Below are positions 1 to 64,000 of a DNA stretch of 64,000 nt, piece by piece. The stretch comes from Tellurirhabdus bombi. GTDB lineage: Bacteria; Bacteroidota; Bacteroidia; Cytophagales; Spirosomataceae. Numbering within the stretch: the first letter of the stretch is position 1; each line of letters starts with the position of its first letter. The position numbers were made by a program, and so were the translations under genes. Location: NCBI RefSeq assembly GCF_021484805.1, contig NZ_CP090557.1:124001-188000 (forward strand), given 5' to 3'. Under the pieces are notes generated by a model. The model did not search any database. It was not told the DNA's origin and worked only from the letters and a program-made list of their open reading frames with translations.

Positions 1-1180
1 TCTCCTCCTCGCCTTCACTTTTCCCGGAGCGCATGCAAGCCAGAAAATAAGCCGCTCCGCTGCCGAAGTGATTGACTTTAGCTTTTTCGGCCAGGTTCCA
101 CAACACATCCAGAGTAGGGTAAGCCGCCGATCCGTCGTAAATAACCAACGTCGCACCGACCAGCAAAGACGCCACGGAATAATTCCACATCATCCAGCCC
201 GTTGTCGAATACCAGAAATAACGCTCACCCGGCTTTACATCCTGGTGCAGCGCCAACGCTTTGAGATGCTCAAGGAGGCAACCGCCCACGCTGTGCGTAA
301 TGGCTTTGGGCTTTCCCGTGGTACCCGATGAATACAGGATCCAGATCGGGTGCTCAAATGGAACGGCTTCGAACACCAACTCACTTACGGGGGCACGCAG
401 AATGGTCTCCCAAAGAATTACATCACCTAGTTTACCCCTTACGTCTAGCTCGTGCAGGCTGGTATTCCGGTTCAGATAAGGCACCCAGATAATTTGTTGG
501 ACGGTTGGCAAGGCAGCCCGCAACTCATGAATGGTTTCTGTTTTATCAATGGCTTTACCATTATACGTATAGCCATCAGCGGCGATCAGAATTTTTGCCT
601 CGACCTGTTGAAAACGATCAATAATACTAGCCGTTCCGAAGTCGGGGGAGCAGCTCGACCAAACACCGCCCACCGCATTGGTAGCCAGAAAAGCAACTAC
701 CGCCTGCGGAATATTCGGTAAAACCGACACAACCCGATCGCCGGGAGTAATTCCTTTTGCGCGTAAGTGAGCGGCCAGCGCCGCTACCTGCCGTTCCAGT
801 TCAGCCCACGACATTTCCGTGAGCGGCTGCCGCTCTGACTGAAACAAGAGAGCCGGGTAATCGTAGGTTTTGTTGCGGAAAATATGTTCAGCATAATTGA
901 TTCGGGCGCCTTCAAACCAGCGCGTTCCAATCATGCCACTTTTCGGTTTCTGGATGACGTCGTAGTATTCTTCAAGGCTCTGTACATCAAAAAATTGCCA
1001 GATGCTTTCCCAAAAAACTTCCAGATCCGTGGTCGACCAATCCCATAAATCGTGATAATCCCGGAAATACAAGCCTTTCTTCACAAAAAGCCAGTCGAAA
1101 TAGCGTTTCATATTCGATTGGTCAATCAGTTTCCGATCAGGTTTCCAGAGTGGTTTCAGCGATGTTGGTGTAGAAGTCAT
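1..1180 (-). CDS. aacS: Acetoacetyl-CoA synthetase, truncated by window edge
   Basis: I translated this frame by hand because it runs off the left edge. It starts with ATG at 1180-1178 (MTSTPTSLKPLWKPD) and about 393 residues are visible, against roughly 650 expected for the family. The N-terminal block has the look of acetoacetyl-CoA synthetase rather than acetyl-CoA synthetase (DWLFVKKGLYFRDYHDLWDW, then GTRWFEGARINYAEH). The adenylate-forming motif YSSGTTGKPK lies at about residue 283. The family activates acetoacetate to acetoacetyl-CoA with ATP, feeding ketone bodies or PHB-derived carbon into central metabolism. The C-terminal AMP-binding subdomain is outside the window. It is transcribed away from the pseudouridine synthase gene. 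Confidence 0.9.
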   Translation of the reverse strand, partial: MTSTPTSLKPLWKPDRKLIDQSNMKRYFDWLFVKKGLYFRDYHDLWDWSTTDLEVFWESIWQFFDVQSLEEYYDVIQKPKSGMIGTRWFEGARINYAEHIFRNKTYDYPALLFQSERQPLTEMSWAELERQVAALAAHLRAKGITPGDRVVSVLPNIPQAVVAFLATNAVGGVWSSCSPDFGTASIIDRFQQVEAKILIAADGYTYNGKAIDKTETIHELRAALPTVQQIIWVPYLNRNTSLHELDVRGKLGDVILWETILRAPVSELVFEAVPFEHPIWILYSSGTTGKPKAITHSVGGCLLEHLKALALHQDVKPGERYFWYSTTGWMMWNYSVASLLVGATLVIYDGSAAYPTLDVLWNLAEKAKVNHFGSGAAYFLACMRSGKSEGEEE

Positions 1181-1292
1181 AATCAAATTTGTCAAGCAAT
1201 CCACGAATTATTCAGCAGACTAATGTGTTCTCAGTCTAGGACAAAAATCAGGAAAAATTAGTCAGGAATCCCTAATCATTAATCCTATTTTA

Positions 1293-1320
1293 TTTGTTGT
1301 CCCAAAATAAGCTAACTTTG
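1293..1320 (+). promoter_or_regulatory. Putative Bacteroidota-type promoter
   Basis: A perfect -7 element TAACTTTG (TAnnTTTG consensus) sits at 1313-1320, with a TTTG at 1293-1296 as a -33 element 16 nt upstream. Transcription would begin near 1327 and leave a leader of about 75 nt before the ATG at 1402. Confidence 0.55.
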
Positions 1321-1401
1321 AAGCCCACTTTTAGAGGCTGATTAAAAAACCTTGAAAATCAGAAAAAATAAAATACACTACAGTAGCGATACTGCAACTT
1401 C

Positions 1402-3294
1402 ATGAAGAGAGACTCCAGAGAGGAAAATTTTGATGGCCGCGGTGCAAATGACCGCCGTGATGGCAGGACAAACGACACCCGTTCCAACAGTGACAAAGCT
1501 CCTTTTTATAAGAACGTAGCCCGTCAAAACGACGGTAACCGTGCCGATGAAGCTGGCGATTCACGTCCAAGTTTTGAACGCCGCTCATCCAATCGGGAGG
1601 ACGACCGCCCCAAAGGCAATCGTTCATCCCGCAGTGAACAACCATTCCGGAAAGAGAATACGGAACGGCGCGACTTTAAACGCCGTGATGACAGCCGCCC
1701 ATCTTTTGGCAACCGCGATGAACGCCCCCGAGGTGACCGCCCCGCTTTTGGCGACCGCAACGAACGTCCCAGAGGTGAACGGCCATCTTTTGGCGACCGC
1801 AACGAACGCCCTAGAGGTGAACGTCCTTCTTTTGGGAACCGCGACGAACGCCCTAGAGGCGAACGTCCCCCTTTTGGCGACCGCAATGAGCGCCGGAGCC
1901 CTTCGTCTGATCGGCCCGAACGTCCGTTCCGCCGCGATAATGATAGCCGGCCTTCCGGTGAACGTCGCTCTTCGGAGCGCGGTGAGCGTCCATTCCGCCG
2001 GGATGACAATGACCGTCCTACTTTTAACCGTCGGGATACGGGCAATAGCCGCCCATTCGATGAGCGCCGCAGCTCCGATCGCAACGAACGCCCTAGAGGC
2101 GAACGTCCGTTCCGTCGGGAAGAAAACAACCGGAATGGCAACGAACGTAGCTTTGGCGAACGGCGGGGTCCTTCGTCCGACCGGAACGAGCGGCCAAAAG
2201 ATGAGCGCCCATTCCGCCGCGATGACAACAACCGGTATGGCAACGAACGTAAATTCGATGAGCGCCGGGGCCCTTCGTCCGACCGTCCAAGTCGGCCTGA
2301 GCGTCGCCCTTTCGGTGACCGCCGGAACACGAAGCAGGATGAACCAGCCTGGAAAGAACCAGAACGTAAAATATTCCGCTGGGATGATAACAAGGATGAC
2401 CGCCGCGATAACCGGGAACGTCGCCCTTCAAGCGATGCGTCTGATCGGGAACGTCGGTTTGCGTCTGAGGACCGCCGCGCTGACTCCAATCGCAAAGTCC
2501 CCAATTACGACCTGGATCGCCTGAAGGCTAAGGTTCCTACCAACCGGAAAACAACCCGTAATTCGGAATCCGAAGAAGAGAACGACGGTACCATCCGCCT
2601 GAACCGCTACATCGCTAATTCAGGAATCTGCTCACGCCGGGACGCCGATGGCCTTATTGCCAATGGTGAGATTAAGGTGAATGGAAACGTAGTTACCGAA
2701 ATGGGCTATAAAGTAAAGCCTAGCGATACGGTAAAATACGGCACGAAGGCACTGAATCCAGAAAAAATGATGTATGTGTTGCTGAATAAGCCCAAAGACT
2801 ACATCACCACAACGGAAGACCCTAAGGAGCGCAATACGGTAATGGATCTGGTTAGCAGTGCAACCCCGTACCGCATCTACCCCGTTGGCCGTCTTGACCG
2901 CAACACAACCGGGCTTTTGCTGATAACGAACGATGGTGAATTGGCCGAAAAGCTGACGCACCCGTCCAATAATATCAAAAAAGTATACCAGGTTGAAATT
3001 GACAAGCCTATTACGAGCGAGCATTTTGAACAAATCAAGGAAGGCGTTGAGCTGGAAGATGGTTTGATCAAGCCCGATGACCTGGGTCTGGTAACGCCGG
3101 ACGCGCAGGTGATTGGTATTGAAATTCACAGTGGTCGCAACCGGATTGTTCGCCGCATTTTTGAGCATTTCGGGTATGAGGTTACCAAATTAGATCGTAC
3201 GGTTTATGCTGGCTTGAATAAGAAAGATTTACCCCGTGGAAACTGGCGGTACCTTACCGAAAAGGAAGTAGTAAGACTTAAGTACTTGCTATAA
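1402..3294 (+). CDS. rRNA pseudouridine synthase (RsuA/RluB type) with long Arg-rich N-terminal arm
   Basis: The last 240 residues are a standard RsuA/RluB-type enzyme: an S4 RNA-binding domain from about residue 396 (RLNRYIANSGICSRRDADG), then the catalytic domain with GRLDRNTTGLLLIT, whose Asp is residue 499, the expected nucleophile for converting uridine to pseudouridine in rRNA. The first 390 residues are low-complexity, rich in Arg, Asp, Glu, Ser and Pro, with a 14-residue unit close to RPSFGDRNERPRGE repeated several times between about residues 100 and 160. Such arms are predicted to be disordered and RNA-binding. Typical bacterial relatives have 230-300 residues in total, so more than half of this protein is the extension. 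Followed by a rho-independent terminator. Confidence 0.9.
   Translation: MKRDSREENFDGRGANDRRDGRTNDTRSNSDKAPFYKNVARQNDGNRADEAGDSRPSFERRSSNREDDRPKGNRSSRSEQPFRKENTERRDFKRRDDSRPSFGNRDERPRGDRPAFGDRNERPRGERPSFGDRNERPRGERPSFGNRDERPRGERPPFGDRNERRSPSSDRPERPFRRDNDSRPSGERRSSERGERPFRRDDNDRPTFNRRDTGNSRPFDERRSSDRNERPRGERPFRREENNRNGNERSFGERRGPSSDRNERPKDERPFRRDDNNRYGNERKFDERRGPSSDRPSRPERRPFGDRRNTKQDEPAWKEPERKIFRWDDNKDDRRDNRERRPSSDASDRERRFASEDRRADSNRKVPNYDLDRLKAKVPTNRKTTRNSESEEENDGTIRLNRYIANSGICSRRDADGLIANGEIKVNGNVVTEMGYKVKPSDTVKYGTKALNPEKMMYVLLNKPKDYITTTEDPKERNTVMDLVSSATPYRIYPVGRLDRNTTGLLLITNDGELAEKLTHPSNNIKKVYQVEIDKPITSEHFEQIKEGVELEDGLIKPDDLGLVTPDAQVIGIEIHSGRNRIVRRIFEHFGYEVTKLDRTVYAGLNKKDLPRGNWRYLTEKEVVRLKYLL
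1700..1900 (+). repeat. 42-nt in-frame tandem repeats
   Basis: Four to five near-identical 42-nt units encode the motif RPRGERPSFGDRNE inside the pseudouridine synthase arm. Units share blocks such as GAACGCCCTAGAGG, which recur at about 1804, 1846 and 2087. Being a multiple of three, copy-number change would lengthen or shorten the arm without a frameshift. Confidence 0.8.
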
Positions 3295-3320
3295 TAAGTA
3301 CCCATTTTAATTCACGTATA

Positions 3321-3347
3321 AATCCCGGAGAAATCTGGGATTTTTTT
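3321..3347 (+). terminator. Rho-independent terminator
   Basis: A 9-bp perfect stem (AATCCCGGA with its complement) closed by a GAAA tetraloop and followed by seven T residues. It lies 26 nt after the stop codon of the pseudouridine synthase. Confidence 0.85.
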
Positions 3348-3454
3348 ATTAGCGAAATTAAAAAATAAAAATATTACTCTTTTAAATGATTGATTATCAA
3401 TCCCAATTAAAATAACAAGATTAAAAATAACTAGGTGTTATTGCTTAGTTATTT

Positions 3455-3573
3455 TTTGTTTGAAATAGATGTTGTTACTTTGATGCCATACACTAATGGT
3501 GTGTAAAGGGATAGCTACATTTGAGTAAATGAACATTAAAGCCCGTTCGCCTTGCGAGCGGGCTTTATCTTTT
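3455..3573 (+). ncRNA. Candidate small RNA with promoter and terminator, no ORF
   Basis: Between the pseudouridine synthase and udk lies a gene-less stretch of about 400 bases. It holds a promoter-like pair (TTTG at 3455-3458, TTACTTTG at 3475-3482, one mismatch to TAnnTTTG), a short stem ATACAC/GTGTGT at about 3487-3503, and a strong terminator with a 13-bp stem (AAAGCCCGTTCGC, 3538-3566) followed by TATCTTTTT. The predicted transcript is about 80 nt. No convincing coding frame lies inside. I do not recognise an RNA family, so this rests only on the promoter and terminator arrangement. Confidence 0.4.
3538..3573 (+). terminator. Strong rho-independent terminator
   Basis: A 13-bp stem starting AAAGCCCGTTCGC, loop CTT, followed by ATCTTTTT on the plus strand. 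It is 200 bases beyond the terminator of the pseudouridine synthase and so appears to end a separate transcript. Confidence 0.8.
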
Positions 3574-3698
3574 TCCAAGAGCGCAAAATCACATCTATTT
3601 TCGGCTGGAAAAGCCCAGTTTAAGCGCACAAAAAAGGCGTTCACCAAAAGATGAACGCCGAAAAGAATAGAAAATAGCTACGCTTCCGTGCGCAAGCT

Positions 3699-4316
3699 TT
3701 ATAACTTGCTTTTCAGATACCCAATTACCACATCCAGTCCTTTCTGATAATGTTGATTATTGGGAATAACGACATCGGCTTCAGCCTTGTAGGGCTTGAT
3801 GTACTTCTGGTATGATGGGCGAACGTGGTTTTCCCATTGGTATTTAATGAGCTCCAGATCATATCCCCGCTCTTCCGTATCCCGCCTGATCCGGCGATCA
3901 AGCTTGATTTTGTTCTTGGCCGCCACAAAGACTTTCAGATCCAGCTGGTCCGCGATTTCTTTAAAGTGAAAGACAAAAATGCCTTCAACAACAATAATGG
4001 GTGCCGGTTTAAGCGTAATGATTTGCGGAGTAGCCGCCGGATTGTTAAATGTATATTCTAATTGCTCCACAAAATGCCCGGCCCGAAGCTGCTCAATGTG
4101 TTGGGCATACCGATGATGATCAATTGTTTCGGGCAAATCAAAATTCTCGATGCCGTTGGGATCAAGCGGAATCTCACTAAGTGGCCGGTAGTAATTATCC
4201 TGTGAAATAAGGCAAACTTCATCTTCACTAAATGCGTCAAGTAAGCCTTTCAAAAAAGAGGTCTTCCCGGACGCGCTTCCGCCCGTAATGCCAACGATGA
4301 ATGGTTTGGTGATCAT
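3699..4316 (-). CDS. udk: Uridine kinase
   Basis: A 205-residue P-loop kinase with Walker A GITGGSASGKT at residues 9-19 and the uridine kinase segments SQDNYY and FDLPETIDH. The family phosphorylates uridine and cytidine to UMP and CMP in pyrimidine salvage in the cytoplasm. Length matches the family. A perfect -7 element (TAATTTTG on the minus strand, 4328-4321) lies almost on the start codon, so a transcript from it would be nearly leaderless. The upstream S9 peptidase is on the same strand with a 54-nt gap that contains a perfect 32-bp palindrome. Confidence 0.95.
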   Translation of the reverse strand: MITKPFIVGITGGSASGKTSFLKGLLDAFSEDEVCLISQDNYYRPLSEIPLDPNGIENFDLPETIDHHRYAQHIEQLRAGHFVEQLEYTFNNPAATPQIITLKPAPIIVVEGIFVFHFKEIADQLDLKVFVAAKNKIKLDRRIRRDTEERGYDLELIKYQWENHVRPSYQKYIKPYKAEADVVIPNNQHYQKGLDVVIGYLKSKL

Positions 4317-4329
4317 GCTGCAAAATTAC

Positions 4330-4361
4330 GGAACCGCAGCGGATTAATCCGCTGCGGTTCC
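4330..4361 (-). terminator. 32-bp perfect palindrome between S9 peptidase gene and udk
   Basis: The sequence from GGAACCGCAGCGG to its mirror complement is a perfect inverted repeat centred on TTAA. On the minus strand it is followed by GTAATTTTG, a weak T tract, so it could be the terminator of the peptidase gene. It also covers the -33 area of the udk promoter, so an operator role is possible. Confidence 0.5.
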
Positions 4362-4370
4362 GACTAATTC

Positions 4371-6833
4371 CTATTTACCCGTACTCACTTTGCTGGCCTG
4401 TGGCCCCGTAGTCGGACGATTTTTTACGTATTTATCAAGCCACTGATTCATTTCTGCTAGTGTGTGCAGGATGGACTCTTTAGCGGCGTAGCCGTGGCTT
4501 TCGTACGGTAGCATCACCAGTCGGGCCGTTCCACCGTGGCCCTTCAGTGCGTTGTAAAACCGTTCGCTCTGGATGGGGAATGTGCCCTGGTTGTTGTCGG
4601 CTTCGCCGTGAACCAGCAAAATCGGTTCTTTTAGCTTATTCGCGTGGTTGAAGGGCGACATGCGGCTGTATACTTCCGGTGCCTCCCAGAACGTACGCTC
4701 TTCGGACTGGAAGCCAAACGGGGTTAATGTCCGGTTGTAAGCACCGCTGCGCGCAATACCCGCCGCAAAAATATCACTATGAGCCAGTAAGTTAGCCGTC
4801 ATAAAAGCACCGTATGAATGCCCACCAACCCCAATTCGCTTCGGATCAGCAACTCCGCGACGCACCACTTCGGCAACCGCCGCCTCAGCGCCCGAAACCA
4901 ATTGCTCGATATACGTATCGTTGGGTTGGTTGGTTCCTTCGCCAATAATTGGCAAATCTGGGTCGTCCAGAACGGCGTAACCTTGCGTTAACCAGAACAG
5001 CGGTCCACCCCAGCTCAGACGCACAAATTCATAAGGCGAATCTTTCACCTGTCCGGCGGCATCAGCGCTCTTAAACTCCCGTGGATACGCCCACATCAGC
5101 AACGGCAACGTGCCTTTTTCTTTGGTATAACCTTCGGGCAAGTACAGCTTAGCGGTTAGCTTCACGCCATCTTTACGCGTATACTGAATCAATTCTTTCT
5201 TGATGTTCTTCAGCGCCGGATACGGATGCGGAAAAGACGTTAATTGCGTCAGTTGCTGGTCGCCTTTTTTGCTTAGGTTCCGCACAAAATAATTAGGCGG
5301 CATCTCCACCGATTCCCGACGCGTGATGATGATGTTTTTCGTTTCGTCCAGAATTTCGACGGGCACTTCGTAGTAAGGAGCCTGCGAGCGGAATACTTCT
5401 TTCGTTGTCTTCGTATCCAGGTTCATTTTCCGCACGAATGGCCGGTTGCCTTCCGGCGACGCCCCCGCTCCGATCAGAAAAATGGACTTGCCTTTGTCGG
5501 CCAGCACTAGCACGGAGCGACCCGCCTCGTTGGTTTTCGTAGCAGGGCTACCGGGATTAGCATACCCATCTTCCGTATTGCGGTCGAAAAGAGTTTTCAG
5601 ACTTCCGGGTTTGGCCGGGCTAATCTGGTGCGTCCGAATTTTGCGGGTTTTCCACCAGCCATCCGACACCATCGCGACCTCGTCATTTCCCCAGACAACA
5701 CCCCGATAGCGCAGAGGAAGAGCAGCCAGTTCAGTCGCTTCGGCGGTAAACGGAGCGGGCATCAGAAATACTTTATCCCGAATGGCCGCCTCTTTATTCG
5801 GATCGCCACCGTCCTGCGCCTGCACGTAGTAAACGGTTGCCGGTGCATCAGCCCGCCAGTTCACCGAACGCATGCTCGTTGGCACCGCATCGAAGCCTGT
5901 CGGCAGGTTTTCGGCCAAAGGCACTTCCGCCAGCACCTTCACCGATTTTCCACCCTGATCCAGCACTTCTATCGTCTTTGGAAAAAACGAGTAGGGCACC
6001 AGGTAAGAATAAGGCTTTTTAACGGTAGTCGTCAGCAAATACTGCCCATTGGGAGAAAGGTTAAAATCGGTCACGATGCGAGCCGATAGCAAAGGCGTCT
6101 GCTGCCCAGCCAGACTTACCTTAACCAGCTTTCCGGCAATGTGGTAGTCAAACAAGGCTTCGTCGGTAACATTTTTCAGCAAATCCTGGTAGGTACGCGA
6201 AGGCGCTTTACCGCCCCGGTTTTCCTGCGTGGTTGGGCCGGTTGGTACGCTCGGCGCCTGCGGAGGTTGCTGGCGCGCCTCATCAATTAGCTTAACAATG
6301 AGCGACTGGCTGTCTTTTCCCCACTCATATGGTATGCCCGGAATCGCATCGTTCACTCCTTCCAGCAGCTTTTTTGCCGTTCCGGCAGCTACCTCAACGG
6401 TCCATAATTCAATGGTATTTTGTTTGGGTACCGTAAAGGCAATTTGCTTGCCATCCGGCGACCAGCTTACGTCGGCAATTCGCACCTCGGCGGGCAACCC
6501 TGTGATGGCTTTTTCCTGCTGGCTGGCAATGCTTTTTGCTTTCATTCCAACGTAGGTAAGTGCCCGGCTTTGTCCGTTATTGAGTGGATTAATGCGCAAT
6601 CCGCCAATTCGTAGTTCAGGAGCGGCCAATTCAGCAATGGTTGGCATGTCCGAACGCTCCAGAATCAGCATCCAGTCATTTTTAGGCGAAATACTAACCG
6701 AAGGCGTTGGCGGGGCCGTTGCCAGGTCTGTAATAGCCTTGGGCGGCGTTTGGTACGACTGATTGTCCTGGGCCAAAGCAATTCCAGGCAGTAGAGCCGT
6801 CAGTAGTAAAACGTGTCTACAAATAAAGTTCAT
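4371..6833 (-). CDS. Secreted S9 family peptidase (prolyl oligopeptidase type)
   Basis: An 820-residue protein with an N-terminal signal peptide (MNFICRHVLLLTALLPGIALA, cleaved before QDN). Residues 30-540 hold beta-propeller-like repeats (DVSWSPDGKQIAFT, FNLSPNGQYLL). The C-terminal alpha/beta hydrolase domain has the nucleophile motif GGHSYGAF with Ser673, and Asp746 (GEADNNQG) and His780 (ESHGY) complete the expected triad. Its overall layout resembles the glutamyl endopeptidase-like branch of S9, though the P1 preference cannot be read from sequence. Probably periplasmic or surface, degrading peptides. Confidence 0.88.
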   Translation of the reverse strand: MNFICRHVLLLTALLPGIALAQDNQSYQTPPKAITDLATAPPTPSVSISPKNDWMLILERSDMPTIAELAAPELRIGGLRINPLNNGQSRALTYVGMKAKSIASQQEKAITGLPAEVRIADVSWSPDGKQIAFTVPKQNTIELWTVEVAAGTAKKLLEGVNDAIPGIPYEWGKDSQSLIVKLIDEARQQPPQAPSVPTGPTTQENRGGKAPSRTYQDLLKNVTDEALFDYHIAGKLVKVSLAGQQTPLLSARIVTDFNLSPNGQYLLTTTVKKPYSYLVPYSFFPKTIEVLDQGGKSVKVLAEVPLAENLPTGFDAVPTSMRSVNWRADAPATVYYVQAQDGGDPNKEAAIRDKVFLMPAPFTAEATELAALPLRYRGVVWGNDEVAMVSDGWWKTRKIRTHQISPAKPGSLKTLFDRNTEDGYANPGSPATKTNEAGRSVLVLADKGKSIFLIGAGASPEGNRPFVRKMNLDTKTTKEVFRSQAPYYEVPVEILDETKNIIITRRESVEMPPNYFVRNLSKKGDQQLTQLTSFPHPYPALKNIKKELIQYTRKDGVKLTAKLYLPEGYTKEKGTLPLLMWAYPREFKSADAAGQVKDSPYEFVRLSWGGPLFWLTQGYAVLDDPDLPIIGEGTNQPNDTYIEQLVSGAEAAVAEVVRRGVADPKRIGVGGHSYGAFMTANLLAHSDIFAAGIARSGAYNRTLTPFGFQSEERTFWEAPEVYSRMSPFNHANKLKEPILLVHGEADNNQGTFPIQSERFYNALKGHGGTARLVMLPYESHGYAAKESILHTLAEMNQWLDKYVKNRPTTGPQASKVSTGK

Positions 6834-6968
6834 GAGGTTACGTTTGGATGAAACTATAGGTTTTAAAGGTTAAATTTAGGTATTTTGCCCGAAAGGCTTA
6901 TTTAATCTGGTTCTCGATAGGCTTAAATTTCCATTTATAGCGACTTGAGCCGATTTAGGTAGATAAAA

Positions 6969-7454
6969 ATGCTTTCTGACTTCGGAATTATCCTGCTTTT
7001 CATCCTTACGGGACTTGTTCTTGTAAGTGCCATGTTGTTTGCGGCCAAACTCCTCCGCCCCGACCGCCCCAACATCGAAAAGCTCAGCACCTACGAATCG
7101 GGCGAAGAGCCCATTGGGAATGCGAATATCCAATTCAACATCCGGTTTTACGTCGTTGCGCTGATTTTTGTCTTGTTTGATGTAGAGCTGGTGTTCCTTT
7201 TTCCGTGGGCAATTGTTTTTGGGCAGGAAACGCTGATTGAGGAAACGAATGGGCTCTGGGGTTGGTTCTCTTTAGTAGAGATGCTGATCTTCGTCGGACT
7301 GCTATCGCTGGGGCTGGCTTACGCCTGGGTAAAAGGCTACCTCGATTGGGTCAAGCCACAGCCCGCCAAGCCGGTGGTTCATTCGAATGTTCCGGCCTCT
7401 ATGTACGAGAAAATTAACCAGAAATACGCCAACACAAACGCCCGGAAAACTTAA
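6969..7454 (+). CDS. nuoA: NADH-quinone oxidoreductase subunit A
   Basis: A 161-residue membrane subunit of complex I with three hydrophobic helices and the family signature [15 protein letters not shown] followed by [12 protein letters not shown]. The usual Cys of the YECG motif is Ser here, which is seen in many bacteria. The C-terminal tail (about 35 residues after the last helix) is longer than in E. coli. First gene of a three-gene unit nuoA-nuoB-nuoC. Confidence 0.95.
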
Positions 7455-7485
7455 TCTCTTCTGGTTGTTTGTATGCCAATATTAT

Positions 7486-8055
7486 ATGAGTGGCCTGTTA
7501 GATCAACGATTTAAAAGCGGCGAAGGAGGCATGTTGCTCACTACGGCCGAAGATTTACTGAACTGGGCCCGGCTATCTTCCCTGTGGCCAGTCGGGTTTG
7601 GAATTGCCTGCTGCGCCATTGAAATGATGCAAACCATGGCATCAGGGTACGATATGGAACGTTTTGGTACGTTTCCCCGCCCTTCGCCCCGCCAGTCGGA
7701 TGTGATGATTGTGGCCGGTACTGTCACGTTCAAAATGGCCGATCGAATCCGGCGGCTTTACGAACAAATGCCTGAGCCGCGCTACGTGGTTTCGATGGGC
7801 TCCTGCTCCAACTGCGGTGGCCCTTACTGGCAACACGGCTACCACGTCGTCAAAGGTGTTGATCGGATTATTCCGGTTGATGTCTACGTCCCTGGTTGCC
7901 CACCTCGCCCCGAAGCCTTGATTGGCGGTTTTCTTAAATTACAGGAAAAGATTCGGGGGGAACGCTTGACGGATGAGCCCGCACCAACCGCTTTGCTGGA
8001 AATGGCTCAGGAAAATGCGCTGGCCCGCGAACAAAAACCAGAATTTGCCGCATGA
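7486..8055 (+). CDS. nuoB: NADH-quinone oxidoreductase subunit B
   Basis: I chose the ATG at 7486 (MSGLLDQRF), 31 nt after nuoA; a longer frame from 7387 would overlap nuoA and adds 33 unconserved residues. The 189-residue protein carries the four Cys that bind the N2 4Fe-4S cluster: Cys42-Cys43 (GIACCAIE), Cys107 (GSCSNCGG) and Cys138 (VPGCPPRPE). It transfers electrons to quinone at the base of the peripheral arm. The stop overlaps the nuoC start (ATGA). Confidence 0.96.
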
Positions 8056-8549
8056 CATTCGCTGAAATAACCGACCTGCTGACCGAACATTTTGGTGCGG
8101 AAGCCATTTTGCAAGCCAATACTCAGAATACGCAACCTTTTCTGGTGATTCAAACGGCGCAGATTGCTGAGGTTTGTCACTTCCTCAAGCAGGACGAACG
8201 CCTATTCTTTGATTTTTTGGCTTGCATGACAGCCATCGATAACGGCCCCAAAACGGGCACGATGGAAGTCGTTTACAACCTGACGTCTATTCCTTACGAG
8301 GAAAATTTAATGCTGAAGATTGTCGTGCCACGCAATGCCGAAGGAGAACCGCTTCCTACGGTCCCGTCGGTTACTCCGGTCTGGCGCACCGCCGATTGGC
8401 ACGAACGGGAAGCTTACGATTTGCTTGGCATTTCCTTTGAAGGCCATCCAGATTTGCGCCGGATTCTTCTTCCTGCCGACTGGGAAGGTTACCCCCTTCG
8501 TAAAGATTATGTGGAACAGGAGCGTTACCACGGCATTGTCGTGAAGTAA
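8052..8549 (+). CDS. nuoC: NADH-quinone oxidoreductase subunit C
   Basis: A 165-residue 30-kDa-type subunit with the signature [18 protein letters not shown] and [19 protein letters not shown]. It overlaps nuoB by four bases, so translation is probably coupled. It is a free NuoC and not the NuoCD fusion of E. coli, and no nuoD follows: the next gene is unrelated. Confidence 0.95.
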
Positions 8550-8625
8550 ACAGAAACCTGTTCTGAGCGTTATAGTGGGTGTCACCCGGAACCATTATCT
8601 TAGCGTAAAATAAGTTGCCGTTGCT

Positions 8626-10317
8626 ATGCCTCTTACCCGTTACCTGCTACTAACTTTTTGCTTCTTTCTTACGGTTTCCTGTGCGCTGGCCCAGAAAATG
8701 GACTCGGTTACCATCAAGGGACGCATCAAGAACCTGACCGTTGACCTCTACCGCCAAAGTCCTACCGTTTCGGTTTCACGAAGCAACATCCTGCAAGCCA
8801 GCCGCGAGATGACCCGCACGGCGCAGCTTGAACCTGATGGTTCTTTCCAATTGACGCTGCCTAAGATCTATCCCTACGAAGAGATGTATTTCCGGTTCAG
8901 CAATGTCTCCAGTGTCTTTCTGGCCAGTTCTGGCACGATTGAGATCGGGCTAGATGCCGATTCGTTATACGTGACAGAATTACCCTTCCGCTTTGGCGGT
9001 AATCTGGCTAATGTCAACAACCAATTGGCCCGTTTCAAGGCCTACGAAGCCAAAAATAGAAAACCCGCCGACAACCGACGCTTGCAGCAACGACTGGAAC
9101 GCAAATCAGCCGACGGTACTTTTCTAACGTTAGTAGAAGAGTTTTCCAAGCTTTCGAATGAATACAAAGCCCAAAATACGCTTCAGCCGCTGCTCAATGA
9201 TTTTTTAACGTCAACCATTCGCTACGAAGCTGCGACTTACCTGTTTGATAAATACACCGCAGAAGAGTTAACCCTGCCCGCTTCTGTCTTGGATAGCTTA
9301 CGGCCCGCAAAGGATCCGTTTATGTCGATAGCCCGCGCAACGGCTTACGACCGGCTGTCTGTCTATCTGGTTCAAAAAGTGAATCGCCGCCCTGTTCAGG
9401 CATCCAATCGATCGACGCAAAATGGTCTTGCCATCCAAAGATTGGCAGAATTATTACTTCGTTATGGTTCTGGATTAACGAACACGGAGAAAAGTAAGCT
9501 GAACGAAATTATCTCGAAAGGGGGCGCTCAGAACAAAGATTTACCGTTGATCAATCGGGTATATGAACGCAATGCGGATACGCTGTCCAAACTGGTGCCG
9601 TACGAAGCCTTGCTCGCTCAAATCGACAAATCGTCTGATAGCACGGAAGGAGAATTTCTGACGGGTCAGCTTATTGCGCAGAGCTGGTTGCAATCGACTC
9701 TCAACGAAACTCGCCTGACATACGCCCACTTTACACCCCGAGTTAGTAGCCGGAACTATAAGCTTTCTTTCTCGGAGTTGTATAACCTTCAGATCAAAGA
9801 CAGTGCTGCCATCCGGGGGGTTAACCAGCTTGTTAAAAAACAGGCTAGTCCGGGAAATCCGATTTCGGTAATGCCCGGCGTTGCTCTACTGGATGCCAGT
9901 GCCTTGCCAAATGGCTCTTTTCCGAGTGGCCGCGACGTAGCAAACAAAATTCGGGAGCAGGGACGTGGTCGCCTGATTTACGTCATTACCTGGTCGGATC
10001 AGATTGAACAAACCCAGGATATGGCGCTGCAAGCCCAAAGCCTGGCCGAACAATTCCGCAATGATTTACTGGTAGTTTATCTATGTGCCGGTGACCTCAA
10101 TAAATCTTTTTGGCAGGAATGGGTAGCCCGCAACAAGCCAAGGGGATTACATGTGTTTGCACCCGATGAAAACGCATCGGAGATTATGCTTGCTCTGCGT
10201 ACGCTGGATATGCCTTCAGCGGCGTTGCTTGGCCGCGATGGCAAATTTATCAAACGCCAGGCTCCATTACCCGACAAAGTAGACGAAATTCAACGACTTA
10301 TTCGAGAAAAAAGATAG
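8626..10317 (+). CDS. Secreted protein with C-terminal thioredoxin-like fold lacking CXXC
   Basis: A 563-residue protein with a clear signal peptide (MPLTRYLLLTFCFFLTVSCALA). The first part has a beta-rich DUF4369-like segment (TIKGRIKNLTVDLYR, LEPDGSFQLTLPKIYPYEE), the middle is helical, and residues 430-560 look like a TlpA/thioredoxin domain (RLIYVITWSDQIEQTQDMA, LLVVYLCAGDLN, MPSAALLGRDGKFI). The redox motif expected after the first strand (WCxxC) is WSDQIE, so there is no thiol-disulfide activity by the usual route. Role unknown; perhaps a binding or structural relative of TlpA. It is 76 nt after nuoC and may or may not share its transcript. Confidence 0.6.
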   Translation: MPLTRYLLLTFCFFLTVSCALAQKMDSVTIKGRIKNLTVDLYRQSPTVSVSRSNILQASREMTRTAQLEPDGSFQLTLPKIYPYEEMYFRFSNVSSVFLASSGTIEIGLDADSLYVTELPFRFGGNLANVNNQLARFKAYEAKNRKPADNRRLQQRLERKSADGTFLTLVEEFSKLSNEYKAQNTLQPLLNDFLTSTIRYEAATYLFDKYTAEELTLPASVLDSLRPAKDPFMSIARATAYDRLSVYLVQKVNRRPVQASNRSTQNGLAIQRLAELLLRYGSGLTNTEKSKLNEIISKGGAQNKDLPLINRVYERNADTLSKLVPYEALLAQIDKSSDSTEGEFLTGQLIAQSWLQSTLNETRLTYAHFTPRVSSRNYKLSFSELYNLQIKDSAAIRGVNQLVKKQASPGNPISVMPGVALLDASALPNGSFPSGRDVANKIREQGRGRLIYVITWSDQIEQTQDMALQAQSLAEQFRNDLLVVYLCAGDLNKSFWQEWVARNKPRGLHVFAPDENASEIMLALRTLDMPSAALLGRDGKFIKRQAPLPDKVDEIQRLIREKR

Positions 10318-10356
10318 ATTGCCGTTTTTAGATTTGAAGTCACTAGTTCGTTTGGA

Positions 10357-11046
10357 ATGACAGAACTGTATAAAAGGCTAAAAGCAAAGCAACTTTCTTT
10401 TTATCACGTTTGTGAAGTGGGTGTTTATCTGCCGCAAACGTCTAATATAATCGACTTTATTCAGGATGGTATCCCGGCAACGCTTGTCGAGGCAGATCCG
10501 GAGGTAGTTGAAAAGATCAAGCAATCTTTCAAAAATTATCCCATAACGGTTCACGCGGTAGCCGTCTGGGATTATAATGGTTTACTAACACTCTCAAAAG
10601 CATCCGCCTCGACGTTTGTTTCGGCCTTAAAATCCAGTCCCGCACTTGAGAATGATCGCTACCAGATCAAACAGGAGACAACAGTTGAAGTCCCCTGCCA
10701 ACGCTTTTCAGAAATTGACGACGGAACCATTGATTTACTGAGCGTTGACATTGAAGGCAGCGAGTGGTATGTGCTTAAATACCTGACCAGTCGCCCTAAA
10801 GTGATTTCCCTCGAAACGCACGGTAAATTTTACACCAATCCGTTCATGGCAGAAATCGAAGCCTGGATGAAAAACAATAAGTACGAAATCTGGTACAAAG
10901 ACGCGACAGACAGCGTTTATATTCAAGCAAATACCTTCCCGATCGGTTTGTTTGAAAAGATTGCCCTCCGGCTTAGACAAATAGCTATTTCGCTGCGAAA
11001 GAAGAAAAAATACCTGAAAATCAGCCATAAAAAAAGCCCCAACTAA
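10357..11046 (+). CDS. FkbM family methyltransferase
   Basis: A 229-residue protein with the FkbM pattern: EVGVYLPQTSNI near the N-terminus, LVEADPEVVEKIKQ as the SAM-binding acidic strand, VHAVAVWD, and DLLSVDIEGSEWYVLKYL with THGKFY after it. The family methylates hydroxyl groups of sugars or small molecules, often in polysaccharide modification. No glycosyltransferases flank it, so the substrate is unknown. A -7 element TAGATTTG lies at 10329-10336. The C-terminal Lys-rich tail overlaps the stem of the downstream terminator. Confidence 0.8.
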   Translation: MTELYKRLKAKQLSFYHVCEVGVYLPQTSNIIDFIQDGIPATLVEADPEVVEKIKQSFKNYPITVHAVAVWDYNGLLTLSKASASTFVSALKSSPALENDRYQIKQETTVEVPCQRFSEIDDGTIDLLSVDIEGSEWYVLKYLTSRPKVISLETHGKFYTNPFMAEIEAWMKNNKYEIWYKDATDSVYIQANTFPIGLFEKIALRLRQIAISLRKKKKYLKISHKKSPN

Positions 11047-11059
11047 GGCCGGGGCTTTT
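11032..11059. terminator. Bidirectional terminator between convergent genes
   Basis: An AAAAGCCCC/GGGGCTTTT hairpin between the FkbM gene and the hydroxylase gene. The T tract is longest on the minus strand (TTTTTTT), so it best fits the hydroxylase transcript; the left arm is inside the last codons of the FkbM gene. Confidence 0.75.
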
Positions 11060-11075
11060 CATGATTGAGAATAAT

Positions 11076-11696
11076 TTATTTCATATAGGTGCCAAAAACG
11101 TAATCCCAAAGTGGCGACGAAACGCCGTAGTTTTTTTCGTGGCTTTTGTAGTGATGCACGGCGTGGTTAATCCACAACCACTTGAAAAAATTCTTCGGTG
11201 GCTTGTAAGCGTGCACAATGAAATGAACAAACAAGTAGCCTGAATACCCTACCAAAAAGCCGGGAAAGAAGGCGTAGGAAGCCTCCCCTAATAACAGGAA
11301 AGTAACGCTAAACAGCGCCAAACCAACAAAAACCGCCATAGCAGGAGGCATAGCCAGACGCGTTTTATCTTTCGGATATTCGTGGTGAATGCCGTGGAAA
11401 GTATACTGAATCTTAGCTTTCAGCGATGTATTGGTTTCCATGTGGAAAACACCCCGGTGCGTTGCATACTCAATTAGCGAAAAGACGAGAATCCCAGAAA
11501 GGAATAAGGTTCCAATCCAGCCCGCTGTCATGTCGGTATACGTAAACGCGTACCAACCTAAAATGGTGGCAGTCACTAAATAAATCGTAATTGGAACGGC
11601 AATATGGGTCCGGGAAAGCGCTTCCAGAATGGGGTTGTCAAATAGAGGGCGGGTGCCGGTATTTTTAGGCCGGACTTTTTCAACGTTTGCTTCCAT
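11076..11696 (-). CDS. Fatty acid hydroxylase (sterol desaturase superfamily)
   Basis: A 206-residue integral membrane protein with about four helices and the His clusters of a non-haem di-iron oxygenase: THRGVFH (His80, His85), HGIHHEYP (His101, His104, His105), His162 and HAVHHYKSHEKNYG (from His178). The arrangement and size resemble the fatty acid 2-hydroxylase branch (FA2H/Scs7 catalytic domain) more than beta-carotene hydroxylase. In Bacteroidota this could hydroxylate sphingolipid or ornithine-lipid acyl chains. It follows the NADH dehydrogenase gene on the same strand after 68 nt. Confidence 0.8.
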   Translation of the reverse strand: MEANVEKVRPKNTGTRPLFDNPILEALSRTHIAVPITIYLVTATILGWYAFTYTDMTAGWIGTLFLSGILVFSLIEYATHRGVFHMETNTSLKAKIQYTFHGIHHEYPKDKTRLAMPPAMAVFVGLALFSVTFLLLGEASYAFFPGFLVGYSGYLFVHFIVHAYKPPKNFFKWLWINHAVHHYKSHEKNYGVSSPLWDYVFGTYMK

Positions 11697-11764
11697 GTTG
11701 TAATAAAAGTGTGTATAGTTGTTGTATTCGAATATCAGGCGACTATCCAGCGCCTTAAAATTAA

Positions 11765-13096
11765 CTAACGCGTCACAAGTTGATCTTCCACCTTGTGCTT
11801 CACGGCGTCAAAATTCCCTTTGGGTATTTTAGGCTTGATGATGAGTCGCAGCGATTGATCATACGTCATATAACCCCACATCCAGTTGATCAAAATCAGC
11901 AATCGATTCTTAACACCAACGATAGCCATTAGGTGCACGAAGAGCCAGACCAGCCACGCAAAGAAGCCCTGAAACTTCCAGAATGGCAAATCTACCACGG
12001 CCAATCCGCGCCCAACCGTAGCCATTGAACCCAAATCTTTGTATTTAAATTCTTTTAATGGCTCATTTTTGACCAAGTGGACCATATTTTTAGCCAAATG
12101 CTTACCCTGCTGTATCGCTGGTTGGGCAATCTGCGGGTGTCCGTTTGGCCAGGCCTCCTCGGTCATCAAGGCAACATCACCAATGGCAAACACATCCGCT
12201 AAGCCTTCCACCTGGCTGTAACGGTTGACTAGAATACGACCACCACGCCCGAGGGCTTCCGTCGGTAATCCGTTCAACGGACTGGCTTTAACCCCAGCTG
12301 TCCAGACCAGGTTATTGGTTCGAATGGTTGTTCCTTCTTTTGTGAAGACAGTCTGCCCGTCAAAATCCACTACGCGGGTGTTAAAAATTAATTTAACGCC
12401 TAGCTCTTCCAAGTATTTCTGCGACTTCTGCTGCGATTCAACGGACATTGGGCCCAGCAATTCGGCTCCGCCTTCAATCAGATAAATCTGCATGATGTTG
12501 AAGTCCAGCTCTGGATAATCACGGGGCAAAACCGTGCGTCTCATCTCGGCAAAGGTACCGCATAATTCAACGCCCGTAGGTCCACCACCTACAACGACAA
12601 CGTTCATCAACCCCTGTTTCTCATCATCATTGGTAACAGCCAGTGCGTCTTCGAAATTTTGCAACAACCGGTTCCTCAAGGCAATAGCCTCCGAAACCGA
12701 CTTCATGGGAAGCGCCCGTTCGATGATATTCTGCATGCCGAAATAATTCGTATCAGCGCCCGTTGCAATGACTACATAGTCATAATCAATCGGCCCTAAA
12801 TCCGTTTCGACCGTTTTGGTGTTGACGTTAATTTTCTGAACATTGGTTACCCGGATATGAACGCTCTTACAGCCGCCAAAAACGGCACGCAGCGGAAAAA
12901 GAATAGAGCTAGCATCCAGGCCGGATGTAGCTACCTGATAATAAAGCGGCTGAAATTCGTGGTAGTTGTGTTTATTGATCAGTACAACTTGGAATTCTTT
13001 TCGGTGCGACAGCTTACGGGCCAATTGCAGCCCTCCGAATCCCGCCCCGACGATAACAACCCTCTTACGATCCGTCCGTGGAATATTTGGATTCAT
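11765..13096 (-). CDS. ndh: Type II NADH dehydrogenase (NDH-2)
   Basis: A 443-residue flavoprotein with FAD-binding VVIVGAGFGGLQLARKL at residues 13-29 and an NADH-binding VVVGGGPTGVELCGTFAEM in the middle, plus AIGDVA near residue 305. A hydrophobic stretch of about 25 residues after residue 375 (FFAWLVWLFVHLMAIVGV) matches the C-terminal membrane anchor of NDH-2. It oxidises NADH and reduces menaquinone without proton pumping, complementing complex I. Confidence 0.88.
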   Translation of the reverse strand: MNPNIPRTDRKRVVIVGAGFGGLQLARKLSHRKEFQVVLINKHNYHEFQPLYYQVATSGLDASSILFPLRAVFGGCKSVHIRVTNVQKINVNTKTVETDLGPIDYDYVVIATGADTNYFGMQNIIERALPMKSVSEAIALRNRLLQNFEDALAVTNDDEKQGLMNVVVVGGGPTGVELCGTFAEMRRTVLPRDYPELDFNIMQIYLIEGGAELLGPMSVESQQKSQKYLEELGVKLIFNTRVVDFDGQTVFTKEGTTIRTNNLVWTAGVKASPLNGLPTEALGRGGRILVNRYSQVEGLADVFAIGDVALMTEEAWPNGHPQIAQPAIQQGKHLAKNMVHLVKNEPLKEFKYKDLGSMATVGRGLAVVDLPFWKFQGFFAWLVWLFVHLMAIVGVKNRLLILINWMWGYMTYDQSLRLIIKPKIPKGNFDAVKHKVEDQLVTR

Positions 13097-13227
13097 ACTC
13101 GTTGTGTTGAAGTAGTAACTAAATCTATAGCCTTCAACCTGAACAACTCTAAACCGCCGCTAGTCGCTAAAAACCATAGACTCTTAGTATAGTAACGCGC
13201 AAAGCCGCCCTATTTGTTTCTACTTTT

Positions 13228-14382
13228 TCAGGAAATGAGCGTCGGACTCGTCTGCAATCGCGTTTCAGAAACCACGCGCTCGTAGTGGGCTTCGTACAAA
13301 GGCAGTATTTTGGAAAGCTCAAATTCCTTCGCCCGTTCCAGCGCGTTGTGTTTGAAAGTAGGCAGGTTATCGTCGTGAAGAACATGAAGTGCGTTTTTCA
13401 CCATGTCGTCCACATCGCCGACATCACTCATGAAACCCGTTACACCCTGCACATTCAGTTCGGGCAAACCACCCGCATTTGACGTAATAAGCGGCACTTC
13501 GCAGGCCAGTGCTTCCAGGGCAGCCAGGCCGAAGCTTTCGTTCTCGGAAGGCATCAGGAAAAGGTCAGCTACCGACAGAACTTCTTCGACGGCATCCAGT
13601 TTGCCCAAAAACCGCACCCCTTCGTAGATGCCGTAATCCCGACACATTTTTTCAATGCGCGCCCGCTCCGGGCCATCGCCAACAAGCAACAACTTGGCTG
13701 GAATCTCCTGCTGAATCTTGTAAAAAACCGCAACCGCATCATCAATTCGTTTCACCCGCCGGAAATTCGACGTGTGCACGATTAATTTTTCGCCATTGGG
13801 GCAGATGGCCATTTTGAAATGATCTTTTTTCTGGCGCTTAAACCGGTCCAGATCGACAAAGTTGGGAATCACTTCAATGTCCCGCTTTATCTTGAAATGG
13901 CGATACGTATCCTTGCGCAAATCATGCGATACGGCTGTCACGCCGTCCGACTCATTGATGCTAAACGTTACGACAGGTTCGTAAGAAGCATCTTTACCGA
14001 CCAATGTAATGTCCGTTCCGTGTAACGTCGTAACCACGGGGATATAACGACCCTGGGACCTTAAGATCATCTTTGCCATGTAAGCCGCCGAAGCGTGCGG
14101 AATGGCGTAATGAACATGCAGTAAATCCAGGTTTTCGTATTGGACCACATTTACCATTTCACTGGCCAGCGCCGTCTCGTAAGGCGGGAATTGGAACAGC
14201 GGGTAGGTTGGTATCTTAACTTCGTGATAGTAAACGTTTTCGTTGAAAAAATCGAGGCGGGTAGGTTGTTGGTAGGTGATAAAATGAACTTGGTGACCAG
14301 CTTTTGCCAGTGCTTTGCCCAGTTCGGTAGCGACAACGCCACTCCCACCAAAAGTTGGATAGCAAACGATTCCGATTTTCAT
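13228..14382 (-). CDS. bshA: N-acetyl-alpha-D-glucosaminyl L-malate synthase
   Basis: A 384-residue GT4 glycosyltransferase starting at the ATG at 14382 (MKIGIVCYPTFGGSGVVA); an upstream TTG adds two residues only. Features of BshA are the N-terminal YPTFGGSGVVATELG, LLHVHYAIPHA, TLHGTDITLVG and the donor-site PSENESFGLAALEALACE. It joins GlcNAc to L-malate, the first step of bacillithiol synthesis, which many Bacteroidota possess. bshB and bshC are not in the window. A near-consensus -7 element (TAGGTTTT, minus strand) lies at 14420-14413. Confidence 0.92.
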   Translation of the reverse strand: MKIGIVCYPTFGGSGVVATELGKALAKAGHQVHFITYQQPTRLDFFNENVYYHEVKIPTYPLFQFPPYETALASEMVNVVQYENLDLLHVHYAIPHASAAYMAKMILRSQGRYIPVVTTLHGTDITLVGKDASYEPVVTFSINESDGVTAVSHDLRKDTYRHFKIKRDIEVIPNFVDLDRFKRQKKDHFKMAICPNGEKLIVHTSNFRRVKRIDDAVAVFYKIQQEIPAKLLLVGDGPERARIEKMCRDYGIYEGVRFLGKLDAVEEVLSVADLFLMPSENESFGLAALEALACEVPLITSNAGGLPELNVQGVTGFMSDVGDVDDMVKNALHVLHDDNLPTFKHNALERAKEFELSKILPLYEAHYERVVSETRLQTSPTLIS

Positions 14383-14503
14383 GTACAATAAAATTCTTCA
14401 CCCATTAACAGCAAAACCTACACTTTCTGTTCAAAATTTAATTCAGAAACAGATGAAGAATTTATGAATTAACGAGTCATATGCATCTGTCAGCCCAAAA
14501 GCG

Positions 14504-14511
14504 TATCTTTG
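14504..14511 (+). promoter_or_regulatory. -7 promoter element of the UbiA gene
   Basis: TATCTTTG is a perfect TAnnTTTG element. Transcription would start near 14518, downstream of the alternative TTG codon at 14513, which supports the ATG at 14534 as the start. Confidence 0.45.
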
Positions 14512-14533
14512 GTTGCTAAAATACTTTTCGGTT

Positions 14534-15403
14534 ATGACCCGAAAATTTCCAAAATCAGCTTTTGTTCTTGGTTTTCTGCGCTTGATACGGGTTCAAAACC
14601 TGCTTATCATTGTCGCGACGCAATACCTGGCGCGGATAGCCCTCATTGGGCCGCGCGAGCAGTGGATGCGCCTCTTTCTGGACTCCCGTTTATTTCTGCT
14701 TTCGTTGTCAACCGTTTGCATTGCTGCTGCCGGTTACATCATCAATGATTATTTTGACATCAAGATTGATATAATCAACAAGCCGGACCGGGTAATCATT
14801 GGTCGTTTTTTACGCCGCCGGGTGGCTATGGGTGCTCACCAGGCCCTAAACATTATTGGGGTTGGCATCGGGCTTTACCTCAATAAATGGGTGTTTGTCG
14901 CGGATGTCGTGTCGGTAACATTGCTGTGGTTTTATTCGGCGAATCTGAAGCGGCAACCGTTTATCGGCAATTTTGTCGTTTCTTTTCTGACGGCGATGTC
15001 GCTCGTTGTGCTGGCTGTTTACTACCGCCAACAGGTTGATCTTCTTTTGATTTACGCTCTTTTTTCCTTTTGTATTTCGTTGGTTCGCGAGATCATCAAA
15101 GACATGGAAGACGTGCGCGGTGATGCCCGGTTTGGATGCCGGACATTGCCCATTGTCTGGGGCATTCGCCGCACCAAACAGTTCCTTTACGGCATTATTG
15201 CCACGTTTATTGCGACGCTGTTTCTCATGGCTCATTCGCTGGCCAATCCCCAGCTAGGCTGGATTTTCATTATTTTGCTCATTCCCATTACCTGGTTAAT
15301 TTATCGGCTTGTCATGGCCGACACCAAGCGGGATTTTTCGTACCTCAGCTCGCTCTGCAAACTCATTATGCTGGTTGGTGTAGTGAGCATGGCCTGGGTG
15401 TAA
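14534..15403 (+). CDS. UbiA family prenyltransferase
   Basis: A 289-residue polytopic membrane protein with eight to nine helices. It has the first Asp-rich motif NDYFDIKID (NDxxDxxxD) and a second cluster DMEDVRGDARFG, both binding Mg-diphosphate. After the second motif comes CRTLPI, as in the geranylgeranylglycerol-phosphate or (S)-2,3-di-O-geranylgeranylglyceryl phosphate synthase-like branch that is common in Cytophagales. It transfers a prenyl chain to an acceptor that cannot be named from sequence; menA is an alternative but is usually found beside menaquinone genes. Confidence 0.85.
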   Translation: MTRKFPKSAFVLGFLRLIRVQNLLIIVATQYLARIALIGPREQWMRLFLDSRLFLLSLSTVCIAAAGYIINDYFDIKIDIINKPDRVIIGRFLRRRVAMGAHQALNIIGVGIGLYLNKWVFVADVVSVTLLWFYSANLKRQPFIGNFVVSFLTAMSLVVLAVYYRQQVDLLLIYALFSFCISLVREIIKDMEDVRGDARFGCRTLPIVWGIRRTKQFLYGIIATFIATLFLMAHSLANPQLGWIFIILLIPITWLIYRLVMADTKRDFSYLSSLCKLIMLVGVVSMAWV

Positions 15404-15516
15404 GCTTGCACTCGTAACGAATTATTTATTAACCAATTAACCGTTGGCTAAATCAGGCCGTTGCATCCCTGCAAAACCACTTACCTTGCCAGTTGACTCT
15501 CAAATTTCCGAACACC

Positions 15517-16206
15517 ATGAAAAAGTTAATTTTCTTTTTTCTCCTCGTTCTGAGCATTAAAACACAGGCGCAGGAGTGCGCAGGAATGAACCTAAAATCT
15601 GGAACGGGTTATGAAGTGCTCTCCTACAATGCCAAAGGGAAACCCAACGGACGGCTTGTTTACAAATTCAAAGACGTTCGCAAAGAAGCAGGTGCCACGG
15701 TCGTCGAGATTGGTATGCAGTCCTTTGACGAAAAAGACAAAGGCGGTACGGAGATGCTTATAAAGTACGTCTGTAACGGCAACGAAATTATTGCTGACTT
15801 GTCCGGCATGACGCAAATGGCCAACCAGAACATGCGCGATATGGAATTACGGATGAAGACGAACGCGATTATCTATCCCCACAACCTTAGTCCGGGTTTA
15901 AAGCTGCCCGATGGTAAACTGGAGGCTGATATGTACAGCAAAGAAACAAAGATGATGGAAATCAGTATGAGCTTTGTTAATCGGCAGGTCGAAGGGAAGG
16001 AAAGCCTGACGGTGCCCGCCGGGACGTATACAGCCTACAAAGTCAATTCGGATATGAACATGGACAACCGGGCAATGGGCATTCCGATCCGGTCGAATAT
16101 GAAAGTCGTCAGCTATCGTTCTAACGATGTTTTATTTGACCTGAAATCCGAAACCTACCGCAACGGGAAATTGATCGGTTATACCGTTTTGAACAAAATT
16201 CTCTAA
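15517..16206 (+). CDS. Secreted protein, DUF3108/TapB-like
   Basis: A 229-residue protein from the ATG at 15517 with a signal peptide (MKKLIFFFLLVLSIKTQAQ). The mature part has a Cys near its start (ECAGMNLKSGTGYEVLSYN) and a conserved-looking ESLTVPAGTYTAYKVNSDM segment, the pattern seen in DUF3108/TapB-type periplasmic proteins, which have a beta-rich lipocalin-like fold. Function unknown. It converges on the lipoprotein gene downstream. Confidence 0.55.
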   Translation: MKKLIFFFLLVLSIKTQAQECAGMNLKSGTGYEVLSYNAKGKPNGRLVYKFKDVRKEAGATVVEIGMQSFDEKDKGGTEMLIKYVCNGNEIIADLSGMTQMANQNMRDMELRMKTNAIIYPHNLSPGLKLPDGKLEADMYSKETKMMEISMSFVNRQVEGKESLTVPAGTYTAYKVNSDMNMDNRAMGIPIRSNMKVVSYRSNDVLFDLKSETYRNGKLIGYTVLNKIL

Positions 16207-16214
16207 CGTAGAGT

Positions 16215-16270
16215 GAGCGCAAGAGTAAATGAGTGAAAGAGCGAGCAACTAGCTCATTACTCTTTCGCTC
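16215..16270. terminator. Imperfect inverted repeat between convergent genes
   Basis: GAGCGCAAGAGTAAATGAG at 16215-16233 pairs with CTCATTACTCTTTCGCTC at 16253-16270 with one bulge and one mismatch. The whole stretch is made of GAGTGAA-like heptads. It probably acts as a bidirectional terminator although no clear T run follows. Confidence 0.4.
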
Positions 16271-16288
16271 ATTCACGCTTTCACTTAT

Positions 16289-16840
16289 TTAGTTAACCGT
16301 CAGATTGAACTCAACTTCAATATCGTTGGACCCGGGCGCGGGTGTTCCATCTTTGGTTCCTGACTGGTGGCGCAGCTGCACCCGGAATTTACCTGTACCT
16401 GCCGCCGCAGTTCGCAGGGAGCCAGTCAGTCCTACGTTCAAATTTTTTGAATCTTTATCCCCGTACGTATACGTCCCTAAACCTGCGGGTGTAATGGTGT
16501 AGACAAAAAGGTGCTCATCCTTTTTCTCCTCTATCTCGCTCGTAATATTTTCCGACGGGTTTTTACTTTCGTCCAGTACCTCAACATCCAGCCGGTAGGT
16601 CGTATTGGCTTTTAGCGTAATGTTGTCAAATTTAGAAGGGGCCTGTCCGCCTTCACCATCGGCATCCCGAAACGTAAACGTTTGTTGATTGGACGTTCCC
16701 GACTCTGTGAATTTTAAATTGAGCGTTGTAATCAGTTCGTTTTCATCCTGTGGCTCAGGGTTATCTGCTTTGTCACAACTTGTTACCAGGACCGTTCCCA
16801 ATAGGAAAAAACCCAGCCAAGACGATTTTAATTTGTTCAT
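16289..16840 (-). CDS. Small lipoprotein ('type 1 periplasmic binding fold' label)
   Basis: A 183-residue lipoprotein: lipobox LVTSC at residues 18-22, then a short acidic linker and a beta-rich domain (LITTLNLKFTESG, FDNITLKANTTYRLDVEVLDES, ENITSEIEEKKDEHLFVYT). Small Bacteroidota lipoproteins with this pattern carry the database label type 1 periplasmic binding fold superfamily; their role is not established. The gene is divergent from a MerC gene, and both promoters are overlapped by 17-bp palindromes, so it is likely regulated with metal supply. A perfect -7 element (TATTTTTG, minus strand 16919-16912) overlaps the first palindrome. Confidence 0.6.
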   Translation of the reverse strand: MNKLKSSWLGFFLLGTVLVTSCDKADNPEPQDENELITTLNLKFTESGTSNQQTFTFRDADGEGGQAPSKFDNITLKANTTYRLDVEVLDESKNPSENITSEIEEKKDEHLFVYTITPAGLGTYTYGDKDSKNLNVGLTGSLRTAAAGTGKFRVQLRHQSGTKDGTPAPGSNDIEVEFNLTVN

Positions 16841-16897
16841 GTGCTTGCTTCTTAAATCAGGTAGTTAACACTATTTCTAGCTGTAAAACTAGACATA

Positions 16898-17011
16898 TTG
16901 CAATATTGTTGCAAAAATAAATGCAACTTTATTGCATCATTGCTGGTTTACTACTCCGAAAGCAGCCACGCTGCATTTTATGTCAAAATATCCCTTGCAA
17001 CAGCGTTGCAT
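16898..17011. promoter_or_regulatory. Cluster of 17-bp operator-like palindromes (Fur/Zur type)
   Basis: Three sites share the shape TTGCAAC-N3-GTTGCAA: TTGCAATATTGTTGCAA (16898-16914), ATGCAACTTTATTGCAT (16921-16937) and TTGCAACAGCGTTGCAT (16995-17011). A fourth, weaker one is AAGCAGCCACGCTGCAT (16960-16976). The first overlaps the lipoprotein -7 element, the second lies in its spacer, and the third contains the TTG -33 element (17006-17008) of the MerC promoter. Size and sequence fit a Fur-family repressor, probably Zur; that assignment is inference. Confidence 0.65.
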
Positions 17012-17036
17012 ATTTTCAAGGTAACGCCTATTTTTG
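17006..17036 (+). promoter_or_regulatory. Promoter of the MerC gene
   Basis: TTG at 17006-17008 and a perfect TATTTTTG at 17029-17036, 20 nt apart. The start point near 17043 excludes the alternative TTG start at 17034 and supports ATG 17061. Confidence 0.55.
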
Positions 17037-17060
17037 CATTCGGTTACTGCCTCAAGAATT

Positions 17061-17441
17061 ATGAAGATTGATCTTTTATCGAAAAAAGCAGATTACGTTG
17101 GTATTACAGGCTCTGTTCTGTGCGTTATTCACTGTTTGATTACGCCTGTATTATTGATGACAACGGCCCTGGCCAATGACCATGCCTTACGCGATGGCTA
17201 CCTAAGTCTGGATTATGTTTTTATCGGGATCAATATCATAGCCGTTTATTCGGCGACCCGCCACAATACGTCTCCGCTGATTAAAAAAGCACTGTGGGGT
17301 TTTCTATCCCTGTTTGTCGTGGCGCTAGTGCTTGAAGAAGTTTCTCCTATTTTTGAATACCTGGCTTATACGGCCTCAGCGGGCTTGGTGGTGACGCATT
17401 TTGCCAATATTCGGTATTGCCGCCTAAAGCACAGCCACTAA
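17061..17441 (+). CDS. MerC domain membrane protein
   Basis: A 126-residue protein with four predicted helices and the metal-binding motif CVIHC (Cys21, His24, Cys25) at the start of the first helix, as in MerC family proteins. MerC proteins from mer operons move mercury, but there is no merA or merR here, and chromosomal Bacteroidota MerC proteins are usually tied to normal metal homeostasis. The Fur/Zur-like palindrome over its promoter points to a zinc-starvation role. The start is taken at ATG 17061 because the promoter lies just upstream. Confidence 0.8.
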   Translation: MKIDLLSKKADYVGITGSVLCVIHCLITPVLLMTTALANDHALRDGYLSLDYVFIGINIIAVYSATRHNTSPLIKKALWGFLSLFVVALVLEEVSPIFEYLAYTASAGLVVTHFANIRYCRLKHSH

Positions 17442-17584
17442 AACCATAGAGAAGTTTGCCTGTAAAGCATGCTTCATTCCCTTATTAATCAGAATTTAAC
17501 CCCCCTATTCTGTTGTATTCATAGGCAAAAATTCGTTTATTCGCATAGAGGACCGAAGATCGTACCGTAACTTCTTAGCGATAA

Positions 17585-18784
17585 ATGCATTTTTTTCGGG
17601 ATATTGTATTTCTTACTAGCCTTTGCTTTTTGAGTGGCAGTATTGATGCTCAATTAGCGCCCCTGGAAGTAGCCACAGAATCCATTGCTCACGTAGCCAC
17701 TCATCGTCCAATTCACCGAGCAACAGCGCAGGTGTCTGTCAAGGTCGGCATGGAAAACCACCTGTTTGCCTCGTATATTCTGGCAACAGCAGCTCTGGCC
17801 GAAAAAAATGATGCATATACGCTTGGTGAGGGGGATGGTTTGGTGGCGGTGTTTGTGCAAAATCCAACGCCTGATACCCACGTTCGGGTAGAGGTTAGCT
17901 CAACGCCATTTAGTGAAGCCGCTTCGTACGAAGGCATCCTGCTAGAAGCTGGACGCCAATACCAAGTTACGCCGCAACTCGCCTGGGATTACGAGAAACT
18001 GCGCCGACTTAACCAACCTACACCCATTAATTTTACCATCACTACTTTTGTTGATGAAGTAAAAGTAGGGCACAAAACGGTGGTTGCCACGCTCCGCTCT
18101 ATCAATGACTGCCCGTATTTTTGGGAAGAAAAAGGCCATCCAAAAGGAAATATTGACATGAATTATATGTATACCGCTTACGTCAACGAAGACGATCCAG
18201 TGGTGGATAAAATTCTGTCCGAGGCCTTGCAAACAGGCATTGTCCCCGCTTTCGATGGCTACCAGTCTGATGATGTCAAAGCAGTGGACGATCAGGTATT
18301 TGCCATCTGGTACGCAATGCAAAAACACGGAATTCGCTACAGCTCGATTTCAACGAACTCCAGCACAGGCACTTCCCCAACTTTATACAGCCAGCGCATT
18401 CGGCTGGTCGACCAAACCTGGGATCTACGTCAGGCCAATTGCGCCGATGCGATGGTTTTATTTGCTTCGGTATTGCGTTCCATTCACATCGAGCCGGTTA
18501 TTATTTTATTTCCTGACCACTGTTTTCTAGGGTACTACCGCGACGGCGCACGCAAAGATTTTGCGTGTCTGGAAACCTCCATGGTTGGTGAACTGGATTT
18601 GAAAAAGATACCGCAAGTGAAACGCATAAAAGCTTCCCGGCAATTGTTTGCTACGGCCCGTTCCCGCGCCCAGCGTCAATTTAATGAGTCGAAAGAAGTC
18701 TTGGTGTCGAATAAAGAGCAGCACTACCGCTTTATCGCTCTTTCGGATGAGCGAAGATCAGGCATTCGGCCAATTGGTCGTTAA
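17585..18784 (+). CDS. Secreted transglutaminase-like protein
   Basis: A 399-residue protein with a signal peptide (MHFFRDIVFLTSLCFLSGSIDA). Residues 275-320 have the core of a transglutaminase-like cysteine domain: DLRQANCADAMVLFASVLRS with Cys286, then IILFPDHCFLGYY with His312, followed by DFACLET. The region before it (residues 45-175) is beta-rich and may be an Ig-like domain. Such proteins in bacteria act as amidases or proteases on cell-surface substrates, but the substrate here is unknown. A strong terminator follows 10 nt after the stop. Confidence 0.6.
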   Translation: MHFFRDIVFLTSLCFLSGSIDAQLAPLEVATESIAHVATHRPIHRATAQVSVKVGMENHLFASYILATAALAEKNDAYTLGEGDGLVAVFVQNPTPDTHVRVEVSSTPFSEAASYEGILLEAGRQYQVTPQLAWDYEKLRRLNQPTPINFTITTFVDEVKVGHKTVVATLRSINDCPYFWEEKGHPKGNIDMNYMYTAYVNEDDPVVDKILSEALQTGIVPAFDGYQSDDVKAVDDQVFAIWYAMQKHGIRYSSISTNSSTGTSPTLYSQRIRLVDQTWDLRQANCADAMVLFASVLRSIHIEPVIILFPDHCFLGYYRDGARKDFACLETSMVGELDLKKIPQVKRIKASRQLFATARSRAQRQFNESKEVLVSNKEQHYRFIALSDERRSGIRPIGR

Positions 18785-18794
18785 TGTAGATAGC

Positions 18795-18829
18795 AAAAGC
18801 CCCGTAAACTCTCTGATTACGGGGCTTTT
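18795..18829. terminator. Bidirectional terminator
   Basis: AAAAGCCCCGTAA pairs perfectly with TTACGGGGCTTTT across a 9-nt loop; T-rich sequence follows on the plus strand. It separates the transglutaminase-like gene from the convergent ABC permease gene. Confidence 0.85.
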
Positions 18830-18848
18830 ATTTATTTCTCCACTAAAG

Positions 18849-20183
18849 TTATTCTTCTGCGAGGGTTCTCGAAATGTTCATCCGATAGATACCTAGGGCC
18901 GGTAGAGCCGCTGCCACAATGCCAACCGTTACCGCCACGCCCAACACCAGCCACTCTTCGGGCAAAATAGCCAGATTGGCCAACGTATAATGATAACTGC
19001 TCTCTACCCGCGCCGAGAATAAAAGGAGTCCTGCCCGACTAACAACGAGTCCCAGTACAAAGCCAATTAAGGCTAGCACCAAGCCTTCCAGTAAGAGCAT
19101 CCCGAAGAGTTGCGTCCGGGTAGCCCCCATCGACAGCATCAATGCCATTTCGTACTTGCGTTCTTTCAGGGAGTTATAAAGCGACACAAATACACTGATT
19201 CCCGAGATGATCATGATGGCAATAGCCAGTCCGCGCAGGGTCTCTACGCCTACACCTAACAAGGAAAACAACCGATCAATTTCGATAGCGGGCAAAGCAG
19301 CCTGCATCTTTGAATTCATATTGACGCTACGCATTAGCATCATTCCCAGCGGATTGCGGAATTTAATCAGCATACTCGTGATTTCACGGTGGTCGCCGTG
19401 CTCTTCCCCTTCTTCGTGATGCTCTTCTTCCTGAGGCGGCGGTCCTGGTACGGCCAACATCGGCATTCGGCCACTTCGTTTAGCCACGGCTGGCTGTTCT
19501 GCTACCGGAGCAGGGCTAGCCTTTGCTTCCCCGGCGGGTTCGTCCTCGTGTTTCTCCCCTTCTTCGTGGTGGTCGTGAATGGCCCACACACTCGAAATAT
19601 CCGTCAAAATCAGTTGATCAACTACGCTATTACTCGGCTTGAAAATGCCCACCACTTTGTATTTCGAATCCCCGTGCTCTTCCCCTTCCGCATCCAGTCC
19701 GTGGGAGCTGGCAAACTCATCGCCAATTTTTAAACCAGTAATCTGGGCCACCCGCGCACCGACTGTTACTTCCAGCGCCTTCTTAAATAGCTTTCCTTCC
19801 TCAACCGATGCCCCATAATGATCGACGTATCGTTTATCCGTTCCAACAATGCGAAACGATTGGTAATTGTCGCCCATTGACAGCGGAATGGCCGTTTTTA
19901 CCATTGGGTTTTTAGCCAGTCTCTCCGCCTCCTCCAACGGAATATTACCCGTCGGCGCATCGATCTGGTAAATGCTCGATAGAATTAACTGCAACGGACT
20001 GCCTTTTGCGCCCACCACCATATCGACGCCCTTGATATTCCGGCTAAATTGCTCTTCCAGTTGTTTATTCAGTAATAAAAGCAGCGAGATGATGCTGATA
20101 CCCAGGGTCATTAGCAAGCCGCTCAAGAAACTGCTCAGCGGCTTATCTTTCAGGTTAGCCCAACTTATTTTCAGGAGATTCAT
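18849..20183 (-). CDS. ABC transporter permease (FtsX/MacB type) with His-rich loop
   Basis: A 444-residue permease with one N-terminal helix (residues 18-40), a large periplasmic domain, and three C-terminal helices (from about residue 320), the layout of LolC/MacB-type FtsX permeases. An insertion at residues 203-265 is packed with His, Glu and Asp (HDHHEEGEKHEDE, then EEEHHEEGEEHGDH), split by a Pro/Ala linker, and would bind divalent metal. It forms a pair with the ATPase gene 58 nt upstream. Related Zur-regulated FtsX-type transporters exist in Pseudomonas; whether this one handles metal or lipoprotein is open. Confidence 0.8.
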   Translation of the reverse strand: MNLLKISWANLKDKPLSSFLSGLLMTLGISIISLLLLLNKQLEEQFSRNIKGVDMVVGAKGSPLQLILSSIYQIDAPTGNIPLEEAERLAKNPMVKTAIPLSMGDNYQSFRIVGTDKRYVDHYGASVEEGKLFKKALEVTVGARVAQITGLKIGDEFASSHGLDAEGEEHGDSKYKVVGIFKPSNSVVDQLILTDISSVWAIHDHHEEGEKHEDEPAGEAKASPAPVAEQPAVAKRSGRMPMLAVPGPPPQEEEHHEEGEEHGDHREITSMLIKFRNPLGMMLMRSVNMNSKMQAALPAIEIDRLFSLLGVGVETLRGLAIAIMIISGISVFVSLYNSLKERKYEMALMLSMGATRTQLFGMLLLEGLVLALIGFVLGLVVSRAGLLLFSARVESSYHYTLANLAILPEEWLVLGVAVTVGIVAAALPALGIYRMNISRTLAEE

Positions 20184-20241
20184 TGTCGTACGTTTAAAAC
20201 GGTTCTGTCGCGAAGCGTTACTTTGTTAGGATAGTCCCAGG

Positions 20242-20880
20242 TTATAGAAGAACCTGATTGGCGAATTCATCTTTGAGCCGCTGGTCGTGCGTGACGACAA
20301 TGAGACTCGCGCCAATCTGCTCGGATTGTTGCCGCAGCAGCGCTACCACGCGGGCGCAGTTATCGTCGTCCAGACTGGACGTGGGTTCATCGGCCAGAAT
20401 CACCGATCCTTCCGAACCTGTGTGGTTCATCATAGCCCGGGCAATGCTTACCCGTTGCTGTTCACCCTGGCTTAACTGGTGCGTTTTTTTAGCCAGATGA
20501 TCCGCAAAACCCAGTTGCTCCGCCAACTTACGGGCACGATTTTTATCCTGTGATTTCCCAGCTAAATAATTCGCTAGCAACAAATTATCGAGCACCGACA
20601 ACGAACTAACAAAGTGAGGCTTCTGGTAAACGATTCCTACGTGGGCCGCCCGAAAAGCCGCCGTTTCGGCTGGGCTAAGCTGCGTTAAATCTGTTCTGTT
20701 GATTTGAATAGAACCACTTTCAGGTTTGAGCAGCAAGGCCAGAAGATGCAGCAATGTTGTTTTCCCCCGCCCGGATTGACCAAGTATCAGCAGCGCTTCC
20801 CGGTCGTTGCAGTGCAAATCGGGAAATGAGAAGCGTTTATCGGGAGAATACGAAAACGTGAGTTGATGAGAAGTAAGCAT
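20242..20880 (-). CDS. ABC transporter ATP-binding protein (LolD/MacB type)
   Basis: A 212-residue ATPase from the ATG at 20880; a longer frame to 20934 would begin upstream of the predicted transcription start. Walker A is GQSGRGKTT (residues 34-42), the signature is LSQGEQQR and Walker B VILADEPTSSLD, with the switch His in VVTHD. It is the partner of the FtsX-type permease downstream and powers movement of substrate across or out of the inner membrane. Confidence 0.9.
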   Translation of the reverse strand: MLTSHQLTFSYSPDKRFSFPDLHCNDREALLILGQSGRGKTTLLHLLALLLKPESGSIQINRTDLTQLSPAETAAFRAAHVGIVYQKPHFVSSLSVLDNLLLANYLAGKSQDKNRARKLAEQLGFADHLAKKTHQLSQGEQQRVSIARAMMNHTGSEGSVILADEPTSSLDDDNCARVVALLRQQSEQIGASLIVVTHDQRLKDEFANQVLL

Positions 20881-20900
20881 AAGTACCAGATCGGCAAGCC

Positions 20901-20926
20901 CAAAAATAATCATTTCTTGGCTGCAA
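20901..20926 (-). promoter_or_regulatory. Promoter of the ABC transporter operon
   Basis: On the minus strand a perfect TATTTTTG (20908-20901) with TTG (20926-20924) 15 nt upstream. The start point near 20894 gives a 14-nt leader to ATG 20880. Confidence 0.55.
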
Positions 20927-20957
20927 GATGGCAATCAATTTATGCCAAGCCAAGAAA
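20913..20957. promoter_or_regulatory. Inverted repeat upstream of the ABC transporter promoter
   Basis: TTTCTTGGCT at 20913-20922 and its exact complement AGCCAAGAAA at 20948-20957, 25 nt apart. One arm sits between the -33 and -7 elements and the other upstream of -33, as for a regulator that loops or binds as a dimer of dimers. Confidence 0.4.
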
Positions 20958-21034
20958 AGAAGCAGGATTCCTGAAAAAAGCCATTTCATTTTAGTAAAGT
21001 TTCAGAACTTTGTCAAAGTCTGTTATCGCACTGC

Positions 21035-21604
21035 ATGAAACGAATTGCTTTATTTGCCTCTGGCTCCGGCTCCAACGCCGAAAAAATTGCGGAATACTTT
21101 ACGAATAATGATGAAGTAAAAGTCTCATTAATTCTGTCAAACAACCCAAAAGCGGGTGTCATCGACCGGGCCCGGCGCTTGCATATACCCGTTCTTTTGT
21201 TTGACCGACATACCTTTTACCAAACCGACGAAATCACGGAACTGCTCCAAAATCAACAGATTGACCTGATTGTGCTGGCCGGTTTCTTGTGGTTGCTCCC
21301 TCCCTCTCTGGTGAAGGCTTTCGAGCGTCGCATCATTAACATTCATCCGGCATTATTACCTAAATTTGGTGGTAAAGGCATGTATGGCCATTTTGTTCAC
21401 GAAGCGGTGGTAGCGGGTGGCGAAACTGAATCCGGCATTACCATTCATTACGTCAATGAAAAATACGACGAAGGTGATGTTATTTTCCAGGCAAAGTGCG
21501 TTGTTGAACCAACTGACACGCCGGAAGATGTGGCCAAAAAAATACAAGTTTTAGAGCATCAGCATTTTCCCAAAGTCATTGCTGATCTTTTATTGAACCC
21601 GTAA
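21035..21604 (+). CDS. purN: Phosphoribosylglycinamide formyltransferase
   Basis: A 189-residue enzyme with the N-terminal phosphate-binding ALFASGSGSNAEKI, then IINIHPALLPKFGGKGMYG holding the catalytic Asn and His, and YDEGDVIFQ with the catalytic Asp. It transfers a formyl group from 10-formyltetrahydrofolate to GAR in purine synthesis. Length is normal. A near-consensus -7 element (GAACTTTG at 21005-21012) precedes it. It stands alone without other pur genes. Confidence 0.95.
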   Translation: MKRIALFASGSGSNAEKIAEYFTNNDEVKVSLILSNNPKAGVIDRARRLHIPVLLFDRHTFYQTDEITELLQNQQIDLIVLAGFLWLLPPSLVKAFERRIINIHPALLPKFGGKGMYGHFVHEAVVAGGETESGITIHYVNEKYDEGDVIFQAKCVVEPTDTPEDVAKKIQVLEHQHFPKVIADLLLNP

Positions 21605-21642
21605 TTAATTGATGAAGTGGGCTTTTTAGCTCGTTTACCCCA

Positions 21643-22047
21643 ATGCGAATGAAAAAATCTCTATTGCTACTGCTTTTTTTAGGTGGTCTGCTAATGGGCT
21701 GCTTCCGACCGGCGATTTCGCTAAATACACAGCCAAACTACCCGGTTGACGTTTTCTATGCCAATCAGACACGCCCCGAAGCGCATTACACGGATTTAAA
21801 ATGGCTGGAATTTACGGAAGAAACACCTTTAACGGATAAACAACGACCGAAGCGGGGCGGACGGCTCTTGTCCAAAGGCACCAATCAGGAACAAAAGGAA
21901 ATTTTGCTGGCTAAACTAACGCTGGAAGCTAAGAAGATTGGTGCGGATGCGTTAATGGACGTTCGCTACCAATATTACATTTCAGCCGATGTAAATGGAT
22001 ACAAGCTGGGCGGTATGGCCATCAAGTATACTTCTGTTCCACAGTGA
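21643..22047 (+). CDS. Small lipoprotein of unknown function
   Basis: A 134-residue protein with a lipoprotein signal (lipobox LLMGC at residues 16-20). The mature part ends in KKIGADALMDVRYQYYISAD and GMAIKY, a pattern similar to small heavy-metal-binding-like or DUF4156-type lipoproteins, but I cannot assign a family firmly. ATG at 21643 and 21649 are both possible starts. Its stop is one base from the stop of the convergent FG-GAP gene. Confidence 0.6.
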   Translation: MRMKKSLLLLLFLGGLLMGCFRPAISLNTQPNYPVDVFYANQTRPEAHYTDLKWLEFTEETPLTDKQRPKRGGRLLSKGTNQEQKEILLAKLTLEAKKIGADALMDVRYQYYISADVNGYKLGGMAIKYTSVPQ

Positions 22048-22048
22048 T

Positions 22049-23218
22049 TTAGCGCTTACCTGCTGGCGTATTATTCCAGTAAATCAGCACGTTCAGGGTG
22101 GCGCGGCCCGAAGCGATAATGTCTAAATCGCCATCCTGATCGAGGTCGGCAGCCTGTAAATCTTCGCAGGCCATCATCACGCTATCGTCGAGCGGAAATT
22201 CCTGCCAGGTCGTCAGGGTTTTGTCGGGCACAAAGAGCCGAACGCCCACTTTTTTGTCCGCATTGGGATTACGCCAACCCATCACAATCTGGTCGCTTCC
22301 CATTTTTAAAAAGTCGCCACAGAGCAGCGCGTGGCCCTGGTTCATGCGGTCCGTCAGGGTCTGGCCGTCTTTCTGATTGGGTCGGTATACCACCAGCCGG
22401 TTGCCGTGCATGGGTTCGATTGAAGTCACCAACGCTTGCTTGCCGTTTTGAAAGCCCCGACGCACCTCGCCCATGCCGTTGCCCTGACCGATCCATTGCT
22501 CCGTCTGCTCCCATTTCCCAGCCAGAAAACGCACCAATTTGCTGCCTTCTTTGCCACCCAGAAGCATCCGTGTTTCGGCGCCATCTTCCCAGATTTCAAA
22601 ATTATGCGTCATGTGCAGCGTCGAATCCACCAGTTGCGTTGTCCAGCGGCTGCGCGGATCAGTTGGTTTTTCGTAAGCCAGTATCCGAACGCCGCGCCCT
22701 TCCCCGTTTCGATTGCCCAGCCCATGCAGCGGAACAACAATAAGCTGATACCGATTAGGACCCACTTTAGCCCAGCGCATGCGGTGGGTCGTTACTTCGT
22801 GGTGCAGGCGCACCGGCTCCCAGTTTTTCGTTGGGTCCTGGGGCCGGATTAGGTAAAATACGCCACCCGATTTCGTTGAGTCCGCTGTTTCGGAGGGGTT
22901 CCAGCCAGCCCCCACGGCCACCTCTACCCGCCCGTCGCCGTCAATGTCACGGGCAGCAATGCAAACATTATCCTGTGGTGTAAGGTTGGCAGCCATCACA
23001 TGGCGCGTCCAGTTTCCGGTTTGATTCCCAGGATTTTGGTACCAGACAATTTCTTTCTGATCAGCCAGCAGGATGTCCGGCTTTTTATCTCCATCGACAT
23101 CGCCAATCGCCAGGCCATAGCCAATATCGATCTGGTTGTCAACCACCTGTATTTTAAACGATGGTGTTTGCGCGTAAAGTGTATGCGTCAATAGGAAGAG
23201 AATAAGCAGCTTTTTCAT
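22049..23218 (-). CDS. Secreted FG-GAP/VCBS repeat protein
   Basis: A 389-residue protein with a signal peptide (MKKLLILFLLTHTLYAQ). It carries FG-GAP-type calcium-binding repeats: IGDVDGDKKPDILLAD, ARDIDGDGRVEVAVG and AADLDQDGDLDIIASG at the C-terminus, consistent with a seven-bladed propeller. Members in Bacteroidota are exported and often sit near sugar-use genes; the ligand is unknown. No close operon partner. Confidence 0.8.
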   Translation of the reverse strand: MKKLLILFLLTHTLYAQTPSFKIQVVDNQIDIGYGLAIGDVDGDKKPDILLADQKEIVWYQNPGNQTGNWTRHVMAANLTPQDNVCIAARDIDGDGRVEVAVGAGWNPSETADSTKSGGVFYLIRPQDPTKNWEPVRLHHEVTTHRMRWAKVGPNRYQLIVVPLHGLGNRNGEGRGVRILAYEKPTDPRSRWTTQLVDSTLHMTHNFEIWEDGAETRMLLGGKEGSKLVRFLAGKWEQTEQWIGQGNGMGEVRRGFQNGKQALVTSIEPMHGNRLVVYRPNQKDGQTLTDRMNQGHALLCGDFLKMGSDQIVMGWRNPNADKKVGVRLFVPDKTLTTWQEFPLDDSVMMACEDLQAADLDQDGDLDIIASGRATLNVLIYWNNTPAGKR

Positions 23219-23394
23219 GGTGTGGTTTAGAAGTCAGTCAGTGAATATAGGATAAATCTATTTACAACCCGACAATATTCTACATCACTTTTAATGAGCT
23301 CTTACTTGCAAACTAGGTCACTCCCAACTGCTTTGCGCTGGAAGTTTTGAAGTATATAATGGTACAAAATAAAGTTTTAATAACGTAATATAGG

Positions 23395-23430
23395 AAAATT
23401 TAGGTTCGTCTAAATTTTCGCCTACATTTG
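23395..23430 (+). promoter_or_regulatory. Operator-promoter: perfect 24-bp palindrome plus TACATTTG
   Basis: AAAATTTAG at 23395-23403 and its complement CTAAATTTT at 23410-23418 flank the spacer GTTCGT. The form TTTAG-N6-CTAAA resembles sites of DtxR-family (IdeR/MntR) repressors. A perfect -7 element TACATTTG follows at 23423-23430, so the palindrome covers the -33 and spacer region, the classic repressor position. Confidence 0.65.
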
Positions 23431-23482
23431 TGGCTTAGCAAGTGGCAACAGATCAATAGTTGCTTAAACTTCATCCCCCTAA

Positions 23483-23851
23483 ATGACTCTTCTGCTGGCA
23501 TACCGACGCCTTATTGCCCGCATTCTGCTGATTATCTTCAGCATGATGATGGTCAATGGCATTGTATTCCGGCACGCGCACAAGCTTCCAAGCGGGCGGG
23601 TAATCATCCACGCTCACCCCTACTGGCCGATCAATAAAAGTCCTTATCAGCCTAATACCCACACCACGCAGGAGTTGTTCTGGCTTGATACAGTTTCTAA
23701 CCTGGTCTTCGAAGGTCCAGCCGTGGCCATTTTTGTCTTTGCGGCCCTGCTGTTGATCCAATCCGCGCGTTTTGTTGCATACAAACGAACGCTTCTCTCT
23801 TACTCCTTTTACCACTTTTCGCACCGGGGGCCACCCGCAATTAGCAACTAG
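23483..23851 (+). CDS. Small membrane protein with His-x-His pairs
   Basis: A 122-residue protein with a helix at residues 10-28, a loop carrying His31-x-His33, His43-x-His45 and His60, and a second helix at residues 78-97. I do not recognise a family. The paired His residues suggest divalent metal binding in the periplasmic loop. It is the first gene after the DtxR-like operator, and the TonB-dependent receptor follows 75 nt later, so the two are probably co-transcribed and serve the same import task. Confidence 0.6.
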   Translation: MTLLLAYRRLIARILLIIFSMMMVNGIVFRHAHKLPSGRVIIHAHPYWPINKSPYQPNTHTTQELFWLDTVSNLVFEGPAVAIFVFAALLLIQSARFVAYKRTLLSYSFYHFSHRGPPAISN

Positions 23852-23926
23852 TTCCGTCGTTTCCTTGCTCCTTTTCTGGGGTAAGTGAGGTACATCTATG
23901 TTGTTCAATTGTATTTTTCCTTTTCT

Positions 23927-26347
23927 ATGCGAAAGATTATTTCCTTCTGCCTGTATTTTTTTGCCCTTTCTTCTGCCCTTGCACAACATACCTTATCCGG
24001 TCAGGTAAAGCACCAGGAAAACAACGAGGCCGTTATCGGGGCAACTATTTTCATCCCTGAACTCCGTACGGGCGCTACCACCGATGTCAATGGATCCTAT
24101 CGCCTGGCTAACCTGCCCAACGGCACCTTTACCATTCAGGTGTCCTTTATTTCGCACAAAACCATTGTGCAGAAAGTGACGCTTCCGGGCGTTCAGACGC
24201 TGGATTTCACAATGGAAAACTCGGTCAATTCCCTGGAAGAAGTCATTGTGTCGGGTTCATCGACCAAAACAATCATCAAGGAAAGTCCCATTCCTATTGC
24301 GGCGCTCTCTCGAATTCAATGGCTGCAAACACCTTCGACTAACCTGATCGATGCAGTTGCGAAACTCCCCGGCATGTCTCAGATTTCAACGGGTGTTGGA
24401 TTATCCAAGCCCATTATTCGGGGGTTGGGATTCAACCGCGTCATTACCATGCACGATGGCGTGCGGCAGGAAGACAACCAATGGGGCGAAGAACACAGCA
24501 TCCAGGTCGACGAATATTCCATTGACCGCTACGAAATCATCCGGGGCGCTGGCAGCCTCATGTACGGTTCCGACGGCCTTGGCGGGGTCATGTCCATTTT
24601 GTCGCCCCGCCCCGTTGAAGAAGGTAAAATTGTTGGTCGCGTGTTAACCAACTACATGACGAACAATAACATGGTTGGCTTGTCGGCGCAGGTTGCCGGT
24701 AATAAAAATGGCTTTGTCTGGCACCTTCAGACGAGTCGGAAAGATGCGAAAAATTACCGCAATCCGGTAGATGGTCGCGTGTATAATTCAAATTTTCAGG
24801 AGCCACTTAACTTTAACGGATTCCTGGGTCTGAATAAGAAATGGGGCTATTCTCGCCTGTATTTTGTCCGGTCATTTCAGCGCTATAGCATCGTTACCGG
24901 AACCCGGAACGAGCGGGGGCAATTCACCAAAGCGGTTGCGCTGAACGACAGCACCGACGGCTTTATTCCAGCTCCCGCCAATGAACTAAATGGCCGCACC
25001 TTCGATCCCTCGAATTCGCAGCGACTCGGCAACTACAAAGTTTCACTCAACAATTATTTCCAACTGGGCGAGTCTTCTTTATCGGTTAATCTGTCGTACG
25101 CTCAGAATCGCCGGGTCGAATTTGGAAACGTTTTTGCGCCTGGTGTTGCCGATTTGTACCTGTTTCTGCAAACCATGTATTACGACGCCCGTTATAATCT
25201 GCCCGCCCGAAAAGGCTGGGAAACAACGCTGGGAACTAATGGAATGCGCCAGAATCTGGACAACCGGGGCAGCCAGACTCTTTATCCAAACTACAACCTG
25301 TTTGATAACGGTATTTTTGTTTTTACGAAGAAAAGTTACGACCGTTTGAAACTCAGCGGCGGCGTTCGGTATGACATTCGCAATCTGGATATCAACAAAT
25401 TATACATTGATCCCGAAGGTCTTTTTCAGGCGCAACCCGTTCCCGGTGCCATCGAACGCTTCCCTGGTTTTCAAAGAACCTACCAGAATATTTCCGCCAG
25501 TGCCGGTGGCGTTTACAACCTCACTTCCAGGTTAGCCGTCCGCGCCAATGCCTCCCGTGGTTTTCGCGCGCCAACCGTTCCCGAACTATCTTCCAACGGC
25601 GAACACGCCGGTACGTTCCGATACGAAATTGGTAATCTGAAAGCCCTTCCCGAGGTGGCTTATCAGGGTGATTTAGGGGCTACCTTCGAGGCAAAAAGCG
25701 TTTACCTGGATGTCAGTATTTTCCAGAATTCCATTCAGAACTATACGTATTCAGAGCGCGTGCTGAGTCCTGCCGGTCAGGATTCGATCATCAATGGAGT
25801 TCCTGTTTTCCGGTACGCGCAGGGCAATGCCCGCCTGCGGGGTCTGGAAGCTACATTTACGTGGAATCCGGTTGGTGCCCGCTGGTTAAATTTCACCCAG
25901 AGCTATTCATCGGTCTTTACCCGAAATTTAGCGGCCAAAGAGCCTGCTGCCCGTTATTTGCCATTTATGCCCGCCCCGCGCTGGATTACGCAGGTCAAAT
26001 TAACCCGAGACAGTTGGAAAAACAGATTGCGCAATATCTACCTTTCGGCCGATATGGAAATCACGCAGCGGCAGGATCGAGTGCTGCTCGCTTACAATAC
26101 GGAAACGGAAACGCCCGGCTATACACTTGTCAATCTTGGCGTTGGCGGAGATATTGTGTCGAACAGTAAACATACCTTATTTTCTATTTATCTGGCCGCT
26201 ACCAACCTGTTTGACGTTGCTTACCAAAGTCACCAGAGCCGCCTGAAATACCTGGATGCAAATCCGGTAACAGGTCGTCAGGGTGTTTACAGCATGGGAC
26301 GAAACGTAAGTATCCGGTTAGTAATTCCCTTTGAAGGAAAACTTTAA
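23927..26347 (+). CDS. TonB-dependent receptor
   Basis: About 806 residues from the ATG at 23927; a GTG at 23885 in the same frame would spoil the signal peptide (MRKIISFCLYFFALSSALAQ). A carboxypeptidase-regulatory-like domain follows (LSGQV, DVNGSYRLANLPNG), then the plug (SLEEVIVSGSSTKTI, RYEIIRGAGSLMYGSDGLGG) and a 22-strand barrel ending in VSIRLVIPF. The plug segment DGVRQEDNQWGEEH recalls receptors for metal or small metal complexes. No SusD partner is present. The upstream operator suggests iron- or manganese-dependent repression. Confidence 0.88.
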   Translation: MRKIISFCLYFFALSSALAQHTLSGQVKHQENNEAVIGATIFIPELRTGATTDVNGSYRLANLPNGTFTIQVSFISHKTIVQKVTLPGVQTLDFTMENSVNSLEEVIVSGSSTKTIIKESPIPIAALSRIQWLQTPSTNLIDAVAKLPGMSQISTGVGLSKPIIRGLGFNRVITMHDGVRQEDNQWGEEHSIQVDEYSIDRYEIIRGAGSLMYGSDGLGGVMSILSPRPVEEGKIVGRVLTNYMTNNNMVGLSAQVAGNKNGFVWHLQTSRKDAKNYRNPVDGRVYNSNFQEPLNFNGFLGLNKKWGYSRLYFVRSFQRYSIVTGTRNERGQFTKAVALNDSTDGFIPAPANELNGRTFDPSNSQRLGNYKVSLNNYFQLGESSLSVNLSYAQNRRVEFGNVFAPGVADLYLFLQTMYYDARYNLPARKGWETTLGTNGMRQNLDNRGSQTLYPNYNLFDNGIFVFTKKSYDRLKLSGGVRYDIRNLDINKLYIDPEGLFQAQPVPGAIERFPGFQRTYQNISASAGGVYNLTSRLAVRANASRGFRAPTVPELSSNGEHAGTFRYEIGNLKALPEVAYQGDLGATFEAKSVYLDVSIFQNSIQNYTYSERVLSPAGQDSIINGVPVFRYAQGNARLRGLEATFTWNPVGARWLNFTQSYSSVFTRNLAAKEPAARYLPFMPAPRWITQVKLTRDSWKNRLRNIYLSADMEITQRQDRVLLAYNTETETPGYTLVNLGVGGDIVSNSKHTLFSIYLAATNLFDVAYQSHQSRLKYLDANPVTGRQGVYSMGRNVSIRLVIPFEGKL

Positions 26348-26366
26348 GGGGCTTTCTGATGAAGCC

Positions 26367-26406
26367 ATTACCTCATTTTTTGCATAAAGAAATGAGGTAA
26401 TTTTTG
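26367..26406 (+). terminator. Terminator of the TonB receptor operon
   Basis: A 12-bp perfect stem (ATTACCTCATTT and its complement) with an 11-nt loop, followed by TTTTTG. It lies 20 nt after the receptor stop codon. Confidence 0.85.
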
Positions 26407-26484
26407 TTATATTTTAAGTTAAACCTGTAAGCGAATAGGACTTTTATTACAGTTACTCTTTACAAGAAACTGATACACATTGCA

Positions 26485-26510
26485 TTGTATTAAATCAATA
26501 TATAACTTCG
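26485..26510 (+). promoter_or_regulatory. Putative promoter of the CBM48-like gene
   Basis: TTG at 26485-26487 and TAACTTCG (one mismatch to TAnnTTTG) at 26503-26510, 15 nt apart; start codon 29 nt downstream. Confidence 0.4.
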
Positions 26511-26538
26511 TAATCGAAACCAAATACTATTTCCTTTT

Positions 26539-26850
26539 ATGGCTATTGAAAAAAAGTCTGTCAAAAGTAAACCAACCATTTCTAAAGTAACCTTTTCGTT
26601 GCCTGCCGAAGCGGTAAACGGCGCAAAAAAAGTTGCTCTTGTCGGTTCGTTTAATGACTGGAAACCAGAAGCTTCTCCGCTAAAGTCACAGAAAGATGGC
26701 TCATACAAAATAACCCTCGAATTGCCACTCGGTCAGGAGTATGCATTCCGCTATTTGGTGGATGACGAAACCTGGATTAACGATCCGGAAGCGGACAAAT
26801 ATATAGCCAGTGGTGTCTCTTTAGACGAAAATTCAGTGGTTGTATTGTAA
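26539..26850 (+). CDS. CBM48-like (isoamylase early-set) small protein
   Basis: A 103-residue single-domain protein. The core KVALVGSFNDWKPEASPLK, then YKITLELPLGQEYAFRYLVD and WINDPEADKY is the glycogen-binding early-set domain seen in AMPK beta subunits and glycogen branching enzymes. Standing alone without a catalytic domain it may bind glycogen or act as a small regulator; stand-alone copies are frequent in Bacteroidota. It has its own promoter and terminator. Confidence 0.8.
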   Translation: MAIEKKSVKSKPTISKVTFSLPAEAVNGAKKVALVGSFNDWKPEASPLKSQKDGSYKITLELPLGQEYAFRYLVDDETWINDPEADKYIASGVSLDENSVVVL

Positions 26851-26871
26851 CATTTTTACGCCTTTTACAGG

Positions 26872-26901
26872 CAAAAGCCCAGCCAAATGGCCGGGCTTTT
26901 G
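26872..26901. terminator. Bidirectional terminator
   Basis: CAAAAGCCC and GGGCTTTTG arms, extended by GCC/GGC around an AAAT loop, between the CBM48-like gene and the convergent isomerase gene. Confidence 0.8.
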
Positions 26902-26923
26902 ATAAATTTTGTCTTTTAGCTAA

Positions 26924-27865
26924 TTAGACCACAAAGCTATCTGATTCTATATAAGCTTTAATCAAGGCTTCTTCCCCTTCTTTGCCCGGTTTGGAGTTGC
27001 CGTGTTCCATCCCAAAAATAAACTCCTTGTTTTCAGCCTTGGCCTTTTTATAGACGTGCTCGAAAACTTTCTTGTAATTGATTTCGCCCGTTGTTGGCTC
27101 TTTCCGGCCCGGATTATCACCAATCTGAAAATAACCGATTTCGCTCCAACACCAGTCAATGTGCGGAATGATGTGGCCTTCGTTTTTCTGCATGTGGTAA
27201 ACATCAAACAGAATCTTACAAGCTGGGCTATTGACGCCCCGGCAGATTTCGTACGTCTGGTCGGACGTGCGTAAAAACAGATTAGGCGTATCGCTCAACG
27301 GCTCCAATACCATCGTGAGATTGTGCGGCGCGAGAATATCGGAGCCCCGACGCAACGCATCAATGACGTGGCCCGTTTGAATCCCAATCGGCAAGTTCCG
27401 TTCGAAATCGCCCGGCACCACCGTCATGAATTTGGCATTGCACCGTTTTGCCACCTCAACCGCCCGCTTGCAACCATTCAGGAAAATATCGATGTATTCT
27501 TTCTTACCCGCCGCCAGCGAATTTTGAGAATTACCTCCTTTATCCACTACAAATACGCCCATTTTCATGCCCAGGCGGTTCAGCTCTTTCCCGATTTTTT
27601 CCTGTTCTTCGGGCGAGCGACCCATCATGCCATTGTCTTCCAGAGCCGTAAAACCCTGGTCAGCCATGAATTTTAACTGATCAATCGGGTCTTTTCCCGC
27701 GCTGTTTGAAAACATGCCGAAGTGCGGCGCGTACATTAACTTAAATTTATTTTTAGCCACGAAAGCAGGTTGAGAATGCCAGTTCTCGGCGTTGGCAACA
27801 CTTCCTGTCATCGCTGCGGCAGCAAGGCCTAAGGTAGATTTTACAAAGTCACGTCGTTGTAGCAT
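26924..27865 (-). CDS. Exported TIM-barrel isomerase (hydroxypyruvate isomerase-like)
   Basis: A 313-residue protein with a TAT-type leader (RRDFVKSTLGLAAAAMTG) and an AP-endonuclease-2 type TIM barrel. Metal-ligand positions expected for the family are visible: Glu in TMVLEPL, Asp-x-x-His in LFDVYHMQ and Glu in GMEHGNS. Family members isomerise or epimerise hydroxypyruvate and keto sugars; some Bacteroidota copies act on 3-keto-glycosides. It follows the large cytochrome-containing gene by 16 nt, so both are probably one transcript. Confidence 0.75.
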   Translation of the reverse strand: MLQRRDFVKSTLGLAAAAMTGSVANAENWHSQPAFVAKNKFKLMYAPHFGMFSNSAGKDPIDQLKFMADQGFTALEDNGMMGRSPEEQEKIGKELNRLGMKMGVFVVDKGGNSQNSLAAGKKEYIDIFLNGCKRAVEVAKRCNAKFMTVVPGDFERNLPIGIQTGHVIDALRRGSDILAPHNLTMVLEPLSDTPNLFLRTSDQTYEICRGVNSPACKILFDVYHMQKNEGHIIPHIDWCWSEIGYFQIGDNPGRKEPTTGEINYKKVFEHVYKKAKAENKEFIFGMEHGNSKPGKEGEEALIKAYIESDSFVV

Positions 27866-27881
27866 GGTATCAATTGAGGGT

Positions 27882-30800
27882 TTACTTTTTCTTTAGACTG
27901 GCCAGATATTCCACTAGATCTACTAATTCCTGCGTAGACATAGCTTCCTGCAAGCCGCTGGGCATCATGGAACTATCCATTTTCTTCATGGAAACCACGT
28001 CGCTCATTTTGTAGTTGGTTACGATGCCGCCAGGAAATTTCATTTGCAGATCGGTTTCGGTTTTGCTGGAAACAATACCGGCCATGGTACTCCCATCTTT
28101 AAACTTTACTTCCCAACCTTCAAAGCCGAAGCTAATACCGGCATCTGGGTACAAAATGGCCAGATATTGTCCTTCCTTGGCTAGCTTACTGCCAATTTCC
28201 GACAGCTTGGGACCAAAATCCATGCCCTCGCTGTTGACCTGGTGGCACACGGAGCAATTGTTTTTGAAGATCATTCCGCCCCGGCTTGCATCGCCGTTCA
28301 TGGCCAGTAGTTCGGGAATACCGGGTAGTTTTTTCCCTTCAGCTCCAGTCGCCCCATCCAGGTACGAAGCCACTTCCTGCCGAACGCCCTTCCGCCAATC
28401 ATTGCTTACGCCCTGCACGGCGGCTTTTTTGTAATCTCCTTTGATCTGTTTGCCTTTTAGCAACACCAGCACCTCATCGGCTCCGTTCATGCTACCACCT
28501 AATGCCCGCGTGGCATCCATGCGCAAGCTCGCCGGACGTTTCTCATCCAGAGCTACTGTTTTCAGAATATCGATGGATTCTTTCGTACCAACCATGCGAA
28601 GCGCCAGTAGCATCTGCGTTACCGCGTCTGTATTGCTGCCGTTAACCACTTCCCAGATCAGGGGGCTACCCTCCTGTTTCAGCAGTTGCCGCGAAGCATC
28701 CCGGCCCATGCCCGTCATGGCATTTTGGGTTGCTAGTTGCAACAGGCGTTTGTTTTCGGCTTTCGGCTCATACCGGGAAACCAGATCCATGTATTCTTTC
28801 GTGCCGTACACCTCATCCATCAGTTTGGCTAAGGCCGCTCCTGCGTCAGGAGACTGCTTAACAAAAGAAGGATCTAAATGGCGGAGTGCCAGCTTATTGA
28901 TTTCGGTATTACCCGGATTATTCTTAATGATTGTCAGCAGAGCATTGGATTTTTCCGTACCACCGGGATTAAAATCGAATGCCCGGAAATAGCGCAGCCG
29001 CTGGCTCATGTCCGTTTGTTGATCGGCGGCCAAACGCGCCAGCATCGGAACAGCTTCTTTCGTTCTCGAACGCCACACAATGTCTTTTCCGGCTGCCGTA
29101 CCGATTGGATTAACGCCCGCCCGCTTGAGCCAGGCCGTATAAAACGAGTCCCATTGTCCATCAGCGCCAATGCCGAGGGCTTCCAGATACCAGCGATCTT
29201 TGCCATCGTGCTGCATGGCTAACTGCGCCCAAAGTTCAGGAGCCTGAGAAGACGTATTCCGGCGCAGCGCAATAGCACACTCGCGACGCACCTGCGCACT
29301 TGGGTCATTAACGAGCTTTTTCAGATAAGGGATAAGATCCATCTTCATCTCGCGGGCGGCACGCAGGGCGGTTATGCGCAGATTAGGATCGGTTTCTTTG
29401 AGCCCTTGTTCTACGTATTTCTTTCCTTTTTTACCGTCCAATTTACTCAGGAGCCAGAGCGCCCGGGCTTTCATGCGGGGTTCCGCCGACGTTTTGTAGA
29501 ACTTCGCCAGGTCTTTTTCGGCTTTGTCACCCAACGCTCTTAAGGCGTTCCATCCCGCATAGCGAACGCCCATATTGGGACTTTGCAACGCTTCGATTGC
29601 CCCGGCGGTCGTGGTTACGTCCACTTTGGGCATTTTGTAAGGGGTATTTGGCGGGGCAATGCGGAAAATCCGTCCCCGCGCCTGATCGCCCGCCTGGTGA
29701 CCGCCAACGCCCGGGTCGTACCAATCAGATACAATCAGCGAGCCATCCGGCGCCACGCAGACATCCGAAGGCCGGAACCATTGATCACGCGCACCGTGCA
29801 CAATATTCACAATTTCGGCTTTGTAGCCCGCCCCGTCTGGCTGCACCGGGTATGCCCGAACAACATTGGGTCCCGCATCGCAGTGAATCACCTGATTTTG
29901 GAACTGAGCCGGCAACAGCTTGCCCTCGTACACAATGATGCCGGTTGGCGAACCCGCACCCGTTTGCAGCAGGTTGGGCACAACGCCGGGATCATTCAAA
30001 TGCCAGTGGCGACTCGGAACATCCGGCTCCATATTGGTTCGGCTGACCTGCCAGCCAGCGCCCGTCATCTCATCCGTATAGCCGTAATTGCCGTACTCCA
30101 TTACGTAGTTAATCCGCACGCCTTTGTTGCCATCGTCGTCATTATCCGACTGCCACATGGTCCCGTACGAATCGAGCGCGACTTCGTAATTATTCCGGAA
30201 ATTATCGCCCATTACTTCCATCTCACTGCCGTCGGGATTGCAGCGAAAAATCATGCCCTGGCGGTAGCTTTTGGCGTCAATCGCTAAGCCTGTGGTTCGG
30301 TCGAAGATTGGTTTTCCGTCTTTATCCCGAATCTGCTTGCCTTCGTTTCCAAAATTGAAATACCACTTGCCGTCCGGTCCAAACACAAATGTGTGCATGC
30401 CGTGGTCGTGCTGTTCGCCACTTACGCCCGTGAACAGAATTTCTTTTTTGTCGGCTTTATCATCCCCATTCTCATCCGTAAATACGTAGATGTGGGGACT
30501 ATTTGAGACAATTACTTTATTGCCCTGTACCCAAACGCCAAGCGGCGATTCGAGTTCAGGCCCCTGGTAAAAAACTTTATTGACATCCGCCTTGCCATCG
30601 CCGCTTGTATCTTCCAGAATGACAATTCGATCCCCCTCTGCGTGCGTTGGGTTTCCGTTGATCGCCGGACGGTAGTTATACGCTTCACAAACCCAAACCC
30701 GCCCCCGCGCGTCTACATCGATGTTGGTTGGATTGATCAGCATGGGCTCGGCGGCAAAAAGCGTTGCTTCCAGACCCGGCGCCACGTCCAAAGCCGCTAC

Positions 30801-30995
30801 GGCATATTTCGGATCATGCTTATCGTCTTCGTTTAGTTGCGAAAAAAGACTGGTCAGGTAGGATTTTGAGGCCCGGTTGAGATCTGTATTTTGGTAAGCG
30901 CTAATCAACGTGCTACCAGCAAGCAAACCGGCTGCCGAAAGGATAACAGCCCGCCGTGACATACGCGGAAATACACGCACTCGACGAGTATTCAT
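27882..30995 (-). CDS. Membrane/periplasmic propeller dehydrogenase with HEAT repeats and cytochrome c
   Basis: A 1037-residue protein of the type labelled PVC-type heme-binding CxxCH protein. A twin-Arg leader (RRAVILSAAGLLAGS) is followed by a six-bladed propeller similar to soluble glucose dehydrogenases (GLEATLFAAEPMLINPTNI, DENGDDKADKKEILF), Armadillo/HEAT repeats at about residues 470-850, and a C-terminal cytochrome c with CSVCH at residues 914-918 and a candidate distal Met in SMMPSG near 1010. It probably oxidises a sugar or alcohol in the periplasm and passes electrons to its own haem. The substrate is unknown. Confidence 0.85.
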   Translation of the reverse strand: MNTRRVRVFPRMSRRAVILSAAGLLAGSTLISAYQNTDLNRASKSYLTSLFSQLNEDDKHDPKYAVAALDVAPGLEATLFAAEPMLINPTNIDVDARGRVWVCEAYNYRPAINGNPTHAEGDRIVILEDTSGDGKADVNKVFYQGPELESPLGVWVQGNKVIVSNSPHIYVFTDENGDDKADKKEILFTGVSGEQHDHGMHTFVFGPDGKWYFNFGNEGKQIRDKDGKPIFDRTTGLAIDAKSYRQGMIFRCNPDGSEMEVMGDNFRNNYEVALDSYGTMWQSDNDDDGNKGVRINYVMEYGNYGYTDEMTGAGWQVSRTNMEPDVPSRHWHLNDPGVVPNLLQTGAGSPTGIIVYEGKLLPAQFQNQVIHCDAGPNVVRAYPVQPDGAGYKAEIVNIVHGARDQWFRPSDVCVAPDGSLIVSDWYDPGVGGHQAGDQARGRIFRIAPPNTPYKMPKVDVTTTAGAIEALQSPNMGVRYAGWNALRALGDKAEKDLAKFYKTSAEPRMKARALWLLSKLDGKKGKKYVEQGLKETDPNLRITALRAAREMKMDLIPYLKKLVNDPSAQVRRECAIALRRNTSSQAPELWAQLAMQHDGKDRWYLEALGIGADGQWDSFYTAWLKRAGVNPIGTAAGKDIVWRSRTKEAVPMLARLAADQQTDMSQRLRYFRAFDFNPGGTEKSNALLTIIKNNPGNTEINKLALRHLDPSFVKQSPDAGAALAKLMDEVYGTKEYMDLVSRYEPKAENKRLLQLATQNAMTGMGRDASRQLLKQEGSPLIWEVVNGSNTDAVTQMLLALRMVGTKESIDILKTVALDEKRPASLRMDATRALGGSMNGADEVLVLLKGKQIKGDYKKAAVQGVSNDWRKGVRQEVASYLDGATGAEGKKLPGIPELLAMNGDASRGGMIFKNNCSVCHQVNSEGMDFGPKLSEIGSKLAKEGQYLAILYPDAGISFGFEGWEVKFKDGSTMAGIVSSKTETDLQMKFPGGIVTNYKMSDVVSMKKMDSSMMPSGLQEAMSTQELVDLVEYLASLKKK

Positions 30996-31048
30996 AAGGT
31001 AAAATAGGTTAAAAAAAGGCTTGTATTATATCGCGTAAATATAAGAAG

Positions 31049-31092
31049 AAAGTCCGAACCAGGGCTTATCTTCTCCCTTGTCCGGACTTTTT
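31049..31092 (-). terminator. Terminator after the hydroxyproline operon
   Basis: AAAGTCCG and CGGACTTT arms with an inner AGGG/CCCT pairing. T-rich sequence follows on both strands; position just after the stop at 31133 of a minus-strand gene makes that operon its user. Confidence 0.65.
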
Positions 31093-31132
31093 ACTTCAAT
31101 TTGTTAATAAGCTAGTAACGCTACATGCTTTT

Positions 31133-32380
31133 TCAGGAAAAGCGTTCTGAACGGAAGGCGCTGATATCCATGCTGGATGACTGATTAGCCACTACTTCGG
31201 CCACTAATTTACCCGTAGCAGGTCCCAGGCTAACGCCCATCATGCCGTGCCCGGTGGCAAGAATCAGGTTTTCATAACGTTGAGTTCGGCCAATGTACGG
31301 CAAGCCATCCGGCGAACAGGGCCGCAACCCACTCCACACTTTATCGACCTGCGGTAAATCGACCTGAATATCAGGGTAATACTGATTAATCGATTGCACA
31401 ATTCCTTTTACGCGGTTCATGTTGACGCTCAAATCAACCCCGGCAACTTCGAGTGTCCCGGCAAAGCGTAAATCCTGCCCGATGGGTGTAGCCGTAGCCC
31501 GCGCTTCGAGCATGATGGCCGGCACCCGAACGTTGTTCGTTACGTTACGCACCATGAAGCTATAGCCTTTGCCACCCTGCAACGACAGAGAAAAACCCAA
31601 TTGCTGCGTTAGTTGGGGCGACCACGCACCGCCGGCAATAACCAGCTCATCGACGGGGTGAGCGCCCTGCGCCGTCTGTACCGCCGTAATCCGCGAGCCG
31701 GAGGTCGTAAAGCCGGTTACTTCGTGGTTTTCCAGAATCTCCACGCCTTCTTTACGCAGATAAGCCACCATCGAACGAATCAACTGTCCCGGATTCAGGT
31801 GCGCATCACCGGGATAATAAACGGCTCCGCGTACATCAACCTGCGTCTTTGGCTCTAAGTCCTGCACCTGCTGACCATTCAATACCTGTGCTTCGATGCC
31901 CGACTTGTTGGCCACGTCCGCTTCTTCGGCCATTTCATGCTCAGCGGAAGGGGTTTTATAGAGCATTAGTAAACCGAGTTCCTGCCAGCCAAAATCCAGA
32001 TCGCCATTTGAGGCCATATCCTGATACAGCTTTTTACTCAGCAAACTAATATCCCGCAAGGCTGGAATAGACCGCTGGACGTGCGCCTCCGTGGAATGGC
32101 GGTAGAACAGCCAACCCCAGCGCATCAGATCGATGTTCAGACGCGGCTTCACGTAAAATGGGCTGGTCGAGCGCAGCATCCAGCGCATTCCTTTCGCCAT
32201 CATCCCGGGTTGCGCCAACGGAATGATGTGGCTGGGAACGATCATGCCTGCATTGCCGAACGAGCAACCATCCGTAATCGGAGCGCGATCGAAAACGGTA
32301 ACGCGGTGTCCCGCCTTGTGCAGATAGTAGGCCGAACTAAGTCCGCTAATTCCTCCGCCAACGATACCAACGTGTGTCAT
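31133..32380 (-). CDS. FAD-dependent D-amino acid oxidoreductase (probable D-hydroxyproline dehydrogenase)
   Basis: A 415-residue DadA-type flavoprotein: FAD-binding GIVGGGISGLSSAYYL at residues 5-20, DRAPITDGCSFGNAG, and the C-terminal WSGLRPCSPDGLPYIG and GHGMMGVSLGPATG. The family oxidises D-amino acids. Because it overlaps a 4-hydroxyproline epimerase gene by four bases (ATGA), the substrate is probably cis-4-hydroxy-D-proline, giving pyrroline-4-hydroxy-2-carboxylate for the deaminase encoded first in the operon. Confidence 0.82.
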   Translation of the reverse strand: MTHVGIVGGGISGLSSAYYLHKAGHRVTVFDRAPITDGCSFGNAGMIVPSHIIPLAQPGMMAKGMRWMLRSTSPFYVKPRLNIDLMRWGWLFYRHSTEAHVQRSIPALRDISLLSKKLYQDMASNGDLDFGWQELGLLMLYKTPSAEHEMAEEADVANKSGIEAQVLNGQQVQDLEPKTQVDVRGAVYYPGDAHLNPGQLIRSMVAYLRKEGVEILENHEVTGFTTSGSRITAVQTAQGAHPVDELVIAGGAWSPQLTQQLGFSLSLQGGKGYSFMVRNVTNNVRVPAIMLEARATATPIGQDLRFAGTLEVAGVDLSVNMNRVKGIVQSINQYYPDIQVDLPQVDKVWSGLRPCSPDGLPYIGRTQRYENLILATGHGMMGVSLGPATGKLVAEVVANQSSSMDISAFRSERFS

Positions 32381-33381
32381 ATTACCTGGAATCCGTGTAC
32401 GTACGGATCATCTTCGTCAAGAATGATGTGATTGTAACCGTGAATTCTCGCCCAGCCTTCAATGCTGGGAACAATAGCTGGTTTTCCGGCTAATTCGGTT
32501 TCAGCTTCGATTCGTCCCGTAAAAATCGAGCCGATGATGCTTTCGTGAACAAAATCCTCGCCCGGTTTCAGCCAGCCTTTGGTGTACCACTGGGCCAGCC
32601 GCGCCGACGTGCCGGTGCCGCAGGGCGAGCGGTCAATGGCTTTGTCGCCGTAGAACACCGCGTTACGCGCCGTAGACGTTTCTTTCAGGGGTTCGCCCGT
32701 CCAGAGGATGTGGCTCAGTCCGTTGATGGTCGGATTTTCGGGATGCACAAACGTGTATTTTTCGTTCATCCGTTGCCGCATCTCCCGCGCCCAGCCAATG
32801 AGCTGCTCGGCTTTGTAATGCTGCAAACCCGGAAAATTGGCTTGCGGATCGACGATGGCGTAAAAATTACCGCCGTAGGCGACATCCACGGTTAGTTCAC
32901 CCAAATCAGGACACTCAACCGTCAGCTTTTCGGCGGCGAGATACGATTTTATGTTGGTGATCTTGACCGATTTTACTTTCTGGCCTTCCTGCACATACTC
33001 CGCCCGAACCAGTCCGGCGGGCACTTCCAGATTCAGCACACCCGGCGTTTTGGGCCGAATCAGATTTTGTTCGATAGCCACCGTAACCGTCCCGATGGTG
33101 CCGTGACCGCACATCGGCAAACAGCCCGATGTTTCGATGAACAGCACCCCGGCGTCGTTGGCCGGGTCGATGGGCGGATACAGAATGCTGCCCGACATCA
33201 TGTCGTGGCCGCGCGGCTCAAACATCAGCCCTTTCCGAATCCAGTCGTATTCGCGCAGGAAATGCTGCCGTTTTTCGCTCATTGACGTCCCGTGCAGGAA
33301 CGGAATGCTCCCACCTGTTACCACCCGAACCGGATTGCCGCAGGTGTGAGCATCGATACAAAAAAAGTGGTAAGCTGACAT
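32377..33381 (-). CDS. 4-hydroxyproline 2-epimerase (proline racemase family)
   Basis: A 334-residue member of the proline racemase family. The start is the ATG at 33381 (MSAYHFFCIDAHTCGNPV); the TTG one codon upstream is less likely. Both catalytic Cys are present: Cys91 in LPMCGHGTIG and Cys254 in DRSPCGTGTSA. The motif around them and the linked genes favour trans-4-hydroxy-L-proline to cis-4-hydroxy-D-proline over plain proline racemisation. It starts three bases after the stop of the upstream deaminase gene. Confidence 0.88.
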   Translation of the reverse strand: MSAYHFFCIDAHTCGNPVRVVTGGSIPFLHGTSMSEKRQHFLREYDWIRKGLMFEPRGHDMMSGSILYPPIDPANDAGVLFIETSGCLPMCGHGTIGTVTVAIEQNLIRPKTPGVLNLEVPAGLVRAEYVQEGQKVKSVKITNIKSYLAAEKLTVECPDLGELTVDVAYGGNFYAIVDPQANFPGLQHYKAEQLIGWAREMRQRMNEKYTFVHPENPTINGLSHILWTGEPLKETSTARNAVFYGDKAIDRSPCGTGTSARLAQWYTKGWLKPGEDFVHESIIGSIFTGRIEAETELAGKPAIVPSIEGWARIHGYNHIILDEDDPYVHGFQVI

Positions 33382-33384
33382 CAA

Positions 33385-34299
33385 TTAACGAACAGAAGTT
33401 AATTCAGGGCGCTTTGCCAGCGCAGTTTGGATAATGTTTAGAACGCGTTCCCGCTCTTCGCCAATGACGGCCAGACGCGGCGCACGCACGTATTCTGAGC
33501 CAATTCCGGTGGCCGTAGCCGCCAGCTTGATGTATTGCACCAGTTTAGGATGGATGTCCAGTTCTAATAACGGCATAAACCACTGGTAAATTTCCCGGGC
33601 TTCGGCAATTTGTCCCGCTTTCGTCAGGTTGTAAACGGCCATTGTTTCTTCCGGGAATGCATCGACCAGACCACCCACCAGACCATCGGCACCAAGAACC
33701 ACCGATTCCATGATCAGCGTATCGACACCGCCCATGATTTTGAAACGATCGCCAAACGCGTTGCGCATGCGGATAATGTTCGTCAAATCACGGGTTGATT
33801 CTTTAACGGATTGAATATTGGGGTACTTCGCTAATTCTTCAAACATGGCGATGCTCGTCATGATTTTGTAATCCACCGGATTGTTGTAAATCATGATTGG
33901 CAATGAGGTTGCCTTGGCCACCGTCGTGAAAAACTCGACGGTTTCGCGCGGATCTGAGTAATACCGCATGGGAGGCAGCAACATCAAGCCATCAGCACCC
34001 GCTTTTTCGGCATCCTGAGCCGCTTTGACAGCGACGCTGGTTACGGCCTCGGCGATGTTTACGATTACTGGAATCTGTCCGTCGGTAACATCAAGGGCAG
34101 CTTGCAGTAACTGAAGTTTTTCTTCTGGCGTAATTGTACTCGCCTCTCCCAACGATCCGCCCAGGATTACACCCTGCACGCCAGCGTCTATTTGCGCCTG
34201 TAAGTTGAGTTTAAATAGTGATAGATCAAGCTGGTCGTCAGCGGTGAAAGGAGTCAGAAGAGCTGGATAGACGCCCTCCCAATTTACGGTAGTTGCCAT
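33385..34299 (-). CDS. DapA-family lyase (probable 1-pyrroline-4-hydroxy-2-carboxylate deaminase)
   Basis: A 304-residue DHDPS/NAL superfamily enzyme from the ATG at 34299; a longer frame to 34329 lacks similarity to the family start. Schiff-base Lys166 is in IQSVKEST and Tyr138 in IMIYNNPV; GGSLGEAS stands where DHDPS has GTTGE. Operon position with hydroxyproline epimerase and a D-amino acid dehydrogenase points to the deaminase that yields 2-oxoglutarate semialdehyde. The final semialdehyde dehydrogenase is not in the window. Confidence 0.82.
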   Translation of the reverse strand: MATTVNWEGVYPALLTPFTADDQLDLSLFKLNLQAQIDAGVQGVILGGSLGEASTITPEEKLQLLQAALDVTDGQIPVIVNIAEAVTSVAVKAAQDAEKAGADGLMLLPPMRYYSDPRETVEFFTTVAKATSLPIMIYNNPVDYKIMTSIAMFEELAKYPNIQSVKESTRDLTNIIRMRNAFGDRFKIMGGVDTLIMESVVLGADGLVGGLVDAFPEETMAVYNLTKAGQIAEAREIYQWFMPLLELDIHPKLVQYIKLAATATGIGSEYVRAPRLAVIGEERERVLNIIQTALAKRPELTSVR

Positions 34300-34333
34300 T
34301 TTATTTTTTATTAATTGTCTCGGAATCAAAATT

Positions 34334-34371
34334 CAGAAATAAACCCCAGAAATTTTCATCAACTATTGATG
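34334..34371. promoter_or_regulatory. Candidate operator between hydroxyproline operon and AraC gene
   Basis: CATCAACTATTGATG (34357-34371) is a 15-bp palindrome with 6-bp arms. Just left of it CAGAAAT occurs twice (34334-34340 and 34347-34353) as a direct repeat. Either could bind the divergent AraC protein or another regulator. Confidence 0.35.
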
Positions 34372-34435
34372 CATTTTAATACTATTTTTACCTAAATTCC
34401 CTCAAACATCATCAACATCCAACAATAATGTATTA

Positions 34436-35302
34436 ATGAAACCACTGTTGTTTCGAGTGCCGACCGTCGATGACCGCTCCTTTCGCGTCCAGGAAGATAA
34501 TGAATTTCACTTTTATGACCGCCTTCATTTTCATCCTGAGATTCAGTTAACGCTTATCCTTGAAGGACAGGGAACGCAGGTTGTTGGTGACAAAATTGAC
34601 CGCTTTCGCCCTTACGACATGTTGCTGTTGGGCGATAACCTTCCGCACGTCTTTCGGAGCGACCCGGAATACTTTCAGCCCAATAGCCATCTTCGTTCGG
34701 TTTCGTGGTCAATCTTTTTTCGGGCCGAGACGCTCAGCAACAGCCTTTTTAGCCTGCCCGAACTGGCTCCGCTCAACCACTTGCTTCGCGAAGCCCGCCA
34801 CGGTGTTCGCCTGCGCTGCGGCGGCTCAACATCCCTGACCGAACGCTTCGAGAGTTTGCCGCACCTGCGCCCTTTCGAACAGATTGTCAGCTTTTTACTC
34901 GTGCTCGACGAGTTAGCCTCGAATTCTTCCCGCGAAATTTTGTCTACGATGGCCTACGAGCAGCCCCGCCGCCCGGACGACCACCAGCGCCTCGACCAGA
35001 TTTTCAATTATATCCTGCAACATTACGATTCACCCATTACGCTCGAGGATGTAGCCGACGTTGCCAACCTGACTCCCAGCGCTTTCTGTCGCTTTTTCAA
35101 GATTCACACCCGCAAAACATTCTCGCATTTGCTGAACGAAGTTCGGGTAGAACACGCCTGTCGGCTCCTGCACCAATCCGGCCAGAGCATTAGCCAGATT
35201 GCTTTTGCCTGTGGCTATACGAACTTGTCCAACTTCAACCGGCAGTTTAAAGTCATCACGGGTATGACACCCAAAGAATACCTGAAAACGAGCAACTTAT
35301 AA
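34436..35302 (+). CDS. AraC family transcriptional regulator
   Basis: A 288-residue protein with an N-terminal cupin sensor (FHFYDRLHFHPEIQLTLILEGQG) and a C-terminal double helix-turn-helix: ITLEDVADVANLTPSAFCRFFKIH and QSISQIAFACGYTNLSNFNRQF, ending GMTPKEYLK. It is divergent from the hydroxyproline operon with 136 bases between starts, so it is the probable activator of that operon and senses hydroxyproline or a product. Confidence 0.88.
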   Translation: MKPLLFRVPTVDDRSFRVQEDNEFHFYDRLHFHPEIQLTLILEGQGTQVVGDKIDRFRPYDMLLLGDNLPHVFRSDPEYFQPNSHLRSVSWSIFFRAETLSNSLFSLPELAPLNHLLREARHGVRLRCGGSTSLTERFESLPHLRPFEQIVSFLLVLDELASNSSREILSTMAYEQPRRPDDHQRLDQIFNYILQHYDSPITLEDVADVANLTPSAFCRFFKIHTRKTFSHLLNEVRVEHACRLLHQSGQSISQIAFACGYTNLSNFNRQFKVITGMTPKEYLKTSNL

Positions 35303-35335
35303 TTTATCTTCTACTCTTTAGGTAGGCTGTTTTAA

Positions 35336-35368
35336 GAAGGCTGAAGTAATCCATTTACCCCAGCCTTC
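35336..35368. terminator. Hairpin between convergent genes
   Basis: GAAGGCTG and CAGCCTTC arms, 17-nt loop, followed by CCCCTTTT on the plus strand. It separates the AraC gene from the DUF885 gene. Confidence 0.55.
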
Positions 35369-35380
35369 CCCTTTTAGCCC

Positions 35381-37135
35381 TTAACGCGATGCCGTTCCCG
35401 ACGGTACGTAAAACCGCCAGTTCGCCTTGTAATCGCGCTTTAGTTTTTGGTTCGTCATCACCGCCCGAATCATTTCTACCGGCAGGGAATTCTGCTGCAT
35501 GATGCTATCGTGGAATTGCTTGTAGGTCATTTTTCCACTGTCAACCAGCTCTTTTTTTAGCGAATAAAACTGAAACCCGCCGGTCATGTACGCCAGCTGG
35601 TAGAGCGGCTCGTACCGCCCCGCGAACGAACGACGCACCTCGCCTTCGGCATTGGCTCGTTCGTGTCCTACCCGATCCACCAGAAAATCAATGCATTGCT
35701 GAGGCGTCCACTTGCCGAGGTGATAGTTCAGGGAAAAGATAATTCGCGCGCAGCGGTGCATCCGCCAGAACAGCATTCCAATCCGATCTTCGGGCGATTG
35801 GGGAAATTTCATGTCCCACAAAATCATTTCCCAATACAACGACCAGCCTTCAGTCCAGAACGGGGTTCGGAAGCGGCGGTAGGTTTTGTACCGGTTGTTC
35901 ATGTAGCCTTGCAGGTGGTGCCCCGCAATCAGTTCGTGGTGCACCGTTGCCCGCGAAAAATGCGGGTTATTTCCGCGCATACTCATCAGCTTGTCCTCTG
36001 CCGACATGGTGTTGGTCGGATACGAAATACTGATGGCTTCGCCACCCGTAAAGAACGGATTGACCAACTGGCGCTCGGGCGTCATCATAATCATCCGCCA
36101 GGTTTCTTCGGCAATCGGCGGAATCGTGATCAGGTCTTTTTCTTTCAGAAACGCCACAGATTCATTGTACAAACGCAGAATCAGTTCGGGCTGCTTGCCG
36201 GCGGGGACAATCGTATTTTTGACTTTTTCCTGAGCTGCTTTCCAGTTATCGCCAAAACCCATTTCCCGCGTTGCTTTCAGCAATTCGCGGTCGCACCAGG
36301 CAAATTCGCGGTTGGCAATGTCGATGAGCTCTTCGGGCGTATACGAAATGTACTCGAATTCTAGCTGCCGAATTAATTCATCCCGCCCTACTGAAACGCC
36401 TACAATGCCGCTGCCATCATCTTTAGCGGGTGCCGCTGGCTTTCCTTTTTTTGCAAATAACGCCGCATAAGCGCCCAAGGCTTCGTCCAGTTTTCGGTAC
36501 GGCTCCGGCACCCACCACGTAAACATTGGGTCGTAGCCATTGTAAAATTCATAGACACTTTTCAAGGCCGACTTGAGTCCATTGGCGGTCCCTTCGGCGC
36601 GCTGGGCAATAATCGGATCTATTTTTTCTAACTTTTCAACGGTTTTCTGGGCCTCGGCAACTTCTTTGGTCAGCTTGGCTAGGTCGGCAGCTACCTGCTC
36701 GCCGTTCATGGCAATGCCGCGCCGACGCTGCTTTTCGAGAGCGTACATACGTTCCGCAAAGGGAAACCAGGCTTGGGTTTTGGCCACCTCCGCCGCTTCG
36801 ATATCCAACTCGCGTAAGTCCATCTGGAGTGTCCGCTGAAACAGCACGTAATCCACCTGACTGTCTACTGGCAACTTGTCGAAATCCACGCTTTTCAACT
36901 GCTGCATGTACTCGTTGTCCAGCTTCTTGAACCGTTCGCGACGTTCGGGCGAATTCTCGACGGTGTAGAAACGCGTGAGGCTTCCCCGGTCCGCGTTGTA
37001 CTGCGTCATGAGGTTGTGTACTTCGCTGGTTTGCAGATACAGCGGGCTAATCGAAGCGGGCTGGGCCGCCACTTCCGACGTTGTTCCTGCCAAAAAGACA
37101 AGCAGACCAAAGGCCGACGTTTTTAAATAAGACAT
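35381..37135 (-). CDS. Secreted DUF885 family putative metallopeptidase
   Basis: About 584 residues from the ATG at 37135, giving a good signal peptide (MSYLKTSAFGLLVFLAG, cleavage near VAAQP); a GTG at 37156 is an alternative. The zinc-site-like motif HHELIAGHH lies near residue 400, followed about 35 residues later by TPFWTEGWSLYWE, matching the HExxH plus downstream Glu pattern of DUF885 proteins, a family thought to be zinc carboxypeptidase-like. It lies 78 nt after an S9 peptidase gene on the same strand, so the pair may degrade peptides together. Confidence 0.8.
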   Translation of the reverse strand: MSYLKTSAFGLLVFLAGTTSEVAAQPASISPLYLQTSEVHNLMTQYNADRGSLTRFYTVENSPERRERFKKLDNEYMQQLKSVDFDKLPVDSQVDYVLFQRTLQMDLRELDIEAAEVAKTQAWFPFAERMYALEKQRRRGIAMNGEQVAADLAKLTKEVAEAQKTVEKLEKIDPIIAQRAEGTANGLKSALKSVYEFYNGYDPMFTWWVPEPYRKLDEALGAYAALFAKKGKPAAPAKDDGSGIVGVSVGRDELIRQLEFEYISYTPEELIDIANREFAWCDRELLKATREMGFGDNWKAAQEKVKNTIVPAGKQPELILRLYNESVAFLKEKDLITIPPIAEETWRMIMMTPERQLVNPFFTGGEAISISYPTNTMSAEDKLMSMRGNNPHFSRATVHHELIAGHHLQGYMNNRYKTYRRFRTPFWTEGWSLYWEMILWDMKFPQSPEDRIGMLFWRMHRCARIIFSLNYHLGKWTPQQCIDFLVDRVGHERANAEGEVRRSFAGRYEPLYQLAYMTGGFQFYSLKKELVDSGKMTYKQFHDSIMQQNSLPVEMIRAVMTNQKLKRDYKANWRFYVPSGTASR

Positions 37136-37213
37136 GTTGATGAAGTGTTTTTTCACAATGTTAGGTGGTCCATTTCACATTCTGACTCAGGTTAAGGGCC
37201 TTGCACTCGGTAC

Positions 37214-39550
37214 TTATTTGGCGCTGATCGTTCCTTTTGTTTCTTTGAGCAGCGCGGTCCAGGACGGCGGCTCGGTATTGAGCAAATGACGGACAAAGAA
37301 ATCCCGCCGCTTGCGTTCGCCGAAATCGCCACCAGACGAATGCCCAACGCCGGGCAACGTCACCAGTTCAAAATCTTTGTTGGCCTTGATCAACGCATCC
37401 GCCACCTGATAGGTCGAAGCCGGGTCCACGTTATCGTCAACCTCGCCCACCATCAGCATGAGCTTGCCTTCCAGTTTGTGCGCATTGGTTACGTTAGAAC
37501 ATTCGGCGTACTGCGGTCCAATCGGATAGCCCATCCATTGCTCGTTCCACCACATTTTGTCCATGCGGTTGTCGTGGCAACCACAGGATGACACGGCCAC
37601 TTTGTAGAATTCCGGGTAAAAAAGCAGCGCGCCCGCCGAGCTTTGTCCACCCGCCGAGGTACCGTAAACGCCCACCCGGCTAATATCCAGCGCAGGGTAT
37701 TTTTTGGCCGCCGCCTGCATCCACAGAATCCGGTCGGGGAAGCCCGCGTCTTTCAGGTTTTTCCAGCAGACATCGTGGAACGCCTTCGAGCGGTTCGAAG
37801 TACCCATACCATCCATTTGCACCACAATAAAGCCCAGTTCGGCCAGTTCGTGCATAGAACGGTTGTTCGTCAGGAACGTTTTAGGCGTAAATGAGCCTTG
37901 CGGACCTGCGTAGATATTTTCAATAACCGGGTATTTTTTAGTCGGATCGTAATTGGTCGGGCGAATGATAACGCCCCAAATATCCGTTTTTCCATCGCGC
38001 CCTTTGGCCGTAAACACTTCGGGCGTTTTCCAGCCTGCTTTGTTCCATTCCGTAATGTCGGCTTTTTCCAGGTCCATGATCACCGCGCCCGTTGACGTAT
38101 TGCGCAGCACCGTTACCGGCGGCAGATCAACGCGGGAGTAGGTATCGACAAAGTACTGATAATCGGGCGAAAACGTAGCGGTGTGGTTGGCGTCTTCCGT
38201 AGTGAGCGCCGTTAAGTTGTTGCCATCAAAGCCGACTTTGTAATAGTGAATCAAATAGGGGTCCTGTCCGGGATTTTTACCACTGGCGGCAAAGAGAATG
38301 GTCCGTTTTTCTTCGTCCACCTTCACCACATTCCGAACAACCCAGTCGCCTTTAGTAATTTGCTTTTTAACTTTTCCGGTTACACCATCGTACAGATACA
38401 GGTGATTCCAGCCGTCCCGCTCCGAGGCCCAGATGATTTCTTTCCCGTCGGCCACGTCGTAACGGTAGCGCTTTCCGCTGTAGTCGATGAAGGTTTTGTT
38501 CTGCTCATCGACCAGTGGCCGCACCGCCCCGTTGGTGGCGTTTATTTCCAGAATCCGGTAAACCTGATGACCCCGCTGGTTGTATTCAAAGGTGGCCGCG
38601 CGGCTGTCTTTCCGCCACTCGATGCGCGACAGGCTAAACTGGTGATTAAACAACGCATCGTCTACCGGAATCTGCTGCTTCGTATCCACCAGAAAGAGCT
38701 GCGGGCGACGAACGGGCAGGGCATCACCGGGTTTCAGATACTCTCTATTTTCCAGTTTAGGTTGCAACTGATCATCCGGCGACGAGCGAACAAAGTAAAT
38801 CAGGTGTTTTTCGTTGGGACGAACTTTGTTGGTAATTAACTTTTTAGAATCGGGCGACCATTGGATATAACCCGAATAATAATCCCCTTCAGAGCCATCA
38901 AAACTAAGTTGCGTGTCTTCGCCCGTCTTCCGCGAATGCAGGTAAACGTTGTTGTTTTTCACGAAAGCCGTCCAGTTGCTATCGGGCGAAGCGACGGGTT
39001 TGCCACTGCGTTCATCCCGGCCCGCGCCCCAATAACGCCGGTCGGTTGGCTCCGCCCGGAAGGGTCCTTTTTTACTAAATGCAAACGTTCCTAGCACATA
39101 CTGCCAAACAGAGCCTTCGGCTTCAAACTCCACCTCCTGGTCGTCTTTCCCAAACGTAAGCGTCGTGAAAGGCAGACTGTACGGCTGTATCTTTTTGCCT
39201 GTTGCTTCACCGAGTTTATTGGCCAATTGCTCGTGATCGAAAGCCAGCTTCCGGGTCTTGTTTTTGGGATCAACCACCACAAATTCTTTCCCCCGACTCG
39301 TTTGCACCGTATACCAGCAACGTTGGCTGCTGGGCGTCCAGTTTATGGTTCCCGGTGTGTTGTAGATTTTGTCTTTCAGCTTGTCTTTCAAGGCCGCCGA
39401 CCGCTGGTAATCTTCCAGCTTGCCCTGAGCCAGAAGTGGTTCAGCGATGGGTAGTAAAGCGGCCATTACCAGCCCCGCAACAGCAACTTTTCGGCCAAAC
39501 TGTGCTTTGGTCTGCTGCTGTTTCAATTCCAGCCAACGGATTGATTTCAT
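37214..39550 (-). CDS. Secreted S9 dipeptidyl peptidase IV-like peptidase
   Basis: A 778-residue protein: long N-region then a hydrophobic signal segment (VAVAGLVMAALLPIAEPLLAQ at residues 22-42), a DPPIV-type propeller (IQWSPDSKKLIT, IIWASERDGWNHLYLYD), and the hydrolase domain with GTSAGG (Ser632), Asp in GEVDDNVD (about 705) and His737 in GVGHSSGG. The segment around Ser is GTSAGG, not the GWSYGG of true DPP4, so substrate preference may differ. Probably periplasmic. Confidence 0.85.
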   Translation of the reverse strand: MKSIRWLELKQQQTKAQFGRKVAVAGLVMAALLPIAEPLLAQGKLEDYQRSAALKDKLKDKIYNTPGTINWTPSSQRCWYTVQTSRGKEFVVVDPKNKTRKLAFDHEQLANKLGEATGKKIQPYSLPFTTLTFGKDDQEVEFEAEGSVWQYVLGTFAFSKKGPFRAEPTDRRYWGAGRDERSGKPVASPDSNWTAFVKNNNVYLHSRKTGEDTQLSFDGSEGDYYSGYIQWSPDSKKLITNKVRPNEKHLIYFVRSSPDDQLQPKLENREYLKPGDALPVRRPQLFLVDTKQQIPVDDALFNHQFSLSRIEWRKDSRAATFEYNQRGHQVYRILEINATNGAVRPLVDEQNKTFIDYSGKRYRYDVADGKEIIWASERDGWNHLYLYDGVTGKVKKQITKGDWVVRNVVKVDEEKRTILFAASGKNPGQDPYLIHYYKVGFDGNNLTALTTEDANHTATFSPDYQYFVDTYSRVDLPPVTVLRNTSTGAVIMDLEKADITEWNKAGWKTPEVFTAKGRDGKTDIWGVIIRPTNYDPTKKYPVIENIYAGPQGSFTPKTFLTNNRSMHELAELGFIVVQMDGMGTSNRSKAFHDVCWKNLKDAGFPDRILWMQAAAKKYPALDISRVGVYGTSAGGQSSAGALLFYPEFYKVAVSSCGCHDNRMDKMWWNEQWMGYPIGPQYAECSNVTNAHKLEGKLMLMVGEVDDNVDPASTYQVADALIKANKDFELVTLPGVGHSSGGDFGERKRRDFFVRHLLNTEPPSWTALLKETKGTISAK

Positions 39551-39638
39551 AGGTTATTCGTTTTCTTAATGACTCTTTTAGGGTATATAGATCTACCTTG
39601 AGTAATACTGAATTTGCTCCGGTTTGATTTATGAAGTA

Positions 39639-39682
39639 GAGTAGCCTGCCAGGGCGGAGCGATTAACCCCAGCAAGCTACTC
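39639..39682 (-). terminator. 16-bp hairpin downstream of susD
   Basis: On the minus strand GAGTAGCTTGCTGGGG pairs with CCCTGGCAGGCTACTC (four wobble pairs or fewer) around a 12-nt loop, 60 nt after the susD stop. There is no T run, so it may be a 3'-end stabiliser or a factor-dependent stop. Confidence 0.5.
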
Positions 39683-39741
39683 GGTCTGTAAATACGCTTT
39701 TTCAGGCTATAACTGTCTAAGCAGCTTGTCCAAGATAGGAC

Positions 39742-41325
39742 TTAATAACCTGTATTTTGCTTTAGGTTTGAATTTTTATTCATCTCCGCATCCGGAATGG
39801 GGAACAACTTGCGGAAGCTACCATTAGGTCGGTGCTGGAACCAGGTTTTGGTATCAAACACCCCGAACCGGATCAGATCCATCCGACGGTGCGCTTCGGC
39901 AGCAAACTCCCAGCCCAGTTCATCCAGAAAACGACCGTATTTAATGTCATCCCCGCCTTGTGGCTCCGTTACTTTCCCGGCCTGCACATAGCCGTACTTA
40001 TAAACGCTGCCTTTGGTTAAATCAGCGCCCGTTACTGCTGCTTTAGCCGGAGTCGTCGTTTCGAAAGCCCGCTGCCGAACCTGCGTCACCAGTTTGGCGG
40101 CCTCGTCGGCCTGTCCTTTGCGCAACAGACATTCGGCTTTCATCATCAAAATATCGGCATACCGGAAAATTGGAAAATCGTTGCCGAGAGCACTTCTGGC
40201 CCCTTGCTTGATTTCGTATTTTCCGATGCGGTAACCTTCGTTTTTCTCCGTTTTCTCAATTCCCTGCACAAAATTAACGTAGTCGATCACCAGAGCACCG
40301 GCGGGGTCATATTGCTTCCCGGCAATCCAGGTATCTTTCAGGCGCGTATCTGCCGCATCGTATGTATCGATAAACTGCGGCACGGCGCAATTTCCGCCCC
40401 ACGGTTGCGCAATCATGCTCAGTACGCGCTGGTGGCTAGGGTCCAGCGTTTTCATGTGAATTGTGTTTTCTGCCGCGAGAATTTCGTCGTAAGGAACCGC
40501 AAAGATTAGTTCTTTAGAAGCCTCATTAGCTGTTTTGAAGATGTCCCGGTATTTGGGTTCAAGGACATAAACGCCTTTGTTGATGATGGCGTTGCAGGCG
40601 GCGATGCATTTGTCCCATTCCGGCGTTCCTACGTATACCTCGGCATTGAGATAGGTACGGGCTAGTATGGCTCCCGCCGCCCACTTGTTGAACCGGCCAT
40701 AAGTCGTTTTATCAACGTTTTCGCTGAGCAGACCCATGTTTTCGGTCACCTCCTTGATCACGAAATCATACACTTCTTTCCGGCTGCTCTGCTTGGGTAA
40801 CTCCGTCGCTTTGAAGTCGGTGACAATCGGAACATTTCCGTGGTTGTCGAGCAGGATGGAGTAATAGAAAGCCCGGGCCACTTTCAGCTCAGCCAGGATC
40901 GCTTCTTTGCCAACCGTCACCGGAATATTGCCGGATTCAATCTGAAAGATAACCCGGTTAACGGTATTGATGCCGGTATAGCAATTCCCCCAAAGGACAT
41001 TCGGCTGGCTTTGCAGGGAGGTCCACTCGTGGCGGTGCATCCGCTGGTAGGTTCCGCCATCGTACCAGCCGTTGGGCCGGGCAGGGGTTACAATGATATC
41101 CGCCGGTTCTTCCTGCACGTCAAAATAGCCCTGCCAGCCCGCCATCATGGGCCGTAAATTTGAATAAACCGGCGCAATAACCGATGGCAAGTCGTTCGCT
41201 GTCGGAAGGAAGTTTGACTCAACTACCTCGGAAAACACTTCTTCGCCCAAATCCGTACAGGAACTTACCAATGCTGCGACACTCAACGTAGCCGCGAAAA
41301 TATAGGGTTTAATGATTGTTTTCAT
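39742..41325 (-). CDS. susD: RagB/SusD family nutrient-binding lipoprotein
   Basis: A 527-residue lipoprotein with lipobox LVSSC at residues 19-23. SusD features are the TPR-like helices (EAILAELKVARAFYYSILLDNHG, FNKWAAGAILARTYLNAE) and the C-terminal LGWEFAAEAHRRMDLIRFG with HRPNGSFRKLFPIPDAEMNKN. It forms the lid of the SusC pore at the cell surface and captures an oligosaccharide or peptide. susC is directly upstream; the substrate is not evident because no glycoside hydrolase is adjacent. Confidence 0.93.
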   Translation of the reverse strand: MKTIIKPYIFAATLSVAALVSSCTDLGEEVFSEVVESNFLPTANDLPSVIAPVYSNLRPMMAGWQGYFDVQEEPADIIVTPARPNGWYDGGTYQRMHRHEWTSLQSQPNVLWGNCYTGINTVNRVIFQIESGNIPVTVGKEAILAELKVARAFYYSILLDNHGNVPIVTDFKATELPKQSSRKEVYDFVIKEVTENMGLLSENVDKTTYGRFNKWAAGAILARTYLNAEVYVGTPEWDKCIAACNAIINKGVYVLEPKYRDIFKTANEASKELIFAVPYDEILAAENTIHMKTLDPSHQRVLSMIAQPWGGNCAVPQFIDTYDAADTRLKDTWIAGKQYDPAGALVIDYVNFVQGIEKTEKNEGYRIGKYEIKQGARSALGNDFPIFRYADILMMKAECLLRKGQADEAAKLVTQVRQRAFETTTPAKAAVTGADLTKGSVYKYGYVQAGKVTEPQGGDDIKYGRFLDELGWEFAAEAHRRMDLIRFGVFDTKTWFQHRPNGSFRKLFPIPDAEMNKNSNLKQNTGY

Positions 41326-41345
41326 CTAAAATGGCTCACCCCTGG

Positions 41346-41367
41346 CCCCGCTTCGCAAGAAGCGGGG
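41346..41367 (-). promoter_or_regulatory. Stable hairpin in the susC-susD intergenic RNA
   Basis: A perfect 9-bp stem CCCCGCTTC/GAAGCGGGG with a 4-nt loop, lying in the 104-nt gap and 21 nt before the susD start. No T run follows, so it is not a standard terminator. It may mark an mRNA processing site or tune the susC to susD ratio. Confidence 0.5.
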
Positions 41368-41429
41368 AATGTTCATGGCTGGAGTGCATTTGTTTAACCA
41401 TGACCGTTTTAAAAACTAGATGAGTATGC

Positions 41430-44426
41430 TTAGAAACCGAGATTAACCCCCGCCGTGAACGTACGGGTTGTCGGGTATTTATCGCGTTCGTCATTACCCG
41501 GACTCAAACCTGAGCGGTTAACTCCTTCGGGGTCAATACCTTTGTAACCCGTTATGGTCAGCAAGTTCAATCCAGATACGTAAAAGCGAGCACCGCGCAA
41601 CCATTTCGTTTTGGCTATTTTTGGTGTGTAGCCCAGCGTCACGTTGTCAATTTTCCAGTAATCGCCATTCTCAACGTAGTAGTCCACGTACGCCAAGTCA
41701 TTGTTCAGGCGGGTTTTGCCGAAGACAGGATCGAAAGCCGATTTGAGCATGTTGTATTGCACCACTTTCGGGTTTTCGTAGAACATGCGTTGGAAGTTCA
41801 GAATCTGGAAGCCAAAAGCGCCCCGCATCGTCACGTTCAAATCGAAGCTCTTATACTGAACCGAGTTGTTCCAGGCCAGAATGTGCTTTGGCAAGCCATT
41901 TCCCAGAATTTTCTTGTCGTCGGGTTTGGCATTTTTAATCGGAATAATTTCGCCTTTGGCACTTTCAACCAGCCAGCGGCCATCCGCGTCGATGTCTACC
42001 ACTTTATACCCAAAGAAATTACCGATAGGTCCGCCAATCTCCACGCGGTGGGTCGATTCCTGCACGGGCTCGCCTGTCCCACCCGTCAGGAAGAAGTTGT
42101 TGGTTGTTCTGAACTGGTCGTTCGAGAGCGATACCAGCCGGTTGCTGTTTGTGGAGTACGTTACGTTTGTATTCCACTGTATGGCGCTATTTTTGAACGG
42201 TACGATGTTTACCAAAGCCTCAAATCCTTTGTTCTGAATCACACCCACGTTGGCCTGGATGGAGTTGAACAGATAAGGCGGTACGGGAACCTGGTAGTCC
42301 CAAAGTGCATCTTTGGTGGTGCGTTGGTATACATCGATGCTACCGCTGATCCGGCTGTCGAGCAACGCAAAATCAAGACCGACGTTAAACTCTTCTTTCC
42401 GCTCCCAGCGCAGATCCGGATTGGGGTTCCGCACGGGTGATAGACCCTGAATCCAGACGCCATTCGACAGGAAACGTGAGCCGTAGTTAAGGCTCGTCAG
42501 CGACTGGTACGAGTTGTCAGGAATGACACCCGTTATCCCGAAACCACCCCGCAGTTTCAAATCGTTGAACAGCGTTACCCCTTTCATAAACTCTTCCTGG
42601 TTGATGCGCCAGCCCGCCGATATGGCCGGGAACCAGCCCCATTTGTGGTTTGCCCCGAATTTCGAAGAGCCTTCGCGTCGTACGCTGGCCATCAGCATGT
42701 ACTTATTGGCCCAGTTGTAATTGACCCGACCGAAGAAACCGATCAGTTTCCAGGAGCTTTTGCCGCTGTTCATCACCGCTTCCCCTCTGGACAGCGCATT
42801 GCCGCTTTGCATCCGGTTATACGAGTACAAATCCGTCGGAAAATCCCAGTTTTGCATGTAGAAGCTTTCCACGTCATAATCCTGGTAGCTATACCCGCCA
42901 AGGGCCGAAATTCGGTGATTACCAAAGGTTTTGGAATAGTCTGTTGTAAATTCCGTCAGGTTGTCGTTCCAGGCATCCGTGCCGCGTGAGGCGTAGCCAT
43001 TACGGCCATTTTTTACCGTCGATACGTGCCGCTTCGATTCGGCGTACCCTCTGATTTGCGTGAATTTGTTGCCCGAAACGAGTAGTTTGATGTTCAGGTT
43101 ATCAATCGGCGACCAGGTCAGGCTTCCGTTTAAACGCAATTCGCGGTCTTTGTTCTCCCCCGAAGACTCATTGATATAGGCCACCGGATTGTCGTAAAAA
43201 TAACCATCGCGCTCAATCCAGCCCCGTGCATTTCGCACGCTATCCGTTGGATTACGAATTACCGCTTGTCTATATACGTAGTTATTAAAACTGCTGCCGT
43301 CGCCGCCTGTCCAGTAGTTTCGCGATCGGCTGATGGCGCTCAGGTTAGCCCGCAACCGACCGTCGAACATGGAGTGGTTTACATCGACGCGACCCGTTAC
43401 CTGCTTGTTATCTGACTTCAGGAAAATTCCCTGCAAATCGCGGTAGTTGAGCGAAGCCGTAAAATTCGTTGTTGAATTGCCACCCTGGAAGGTCAGGTTA
43501 TGCACATGGCTAACCGGCGTCCGGGTAATTTCCTTGAACCAGTCGGTTGACCCTCCGTAGTTTACGAAATTAACGCCTTCACCGATCAGGCGGCGGTAAT
43601 CGTCACCCGTCAGGAATTCAGGTCGGCGGGCAATGCTTTGTACGCTCAGATACCCATTGTAGTCAATGGTTGACCGGGAAGCGCCGCGATTCTTTTTCGT
43701 GGTAATCAGAATAACCCCGTTTGTTCCCCGCGTTCCGTAAATGGCTGCTGCCGACCCATCTTTCAGAATATCAATGGATTCAATATCTTCAGGCGCAACG
43801 GTGTTGAGGTTACCGGGAATACCATCGATCAGAATCAGCGGTGTGGTCGAGCCTTTTAGGGAAGTAATGCCGCGCAAACTGATTTGGGTATTGGCCGTTG
43901 GGTTACCGCTGGGCGTCGAAATGGATAGCCCCGCCACTTTACCCTGAATGAGCTGAGCCGGGTCGCGGGCGAAGCCTTTGATAAAGTCTTCGGATTTAAC
44001 GCTGGCAATGGAGCTGGTTACGTCGCCCCGCCGTTGTGTACCGTATCCAACTACTACGACTTCGTCCAGCTGCTTCTGGTCACGGGCCAGCACCACATTC
44101 ACAAGTGTCTGACGGCCAACGGTGATTTCCTGCGTTGTATACCCAATAAAGCTAAATTTCAGCACACCGCCGTCGGGCACCGACAATTGGTAAGAGCCGT
44201 CGCTGCCGGTTACCGTTCCGGTAGTTGTGCCTTTAATGATAATGCTCACACCTGGCAAAGCTTCGCCATCATCGGAGGTTACTTTTCCGCTTACCCGCAC
44301 ATCGGACCGGATGGGTTTTGCAATTACGCTGTTTAAGTGCCCAGGTAAACACGTATCCACCATTAGCAAGCCTGCGATCAGGCAAACTTGCTTGCCGAAC
44401 AGGTGCTTTCGTAGTAGTTTTCTCAT
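41430..44426 (-). CDS. susC: SusC/RagA family TonB-linked outer membrane protein
   Basis: A 998-residue receptor. After a leader of about 36 residues comes a carboxypeptidase-like domain (RVSGKVTSDDGEALPGVSI, GSDGSYQLSVPDGG), then the TonB-box-like EVVVVGYGTQRRGDVTSSI and the plug (PLILIDGIPG, ESIDILKDGSAAAIYGTRG), then the barrel ending in RTFTAGVNLGF. With SusD it imports an oligomer in a TonB-dependent way. The 500-base upstream region has operator-like repeats. Confidence 0.94.
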   Translation of the reverse strand: MRKLLRKHLFGKQVCLIAGLLMVDTCLPGHLNSVIAKPIRSDVRVSGKVTSDDGEALPGVSIIIKGTTTGTVTGSDGSYQLSVPDGGVLKFSFIGYTTQEITVGRQTLVNVVLARDQKQLDEVVVVGYGTQRRGDVTSSIASVKSEDFIKGFARDPAQLIQGKVAGLSISTPSGNPTANTQISLRGITSLKGSTTPLILIDGIPGNLNTVAPEDIESIDILKDGSAAAIYGTRGTNGVILITTKKNRGASRSTIDYNGYLSVQSIARRPEFLTGDDYRRLIGEGVNFVNYGGSTDWFKEITRTPVSHVHNLTFQGGNSTTNFTASLNYRDLQGIFLKSDNKQVTGRVDVNHSMFDGRLRANLSAISRSRNYWTGGDGSSFNNYVYRQAVIRNPTDSVRNARGWIERDGYFYDNPVAYINESSGENKDRELRLNGSLTWSPIDNLNIKLLVSGNKFTQIRGYAESKRHVSTVKNGRNGYASRGTDAWNDNLTEFTTDYSKTFGNHRISALGGYSYQDYDVESFYMQNWDFPTDLYSYNRMQSGNALSRGEAVMNSGKSSWKLIGFFGRVNYNWANKYMLMASVRREGSSKFGANHKWGWFPAISAGWRINQEEFMKGVTLFNDLKLRGGFGITGVIPDNSYQSLTSLNYGSRFLSNGVWIQGLSPVRNPNPDLRWERKEEFNVGLDFALLDSRISGSIDVYQRTTKDALWDYQVPVPPYLFNSIQANVGVIQNKGFEALVNIVPFKNSAIQWNTNVTYSTNSNRLVSLSNDQFRTTNNFFLTGGTGEPVQESTHRVEIGGPIGNFFGYKVVDIDADGRWLVESAKGEIIPIKNAKPDDKKILGNGLPKHILAWNNSVQYKSFDLNVTMRGAFGFQILNFQRMFYENPKVVQYNMLKSAFDPVFGKTRLNNDLAYVDYYVENGDYWKIDNVTLGYTPKIAKTKWLRGARFYVSGLNLLTITGYKGIDPEGVNRSGLSPGNDERDKYPTTRTFTAGVNLGF

Positions 44427-44871
44427 GGTGATTAAGTAAAGATAAAGGTTAATGCGATCGAGGCTATGGTCAAATTTTGGGCAAAAAGATGCCTGCTGAA
44501 AAACAGGGAGTTTTCAGAACTGAATAAATCGTCTATTCTGGCTTACCAGAATTAAGGCACTCTTAACGGAAGGCAGGGTTCTTTCACAGATTGACGTAGT
44601 TAGAGTTTGGAATAGTATAGGCACTATCGCTCCGTACACTGCTTTATTGAAAAGCAGGTTTCAGGCTCAGCGAGAGCTAGTTTGTAACGGGCGTTACAGG
44701 TACTAAAAGCGTTATTTACTGCGCTATTGACGCTTATCAAATATCTCCAAAAGCGTTATTTTATGCTCCTTAAAAATTAGCAGGTTCTAATATTATTTTA
44801 CCATTAATAATACAATACGGGTCTTTTTTAAGAAAAACCAATATGATGTTGCGCGCATTCGGTTTATGGCA
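44427..44871 (-). promoter_or_regulatory. susC upstream region with operator-like repeats
   Basis: No gene is visible in this stretch. TGTAACGGGCGTTACA (44683-44698) is a palindrome with 7-bp arms and a GG centre. AAAAGCGTTATTT occurs at 44705-44717 and again at 44749-44761 as a direct repeat 44 bases apart, with a related inverted GATAAGCGTC between them (44730-44739). These may bind the regulator of the SusCD operon. I found no clear TAnnTTTG element close to the start. Confidence 0.4.
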
Positions 44872-44904
44872 ATAAAAAAGCAACCCCCGTTTCCAGAGGT
44901 TGCT
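44872..44904 (-). terminator. Terminator of the isomerase-oxidoreductase-ThuA operon
   Basis: On the minus strand AGCAACC pairs with GGTTGCT across a 12-nt loop and is followed by TTTTTTATT. It lies 24 nt after the stop of the large fusion gene. Confidence 0.85.
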
Positions 44905-44927
44905 CATTAGGTGAGTCGATGAAGGGT

Positions 44928-47900
44928 TTATTTAGAATCTGCCTTCTTCGCTGTTTCAGACTGTACTTTCATCACCCCATTCATTAGGCGCCAGTGGCCT
45001 GGGAAGGTACAAACGAATGGATAATCACCCGTTTGGGCCGGAGCTGTGAATTTAAGTCGGTACGTCTGGTCGGGGTTAACCAGCGGCGTAGCCGCCAATA
45101 TTTGCGGAATGGAAGGCACGTAGTTTTTCTCCGCACCATCTTTTGCCGTAATCATCTTATCTGCTGCCGCACCGATTACCTCCATTGTTTTTGGCTTTCC
45201 AATGACGAGGTTATGCTGCATCGCATCCGGGTTTTCAAATACGATCTCAACTGTTTTACCCGCCAGAACCGTGAATTCTTTCTTGTCGAATTGCATGGCT
45301 TCCCGAACCGCTTTGATGCGAATTACGATGGCATTTGGATCATCTGCCTCCGCAGACTTAGCGCCCCAGGCCTGCAATACACGACCTAAACGCTCGCGCG
45401 TATCATCGGCCATTGTTGCATTGTTCAGGCTAGCCAGGAATTTCTTATCCGCTTCGTTCACAGTTGCTTTCCGGCGTGGGTTCCAGCCGTCGGCCACCCC
45501 TTTCACCAGTGCCTGGCTGTAAGTAGGGCTTAACTGCTGGGCTGTGCGCAGAATGGCAATAGCCGAATCAACCGGAGCGACCGAAACAAACGTACGAATA
45601 GCCCGTTCTACCGCATAAGCAGTCAGATTATCCGGTGCTTTGTACGTTACTTTTGTCATCGCCGTGTTGTTGTTCTCGTTCATCTCGGGGATTACATTGT
45701 CCCGGTCAACAACCGCGACCACGTTGAACGTACCCGGTTGATCGGAATTGAACGTAATGGCTCCTACCCACGGACCGTTGTTTCCCTGCTCGATGGTTAC
45801 TTTTCCACCAGCCGGAATTTCGTTGGCAAACACCTGGCTGGTCAGGTTGATCAACCGGCCACCACCCTGAATCCGGATGTTCAACGGAGTAATCGTTCCT
45901 TTTGGAACAGCAACACCTCCCCGGTTTTCAATATCGAAGAAGAACCGAACGTTTTCCCGTAGCGACGGCTGGGCAGGATCCATGCGGATTCCAGTAATGA
46001 CCAGATCCGGTTTGTCACCGCTGGCAGCAACGCTTGCTGTGTTCGCTGTTGAAGCCATTGAACCCGATCCTGTTGTCATTTTGCTGTGATCATGACCAGT
46101 CATCGATTCTGCGGATTTAACCGCCGGTGCTTTTTTCAGTATTTGCGCCAGGTATTCTTTCCGCAATTTTCCGTCATGGCTGTTCAAAACCACGGCGAAG
46201 GCTTCCGGCATCCAGCGATCCTGTACCTCTTTTGCATTTTCGAAACGGGCCAGAATGGCTTTCTCCGACGCAGGCGTCAATGGCATTTCCGAGAACGCCA
46301 GCAGTGAGTTCAGCACGACTAAAGGCTCTTTGTCTTCCATTACATTGGCTTGCAATAACGAAGCAACTGCGGCTTCGTTGCGTGGCAGTACCTGCACAGC
46401 CGTTTTCCGAACACCCGGACAGGCATGTTTCAGGGCCGACGTTGCCGCCTCCAGGGCCGACGCATCAGCGCCATCCAAGGCACCAATGCCCTTCAACGTC
46501 CATAGCGCATGAATCGCAGCAGGATTGATTCCGATTTCGTCCAGTGACTGATTTTTTACCAGTTCAATTAGCTGAGGAACCACATCTTTCTGACCACGCT
46601 CTACCAGTAGACGCTGGCCAGCCTGACGCCAGAACATGTTATTGCTTTTCAAAGCAGCTACCAGTTCCTGCGGGCGATCTTTGCTCAGGCTCATTGGCTT
46701 GTAAGCCGGTGCCTTGTTGTATGCCACCCGGTAGATTCGTCCGTGCGTGAAATCGCGCAGCGGCGTTTCGTAGGCGTTTCCAGAGCCGTTCGTAGCGCCT
46801 CTAGGTGTTGGGTTGTGCTGAATGATGTAGCTATACCAGTCGGCAATCCAAACGGCTCCGTCTGGGCCAACTTCGGCAAAAACCGGAGCAACCCATTCGT
46901 CGGCACCCGCCAACAAGTTGAAGCCCATGGCATCCTCGAAGTTCGTGCCTTTTTTCTCCATCACGTTCTGGTGGACAATGTGCCCCGTCGGTTCAGAGAC
47001 GAAAGCTACTTTGTTCCAGTATTCTTTCGGGAACGAACGTGCGGTATAGAAGTTATGACCCGCTGCCGCCGTAAATCCGCCAAATACGTCAACCTGACGT
47101 ACTTTTTTCGTGATTGGCTGCATGTCTTTGTGCGTATCCGTGCTCCGGCTTCCGTTGTCAAAACCCGGCATAGAGATGAAATTCCGGTGCGGAATGGCCA
47201 TGTACCAGCCGTGCGAGTTGTTAGCGGTTGAGCCAAATACGTCGCCCGTTTCGTTGAAGGCCATACCCCAGGTGTTGTTCGACGTGCTGGTTACGTATTC
47301 CAGTTTCGAGCCATCCGGCTTAAAGCGGAAAAGTCCCTGACCAAATTTTAGCGAATCGGCGCCAACTTTACCATTGAAGCCTGAATAACCAACCGAGCCC
47401 CAGATCCAGTTATCGAAACCATAATGCAGGTTCGATGGTCCCGCGTGCGTATCAAACGTTCCGAAGCCAGTGAACAGAATCTTCTTCTCGTCAGCTTTGT
47501 CGTCGCCGTTAGTATCTTTCAGATAAAGCACGTGCGGTGCCTGCGAAACGATCAATCCACCGTTGTAGGCTACCATACCCGTCGGGATGCTTAAGCCTTC
47601 AGCGTAGTTAGTAAACTTATCGGCCTTGCCATCGCCATTGGTATCTTCGCAAAGCACAATGTAATCGCTACCGCCTGTTTCTTTGCGTTCGTTCGGATAA
47701 TCTTTCGTAATCAGAATGTACAACCGACCGCGCTCATCCCACGTCATGGCAATGGGGTGCATCACGTTTGGCTCGTGTGCAAACAGTTCCAGCGTAAAGT
47801 CGGCTGGTACCTGAATGTGCTTCAACGACTCTTCGGGTGACAGCGGTAATTGCTGCATTTGCGCACCAGGGCGTTTTTCGTAGTTTGGCAGATTAGCCTC

Positions 47901-48731
47901 TTTGTACGCAAACGGCTGTGGGTTCAGCGCATCGTGCAGGGCTTTCACCTTATCACCTACCGCCCACAAAACGCCACGCTCCATCAACTGCTGGAAATCA
48001 ACGTTATCCCAAGTACGTTCGTCGTGACCATAAGCCGTGTAGAACACCCGACCTTTGCCATACGTCCGAGTCCAGGTATACGGTTCGGTTTTCTGACCGG
48101 GCTTGTCTTTCGCCTGATCCGCTTTGATTTCCCGTTCAGCCAGGACGTTGTTGTCGGCCTGAAGTTTCTCGTGCAGATAGGTTTCGTCGAAGGCTTTGAA
48201 CGACTTCAAGCCCATCATGATCGGGTGGTTTGGTTGCAGCGTGGTTGTCTGGATGGTATCCATCCGGTGCCGCCAGAACTGCCCACCAACCATTTTTACA
48301 TACTCCGCTGAATTGCGGAAGCAGTACGAAGCACAGTGAACCGGGATAAGACCTTTTCCGGAAGCCACAAAATCAATCAGCGCCTTTTCAGGAGCTGGTG
48401 GAATGCTGTCCCAGTTGGCATAAATCATCAAACCGTCGTAACGGGCCAGATTTTCTGCGTTGATGTCGTTCAGGTTCTCCGTGTAGGTCAGGTTGATTCC
48501 TTTATCCCCCAAAGCCGCCATCAATGAAGGCACCCGTTCTATGGGACGATGGTGTCCCCGGTCGCCCAGAAACAGGATTTCAACGCGACGGGCCGATGGG
48601 CTTGCTTTCGACAAGCGCCCCGCATTGCCCTGCTGCGAGCCTCCCTGCCTTGTACACTGCGCCAGCAGTCCCGTCAGGCAGAGAAAAAATAAAATTAACT
48701 TCCAGCTTTTCATATAGGGAGGGTTATTCAT
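44928..48731 (-). CDS. Multidomain lipoprotein: ThuA, propeller dehydrogenase, HEAT, CARDB, cupredoxin
   Basis: A 1267-residue lipoprotein (lipobox LLAQC at about residues 22-26). Domains in order: a ThuA-like glutamine-amidotransferase-fold domain (residues 48-270, EILFLGDRGHHRPIERVP, GLIPVHCASYCF); a propeller dehydrogenase (about 310-670, DTNGDGKADKFTNYAEGLSIPTG); HEAT-like repeats; a His-rich linker; a CARDB domain (PDLVITGIRMDPAQPSLREN); and a C-terminal type 1 copper domain with His1173, Cys1241, His1246 and Met1250 (VCTFPGHWRLM). The copper domain probably replaces the cytochrome c of the paralogue at 27882-30995 as electron acceptor. Start overlaps the upstream stop as TAATG, implying translational coupling. 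Confidence 0.85.
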   Translation of the reverse strand: MNNPPYMKSWKLILFFLCLTGLLAQCTRQGGSQQGNAGRLSKASPSARRVEILFLGDRGHHRPIERVPSLMAALGDKGINLTYTENLNDINAENLARYDGLMIYANWDSIPPAPEKALIDFVASGKGLIPVHCASYCFRNSAEYVKMVGGQFWRHRMDTIQTTTLQPNHPIMMGLKSFKAFDETYLHEKLQADNNVLAEREIKADQAKDKPGQKTEPYTWTRTYGKGRVFYTAYGHDERTWDNVDFQQLMERGVLWAVGDKVKALHDALNPQPFAYKEANLPNYEKRPGAQMQQLPLSPEESLKHIQVPADFTLELFAHEPNVMHPIAMTWDERGRLYILITKDYPNERKETGGSDYIVLCEDTNGDGKADKFTNYAEGLSIPTGMVAYNGGLIVSQAPHVLYLKDTNGDDKADEKKILFTGFGTFDTHAGPSNLHYGFDNWIWGSVGYSGFNGKVGADSLKFGQGLFRFKPDGSKLEYVTSTSNNTWGMAFNETGDVFGSTANNSHGWYMAIPHRNFISMPGFDNGSRSTDTHKDMQPITKKVRQVDVFGGFTAAAGHNFYTARSFPKEYWNKVAFVSEPTGHIVHQNVMEKKGTNFEDAMGFNLLAGADEWVAPVFAEVGPDGAVWIADWYSYIIQHNPTPRGATNGSGNAYETPLRDFTHGRIYRVAYNKAPAYKPMSLSKDRPQELVAALKSNNMFWRQAGQRLLVERGQKDVVPQLIELVKNQSLDEIGINPAAIHALWTLKGIGALDGADASALEAATSALKHACPGVRKTAVQVLPRNEAAVASLLQANVMEDKEPLVVLNSLLAFSEMPLTPASEKAILARFENAKEVQDRWMPEAFAVVLNSHDGKLRKEYLAQILKKAPAVKSAESMTGHDHSKMTTGSGSMASTANTASVAASGDKPDLVITGIRMDPAQPSLRENVRFFFDIENRGGVAVPKGTITPLNIRIQGGGRLINLTSQVFANEIPAGGKVTIEQGNNGPWVGAITFNSDQPGTFNVVAVVDRDNVIPEMNENNNTAMTKVTYKAPDNLTAYAVERAIRTFVSVAPVDSAIAILRTAQQLSPTYSQALVKGVADGWNPRRKATVNEADKKFLASLNNATMADDTRERLGRVLQAWGAKSAEADDPNAIVIRIKAVREAMQFDKKEFTVLAGKTVEIVFENPDAMQHNLVIGKPKTMEVIGAAADKMITAKDGAEKNYVPSIPQILAATPLVNPDQTYRLKFTAPAQTGDYPFVCTFPGHWRLMNGVMKVQSETAKKADSK

Positions 48732-49852
48732 TATAAGTTCTGGTAATCGGGCAGGTTCATCAGCTTGCCGCCCTGCATGGCCGATTCGTGCGCCAGAATC
48801 CCTACGCTTGTCCAGTTAGCTGACTGCCAAGCATTTGGGAATGGGTCACGGTCTTCAATAATGGCCGACACAAACTCATGTACCAGGTGCGGGTGCGATC
48901 CACCGTGGCCGCTGCCCTGTACAAACGACAAGTGCGAGTTTTCATCCAGATCATACACCCCTTTGGTTGTAAAATCGCTGATTTCGCTCGGCAGCAGATG
49001 ACCGTAATCAGGCACTGTCACCCGCGCAGGAATTTCGTGCTCTTCTTTTTTCGCCGTGTGAATCACCGCTTCTTCGCCTTCAATCAATGGCCACTCAAAT
49101 GATTTTTTAGAGCCATAAACTTCAAAGCTTTCGCGGTACTGACGAGCCACATCAAACAGGGACCGATACACATTGGCCGACAAATCCGAATCCTTGAATT
49201 TGATATGCGCCGACTCAATGGCAAACGGTGAGTTATAATGCTTGATCAGTTCTTCGCGGATGGTTCCTGACCCGAAGCAGGATACGTATTCCGCTTCGAG
49301 CTTCAACAGACCGGCCACGGGGCCAACGCAGTGCGTCGCGTAGTGCATGGGCGGCAGACCTGGCCAGTAACCCGGCCATCCATCCATGTCCTGCTGGTGG
49401 CTGGCTTTCAGGAACTGAACTTTACCCAGTTCGCCTTTTTCGTATAACTCTTTGACAAACAGAAACTCACGGCTATAAACCACCGTTTCCATCATCATGT
49501 ATTTTTTGCCGGACTCGTTACAAGCCCGCACGATTTCTTTGCATTCTTCAACAGTAGTTGCCATCGGAACAGTACAGGCAACGTGCTTGCCAGCGCGGAG
49601 GGCTTTCAGGCTTTGCTCAGCGTGGTTGTGAATTGGTGAGTTGATGTGTACCGCATCGACATTAGGATCGGCCAGCAATTCATCATAATCCGCGTAGCGT
49701 TTCTCCACACCAAAAGCATCGCCAATTGCATTTAGCTTTTCAGGCGTGCGCTGGCAGATGGCATACATATTGGCATTTGGATGCCGCTGATAAATGGGAA
49801 TAAATTCTGCCCCAAAACCGAGGCCAACAATGGCTATATTAACAGAGGACAT
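48731..49852 (-). CDS. Gfo/Idh/MocA family oxidoreductase
   Basis: A 373-residue protein with the Rossmann motif AIVGLGFGAEFIP (residues 7-19). In most relatives the first domain ends with GKHVxCEKP, whose Lys takes part in catalysis; here it is GKHVACTVPMATT (residues 88-100), so the EKP Lys is absent. Downstream HATHCVGPVAGLL gives a candidate His. The family interconverts sugar hydroxyls and ketones with NAD(P). It sits between a TIM-barrel epimerase and the ThuA fusion, matching oxidative sugar catabolism clusters. Confidence 0.85.
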   Translation of the reverse strand: MSSVNIAIVGLGFGAEFIPIYQRHPNANMYAICQRTPEKLNAIGDAFGVEKRYADYDELLADPNVDAVHINSPIHNHAEQSLKALRAGKHVACTVPMATTVEECKEIVRACNESGKKYMMMETVVYSREFLFVKELYEKGELGKVQFLKASHQQDMDGWPGYWPGLPPMHYATHCVGPVAGLLKLEAEYVSCFGSGTIREELIKHYNSPFAIESAHIKFKDSDLSANVYRSLFDVARQYRESFEVYGSKKSFEWPLIEGEEAVIHTAKKEEHEIPARVTVPDYGHLLPSEISDFTTKGVYDLDENSHLSFVQGSGHGGSHPHLVHEFVSAIIEDRDPFPNAWQSANWTSVGILAHESAMQGGKLMNLPDYQNL

Positions 49853-49906
49853 AAAGGGATTAACAGTTGGGGATTGAAAAGGAATTATACATCAAATGCG
49901 TAAAAA

Positions 49907-50812
49907 CTACAGTGACTTTTCGGTGGCGTGGTTGGTTTCTAAAGCCAGTCCATTTTCCGATGCCGCGAGCGTTTCTAGTTTAGCCTGCATCAGGGCCAGT
50001 CCGTCGGTGGCTAATTGTTCCTGTGATTCAAACATCTTCCGAACAATGTGCGCTGCCGCAGCCAGATCAGGCGGGGTTAAGCCAAACGCCTCAATAGAGA
50101 TGGTGCCTTTGTAATCAATTTCGTGCAACACCCGAAAAATGGCGTCGAAATCAACCTGGCCTTGTCCTGGTGTTGACCGGTCATTCTCCGAAATCTGAAC
50201 GTGTGTCAGGTAAGGAGCGCAGCGGCGTAGGGCTTCGGCCTGGTTTTTCTCTTCAATGTGCGCGTGAAACGTATCGTACATCAACCGACAAGCCGGGTGA
50301 TTAACGGCCTCCACGTACCGAATCAGTTCGTCGGCACTGGTCAGGAAAAAGCATTCGAAGCGGTTCAGGTATTCCAGAGACAGCGTAATGCCCTGCGTAC
50401 CGGCATATTCGGCAATTTCGCGCATGCCTTCCACAGACCACGCCCACTCCTGCTCGGTAGCGGGTTTACCCGTGAAAGTTTTGAAGCCTGAATGATACGG
50501 CCCGGTCAGGACCGTTGCGCCCAGTGCTTTGGTACAATCTACTACACCTTTGATGCGCGCGACAGCCGCTTCCCGCACAGTAGCATCGGGACTGATCAGG
50601 CTAAATTCCGGCCCGGCAATCGAACAGGCCACCCGCTCCAGACCCAATTGGTCTAACTGCTTACCCAGACGCTCCCATTTCGGGACATGAGTATCACCGA
50701 TGGGAACCTCGACAAAGTCATACCCTGCCTGCTTTAAAAACAGAAGCGTATCCGACAAGTCTTCCTCCATGGTTGTTGTCCACAGAAAAAGATTTATTCC
50801 TAGCTTGTTCAT
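49907..50812 (-). CDS. Sugar phosphate isomerase/epimerase family TIM-barrel protein
   Basis: A 301-residue AP-endonuclease-2 superfamily protein without signal peptide. Metal ligands expected in tagatose/psicose 3-epimerase-like enzymes are visible: Glu in LSLEYLNRFE, Asp-x-x-His in MYDTFHAHIEE, and Glu in SIEAFG. First gene of the operon leading to the Gfo/Idh and ThuA genes; a perfect -7 element TAGGTTTG (50842-50835, minus strand) gives a leader of about 16 nt. Confidence 0.82.
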   Translation of the reverse strand: MNKLGINLFLWTTTMEEDLSDTLLFLKQAGYDFVEVPIGDTHVPKWERLGKQLDQLGLERVACSIAGPEFSLISPDATVREAAVARIKGVVDCTKALGATVLTGPYHSGFKTFTGKPATEQEWAWSVEGMREIAEYAGTQGITLSLEYLNRFECFFLTSADELIRYVEAVNHPACRLMYDTFHAHIEEKNQAEALRRCAPYLTHVQISENDRSTPGQGQVDFDAIFRVLHEIDYKGTISIEAFGLTPPDLAAAAHIVRKMFESQEQLATDGLALMQAKLETLAASENGLALETNHATEKSL

Positions 50813-50834
50813 ATAAAATCACGGAAAAGTAGCA

Positions 50835-50842
50835 CAAACCTA
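50835..50842 (-). promoter_or_regulatory. -7 promoter element of the isomerase operon
   Basis: TAGGTTTG on the minus strand matches TAnnTTTG exactly and lies 23 nt before the ATG at 50812. No good -33 element was found. Confidence 0.45.
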
Positions 50843-51020
50843 ACAATTATCTGCCTCTTTAGCTTAGCTTATTTTACCTAAGATTAGTAGGATTTTGATA
50901 TGTTATCCCGAATCTAGCAATTTAATTCGTCAAAAGAGAGTCAAAATGGGGTTATACCGCTAAAGAGCTGTTTTGTTTTCTCAATCCATAAAGCCGTTCT
51001 TATTATAAAACGTAAATACA

Positions 51021-51050
51021 AAAAAAGCCCGTATCAATACGGGCTTTTTT
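51021..51050 (-). terminator. Perfect bidirectional terminator
   Basis: AAAAAAGCCCGTAT and its exact complement around a CA centre, with six T residues on both strands. It ends the transcript of the 51082-52749 gene. Confidence 0.88.
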
Positions 51051-51081
51051 CAGCAATAAATTCCGAAATTTTGCGAGTTCC

Positions 51082-52749
51082 TTACCGGTTGGCGGTCATG
51101 GCATTCATGGAAACTTCCACCATTTTTCCTTCACCAGATTTGGCTGTTTCATAGACGAAATAGGCTTTTTTATGCGTAGTGTCATACACATAATTTTTAA
51201 GCATCAAAGGCGAATCGGGCATCAGGCTACCTTTAGGCGTTATATCCGTTACCTGCATTTTCTCCCCTAGATTGACAATTTGATTGCCTCCTGGGCTAGC
51301 AATAATAAACCGGGGAGTAGCTTCTTTCTCGTCAATTAATTCAATCTGAGCAGGCTTGCTCGAAGGTGCCAAAGCAACTTTTACCGCCGAAGAAACCGTA
51401 AAGTCTGGATTTATACCGGAGATGTACAAGGTACTGTAGAGGTTCTTATCGCTCTCAAAGTTTTGGTTTGCAAGGTATATTTTGTTGTTCGCCACAAAAA
51501 TTTGGCTTCTGTCTCCCGCAGATAGCGTGCCTGCTTCTTTGGCATTATCCAGCCGGGTCGACGAAACTTTTCCTTTATCATTCAGTACCACAACTTCCTG
51601 GTATGGCTTGAGAATTTTCTCCACATTCGTCGAAAGAACATGCAACTCAGCTCCTTTTTCAATCGCCAACTCTGGATAAAAACCCCGCGAATTCTCTGGC
51701 GATCCCTGTTCGATAGGATATTGATATTTCGGTTTTCCTTCCAGATCGATGAAAATAATGTTATGCCGGTTCTCTAACGGGTCTCTCTGTTTCTTACTGG
51801 CCATACTGACTAAACTCCGGTATGATAATAAGATTCCTCTGGGCTTGCCTGACTCATCGATAACTGGCGTAACACCGTTCAAAGACCGAATGTATTCAAA
51901 TCCAGGGTCGATAATTCGCAAAATAGTACAGTTTTCATCAAAGACTATAAACTGGAACAGCTTGTACATCGCCCAGTTGTCTTTGTCTTTTTTGGTGACG
52001 ATTCCAACGTGTAAGTTAGAACCCGGAATAGGATATATAGGGCTGCTTTCCAATACTCTTAAGCCTTCAAGCTGCCGCGCATTTTCTTCGCGGTTTTGCG
52101 CTTTGAGCATCTTGTAAACTAATTCGCCCGTAGCAGGATGAGAAATGATTGGTAGTTCAGACGGACTGGCGGCCAATGCATACCGGCCTCCTTCTGATTC
52201 GAAAGCGTATTTCCGCTTTACCTGTTTACCAGCCAGAAATGGGTATTTTTCTGCGGCTGCCGCGTAATTCAGTGTCACCGGTTTTTTGCCAGACATCTCA
52301 TCCAGCCGGTCTGTAGAGAACATGTTGTATTTATTGTCTGGATCTAAGGCTGAAGGGGCAATAAACTCTTCCTGTTTACTAGTTCGTTTCAGCGTCGCGG
52401 GATTAAACCGGTTCGATATAAGCAAGGGAACAGCAGGTGTTGCTGGCATGCCTTGGGTGGTCGAGATACCAAGAACGGATGGATCGACCATGGCTCTGGC
52501 CATTTTGTTAAGAAAGCTGCCTCCTTTTTTCTCTTTCTTGACAATTTCAGGCCGGACCTCGCCTTCTATGCGGTGCCACCCATATACGTCAATTTCGCCA
52601 GAGCCAGCGTCAAGCTGAATAGCGGTCAAAACCGGCTTGTTGGTCGTTTTTTTATAGTCAGAATAATCGAAGGAAACTGACTTCTCAATTGTCTGTGCAA
52701 ATGAGATAAAGGGAACAAAACAGAGAGGTAAAAGTTTTTTAACAGACAT
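51082..52749 (-). CDS. Secreted protein of unknown function (555 residues)
   Basis: The start is the ATG at 52749, giving a signal peptide MSVKKLLPLCFVPFISFAQ; an upstream frame to 52782 would run through the leader hairpin. I recognise no family. The mature protein is beta-rich with repeated short strands (LTAIQLDAGSGEIDVYGWH, KLFQFIVFDENCTILRIID, QEVVVLNDKGKVSSTRLD, LYSTLYISGINPDF), as in a beta-propeller. It is monocistronic: its own terminator lies 32 nt downstream and its leader has a 62-base hairpin. Confidence 0.65.
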   Translation of the reverse strand: MSVKKLLPLCFVPFISFAQTIEKSVSFDYSDYKKTTNKPVLTAIQLDAGSGEIDVYGWHRIEGEVRPEIVKKEKKGGSFLNKMARAMVDPSVLGISTTQGMPATPAVPLLISNRFNPATLKRTSKQEEFIAPSALDPDNKYNMFSTDRLDEMSGKKPVTLNYAAAAEKYPFLAGKQVKRKYAFESEGGRYALAASPSELPIISHPATGELVYKMLKAQNREENARQLEGLRVLESSPIYPIPGSNLHVGIVTKKDKDNWAMYKLFQFIVFDENCTILRIIDPGFEYIRSLNGVTPVIDESGKPRGILLSYRSLVSMASKKQRDPLENRHNIIFIDLEGKPKYQYPIEQGSPENSRGFYPELAIEKGAELHVLSTNVEKILKPYQEVVVLNDKGKVSSTRLDNAKEAGTLSAGDRSQIFVANNKIYLANQNFESDKNLYSTLYISGINPDFTVSSAVKVALAPSSKPAQIELIDEKEATPRFIIASPGGNQIVNLGEKMQVTDITPKGSLMPDSPLMLKNYVYDTTHKKAYFVYETAKSGEGKMVEVSMNAMTANR

Positions 52750-52809
52750 AAATGTTAATAAGTAAGATAAAATTACAGGCACAATTTATCATTACTTATT
52801 AACATTTAT
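52748..52809 (-). promoter_or_regulatory. Long leader hairpin covering the start codon
   Basis: TAAATGTTAATAAGTAA (52749-52765) and its exact complement (52792-52808), each extended by one base pair, form 18-bp perfect arms; the 26-nt loop can pair further (GATAAAATT with AATTTATC). In the mRNA the 3' arm ends within the ATG of the gene. The 5' arm contains a short frame reading MLISNDKLCL then stop. A near-consensus -7 element (AATATTTG, 52840-52833) would place the whole structure in the 5' leader. Confidence 0.6.
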
Positions 52810-52878
52810 ACATACGACTAGATCATATATTACAAATATTTCACCTTAAAGTTTAAGTAGTCTTCTTGAACGAAGATG

Positions 52879-54357
52879 TTACGCTTTTTGGCCTCGCTGC
52901 GTGAAATAATAAACCGGAATACCCAACCCTGCAATTAACAGACCCATACCCGTGTTGAAGGTTTTCTCTTTTAGAAGAATAACGCAAATCAACAGGCCTG
53001 CAACAATGTAAATAATGGGGACGAGCGGATAGCCAAATGCCCGGTAAGGCCGTTCTGTATTAGGTTCTTTCCGACGAAGCAGGAAGATGCCGCCGATGGT
53101 TACAATGTAAAAACACAGCGACGCAAAAGTGCAATAGTCGAGCAGGTCACCATAACGACCCGAAAGGCATAGGATCGAAGCCCAGAGACACTGCAACCAC
53201 AACGCTTTCGCGGGTACGGAGTGTCGGTTTAGTTGCGATGCTTGCTTCGGGAAAAGGCCGTCTTTCGCCATGGCGTAATACAAGCGCGCACCCGCCAGAA
53301 TCAACCCGTTGTTACAGCCAAACGTGGAAATCATGATGAGTAGCGCCATGATCCCGACGCCAATATCTCCGAAAATAACGGACGCGGCTGCCGTTCCCAC
53401 GCGGTCGTATTCCGCAAACTGGATACCGCGGCTAAGTACGTCCGTAGCAGCCGGATCGCCTTTCAGCGGTAGCAGCGACAGATAGGAAATATTTGCTAAG
53501 GCGTAAATCGTCGTTACAATCAACGTACCCAGGAAAAGGCTCAGAGGAATGTTGCGGCGCGGATTTTTGATTTCCCCGGCAATAAAGGTCACGTTGTTCC
53601 AGGAATCGGCGGAGAACAAAGAGCCAATCATGGATGTCCCGAAAGCCAATAGCAAGGCGATTCCTGTCAGTGGCAAAACAGAAACGACATTTCCATCCGG
53701 ATCCAAGGTCGTTTTGGTTGCCTCCCAGGCGTTGTCAAAATTAGCGGCCAGAGTTCCACTTCCGAGGCCCAGAGAAATGCCGACAATGATCAACCCCAGC
53801 AGGGCAATTATTTTAGCGGAAGTAAAGACGTTTTGAATGAGTTTTCCCGCCTGAACTCCCCGGCTATTTAGCCAAGTCAGCAGGACAATACTGGCAATGG
53901 CATACAGCGATCCAATCGTTATTTTGATGGAACCTAAGGTAAGAATTACGTTTTCAGGATTAAGTGCGGGAATAAAAACCGCCGAGAATTTAGTGAAGGC
54001 CACCGCCACTGCCGCAATGGTTCCCGTCTGGATAACGGTGAAAACGGTCCATCCGTAGACAAAACCGGTTAGTGAGTTATAAGCGCGCTGGATGTATACA
54101 TACTGCCCCCCCGCTTTAGGCATCATCCCCGCCAGCTCGCCGTAGCTAAGTGCCGCCGCAACGGTGATTACGCCCGTAAGCACCCAGAGCAAAAGCAGCC
54201 AGCCTGTTGAGCCAACATTCCGCCCCATATCGGCAGAAACAATAAAAATACCGGAGCCAATCATGGTACCCGACACAATGAGCGTCGAGTCAACCAGGCC
54301 AAGGGAACGCTTAAAATCGGTTTGTTCTTCGTTTAAAACGTCTGTTGATTCTGACAT
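52879..54357 (-). CDS. APC family amino acid permease
   Basis: A 492-residue transporter with 12 predicted helices. The first unwound helix has the APC motif SGTMIGSGIFIVSADM, and ELAGMMPKAGGQYVYIQRAY is typical of the LAT/APC branch (YfnA/SteT-like). It takes up or exchanges an amino acid; the substrate cannot be read. It stands alone; given the nearby peptidases it may import released amino acids. Confidence 0.88.
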   Translation of the reverse strand: MSESTDVLNEEQTDFKRSLGLVDSTLIVSGTMIGSGIFIVSADMGRNVGSTGWLLLLWVLTGVITVAAALSYGELAGMMPKAGGQYVYIQRAYNSLTGFVYGWTVFTVIQTGTIAAVAVAFTKFSAVFIPALNPENVILTLGSIKITIGSLYAIASIVLLTWLNSRGVQAGKLIQNVFTSAKIIALLGLIIVGISLGLGSGTLAANFDNAWEATKTTLDPDGNVVSVLPLTGIALLLAFGTSMIGSLFSADSWNNVTFIAGEIKNPRRNIPLSLFLGTLIVTTIYALANISYLSLLPLKGDPAATDVLSRGIQFAEYDRVGTAAASVIFGDIGVGIMALLIMISTFGCNNGLILAGARLYYAMAKDGLFPKQASQLNRHSVPAKALWLQCLWASILCLSGRYGDLLDYCTFASLCFYIVTIGGIFLLRRKEPNTERPYRAFGYPLVPIIYIVAGLLICVILLKEKTFNTGMGLLIAGLGIPVYYFTQRGQKA

Positions 54358-54480
54358 GCGAGGAAAGAAGTTATGATCTCACCCCTAAACTAGAGAATTG
54401 AAGCGGTTTTTTCTCATCTCCGTCAACAAATCAACCTCAATAGGACATTTTTAGACTATTAGCGGTTAATTAAGGTATTT

Positions 54481-54705
54481 TTACACCTCTTCGTAGTCCA
54501 CATAATCGCCTCCCTTGATTCGCGAGTCAGTAGCCCCGGGCGGGACATGATCTACCTTTGTTTTTCCTTGGTTTTTTTCGTACTGCTTAGCCGCCTTTTT
54601 CTGTGCGTTTACTAGTTGGCGCCCTACCAACAACCAAAATACAAAGCGTCGCACAGCGGGAACAAAAGCAATAATCAAGAAAACAAGAAACAGGTATTTT
54701 AACAT
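54481..54705 (-). CDS. DUF4834 family small membrane protein
   Basis: A 74-residue protein with one N-terminal helix (LKYLFLVFLIIAFVPAVRRF), a basic middle and the C-terminal signature IKGGDYVDYEEV, as in DUF4834 proteins, which are confined to Bacteroidota. Function unknown. Confidence 0.75.
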   Translation of the reverse strand: MLKYLFLVFLIIAFVPAVRRFVFWLLVGRQLVNAQKKAAKQYEKNQGKTKVDHVPPGATDSRIKGGDYVDYEEV

Positions 54706-54820
54706 GGTTATCAGGAGTTTGCTGCTGTATTGCTATCTACTCAGCCAGCTAATAAAGAATCGATCGTTTATCCTTTAACGAAAATTAGGGCAAAAGAGTT
54801 GACTGAAGCCTTTGAATTTT

Positions 54821-54885
54821 AAACGCAGTGTTTGCACTAACTACCACCACTAGCCAGCGGCGTAATTTAGGCGAACACTGCGTTT
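54821..54885 (-). terminator. Inverted repeat downstream of the GMC oxidoreductase gene
   Basis: AAACGCAGTGTTTGC (54821-54835) and GCGAACACTGCGTTT (54871-54885) match at 14 of 15 positions with a 35-nt spacer. On the minus strand it follows the GMC stop by 9 nt; the T tract is weak, so it is only a probable terminator. Confidence 0.5.
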
Positions 54886-54893
54886 AGTCAAAC

Positions 54894-56612
54894 TTATAAA
54901 TTTTTCTTTTTCAATTCATTAACGGCAAACTCAGCCGCCCGCGCCGTGAGCGCCATGTACGTGAGTGATGGGTTTACACAGGAAGCAGATGTCATAGCAG
55001 CCCCATCGGTTACAAAAACGTTTTTAGCGCCCCAAACCTGGTTGTTTGCGTTTAGGACTGACGTTTTCGGATCGCGTCCCATCCGGGCCGTACCCATTTC
55101 GTGAATACCAATGCCCGGATTTTTTGTCAGGTCATTGCGTGTTTTGATGTTTTTTAGACCGGCAGCGTCCAGCATTTCAGCCGCTTCGTTCATCATCGCT
55201 ACGCGCATTTTCATGGCATTTTCGCCCCAGGCTGCATCAAATTCAATAATCGGTAAACCCCACTTGTCTTTTTTGTCCGTGAGGCGCATGCGGTTCTTTT
55301 CGTCGGGCAATGTCTCGCCAAAACCACCCAGGTTGAACGTCCATTTACCAGGTTCAGTCAGCGACTCCTTGAAGGCTGGTCCGAAGCCTTTCATGGATGA
55401 GCCACGCACCCAGCTTTCGCGGCTGCCACCACCCTGATAGCCAAAACCACGAACGAAATCGCGTTTTTTGTCTTTACCCCAGTTGGCAAAACGAGGCAGA
55501 TAAATTCCGTTCCCCCGCCGACCGTAGTAATACATGTCTTCCATACCGGCAAAATCGCCGCTGGCGCCTGCATTCAGGTGGTGATCCATAATGTTACGGC
55601 CCAACTGATCAGAATCGTTGCCCAGCCCATTCGGGAAACGCTTCGAGGTCGATTGCATCATCAACCAAGCCGTATTGATAGCCGACGCATTCAGGAAAAT
55701 GATTTTGGCAAAGTATTCCTGGTGCTGTTTGGTATTCTGGTCAATTACGCGAACGCCGGTCGCTTTCTGCGTTTTATCGTCATAAATGACGTTATACACA
55801 ATCTTATCCGTAACCACGGTCAACCGCCCTGTTTTGGCGGCGGCTGGCAGTGTAGACGACTGCGTGCTGAAGTAAGCGCCATACGGACACCCCCGAATAC
55901 ACAGGTTTCGGTACTGGCAGGTTGAGCGGCCCAGATCCGTCTGAATCTTCGTGGCTGCGGTCAGGATAGCCGGGCGCCCAATGGTCAGACGCCGTTCCGG
56001 GAAGTGCTTCTCGATGGACTTTTTCACATCTTTTTCCACGCAGTTCATCTGCATGGGGGGCTGAAATTCGCCATCTGGCAGCACATCCAGGCCTTCTTTG
56101 CTTCCCGAAACCCCAATAAATTTTTCAACGTATGAATACCAGGGGGCCAAATCTTTATAGCGAACTGGCCAATCTACCCCATGACCGTCTTCGAGGTTGG
56201 CCGTAAAGTCCTTTTCGTTCCAGCGGTAACTCTGGCGACCCCAGACCAGCGAACGCCCGCCCAGGTGATACGCCCGAACCCAGTCGAAGGGACGTTTTTC
56301 CTCATATGGATTTTCCTTGTCATTCTCAAATAGATACGCGTTTGGCTCATTGGCGGTATAACCCGTTCGTACACCGGCCCAGTATTCCTCGCGGGCCACG
56401 TTGTCTACCCGGCCCCGGTGTGCAAACTCCCAGGGGTCCTTCATGGCTGTTTCGTAGCCCGATATGTGTTTAATATCCCGACCACGCTCCAGCATCAGGA
56501 CACGTAAGCCTTTCTGAGTCAACTCTTTGGCGGCCCATCCACCAGAAATACCTGACCCTACCACAATGGCATCGTAAGTCAGGGCTTTTTTTGCATCTAT
56601 ATTTAAATTCAT
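54894..56612 (-). CDS. GMC family oxidoreductase (glucoside/glucose dehydrogenase alpha subunit type)
   Basis: A 572-residue flavoprotein without a signal peptide: FAD-binding VVGSGISGGWAAKELT (residues 17-32), LGGRSLVWGRQSYRW, and C-terminal GIHEMGTARMG and SCVNPSLTYMALTARAAE. Three Cys at 232, 238 and 242 (CQYRNLCIRGCPYGAYF) have the spacing of the 3Fe-4S ligands of FAD-dependent glucose dehydrogenase. It is preceded by a gluconate-2-dehydrogenase-subunit-3 gene, whose TAT signal likely carries the folded complex out. Such pairs oxidise sugars or glycosides at C1 or C3 in the periplasm. Confidence 0.88.
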   Translation of the reverse strand: MNLNIDAKKALTYDAIVVGSGISGGWAAKELTQKGLRVLMLERGRDIKHISGYETAMKDPWEFAHRGRVDNVAREEYWAGVRTGYTANEPNAYLFENDKENPYEEKRPFDWVRAYHLGGRSLVWGRQSYRWNEKDFTANLEDGHGVDWPVRYKDLAPWYSYVEKFIGVSGSKEGLDVLPDGEFQPPMQMNCVEKDVKKSIEKHFPERRLTIGRPAILTAATKIQTDLGRSTCQYRNLCIRGCPYGAYFSTQSSTLPAAAKTGRLTVVTDKIVYNVIYDDKTQKATGVRVIDQNTKQHQEYFAKIIFLNASAINTAWLMMQSTSKRFPNGLGNDSDQLGRNIMDHHLNAGASGDFAGMEDMYYYGRRGNGIYLPRFANWGKDKKRDFVRGFGYQGGGSRESWVRGSSMKGFGPAFKESLTEPGKWTFNLGGFGETLPDEKNRMRLTDKKDKWGLPIIEFDAAWGENAMKMRVAMMNEAAEMLDAAGLKNIKTRNDLTKNPGIGIHEMGTARMGRDPKTSVLNANNQVWGAKNVFVTDGAAMTSASCVNPSLTYMALTARAAEFAVNELKKKNL

Positions 56613-56666
56613 GCGTTCTGTAGGAGAAATAAAACGTTTAAGACTAAAAACGGCACCTAAAAAGGG

Positions 56667-57377
56667 TTAGATTGCCCAGGCTTTCTGGCCTTTTTCCAGT
56701 TTCACACAGCCATCATAACGACCCGGAATCTGTACATAAGCCAGGGCTTTTGTGGCCCCGATTTCGGAGGTGAAATAACCGAGCAGGGTTAATTCTTTCA
56801 TCAGGGTAAAAAACGGAGTAACCGGCTCATTCTTCTTGCGCGCTTCCTGTTTGATAGAGCCTGTTTCACTATCTACCTCATTGGATTTGGCGGTTGCAGT
56901 TTCTACCCAATCTGGCGGAGCGCCGCCCGCTTTCTGACCCGCCATTTTACCATCGTCCTTACCGCGTTTGATTTCTTTCTCCGCCCGATCTTCAAATTCC
57001 GTCAAGATGGCCGTTTTCTGCTCATTCGACAGCTCAACGAACGATTTATTATGCGCCTTTTTACTTTCCTGCTCTACATCGTCCAGCCCTTTTTGAAAGC
57101 TTTTCCGTTGCCGGTCGTCGTAACAATCCTTGAGCATCATTTCAACAAAAGGCCCTACACCCGCTGCTTTGGCTCCCGGCGTTGAGGTAGTCGGGATAAT
57201 CATCTCGGCAATTTCAGCGAGCAGGGCCTGCTGATCGGCCGCTAAAGCAAAACTTGTTGGAGCCACACCACCGGCAACGGCTGGTTGAGGACTCGCCAAG
57301 ATGGCTGCCATGGTTGGCGTGGAAAGGGTTCCGCCCATCAAGAGCGCCACTCGCTGTAAAGCATCTCTTCTATTCAA
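56667..57377 (-). CDS. Gluconate 2-dehydrogenase subunit 3 family protein (TAT-exported)
   Basis: A 236-residue small subunit. The start is a TTG (57377): an in-frame stop lies a few codons upstream and no ATG is available, while the frame begins NRRDALQRVALLMGG, a TAT leader with the Arg pair at residues 3-4. The body has the family pattern LLAEIAEMIIPTTSTPGAKAAGV and the C-terminal LTLLGYFTSEIGATKALAYVQIPGRYDGC. It partners with the GMC subunit 54 nt downstream and provides export and stability. Confidence 0.85.
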   Translation of the reverse strand: MNRRDALQRVALLMGGTLSTPTMAAILASPQPAVAGGVAPTSFALAADQQALLAEIAEMIIPTTSTPGAKAAGVGPFVEMMLKDCYDDRQRKSFQKGLDDVEQESKKAHNKSFVELSNEQKTAILTEFEDRAEKEIKRGKDDGKMAGQKAGGAPPDWVETATAKSNEVDSETGSIKQEARKKNEPVTPFFTLMKELTLLGYFTSEIGATKALAYVQIPGRYDGCVKLEKGQKAWAI

Positions 57378-57522
57378 CGTTGTAACGGATTAAAGTAAAA
57401 GGAACAATCTAGGCCCCCGCTATTTCATATGGCTAGTGGGGTAGTTAACAAGGCACTAAGCCCCGATTATGGCTACTAATTTAAACAATCTTAAGATAAA
57501 TTATCCTTTTTTTACCAGGTTC

Positions 57523-59289
57523 TTACATCGTTTTTTCGACGACACCGCCTTTGCGGCTATCTACCGAAACAGTGTATTTGCCGGGATTTCCCTTGACGAT
57601 CCAGCGTACTTTCACATTTCCCATACCTGGAATGCTAGGAACCTCGATGGTTGCCGGATTATTTTTTTGCTCTCTTGTCAAGCCCAGGTCCGCATTTTCG
57701 ACAATCATGGCAGCCACAACATTGCCTCCTTTGAGCGTAATGTAATCGGGCCGCTCAATTTTGAATCTAACGTCGTGGGCCGAGTGCGTCGGAATAACGC
57801 GCTGGTTGATAATGACAGCCGTTACTTCGGTCAGACCATTATCCAGTGAGCGGGAAGAAATGTTCTGTATATCCAGTTTAGGCGTCTGATTGGCGTGGTA
57901 AAGTGTGAAGGCCATGTTCCGGTGTGCGTCTTCCTCAAGCATGAAACCGGGGTGGTTCCGAACGTAATTTTTCTTAGATCCACCAATCTCGATGTCGCCG
58001 TATTGCGGATGCTTGAACGACTTCCAGGGCACATACGCGTCATCAAACAGTAAATATTTACTAAACTGATTGAACTCATCGTTCTGAAAGCGATTGTCGT
58101 CGGTAGCTTTCTGGCGATACAGCAGATAGGAAGTCATTAACTCATTGGAAAACGTAAAAATCCCCCGTCCCAAAGCCAGCCAATCTATCTCACCTCCGTA
58201 AACGGTGTATAAATCTTTGTGGATAACGTAATAATTGTATCCCGGAATGATTTTCTCGCCTAGTTTTCCAATCACATCGTAGACTGCAATGTCCGAAGAT
58301 GCATAATATTGCTGGTCTTCCTCCGCTCCTGGACCCCGTAGAAACATACCGCCGTAGTTGTGGTAGCTCTGGGCGCCGGCAATGTTCGGGTGGCTCATGA
58401 TGTATTTCTTGATGGCCTGGGTTTCCGGCAGCGTACCGGGGTAGAACAGCGCCCCGCCCTGAATGTAATCGGGCTGCCAGCTCCAACCCCAGTCGCGGTT
58501 TGGATCGTAGCGACCCGCCCCGTCCTCGTTTACCAGCCCATCACCATCGTTGTCAATGCCTTCGTAGCCCAGAATTTCGTACTCGCCGGGTTCATCCGCC
58601 TTGGCGGGAATCAGGCGCAAAGGATCATTGGGATCTTGTTTCCAACGGCCCAGGGGCGATTTCCGGCGCATCTGCACAATATTTCCGTCCCCATCGAGAT
58701 CATCATACCCATCCTCATCCACATAGCCATCGCCATCGTCATCCAGCGGCATCATGCCCGAACGCGGCGAATTGGCATTATTGGGTTTGCGGATAAAATC
58801 TTCACGCGCGTCCGGGTTGATGGACGGAGCAATGTAGAACGTTTTGTCTTTCAACAAATTGGTTATAAACTCCACGTTCCCAAAGTTTTCGGCCAGATAC
58901 CAGGCCGTGTACATCGCGATTTCCGAGCCTTGTAACTCATTCGAGTGAATATTTCCGTCGATGTAAAAACCGGGTTTGCGTTCGGGGTTGCCGGTCTTAA
59001 AATCGGAGACAACCATTACCCATAGATCACGGCCCTGAAACGTTTTCCCCATCGACTCTACTTTGACCAGATTCGGGTGCGCTTTGGCCATGTCCTGGCA
59101 AAATTTAGCGATTCCCGCGTAGTCGTTGTAGTGGTTCCAACGCATCGGGACTTTCGGATTAGCCGGGGAGCCAATTGCTCGCAAACCCGTTAATTCGTCG
59201 CTGATGGCCTGCTCTTTTGAATTGGTTTTCTGCTGCGCAAAGGCAAGGTATGAACAAAGGCTAAACGCCAGTATTAAAAGCTTTTTCAT
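57523..59289 (-). CDS. Secreted M14 zinc carboxypeptidase
   Basis: A 588-residue protein with signal peptide MKKLLILAFSLCSYLAFAQ. The M14 active site is complete: His115 and Glu118 (GNIHSNELQGSE), Arg in NRDWGW near 265, His310 (SYHNYGG) and Glu383 (FTFSNEL). Between them are calcium-loop-like inserts (DDDGDGYVDEDGYDDLDGDG at 183-202 and NDGDGLVNEDG near 247). A C-terminal domain follows (from about 470). It cleaves C-terminal residues of peptides outside the cytoplasm. It is 5 bases downstream of a related gene that has lost the site. Confidence 0.9.
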   Translation of the reverse strand: MKKLLILAFSLCSYLAFAQQKTNSKEQAISDELTGLRAIGSPANPKVPMRWNHYNDYAGIAKFCQDMAKAHPNLVKVESMGKTFQGRDLWVMVVSDFKTGNPERKPGFYIDGNIHSNELQGSEIAMYTAWYLAENFGNVEFITNLLKDKTFYIAPSINPDAREDFIRKPNNANSPRSGMMPLDDDGDGYVDEDGYDDLDGDGNIVQMRRKSPLGRWKQDPNDPLRLIPAKADEPGEYEILGYEGIDNDGDGLVNEDGAGRYDPNRDWGWSWQPDYIQGGALFYPGTLPETQAIKKYIMSHPNIAGAQSYHNYGGMFLRGPGAEEDQQYYASSDIAVYDVIGKLGEKIIPGYNYYVIHKDLYTVYGGEIDWLALGRGIFTFSNELMTSYLLYRQKATDDNRFQNDEFNQFSKYLLFDDAYVPWKSFKHPQYGDIEIGGSKKNYVRNHPGFMLEEDAHRNMAFTLYHANQTPKLDIQNISSRSLDNGLTEVTAVIINQRVIPTHSAHDVRFKIERPDYITLKGGNVVAAMIVENADLGLTREQKNNPATIEVPSIPGMGNVKVRWIVKGNPGKYTVSVDSRKGGVVEKTM

Positions 59290-59294
59290 TCGAC

Positions 59295-60950
59295 TTACTT
59301 CAGATTTACGTCTACTGATTTGATACCCGTCATGGCATTGCCCGCTTCCAGCGTAGCCCGACCGTTTCCGCTCACGAGGAAGCTTACTTCCATCGACTCG
59401 CCAGCCCCCATAGCTCCCCGAAGAAGCAAGCGACGTCCTGACACCACGGTCTGGCCATTTCCTGTTTTCAGCTCAATTTTCATCTTGGGCACAAAACGTA
59501 CACGATCACCTAATTCAGCACCCGTAGGCAGTAATCCTTTGTTAACCACCTGCGCCGTTATCCGCGTCAGTCCACCCGACAGACTTTCGGTACGCAGATT
59601 CACAATGTCGATCACCGGCATCTGGCGCGCAAAGCTGGTCAGGAATTTGAGGTGCTTGTCCGCCGCTTCATTCAGAAATTGCACGGGCGGATTATTTTTG
59701 GCATAAGGTGCAAGGCCACCTACCTCTACTTTTTTACCCGGAAAATCGGGGTGGTTAATGGACGTCCAGGTTACGAATGCATCTCGCAGGTTATTGGCAT
59801 CGGCCCATTTCAGGAATTTCACTTCCTCATTGTCAGAGGCTTTCGTGCCGGCTTTGGCTTTCGCTGTATCGGCAGAGGTCGTTTTTGGCACCCACCAGCC
59901 TGGGGTCGAGAAGCTTAGCCGTCCGTAGTGGTAGTATGCCGTCTGCGCAAAGTTTCCTTTCGTGGCTGGCATCGCTGGTGCATCTTTCAAACCCGTTTGC
60001 ACGTTGTATAGCTTTGACACAAGATCGCCAACAGTGGCATCTTTTTCCAGAACACCCGTTACAATCCGTTTTGTGGTTTTAGCCCGGTCGAATTTAGGCG
60101 CTTCCGAAAGGTTGTTATACGGGCCGAAAGTAAAGACTGCGTAGACGTTGGATGCCTTGTAAAGGAAGTTAAGCAATGCCTGATTTTCCGGCTCCGAAAC
60201 CGCCATTTCGCCCGAACCGGGCACAAAAATGGGATAATCGAAGGTAAAATTCTTGTCGAGATTAACCCCGCCAGGGCCGTCTTCGTTAAACTGGCCGTCT
60301 TTGTCATTATCAGTCCCTTCCGAGATTAGCAGGTAGCGTCCAGCCTCCCCTTTCGACGGATCGGCTTTAACCAGCACCCGTGGATCTTCTTTACTAGGCA
60401 CAAAAAGCCCCGTCGGATCTTCGACCCGCACTTGCGTAATTAACCCGTCGCGGTTCAGGTCTTCGAATGGATCTTCGTTCACGCGTCCATCGCGATCATC
60501 ATCCGTTTCGGCGCCGTTGCCGCTGCGTTCGTAGCGTAGCGGGCTCGTAAATTGCTCCTGCGCGTCGGGATTTACGCTCGGAAAAATGTAAAAGGTTTTA
60601 CTGTCCAGGAGACGTGCCACGCTATCCTGATTCGAGCTAGCGAGCAGTTTTTCAGCTAGTTGAACGGCCAGTTCACTCCCAGCCAGATGAGTTCCTTCCA
60701 CGCCTGCTACGATAGCCACGGCGGGTTTCTGAGCGGCCTGGCCACGCCCTACGGTCAATAACCACACCTCTTTGCCCCCCCGCGATTTGCCAATTGACTG
60801 CAAATTGGTCAAGGCGTTGTAGCGACCGGAGAGGGCTTTTAATCGACTGGTGAGCTGAGCGTGAGAGTTATAACCTGGTGTCTGGGCGCTTGCTAGCACA
60901 GGGACAAAACAACCAGCAAAAACAAAAAGCAGTATACGTTTGAATACCAT
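59295..60950 (-). CDS. Secreted M14-like protein with disrupted active site
   Basis: A 551-residue paralogue of the downstream carboxypeptidase, signal peptide to about residue 22 (VLASAQ). It keeps the fold and the calcium-type inserts (DDDRDGRVNED, NDKDGQFNEDG) but the zinc motif HSNE is replaced by EGTH (residues 85-88), the second zinc His (SYHNYGG) by TFGPYNN, the NRDWGW Arg by Lys, and the catalytic Glu (FSNEL) by STPGW. It is therefore probably a non-catalytic binding partner or chaperone. First gene of the pair; a perfect -7 element TACTTTTG lies at 61004-60997. Confidence 0.8.
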   Translation of the reverse strand: MVFKRILLFVFAGCFVPVLASAQTPGYNSHAQLTSRLKALSGRYNALTNLQSIGKSRGGKEVWLLTVGRGQAAQKPAVAIVAGVEGTHLAGSELAVQLAEKLLASSNQDSVARLLDSKTFYIFPSVNPDAQEQFTSPLRYERSGNGAETDDDRDGRVNEDPFEDLNRDGLITQVRVEDPTGLFVPSKEDPRVLVKADPSKGEAGRYLLISEGTDNDKDGQFNEDGPGGVNLDKNFTFDYPIFVPGSGEMAVSEPENQALLNFLYKASNVYAVFTFGPYNNLSEAPKFDRAKTTKRIVTGVLEKDATVGDLVSKLYNVQTGLKDAPAMPATKGNFAQTAYYHYGRLSFSTPGWWVPKTTSADTAKAKAGTKASDNEEVKFLKWADANNLRDAFVTWTSINHPDFPGKKVEVGGLAPYAKNNPPVQFLNEAADKHLKFLTSFARQMPVIDIVNLRTESLSGGLTRITAQVVNKGLLPTGAELGDRVRFVPKMKIELKTGNGQTVVSGRRLLLRGAMGAGESMEVSFLVSGNGRATLEAGNAMTGIKSVDVNLK

Positions 60951-60996
60951 TTAGTTAAGTAAACGAAGAAAGAATAAACGGAAGTTTGTTGACGCT

Positions 60997-61004
60997 CAAA
61001 AGTA
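60997..61004 (-). promoter_or_regulatory. -7 promoter element of the M14 gene pair
   Basis: TACTTTTG on the minus strand fits TAnnTTTG exactly, 47 nt before the ATG at 60950. No -33 element was evident. Confidence 0.4.
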
Positions 61005-61103
61005 AGGAAAAAGTGAATTGAGCGGTAGATAATCTGCTATTCCTGCGCAAAAGCCGCTTATTCAAGCACTAATCTGGCTTTTCTCAATCACATGGAAGCA
61101 AAA

Positions 61104-61181
61104 AAACCAGCTTTCAAAGCTGGTTTCTTTTCGGAGGTAACAAAGGTTATTTACTAAGTGAGAACTTTCGCCACGAAAGTT
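61104..61181 (-). ncRNA. Candidate 3' end of an unannotated minus-strand RNA
   Basis: A terminator with arms AAACCAGCT/AGCTGGTTT and seven T residues on the minus strand (61126-61098) has no gene to its right on that strand. Just upstream on the same strand is a perfect 8-bp hairpin AACTTTCG/CGAAAGTT with a 3-nt loop (61163-61181). Together they look like the end of a small RNA. I could not place its promoter or family. Confidence 0.3.
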
Positions 61182-61752
61182 TATTTTAATATTTGATCCT
61201 AGTTAAGTAGCGACCTAAACCACTACTCAACTTTTATTTAGGCCTTTATTTATAAATATTATTGCGGTCGTTTTCTATAAATTTTCCGCTAATAATAGAA
61301 GATCAACCGTGGATGAGCGGGACGATTAGATCCAACAAACCACCCTTTAGGTTGACTACTAACAATTAGTAATTTTTGGAGAAAATAAGGGTTAGTGACA
61401 CTGGCTGAAGGCGCCGTTGCGTTGTGAAGAATTCATCAGAAAAACAGGCAGATGTAGCTAATGCTAACATAGACAGACGAGTTAAAAGTGTACAAGTTAA
61501 CAGCGGTGGTATGTGATCGTCTTTTCATTTATCCCGAAAAGAAGGCAATTACTTACTTACTGATTAGTACGCTAAATTTGTAGACACAAGATCCAGAAGC
61601 TCTTCAATGGCCAATAGGCTGTGTGCGTTTATAGTGCAAAAAACGGCCTAAATGAGGCATTCTACCAAAAAAACAGGATAGACTTGATATAGACAGCCTT
61701 TGCGAATAGACAAAATGTTACCATTTTTACTGTTTTATTACCCTAGTTAGCC
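61182..61752. other. Gene-less AT-rich stretch upstream of the membrane regulator
   Basis: No coding frame is convincing here. Visible items are the palindrome TACTAACAATTAGTA (61357-61371) and a perfect -7 element TAAATTTG at 61573-61580 on the plus strand, which would give the regulator gene a leader of about 165 nt. Confidence 0.4.
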
Positions 61753-62874
61753 GTGCCAGCTCTGTCTTTGTCCGTTATTTTTAGAAAAGTACCTTCCACC
61801 TATGCAACTGCCTTTGAGCATTACACGCTTTCCATTAGCCGCAGCCGTTTGAGGTATCTGCTTTGGGCCTCCATTGTTATTTTTCTTCAGATCGTTTTAT
61901 TAGACATTATTAAGTACCGCAGTAAGATCCTTTTTTCCGATCCGATTCATCTTTACATGCTGTATTTCCAAGGTGTAATGATAATCAGCATTGGGCTGGC
62001 TGTTTACACCTTAAAGAAGTGGCCTCGGGGTGCACACTATTTATCGCGGCATGTCCGTATAAGTTACTATGCCTGTTTGACTATGGGTAGCCTTTATCTT
62101 ATTGGTCGATCTGTTTTTGTTTATCTGGAAAGAGGGTCGCTGAACTTTTACATGACCGCCCTGATCACCCTTCAGCTTTTACTTCTGACCAACTGGAAAG
62201 CCCGGATTTGTATCTCCGTCGTTGGCCTTTTATCCATGAGTACCCTGATTTATCTCTTTCCTCCTATTTCGGGTAGCTCCATAAAAATCTCTTATATATA
62301 CGAATGCATCGGGATCACTTTTATGACTTTTCTGGGATCGACCTATTTTTACAACCTGGAAATACAAAAGTTTTTAAACCTGCATACCATCCAGATACAG
62401 AAAGAAAAACTGGAAACATACACGTGTCTGCTTGAGCAGGAAAAACAGCAACAAGACCACAAACTGGAGCAACGCAGCCGCGAGCTAACCAGCTATACCC
62501 TACAGGAAATGAAAAACAGCCGCTTTCTGGAAGAAATCAGAAAAAGTATTCAACAAGAGGAACCGGCTGAAATAAAAAAAATTCCTAACCTGATCAGCAT
62601 CCATTTGCAGGGTGAAAGCAAGTGGACCTACTTTAAAGATGTATTCGAAAATGTGCATCCCGACTTCTTTAGCCGCGTTCACGCGCAATTTCCGGCCCTA
62701 AACTCGAATGATATACGCCTGATCGCGCTGCTAAAAATGAAGCTTAGCACCAAGGAAATTGCGGATATTCTGGGCATTTCGCCTCAAAGTGCCAACACCG
62801 CCCGGTATCGATTGCGGAAGCGGCTGCAACTCAATCCCGATGACGATCTGGAAAAGCTGATTTATCAGTTGTAA
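61753..62874 (+). CDS. Membrane-anchored LuxR-type regulator
   Basis: A 373-residue protein starting with GTG at 61753; a stop codon lies three codons upstream and no ATG is available nearby. Six hydrophobic helices occupy residues 33-200, followed by a coiled coil (about 208-265, rich in Gln, Glu and Lys) and a C-terminal helix-turn-helix: FPALNSNDIRLIALLKMKLSTKEIADILGISPQSANTARYRLRKRL in two parts, the type found at the end of Bacteroidota two-component-like regulators. It may sense a membrane signal and act directly on DNA. Target unknown. Confidence 0.75.
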   Translation: MPALSLSVIFRKVPSTYATAFEHYTLSISRSRLRYLLWASIVIFLQIVLLDIIKYRSKILFSDPIHLYMLYFQGVMIISIGLAVYTLKKWPRGAHYLSRHVRISYYACLTMGSLYLIGRSVFVYLERGSLNFYMTALITLQLLLLTNWKARICISVVGLLSMSTLIYLFPPISGSSIKISYIYECIGITFMTFLGSTYFYNLEIQKFLNLHTIQIQKEKLETYTCLLEQEKQQQDHKLEQRSRELTSYTLQEMKNSRFLEEIRKSIQQEEPAEIKKIPNLISIHLQGESKWTYFKDVFENVHPDFFSRVHAQFPALNSNDIRLIALLKMKLSTKEIADILGISPQSANTARYRLRKRLQLNPDDDLEKLIYQL

Positions 62875-62936
62875 TCACCCAAAAACAAAAAATTACGTTT
62901 CCAGTTAAAAGCATATAGTCTATATCCACACCATAA

Positions 62937-62968
62937 AAAAGGCCTGTTCATCGATGAACAGGCCTTTT
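62937..62968. terminator. Perfect bidirectional terminator
   Basis: AAAAGGCCTGTTCA with its exact complement and a TCGA centre; A and T runs flank both sides. It separates the convergent regulator and GH20 genes. Confidence 0.88.
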
Positions 62969-62988
62969 AACCTTCTTATTTCGCTTTT

Positions 62989-64000
62989 TTAATCGACGGT
63001 AATCTCGTCGGCAGCTACCCAGGCGTCCTTACCCGCGTTAGGCATTCCGGCAGGGACTTTACCCACATTCTGGGCAATCACCCGTACGTACCGCGCGTTC
63101 GTCTGTCCGAAGGTAATGATCTGCTTAAGCACTTCTTTTTTGCCCCGCTCGGTTGGGTCCAGTGTTACCACCTTGACCGATTTAAACGCCTTTCCATCGT
63201 CAGAAACCTGAACGTCAATCTGTTTTGGCAATAAAACATTCCCTGCTGTCGCCTTCACCAGTCCAATCGTCACCATGGTTATCGGTTGCGCCGCCCCCAG
63301 ATCAATCGTTGCGTTAAAGTCGGCATTTTTCACGCCCGCGATGCCCCGGATATCATCCAGGTAACCAATCGCTGAGCCTGGTTTGCCATCCGTCAGAACA
63401 GCCAGATCGGCATTTTTAGGCCGCGTTGCTGCCGTAGCCAGTTGAACGCTTTTGCCCGTTGCTTTCGACACAATATAATTCCAGGACTGAACTTCGCCCA
63501 TTACCTGACCGCCTTTGACAGCCACCGCCTTGACGGTTCCCGACTGCGTTAATACCAGTGGTTTGTTATACGCCGCCGATTGCAGCATAGGCTCACTTCC
63601 GTTCAGTGAGTACCGAATCTGGCAATCGTCGTCTTTCGCTTTGAGCGTAACGCGCAGGCCACCGTCCTTGGTCGGCGTTGTCTCGGCCAGCACATCGTAA
63701 AAGGCCCGGGAGTAGCTCACGTTTAGGAAGCCAAGCCGCTCAAGGTGCGGCTGAATCCGCTTGCTGAAATCTTTCCAGTCTTTTTGTTCACGCGGAGTCC
63801 AGACCACTTCCGACAAAGCCGCCGCCCGTGGCCAAACCATGTACTCAACGTGCTCCGGCGTTTTTATGTACTCCGTCCAGACGTTGGCCTGTGCCCCGAT
63901 GATGCGTTTCTGCGCATCGGCTGACAAATTCTGCGGCGTTGGTTCGTACGAGTACGTTTGTTCCAACGGCAAGAATCCACCAATCGACGTTGGTTCTTGT
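62989..64000 (-). CDS. Family 20 beta-N-acetylhexosaminidase, C-terminal part
   Basis: The open frame continues through the right edge, so only the last 337 residues are present. Hand translation of the edge gives PTSIGGFLPLEQTYSYEP, then IGAQANVWTEYIKTPEHVEYMVWPRAAALSEVVWT, the end of a GH20 barrel. A chitobiase C-terminal-type domain follows (QIRYSLNGSEP, GTVKAVAVKGG), then an F5/8 type C (discoidin-like) domain (DLGAAQPITMVTIGLV, ARYVRVIAQNVG). The enzyme removes terminal GlcNAc or GalNAc from glycans or chitin fragments. Confidence 0.92.
   Translation of the reverse strand, partial: QEPTSIGGFLPLEQTYSYEPTPQNLSADAQKRIIGAQANVWTEYIKTPEHVEYMVWPRAAALSEVVWTPREQKDWKDFSKRIQPHLERLGFLNVSYSRAFYDVLAETTPTKDGGLRVTLKAKDDDCQIRYSLNGSEPMLQSAAYNKPLVLTQSGTVKAVAVKGGQVMGEVQSWNYIVSKATGKSVQLATAATRPKNADLAVLTDGKPGSAIGYLDDIRGIAGVKNADFNATIDLGAAQPITMVTIGLVKATAGNVLLPKQIDVQVSDDGKAFKSVKVVTLDPTERGKKEVLKQIITFGQTNARYVRVIAQNVGKVPAGMPNAGKDAWVAADEITVD

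Follow-up and report, generated by a model that had tools for sequence, protein, structure and literature searches.

What is the function of the palindromic repeats that separate a lipoprotein gene from a merC-family gene in Tellurirhabdus bombi? In the window, by which we mean the whole 64,000-nucleotide stretch of T. bombi DNA analyzed here, the two genes are divergent. The lipoprotein gene (16289-16840, minus strand) encodes 183 amino acids of an unmodelled family recognizable by an ENELITT motif and predicted to form a beta-sandwich, and the merC-family gene (17061-17441, plus strand) encodes 126 amino acids that contain a CVIHC motif and match PF03203 at 70.5 bits (cut-off 27.6). The 220-bp stretch between them contains three 17-bp palindromes, not assigned to either strand, that we refer to as candidate Zur-box 1 (TTGCAATATTGTTGCAA, 16898-16914), Zur-box 2 (ATGCAACTTTATTGCAT, 16921-16937, 23 bp from box 1) and Zur-box 3 (TTGCAACAGCGTTGCAT, 16995-17011). 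All three match the symmetric core TGCAAY-N3-RTTGCA exactly. Using a scoring matrix built solely from sites of other genomes, boxes 1, 2 and 3 reach 26.7, 21.9 and 24.4 bits, respectively, and the next-best place in the 64-kb window reaches 12.1 bits. A preliminary description of this DNA had reported an array of four palindromes, and three of these are indeed found where it placed them. The supposed weaker fourth copy, GCAGC-CAC-GCTGC at 16960-16976 (likewise without strand), scores 2.8 bits compared to 21.9-26.7 bits for the others and is absent from the same-genus genome G001 and from three other aligned promoters, and therefore we do not consider it to be a site. A search of the window for TTGCAAN5TTGCAA with 2 mismatches shows no excess, with 6 occurrences observed and 5.74 expected. 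By a rough Poisson estimate, three such sites would fall by chance within a single 220-bp segment at any point of the genome with a probability of ~3e-10, and the array is not due to chance.

A genome-wide scan for the box and the genes behind it, as the preliminary description had suggested, detects the exact core TGCAAYNNNRTTGCA (TGCAAY-N3-RTTGCA) at six places in the 4.94-Mb genome, compared with a single occurrence of the reversed control pattern. Three of the six form the array, and two, at 3070411 and 3070926, flank a second MerC gene (domain at C1:3070508-3070831). The remaining site, C1:2328165, is located inside what looks by eye like a dehydrogenase gene, scores 13.1 bits and was set aside. 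Exact matches alone exceed the control genome-wide. When one mismatch is permitted, counts are no higher than the control (19 versus 20 for TTGCAAN5TTGCAA and 32 versus 37 for TGCAAYN3RTTGCA), and therefore weak single sites mean nothing without conservation.

The boxes overlap likely or possible promoter elements. The motif TAnnTTTG, which we take to be the -7 consensus of Bacteroidota promoters, is found upstream of merC at 17029-17036 on the plus strand (TATTTTTG), and TAnnTTTG is kept in G001 and in G019. Twenty base pairs further upstream, box 3 holds the likely -33 TTG of merC; by eye, the spacing between this TTG and TAnnTTTG is 20 bp in the window, 20 bp in G001 and 18 bp in G019. On the minus strand, TATTTTTG at 16912-16919 is a possible -7 element of the lipoprotein gene that shares 3 bp with box 1, and box 2 sits in the spacer of this promoter. 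Because the minus-strand element lacks a good -33 partner and is without an exact counterpart in relatives, the lipoprotein promoter is less sure. Of the promoter overlap originally described on both sides, the merC part is borne out, with the likely -33 TTG inside box 3, and the overlap of box 1 with the lipoprotein -7 element is best regarded as provisional. We aligned the window with the corresponding promoters of G001, G019, G009 and G029. Mean column identity across the alignment is 50%; against this diverged background, the segment running from box 1 through the short spacer to box 2 is conspicuous. Box 1 is kept in all 4 relatives, and the start-to-start distance between boxes 1 and 2 is 23 bp in the window, G001, G019 and G009 and 22 bp in G029. 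Box 3, together with the merC TAnnTTTG, is also kept in G001 and G019.

Retention of the box sequence in otherwise diverged promoters bears on whether the repeats might be transcription-termination or mRNA stem-loops rather than operators. Three terminator-like matches are detected in the region, whereas 0.3 are expected in shuffled sequence. However, two of these consist of box sequence (16908-16927 and 16996-17010) and the third is the unconserved fourth palindrome. Furthermore, in many loci the boxes are upstream of gene starts and between divergent genes, and we give the stem-loop explanation a negligible chance.

Absence of the sites from orthologous loci had been named in advance as evidence against an operator. 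Instead, most merC orthologues carry boxes, both within the family and order and elsewhere in the class. In a set of 59 related genomes that includes T. bombi, 39 contain MerC matches, 47 in total. A box with no more than 1 mismatch lies within 250 bp upstream of the MerC domain at 40 of the 47 matches, and the box is exact at 32. At the same 47 matches the reversed pattern is found at none, the 400 bp downstream contain a box at one, and 40 rounds of dinucleotide shuffles gave a mean of 0.6 and a maximum of 2. Five of the seven misses (in G030, G013, G025, G012 and G034) are operons in which the box precedes the first gene, which encodes a lipoprotein in two cases and an AztD-like protein in three (L156, named by clustering, and L176 and L177, named by eye). 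Another miss is in G043, a genome that lacks the presumed Zur described below, and the last, G009:C4, is a match below the Pfam cut-off. For the same class outside the order, we examined all 18 MerC matches, from 17 genomes, with 198 genomes searched in the phylum. A box is found directly upstream of 15, and 2 more carry a box before the preceding same-strand gene. The one without a box (G114) also lacks CxxHC; it was counted as a miss, as was the sub-cut-off G009 match. Outside the class, none of the best-scoring 23 of 49 MerC matches has a box directly before MerC, and at one such locus (L210) a one-mismatch site precedes a Fur-like gene that is itself followed by merC. Given 15 of 18 direct sites within the class outside the order versus 0 of 23 outside the class, the box, for merC at least, looks like a trait of the class and not of the wider phylum.

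MerC is known from mercury-resistance operons and was named for mercury uptake, and 17-bp dyads fit several regulator families. It is therefore conceivable that an unrelated mercury or heavy-metal regulator of the MerR, ArsR or MarR type binds the boxes and that MerC is a mercury-uptake protein here. However, there is no mer-family protein among the five neighboring proteins scanned, and no protein in the T. bombi genome exceeds the cut-off for MerA, with three flavoproteins reaching 275-364 of 454 bits. Instead, the genes that recur near boxes are zur, AztD-like and CobW genes, and we regard a mercury regulator as highly improbable. The CxxHC motif is invariant in 14 aligned MerC homologues.

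We favor a zinc-sensing Fur-family protein as the binder of the boxes. T. bombi has three Fur-family proteins, and the most likely candidate, judged by its relatives and their genomic company, is the divergent member encoded at C1:1773063-1773476 (G000:C1:1773063-1773476; PF01475, 42.9 bits versus a cut-off of 23.1), hereafter the presumed Zur. The other two are 23% and 26% identical to it and have higher Fur-model scores. In seven members of the family, a Fur-type gene of this divergent subgroup is arranged divergently from merC with the box in between, and the presumed Zur is 58-65% identical to the encoded proteins. Its best PDB match, 2o03, carries the name zinc uptake regulation protein FurB (E 5e-5), and a Fur follows almost level at 5.5e-5. 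The presumed Zur has a Cys, missing from both paralogues, that aligns with a Cys of 2o03 that we take to be a zinc ligand. The NCBIfam Zur model gives 27.3 of 167 bits and a Fur model gives more, 32.4 bits; for the G025 orthologue the Zur model is the best, at 34.9 bits. Judged on sequence only, the protein is thus not clearly of the Zur type.

The number of boxes follows the presence of this protein. A profile of the presumed Zur group is found in 50 of the 59 genomes at E<1e-40, and these 50 contain 228 exact sites versus 21 control sites, compared to 13 versus 4 in the 9 genomes without it (Mann-Whitney p 0.0005, or 0.0013 for same-order genomes only, significance that is overstated because the genomes are related). 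Two genomes without this Zur, G038 and G050, nevertheless have 4 and 5 exact sites, with one control site each. The sites, their conservation, the genes that accompany them and their co-occurrence with this Fur-family protein are direct observations. In other genomes boxes precede zur itself. In T. bombi, the presumed zur gene is far from merC, and the surrounding 14 kb contains no site within 1 mismatch. A zur frame with one in-frame TAA is present in G023 (C18:20170-20586, L129), a genome that has no exact box; regulon decay or an assembly error are both possible.

In order to list the putative regulon, we read the surroundings of all 70 exact sites in nine genomes (T. bombi and eight others). 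A recurrent gene family adjoins 57 of the sites; MerC, TonB receptor, AztD-like, Zur, CobW or ABC-2 genes adjoin 46, and 13 adjoin none of the named families. Counted by BLAST clusters, in which one site may count for two genes, the families are MerC (17 sites), the ENELITT lipoprotein (16), AztD-like (12), TonB receptor (7), Zur (6), CobW (5), a flavoprotein (5), a small lipoprotein (3), ABC-2 ATPase (3), ABC-2 permease (1) and FtsX-type permease (1). Each name is based on a single member or a few members of the family: MerC was named by PF03203, CobW by PF02492, the ABC-2 genes by PF12040/DUF3526 and ABC-2, and the AztD-like family, which consists of lipoproteins, by a PDB sequence match to AztD (E 1.4e-23). 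AztD (PDB 6cmk, 6n01) is a zinc chaperone. In T. bombi, a one-mismatch box is located ~45 bp before a TonB receptor gene (L066:7008-9344; PF07715/PF00593), the product of which matches the ZnuD model NF038289 at 117.3 bits versus a cut-off of 950; a TonB-type protein from G032 has no PDB sequence match. Genes for zinc uptake or sparing are found among the putative targets, namely the AztD-like, CobW/COG0523 and ABC-2/DUF3526 genes and, in T. bombi, the ZnuD-like receptor. Passages of Haas et al. (PMC2770081) connect Zur sites, in many bacteria, with a subgroup of COG0523. Among ORFs of at least 60 amino acids, we noticed neither ZnuABC nor a paralogue of a ribosomal protein at these sites; small ribosomal-protein paralogues may have escaped this listing.

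These families help to decide between Zur and the two classical Fur/PerR-type proteins, which would make the boxes iron- or peroxide-responsive. It is true that the genome has three Fur-family proteins to choose from, that models of Fur and of Zur fit the presumed Zur about equally well, and that the TonB receptor scores higher with a heme-receptor model than with the ZnuD model (136 versus 117 bits). However, the downstream families include the zinc markers AztD-like and CobW/COG0523, and apart from TonB receptors no recurrent iron-uptake family was recognized in the clusters. In addition, it is the divergent Fur subgroup that is encoded across the box from merC in the seven family members, and the 2o03-aligned Cys sets the presumed Zur apart from the other two proteins. 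Binding by a classical Fur or PerR is therefore very unlikely, and Zur remains the preferred reading.

Several other genes near boxes deserve mention. A thioredoxin-reductase-like FAD/NAD(P) oxidoreductase is encoded within the second merC operon of T. bombi (L064:9451-10362), and in other genomes a similar flavoprotein is found directly behind a box, at L075, L090, L093, L098, L140, L151, L157, L166 and L171. Small lipoproteins of a second family (motif HNEA.EI...EP.IE.LDSL, by eye) follow boxes at L064:8993-9451, L139, L156 and L160, and often adjoin MerC or MerC-like membrane proteins. Downstream of merC in the window, 17585-18784 encodes a secreted-looking protein of 399 amino acids that partially matches the NCBIfam model 'anti-phage protein ProA' (92 of 1500 bits), and a similar gene follows merC in G001. 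Further downstream, 18849-20934 encodes an FtsX-like permease, the loops of which are rich in His, together with an ABC ATPase, and no box is found upstream. Because similar genes (by eye) in G019 (L143, permease) and G042 (L087/L180, ATPase and permease) have an exact box ~80 bp upstream, the pair in the window may be zinc-related too.

The 183-aa lipoprotein matches 0 Pfam and 0 NCBIfam models, a lipoprotein profile has no PDB sequence match, and four Pfam families each match one of 15 homologues, weakly. An AlphaFold2 model predicts a beta-sandwich with a mean pLDDT of 84.6. Fold searches returned generic beta-sandwich or weak Ig-like resemblances (best Z 9.1, to a nuclear-pore chain; best Foldseek E 2.9e-3), and we did not use them to assign function. 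The closest homologues are Larkinella proteins that are 60-66% identical. Among the best 80 of 94 homologous places in the named genomes, 52 have a box within 350 bp upstream (50 exact; reversed control 1), 21 further loci are beside a box-bearing TonB, cobW, zur or merC gene (by eye), and 7 more distant ones (L274, L275, L279, L280, L288, L295 and L296) have no convincing site. Neighbors in the best 80 include MerC at 43 loci, a TonB receptor at 34, zur at 10, cobW at 6 and AztD-like genes at 2. The proposal, made when the locus was first described, that this lipoprotein is a zinc-starvation protein is very probably correct, as judged from the sites at homologous loci. Given the boxes and neighboring genes at those loci, our best guess is a role in zinc acquisition, probably together with the TonB receptor.

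Taken together, we estimate a probability of roughly 0.92 that the palindromes are operators, or Zur boxes, of a zinc-sensing Fur-family repressor. This reading was originally drawn from the size of the sites and the CVIHC motif, and now gains support from boxes before zur, AztD-like, CobW and ABC-2/DUF3526 genes. Since the box precedes merC orthologues, zur itself and independent zinc markers, comparison among genomes strongly supports TTGCAAC-N3-GTTGCAA as the box that Zur recognizes in Bacteroidia. What we infer is which protein binds, that it represses, and that zinc is the signal. When zinc is sufficient, Zur-Zn dimers on box 3 would cover the merC -33 region and dimers on the pair of boxes 1 and 2, which at 23 bp apart should have room for two dimers side by side, would cover the lipoprotein promoter, so that neither gene would be expressed. 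Zinc shortage would release Zur, and both genes would then be expressed along with the second merC operon and the gene for the ZnuD-like TonB receptor. The TonB receptor and the lipoprotein might then take zinc across the outer membrane. The CxxHC MerC protein could help zinc across the inner membrane, the least certain step, which is suggested by the invariant CxxHC and by ZnuA (PF01297) not being found in the T. bombi genome in a search that was positive in 11 of 14 control genomes. More tentatively, and on balance doubtfully, Bacteroidia might have a system of their own that combines this box with a CxxHC MerC protein acting as inner-membrane zinc importer instead of ZnuABC and with a new family of surface or periplasmic lipoproteins as partners of a ZnuD-like TonB receptor.

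The zinc-starvation gene set of Bacteroidia has apparently been undescribed so far. No Zur box for Bacteroidota was found in the literature searched, which included sections of PMC9976891, and an earlier computed RegPrecise motif is possible; in the text of a Zur review (PMC6103462), words beginning with Bacteroid or Flavobacter occur 0 times. The operator sequence would allow zinc regulons to be read directly from the genomes of a major bacterial class, would shift proteins that now carry the mercury-resistance MerC annotation to a probable role in zinc homeostasis, and offers a first functional lead for the unmodelled lipoprotein family and for the box-following thioredoxin-reductase-like flavoprotein.

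How does this putative regulon compare with known systems? Compared to the mer operons, MerC of T. bombi likewise exceeds the PF03203 cut-off, but the mer neighbors are missing from the five proteins scanned and the operator is of the zinc type. The box-following lipoprotein family that matches AztD precedes MerC in an apparent operon in three genomes. Relative to the zinc-piracy receptor ZnuD (NF038289), the T. bombi receptor is ZnuD-like only, far below the 950-bit cut-off. Like the Zur regulons covered in the relevant sections of PMC6103462, the arrangement proposed here involves a Fur-family protein and palindromic boxes over promoter elements, and by our own comparison each half-site, GCAAY, agrees with the RNNNY motif that those sections give for E. 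coli Zur. The box itself, TTGCAAC-N3-GTTGCAA, has a 7-3-7 layout, as opposed to the 9-1-9, 7-1-7 or 23-bp examples in the same sections. Zur targets listed there for Proteobacteria, Firmicutes, Actinobacteria and Cyanobacteria include TonB receptors, COG0523 GTPases, azt and ABC zinc systems. In Caulobacter, the regulon passages of PMC4176598 describe TonB receptors together with znuGHI, an ATPase/permease set of the ABC-2 type; similarly, ABC-2 ATPase and DUF3526 permease genes follow boxes in Bacteroidia. However, the Caulobacter motif in those passages is GTTA-5N-TAAC, unlike the Bacteroidia box, and MerC does not appear in them. Zur regulons as such are well known. In contrast to them, MerC and the ENELITT lipoprotein are core members here and no ZnuA was found in T. 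bombi; relative to the literature searched, the novelty lies in the class's own box and in the inclusion of MerC and the lipoprotein in the regulon.
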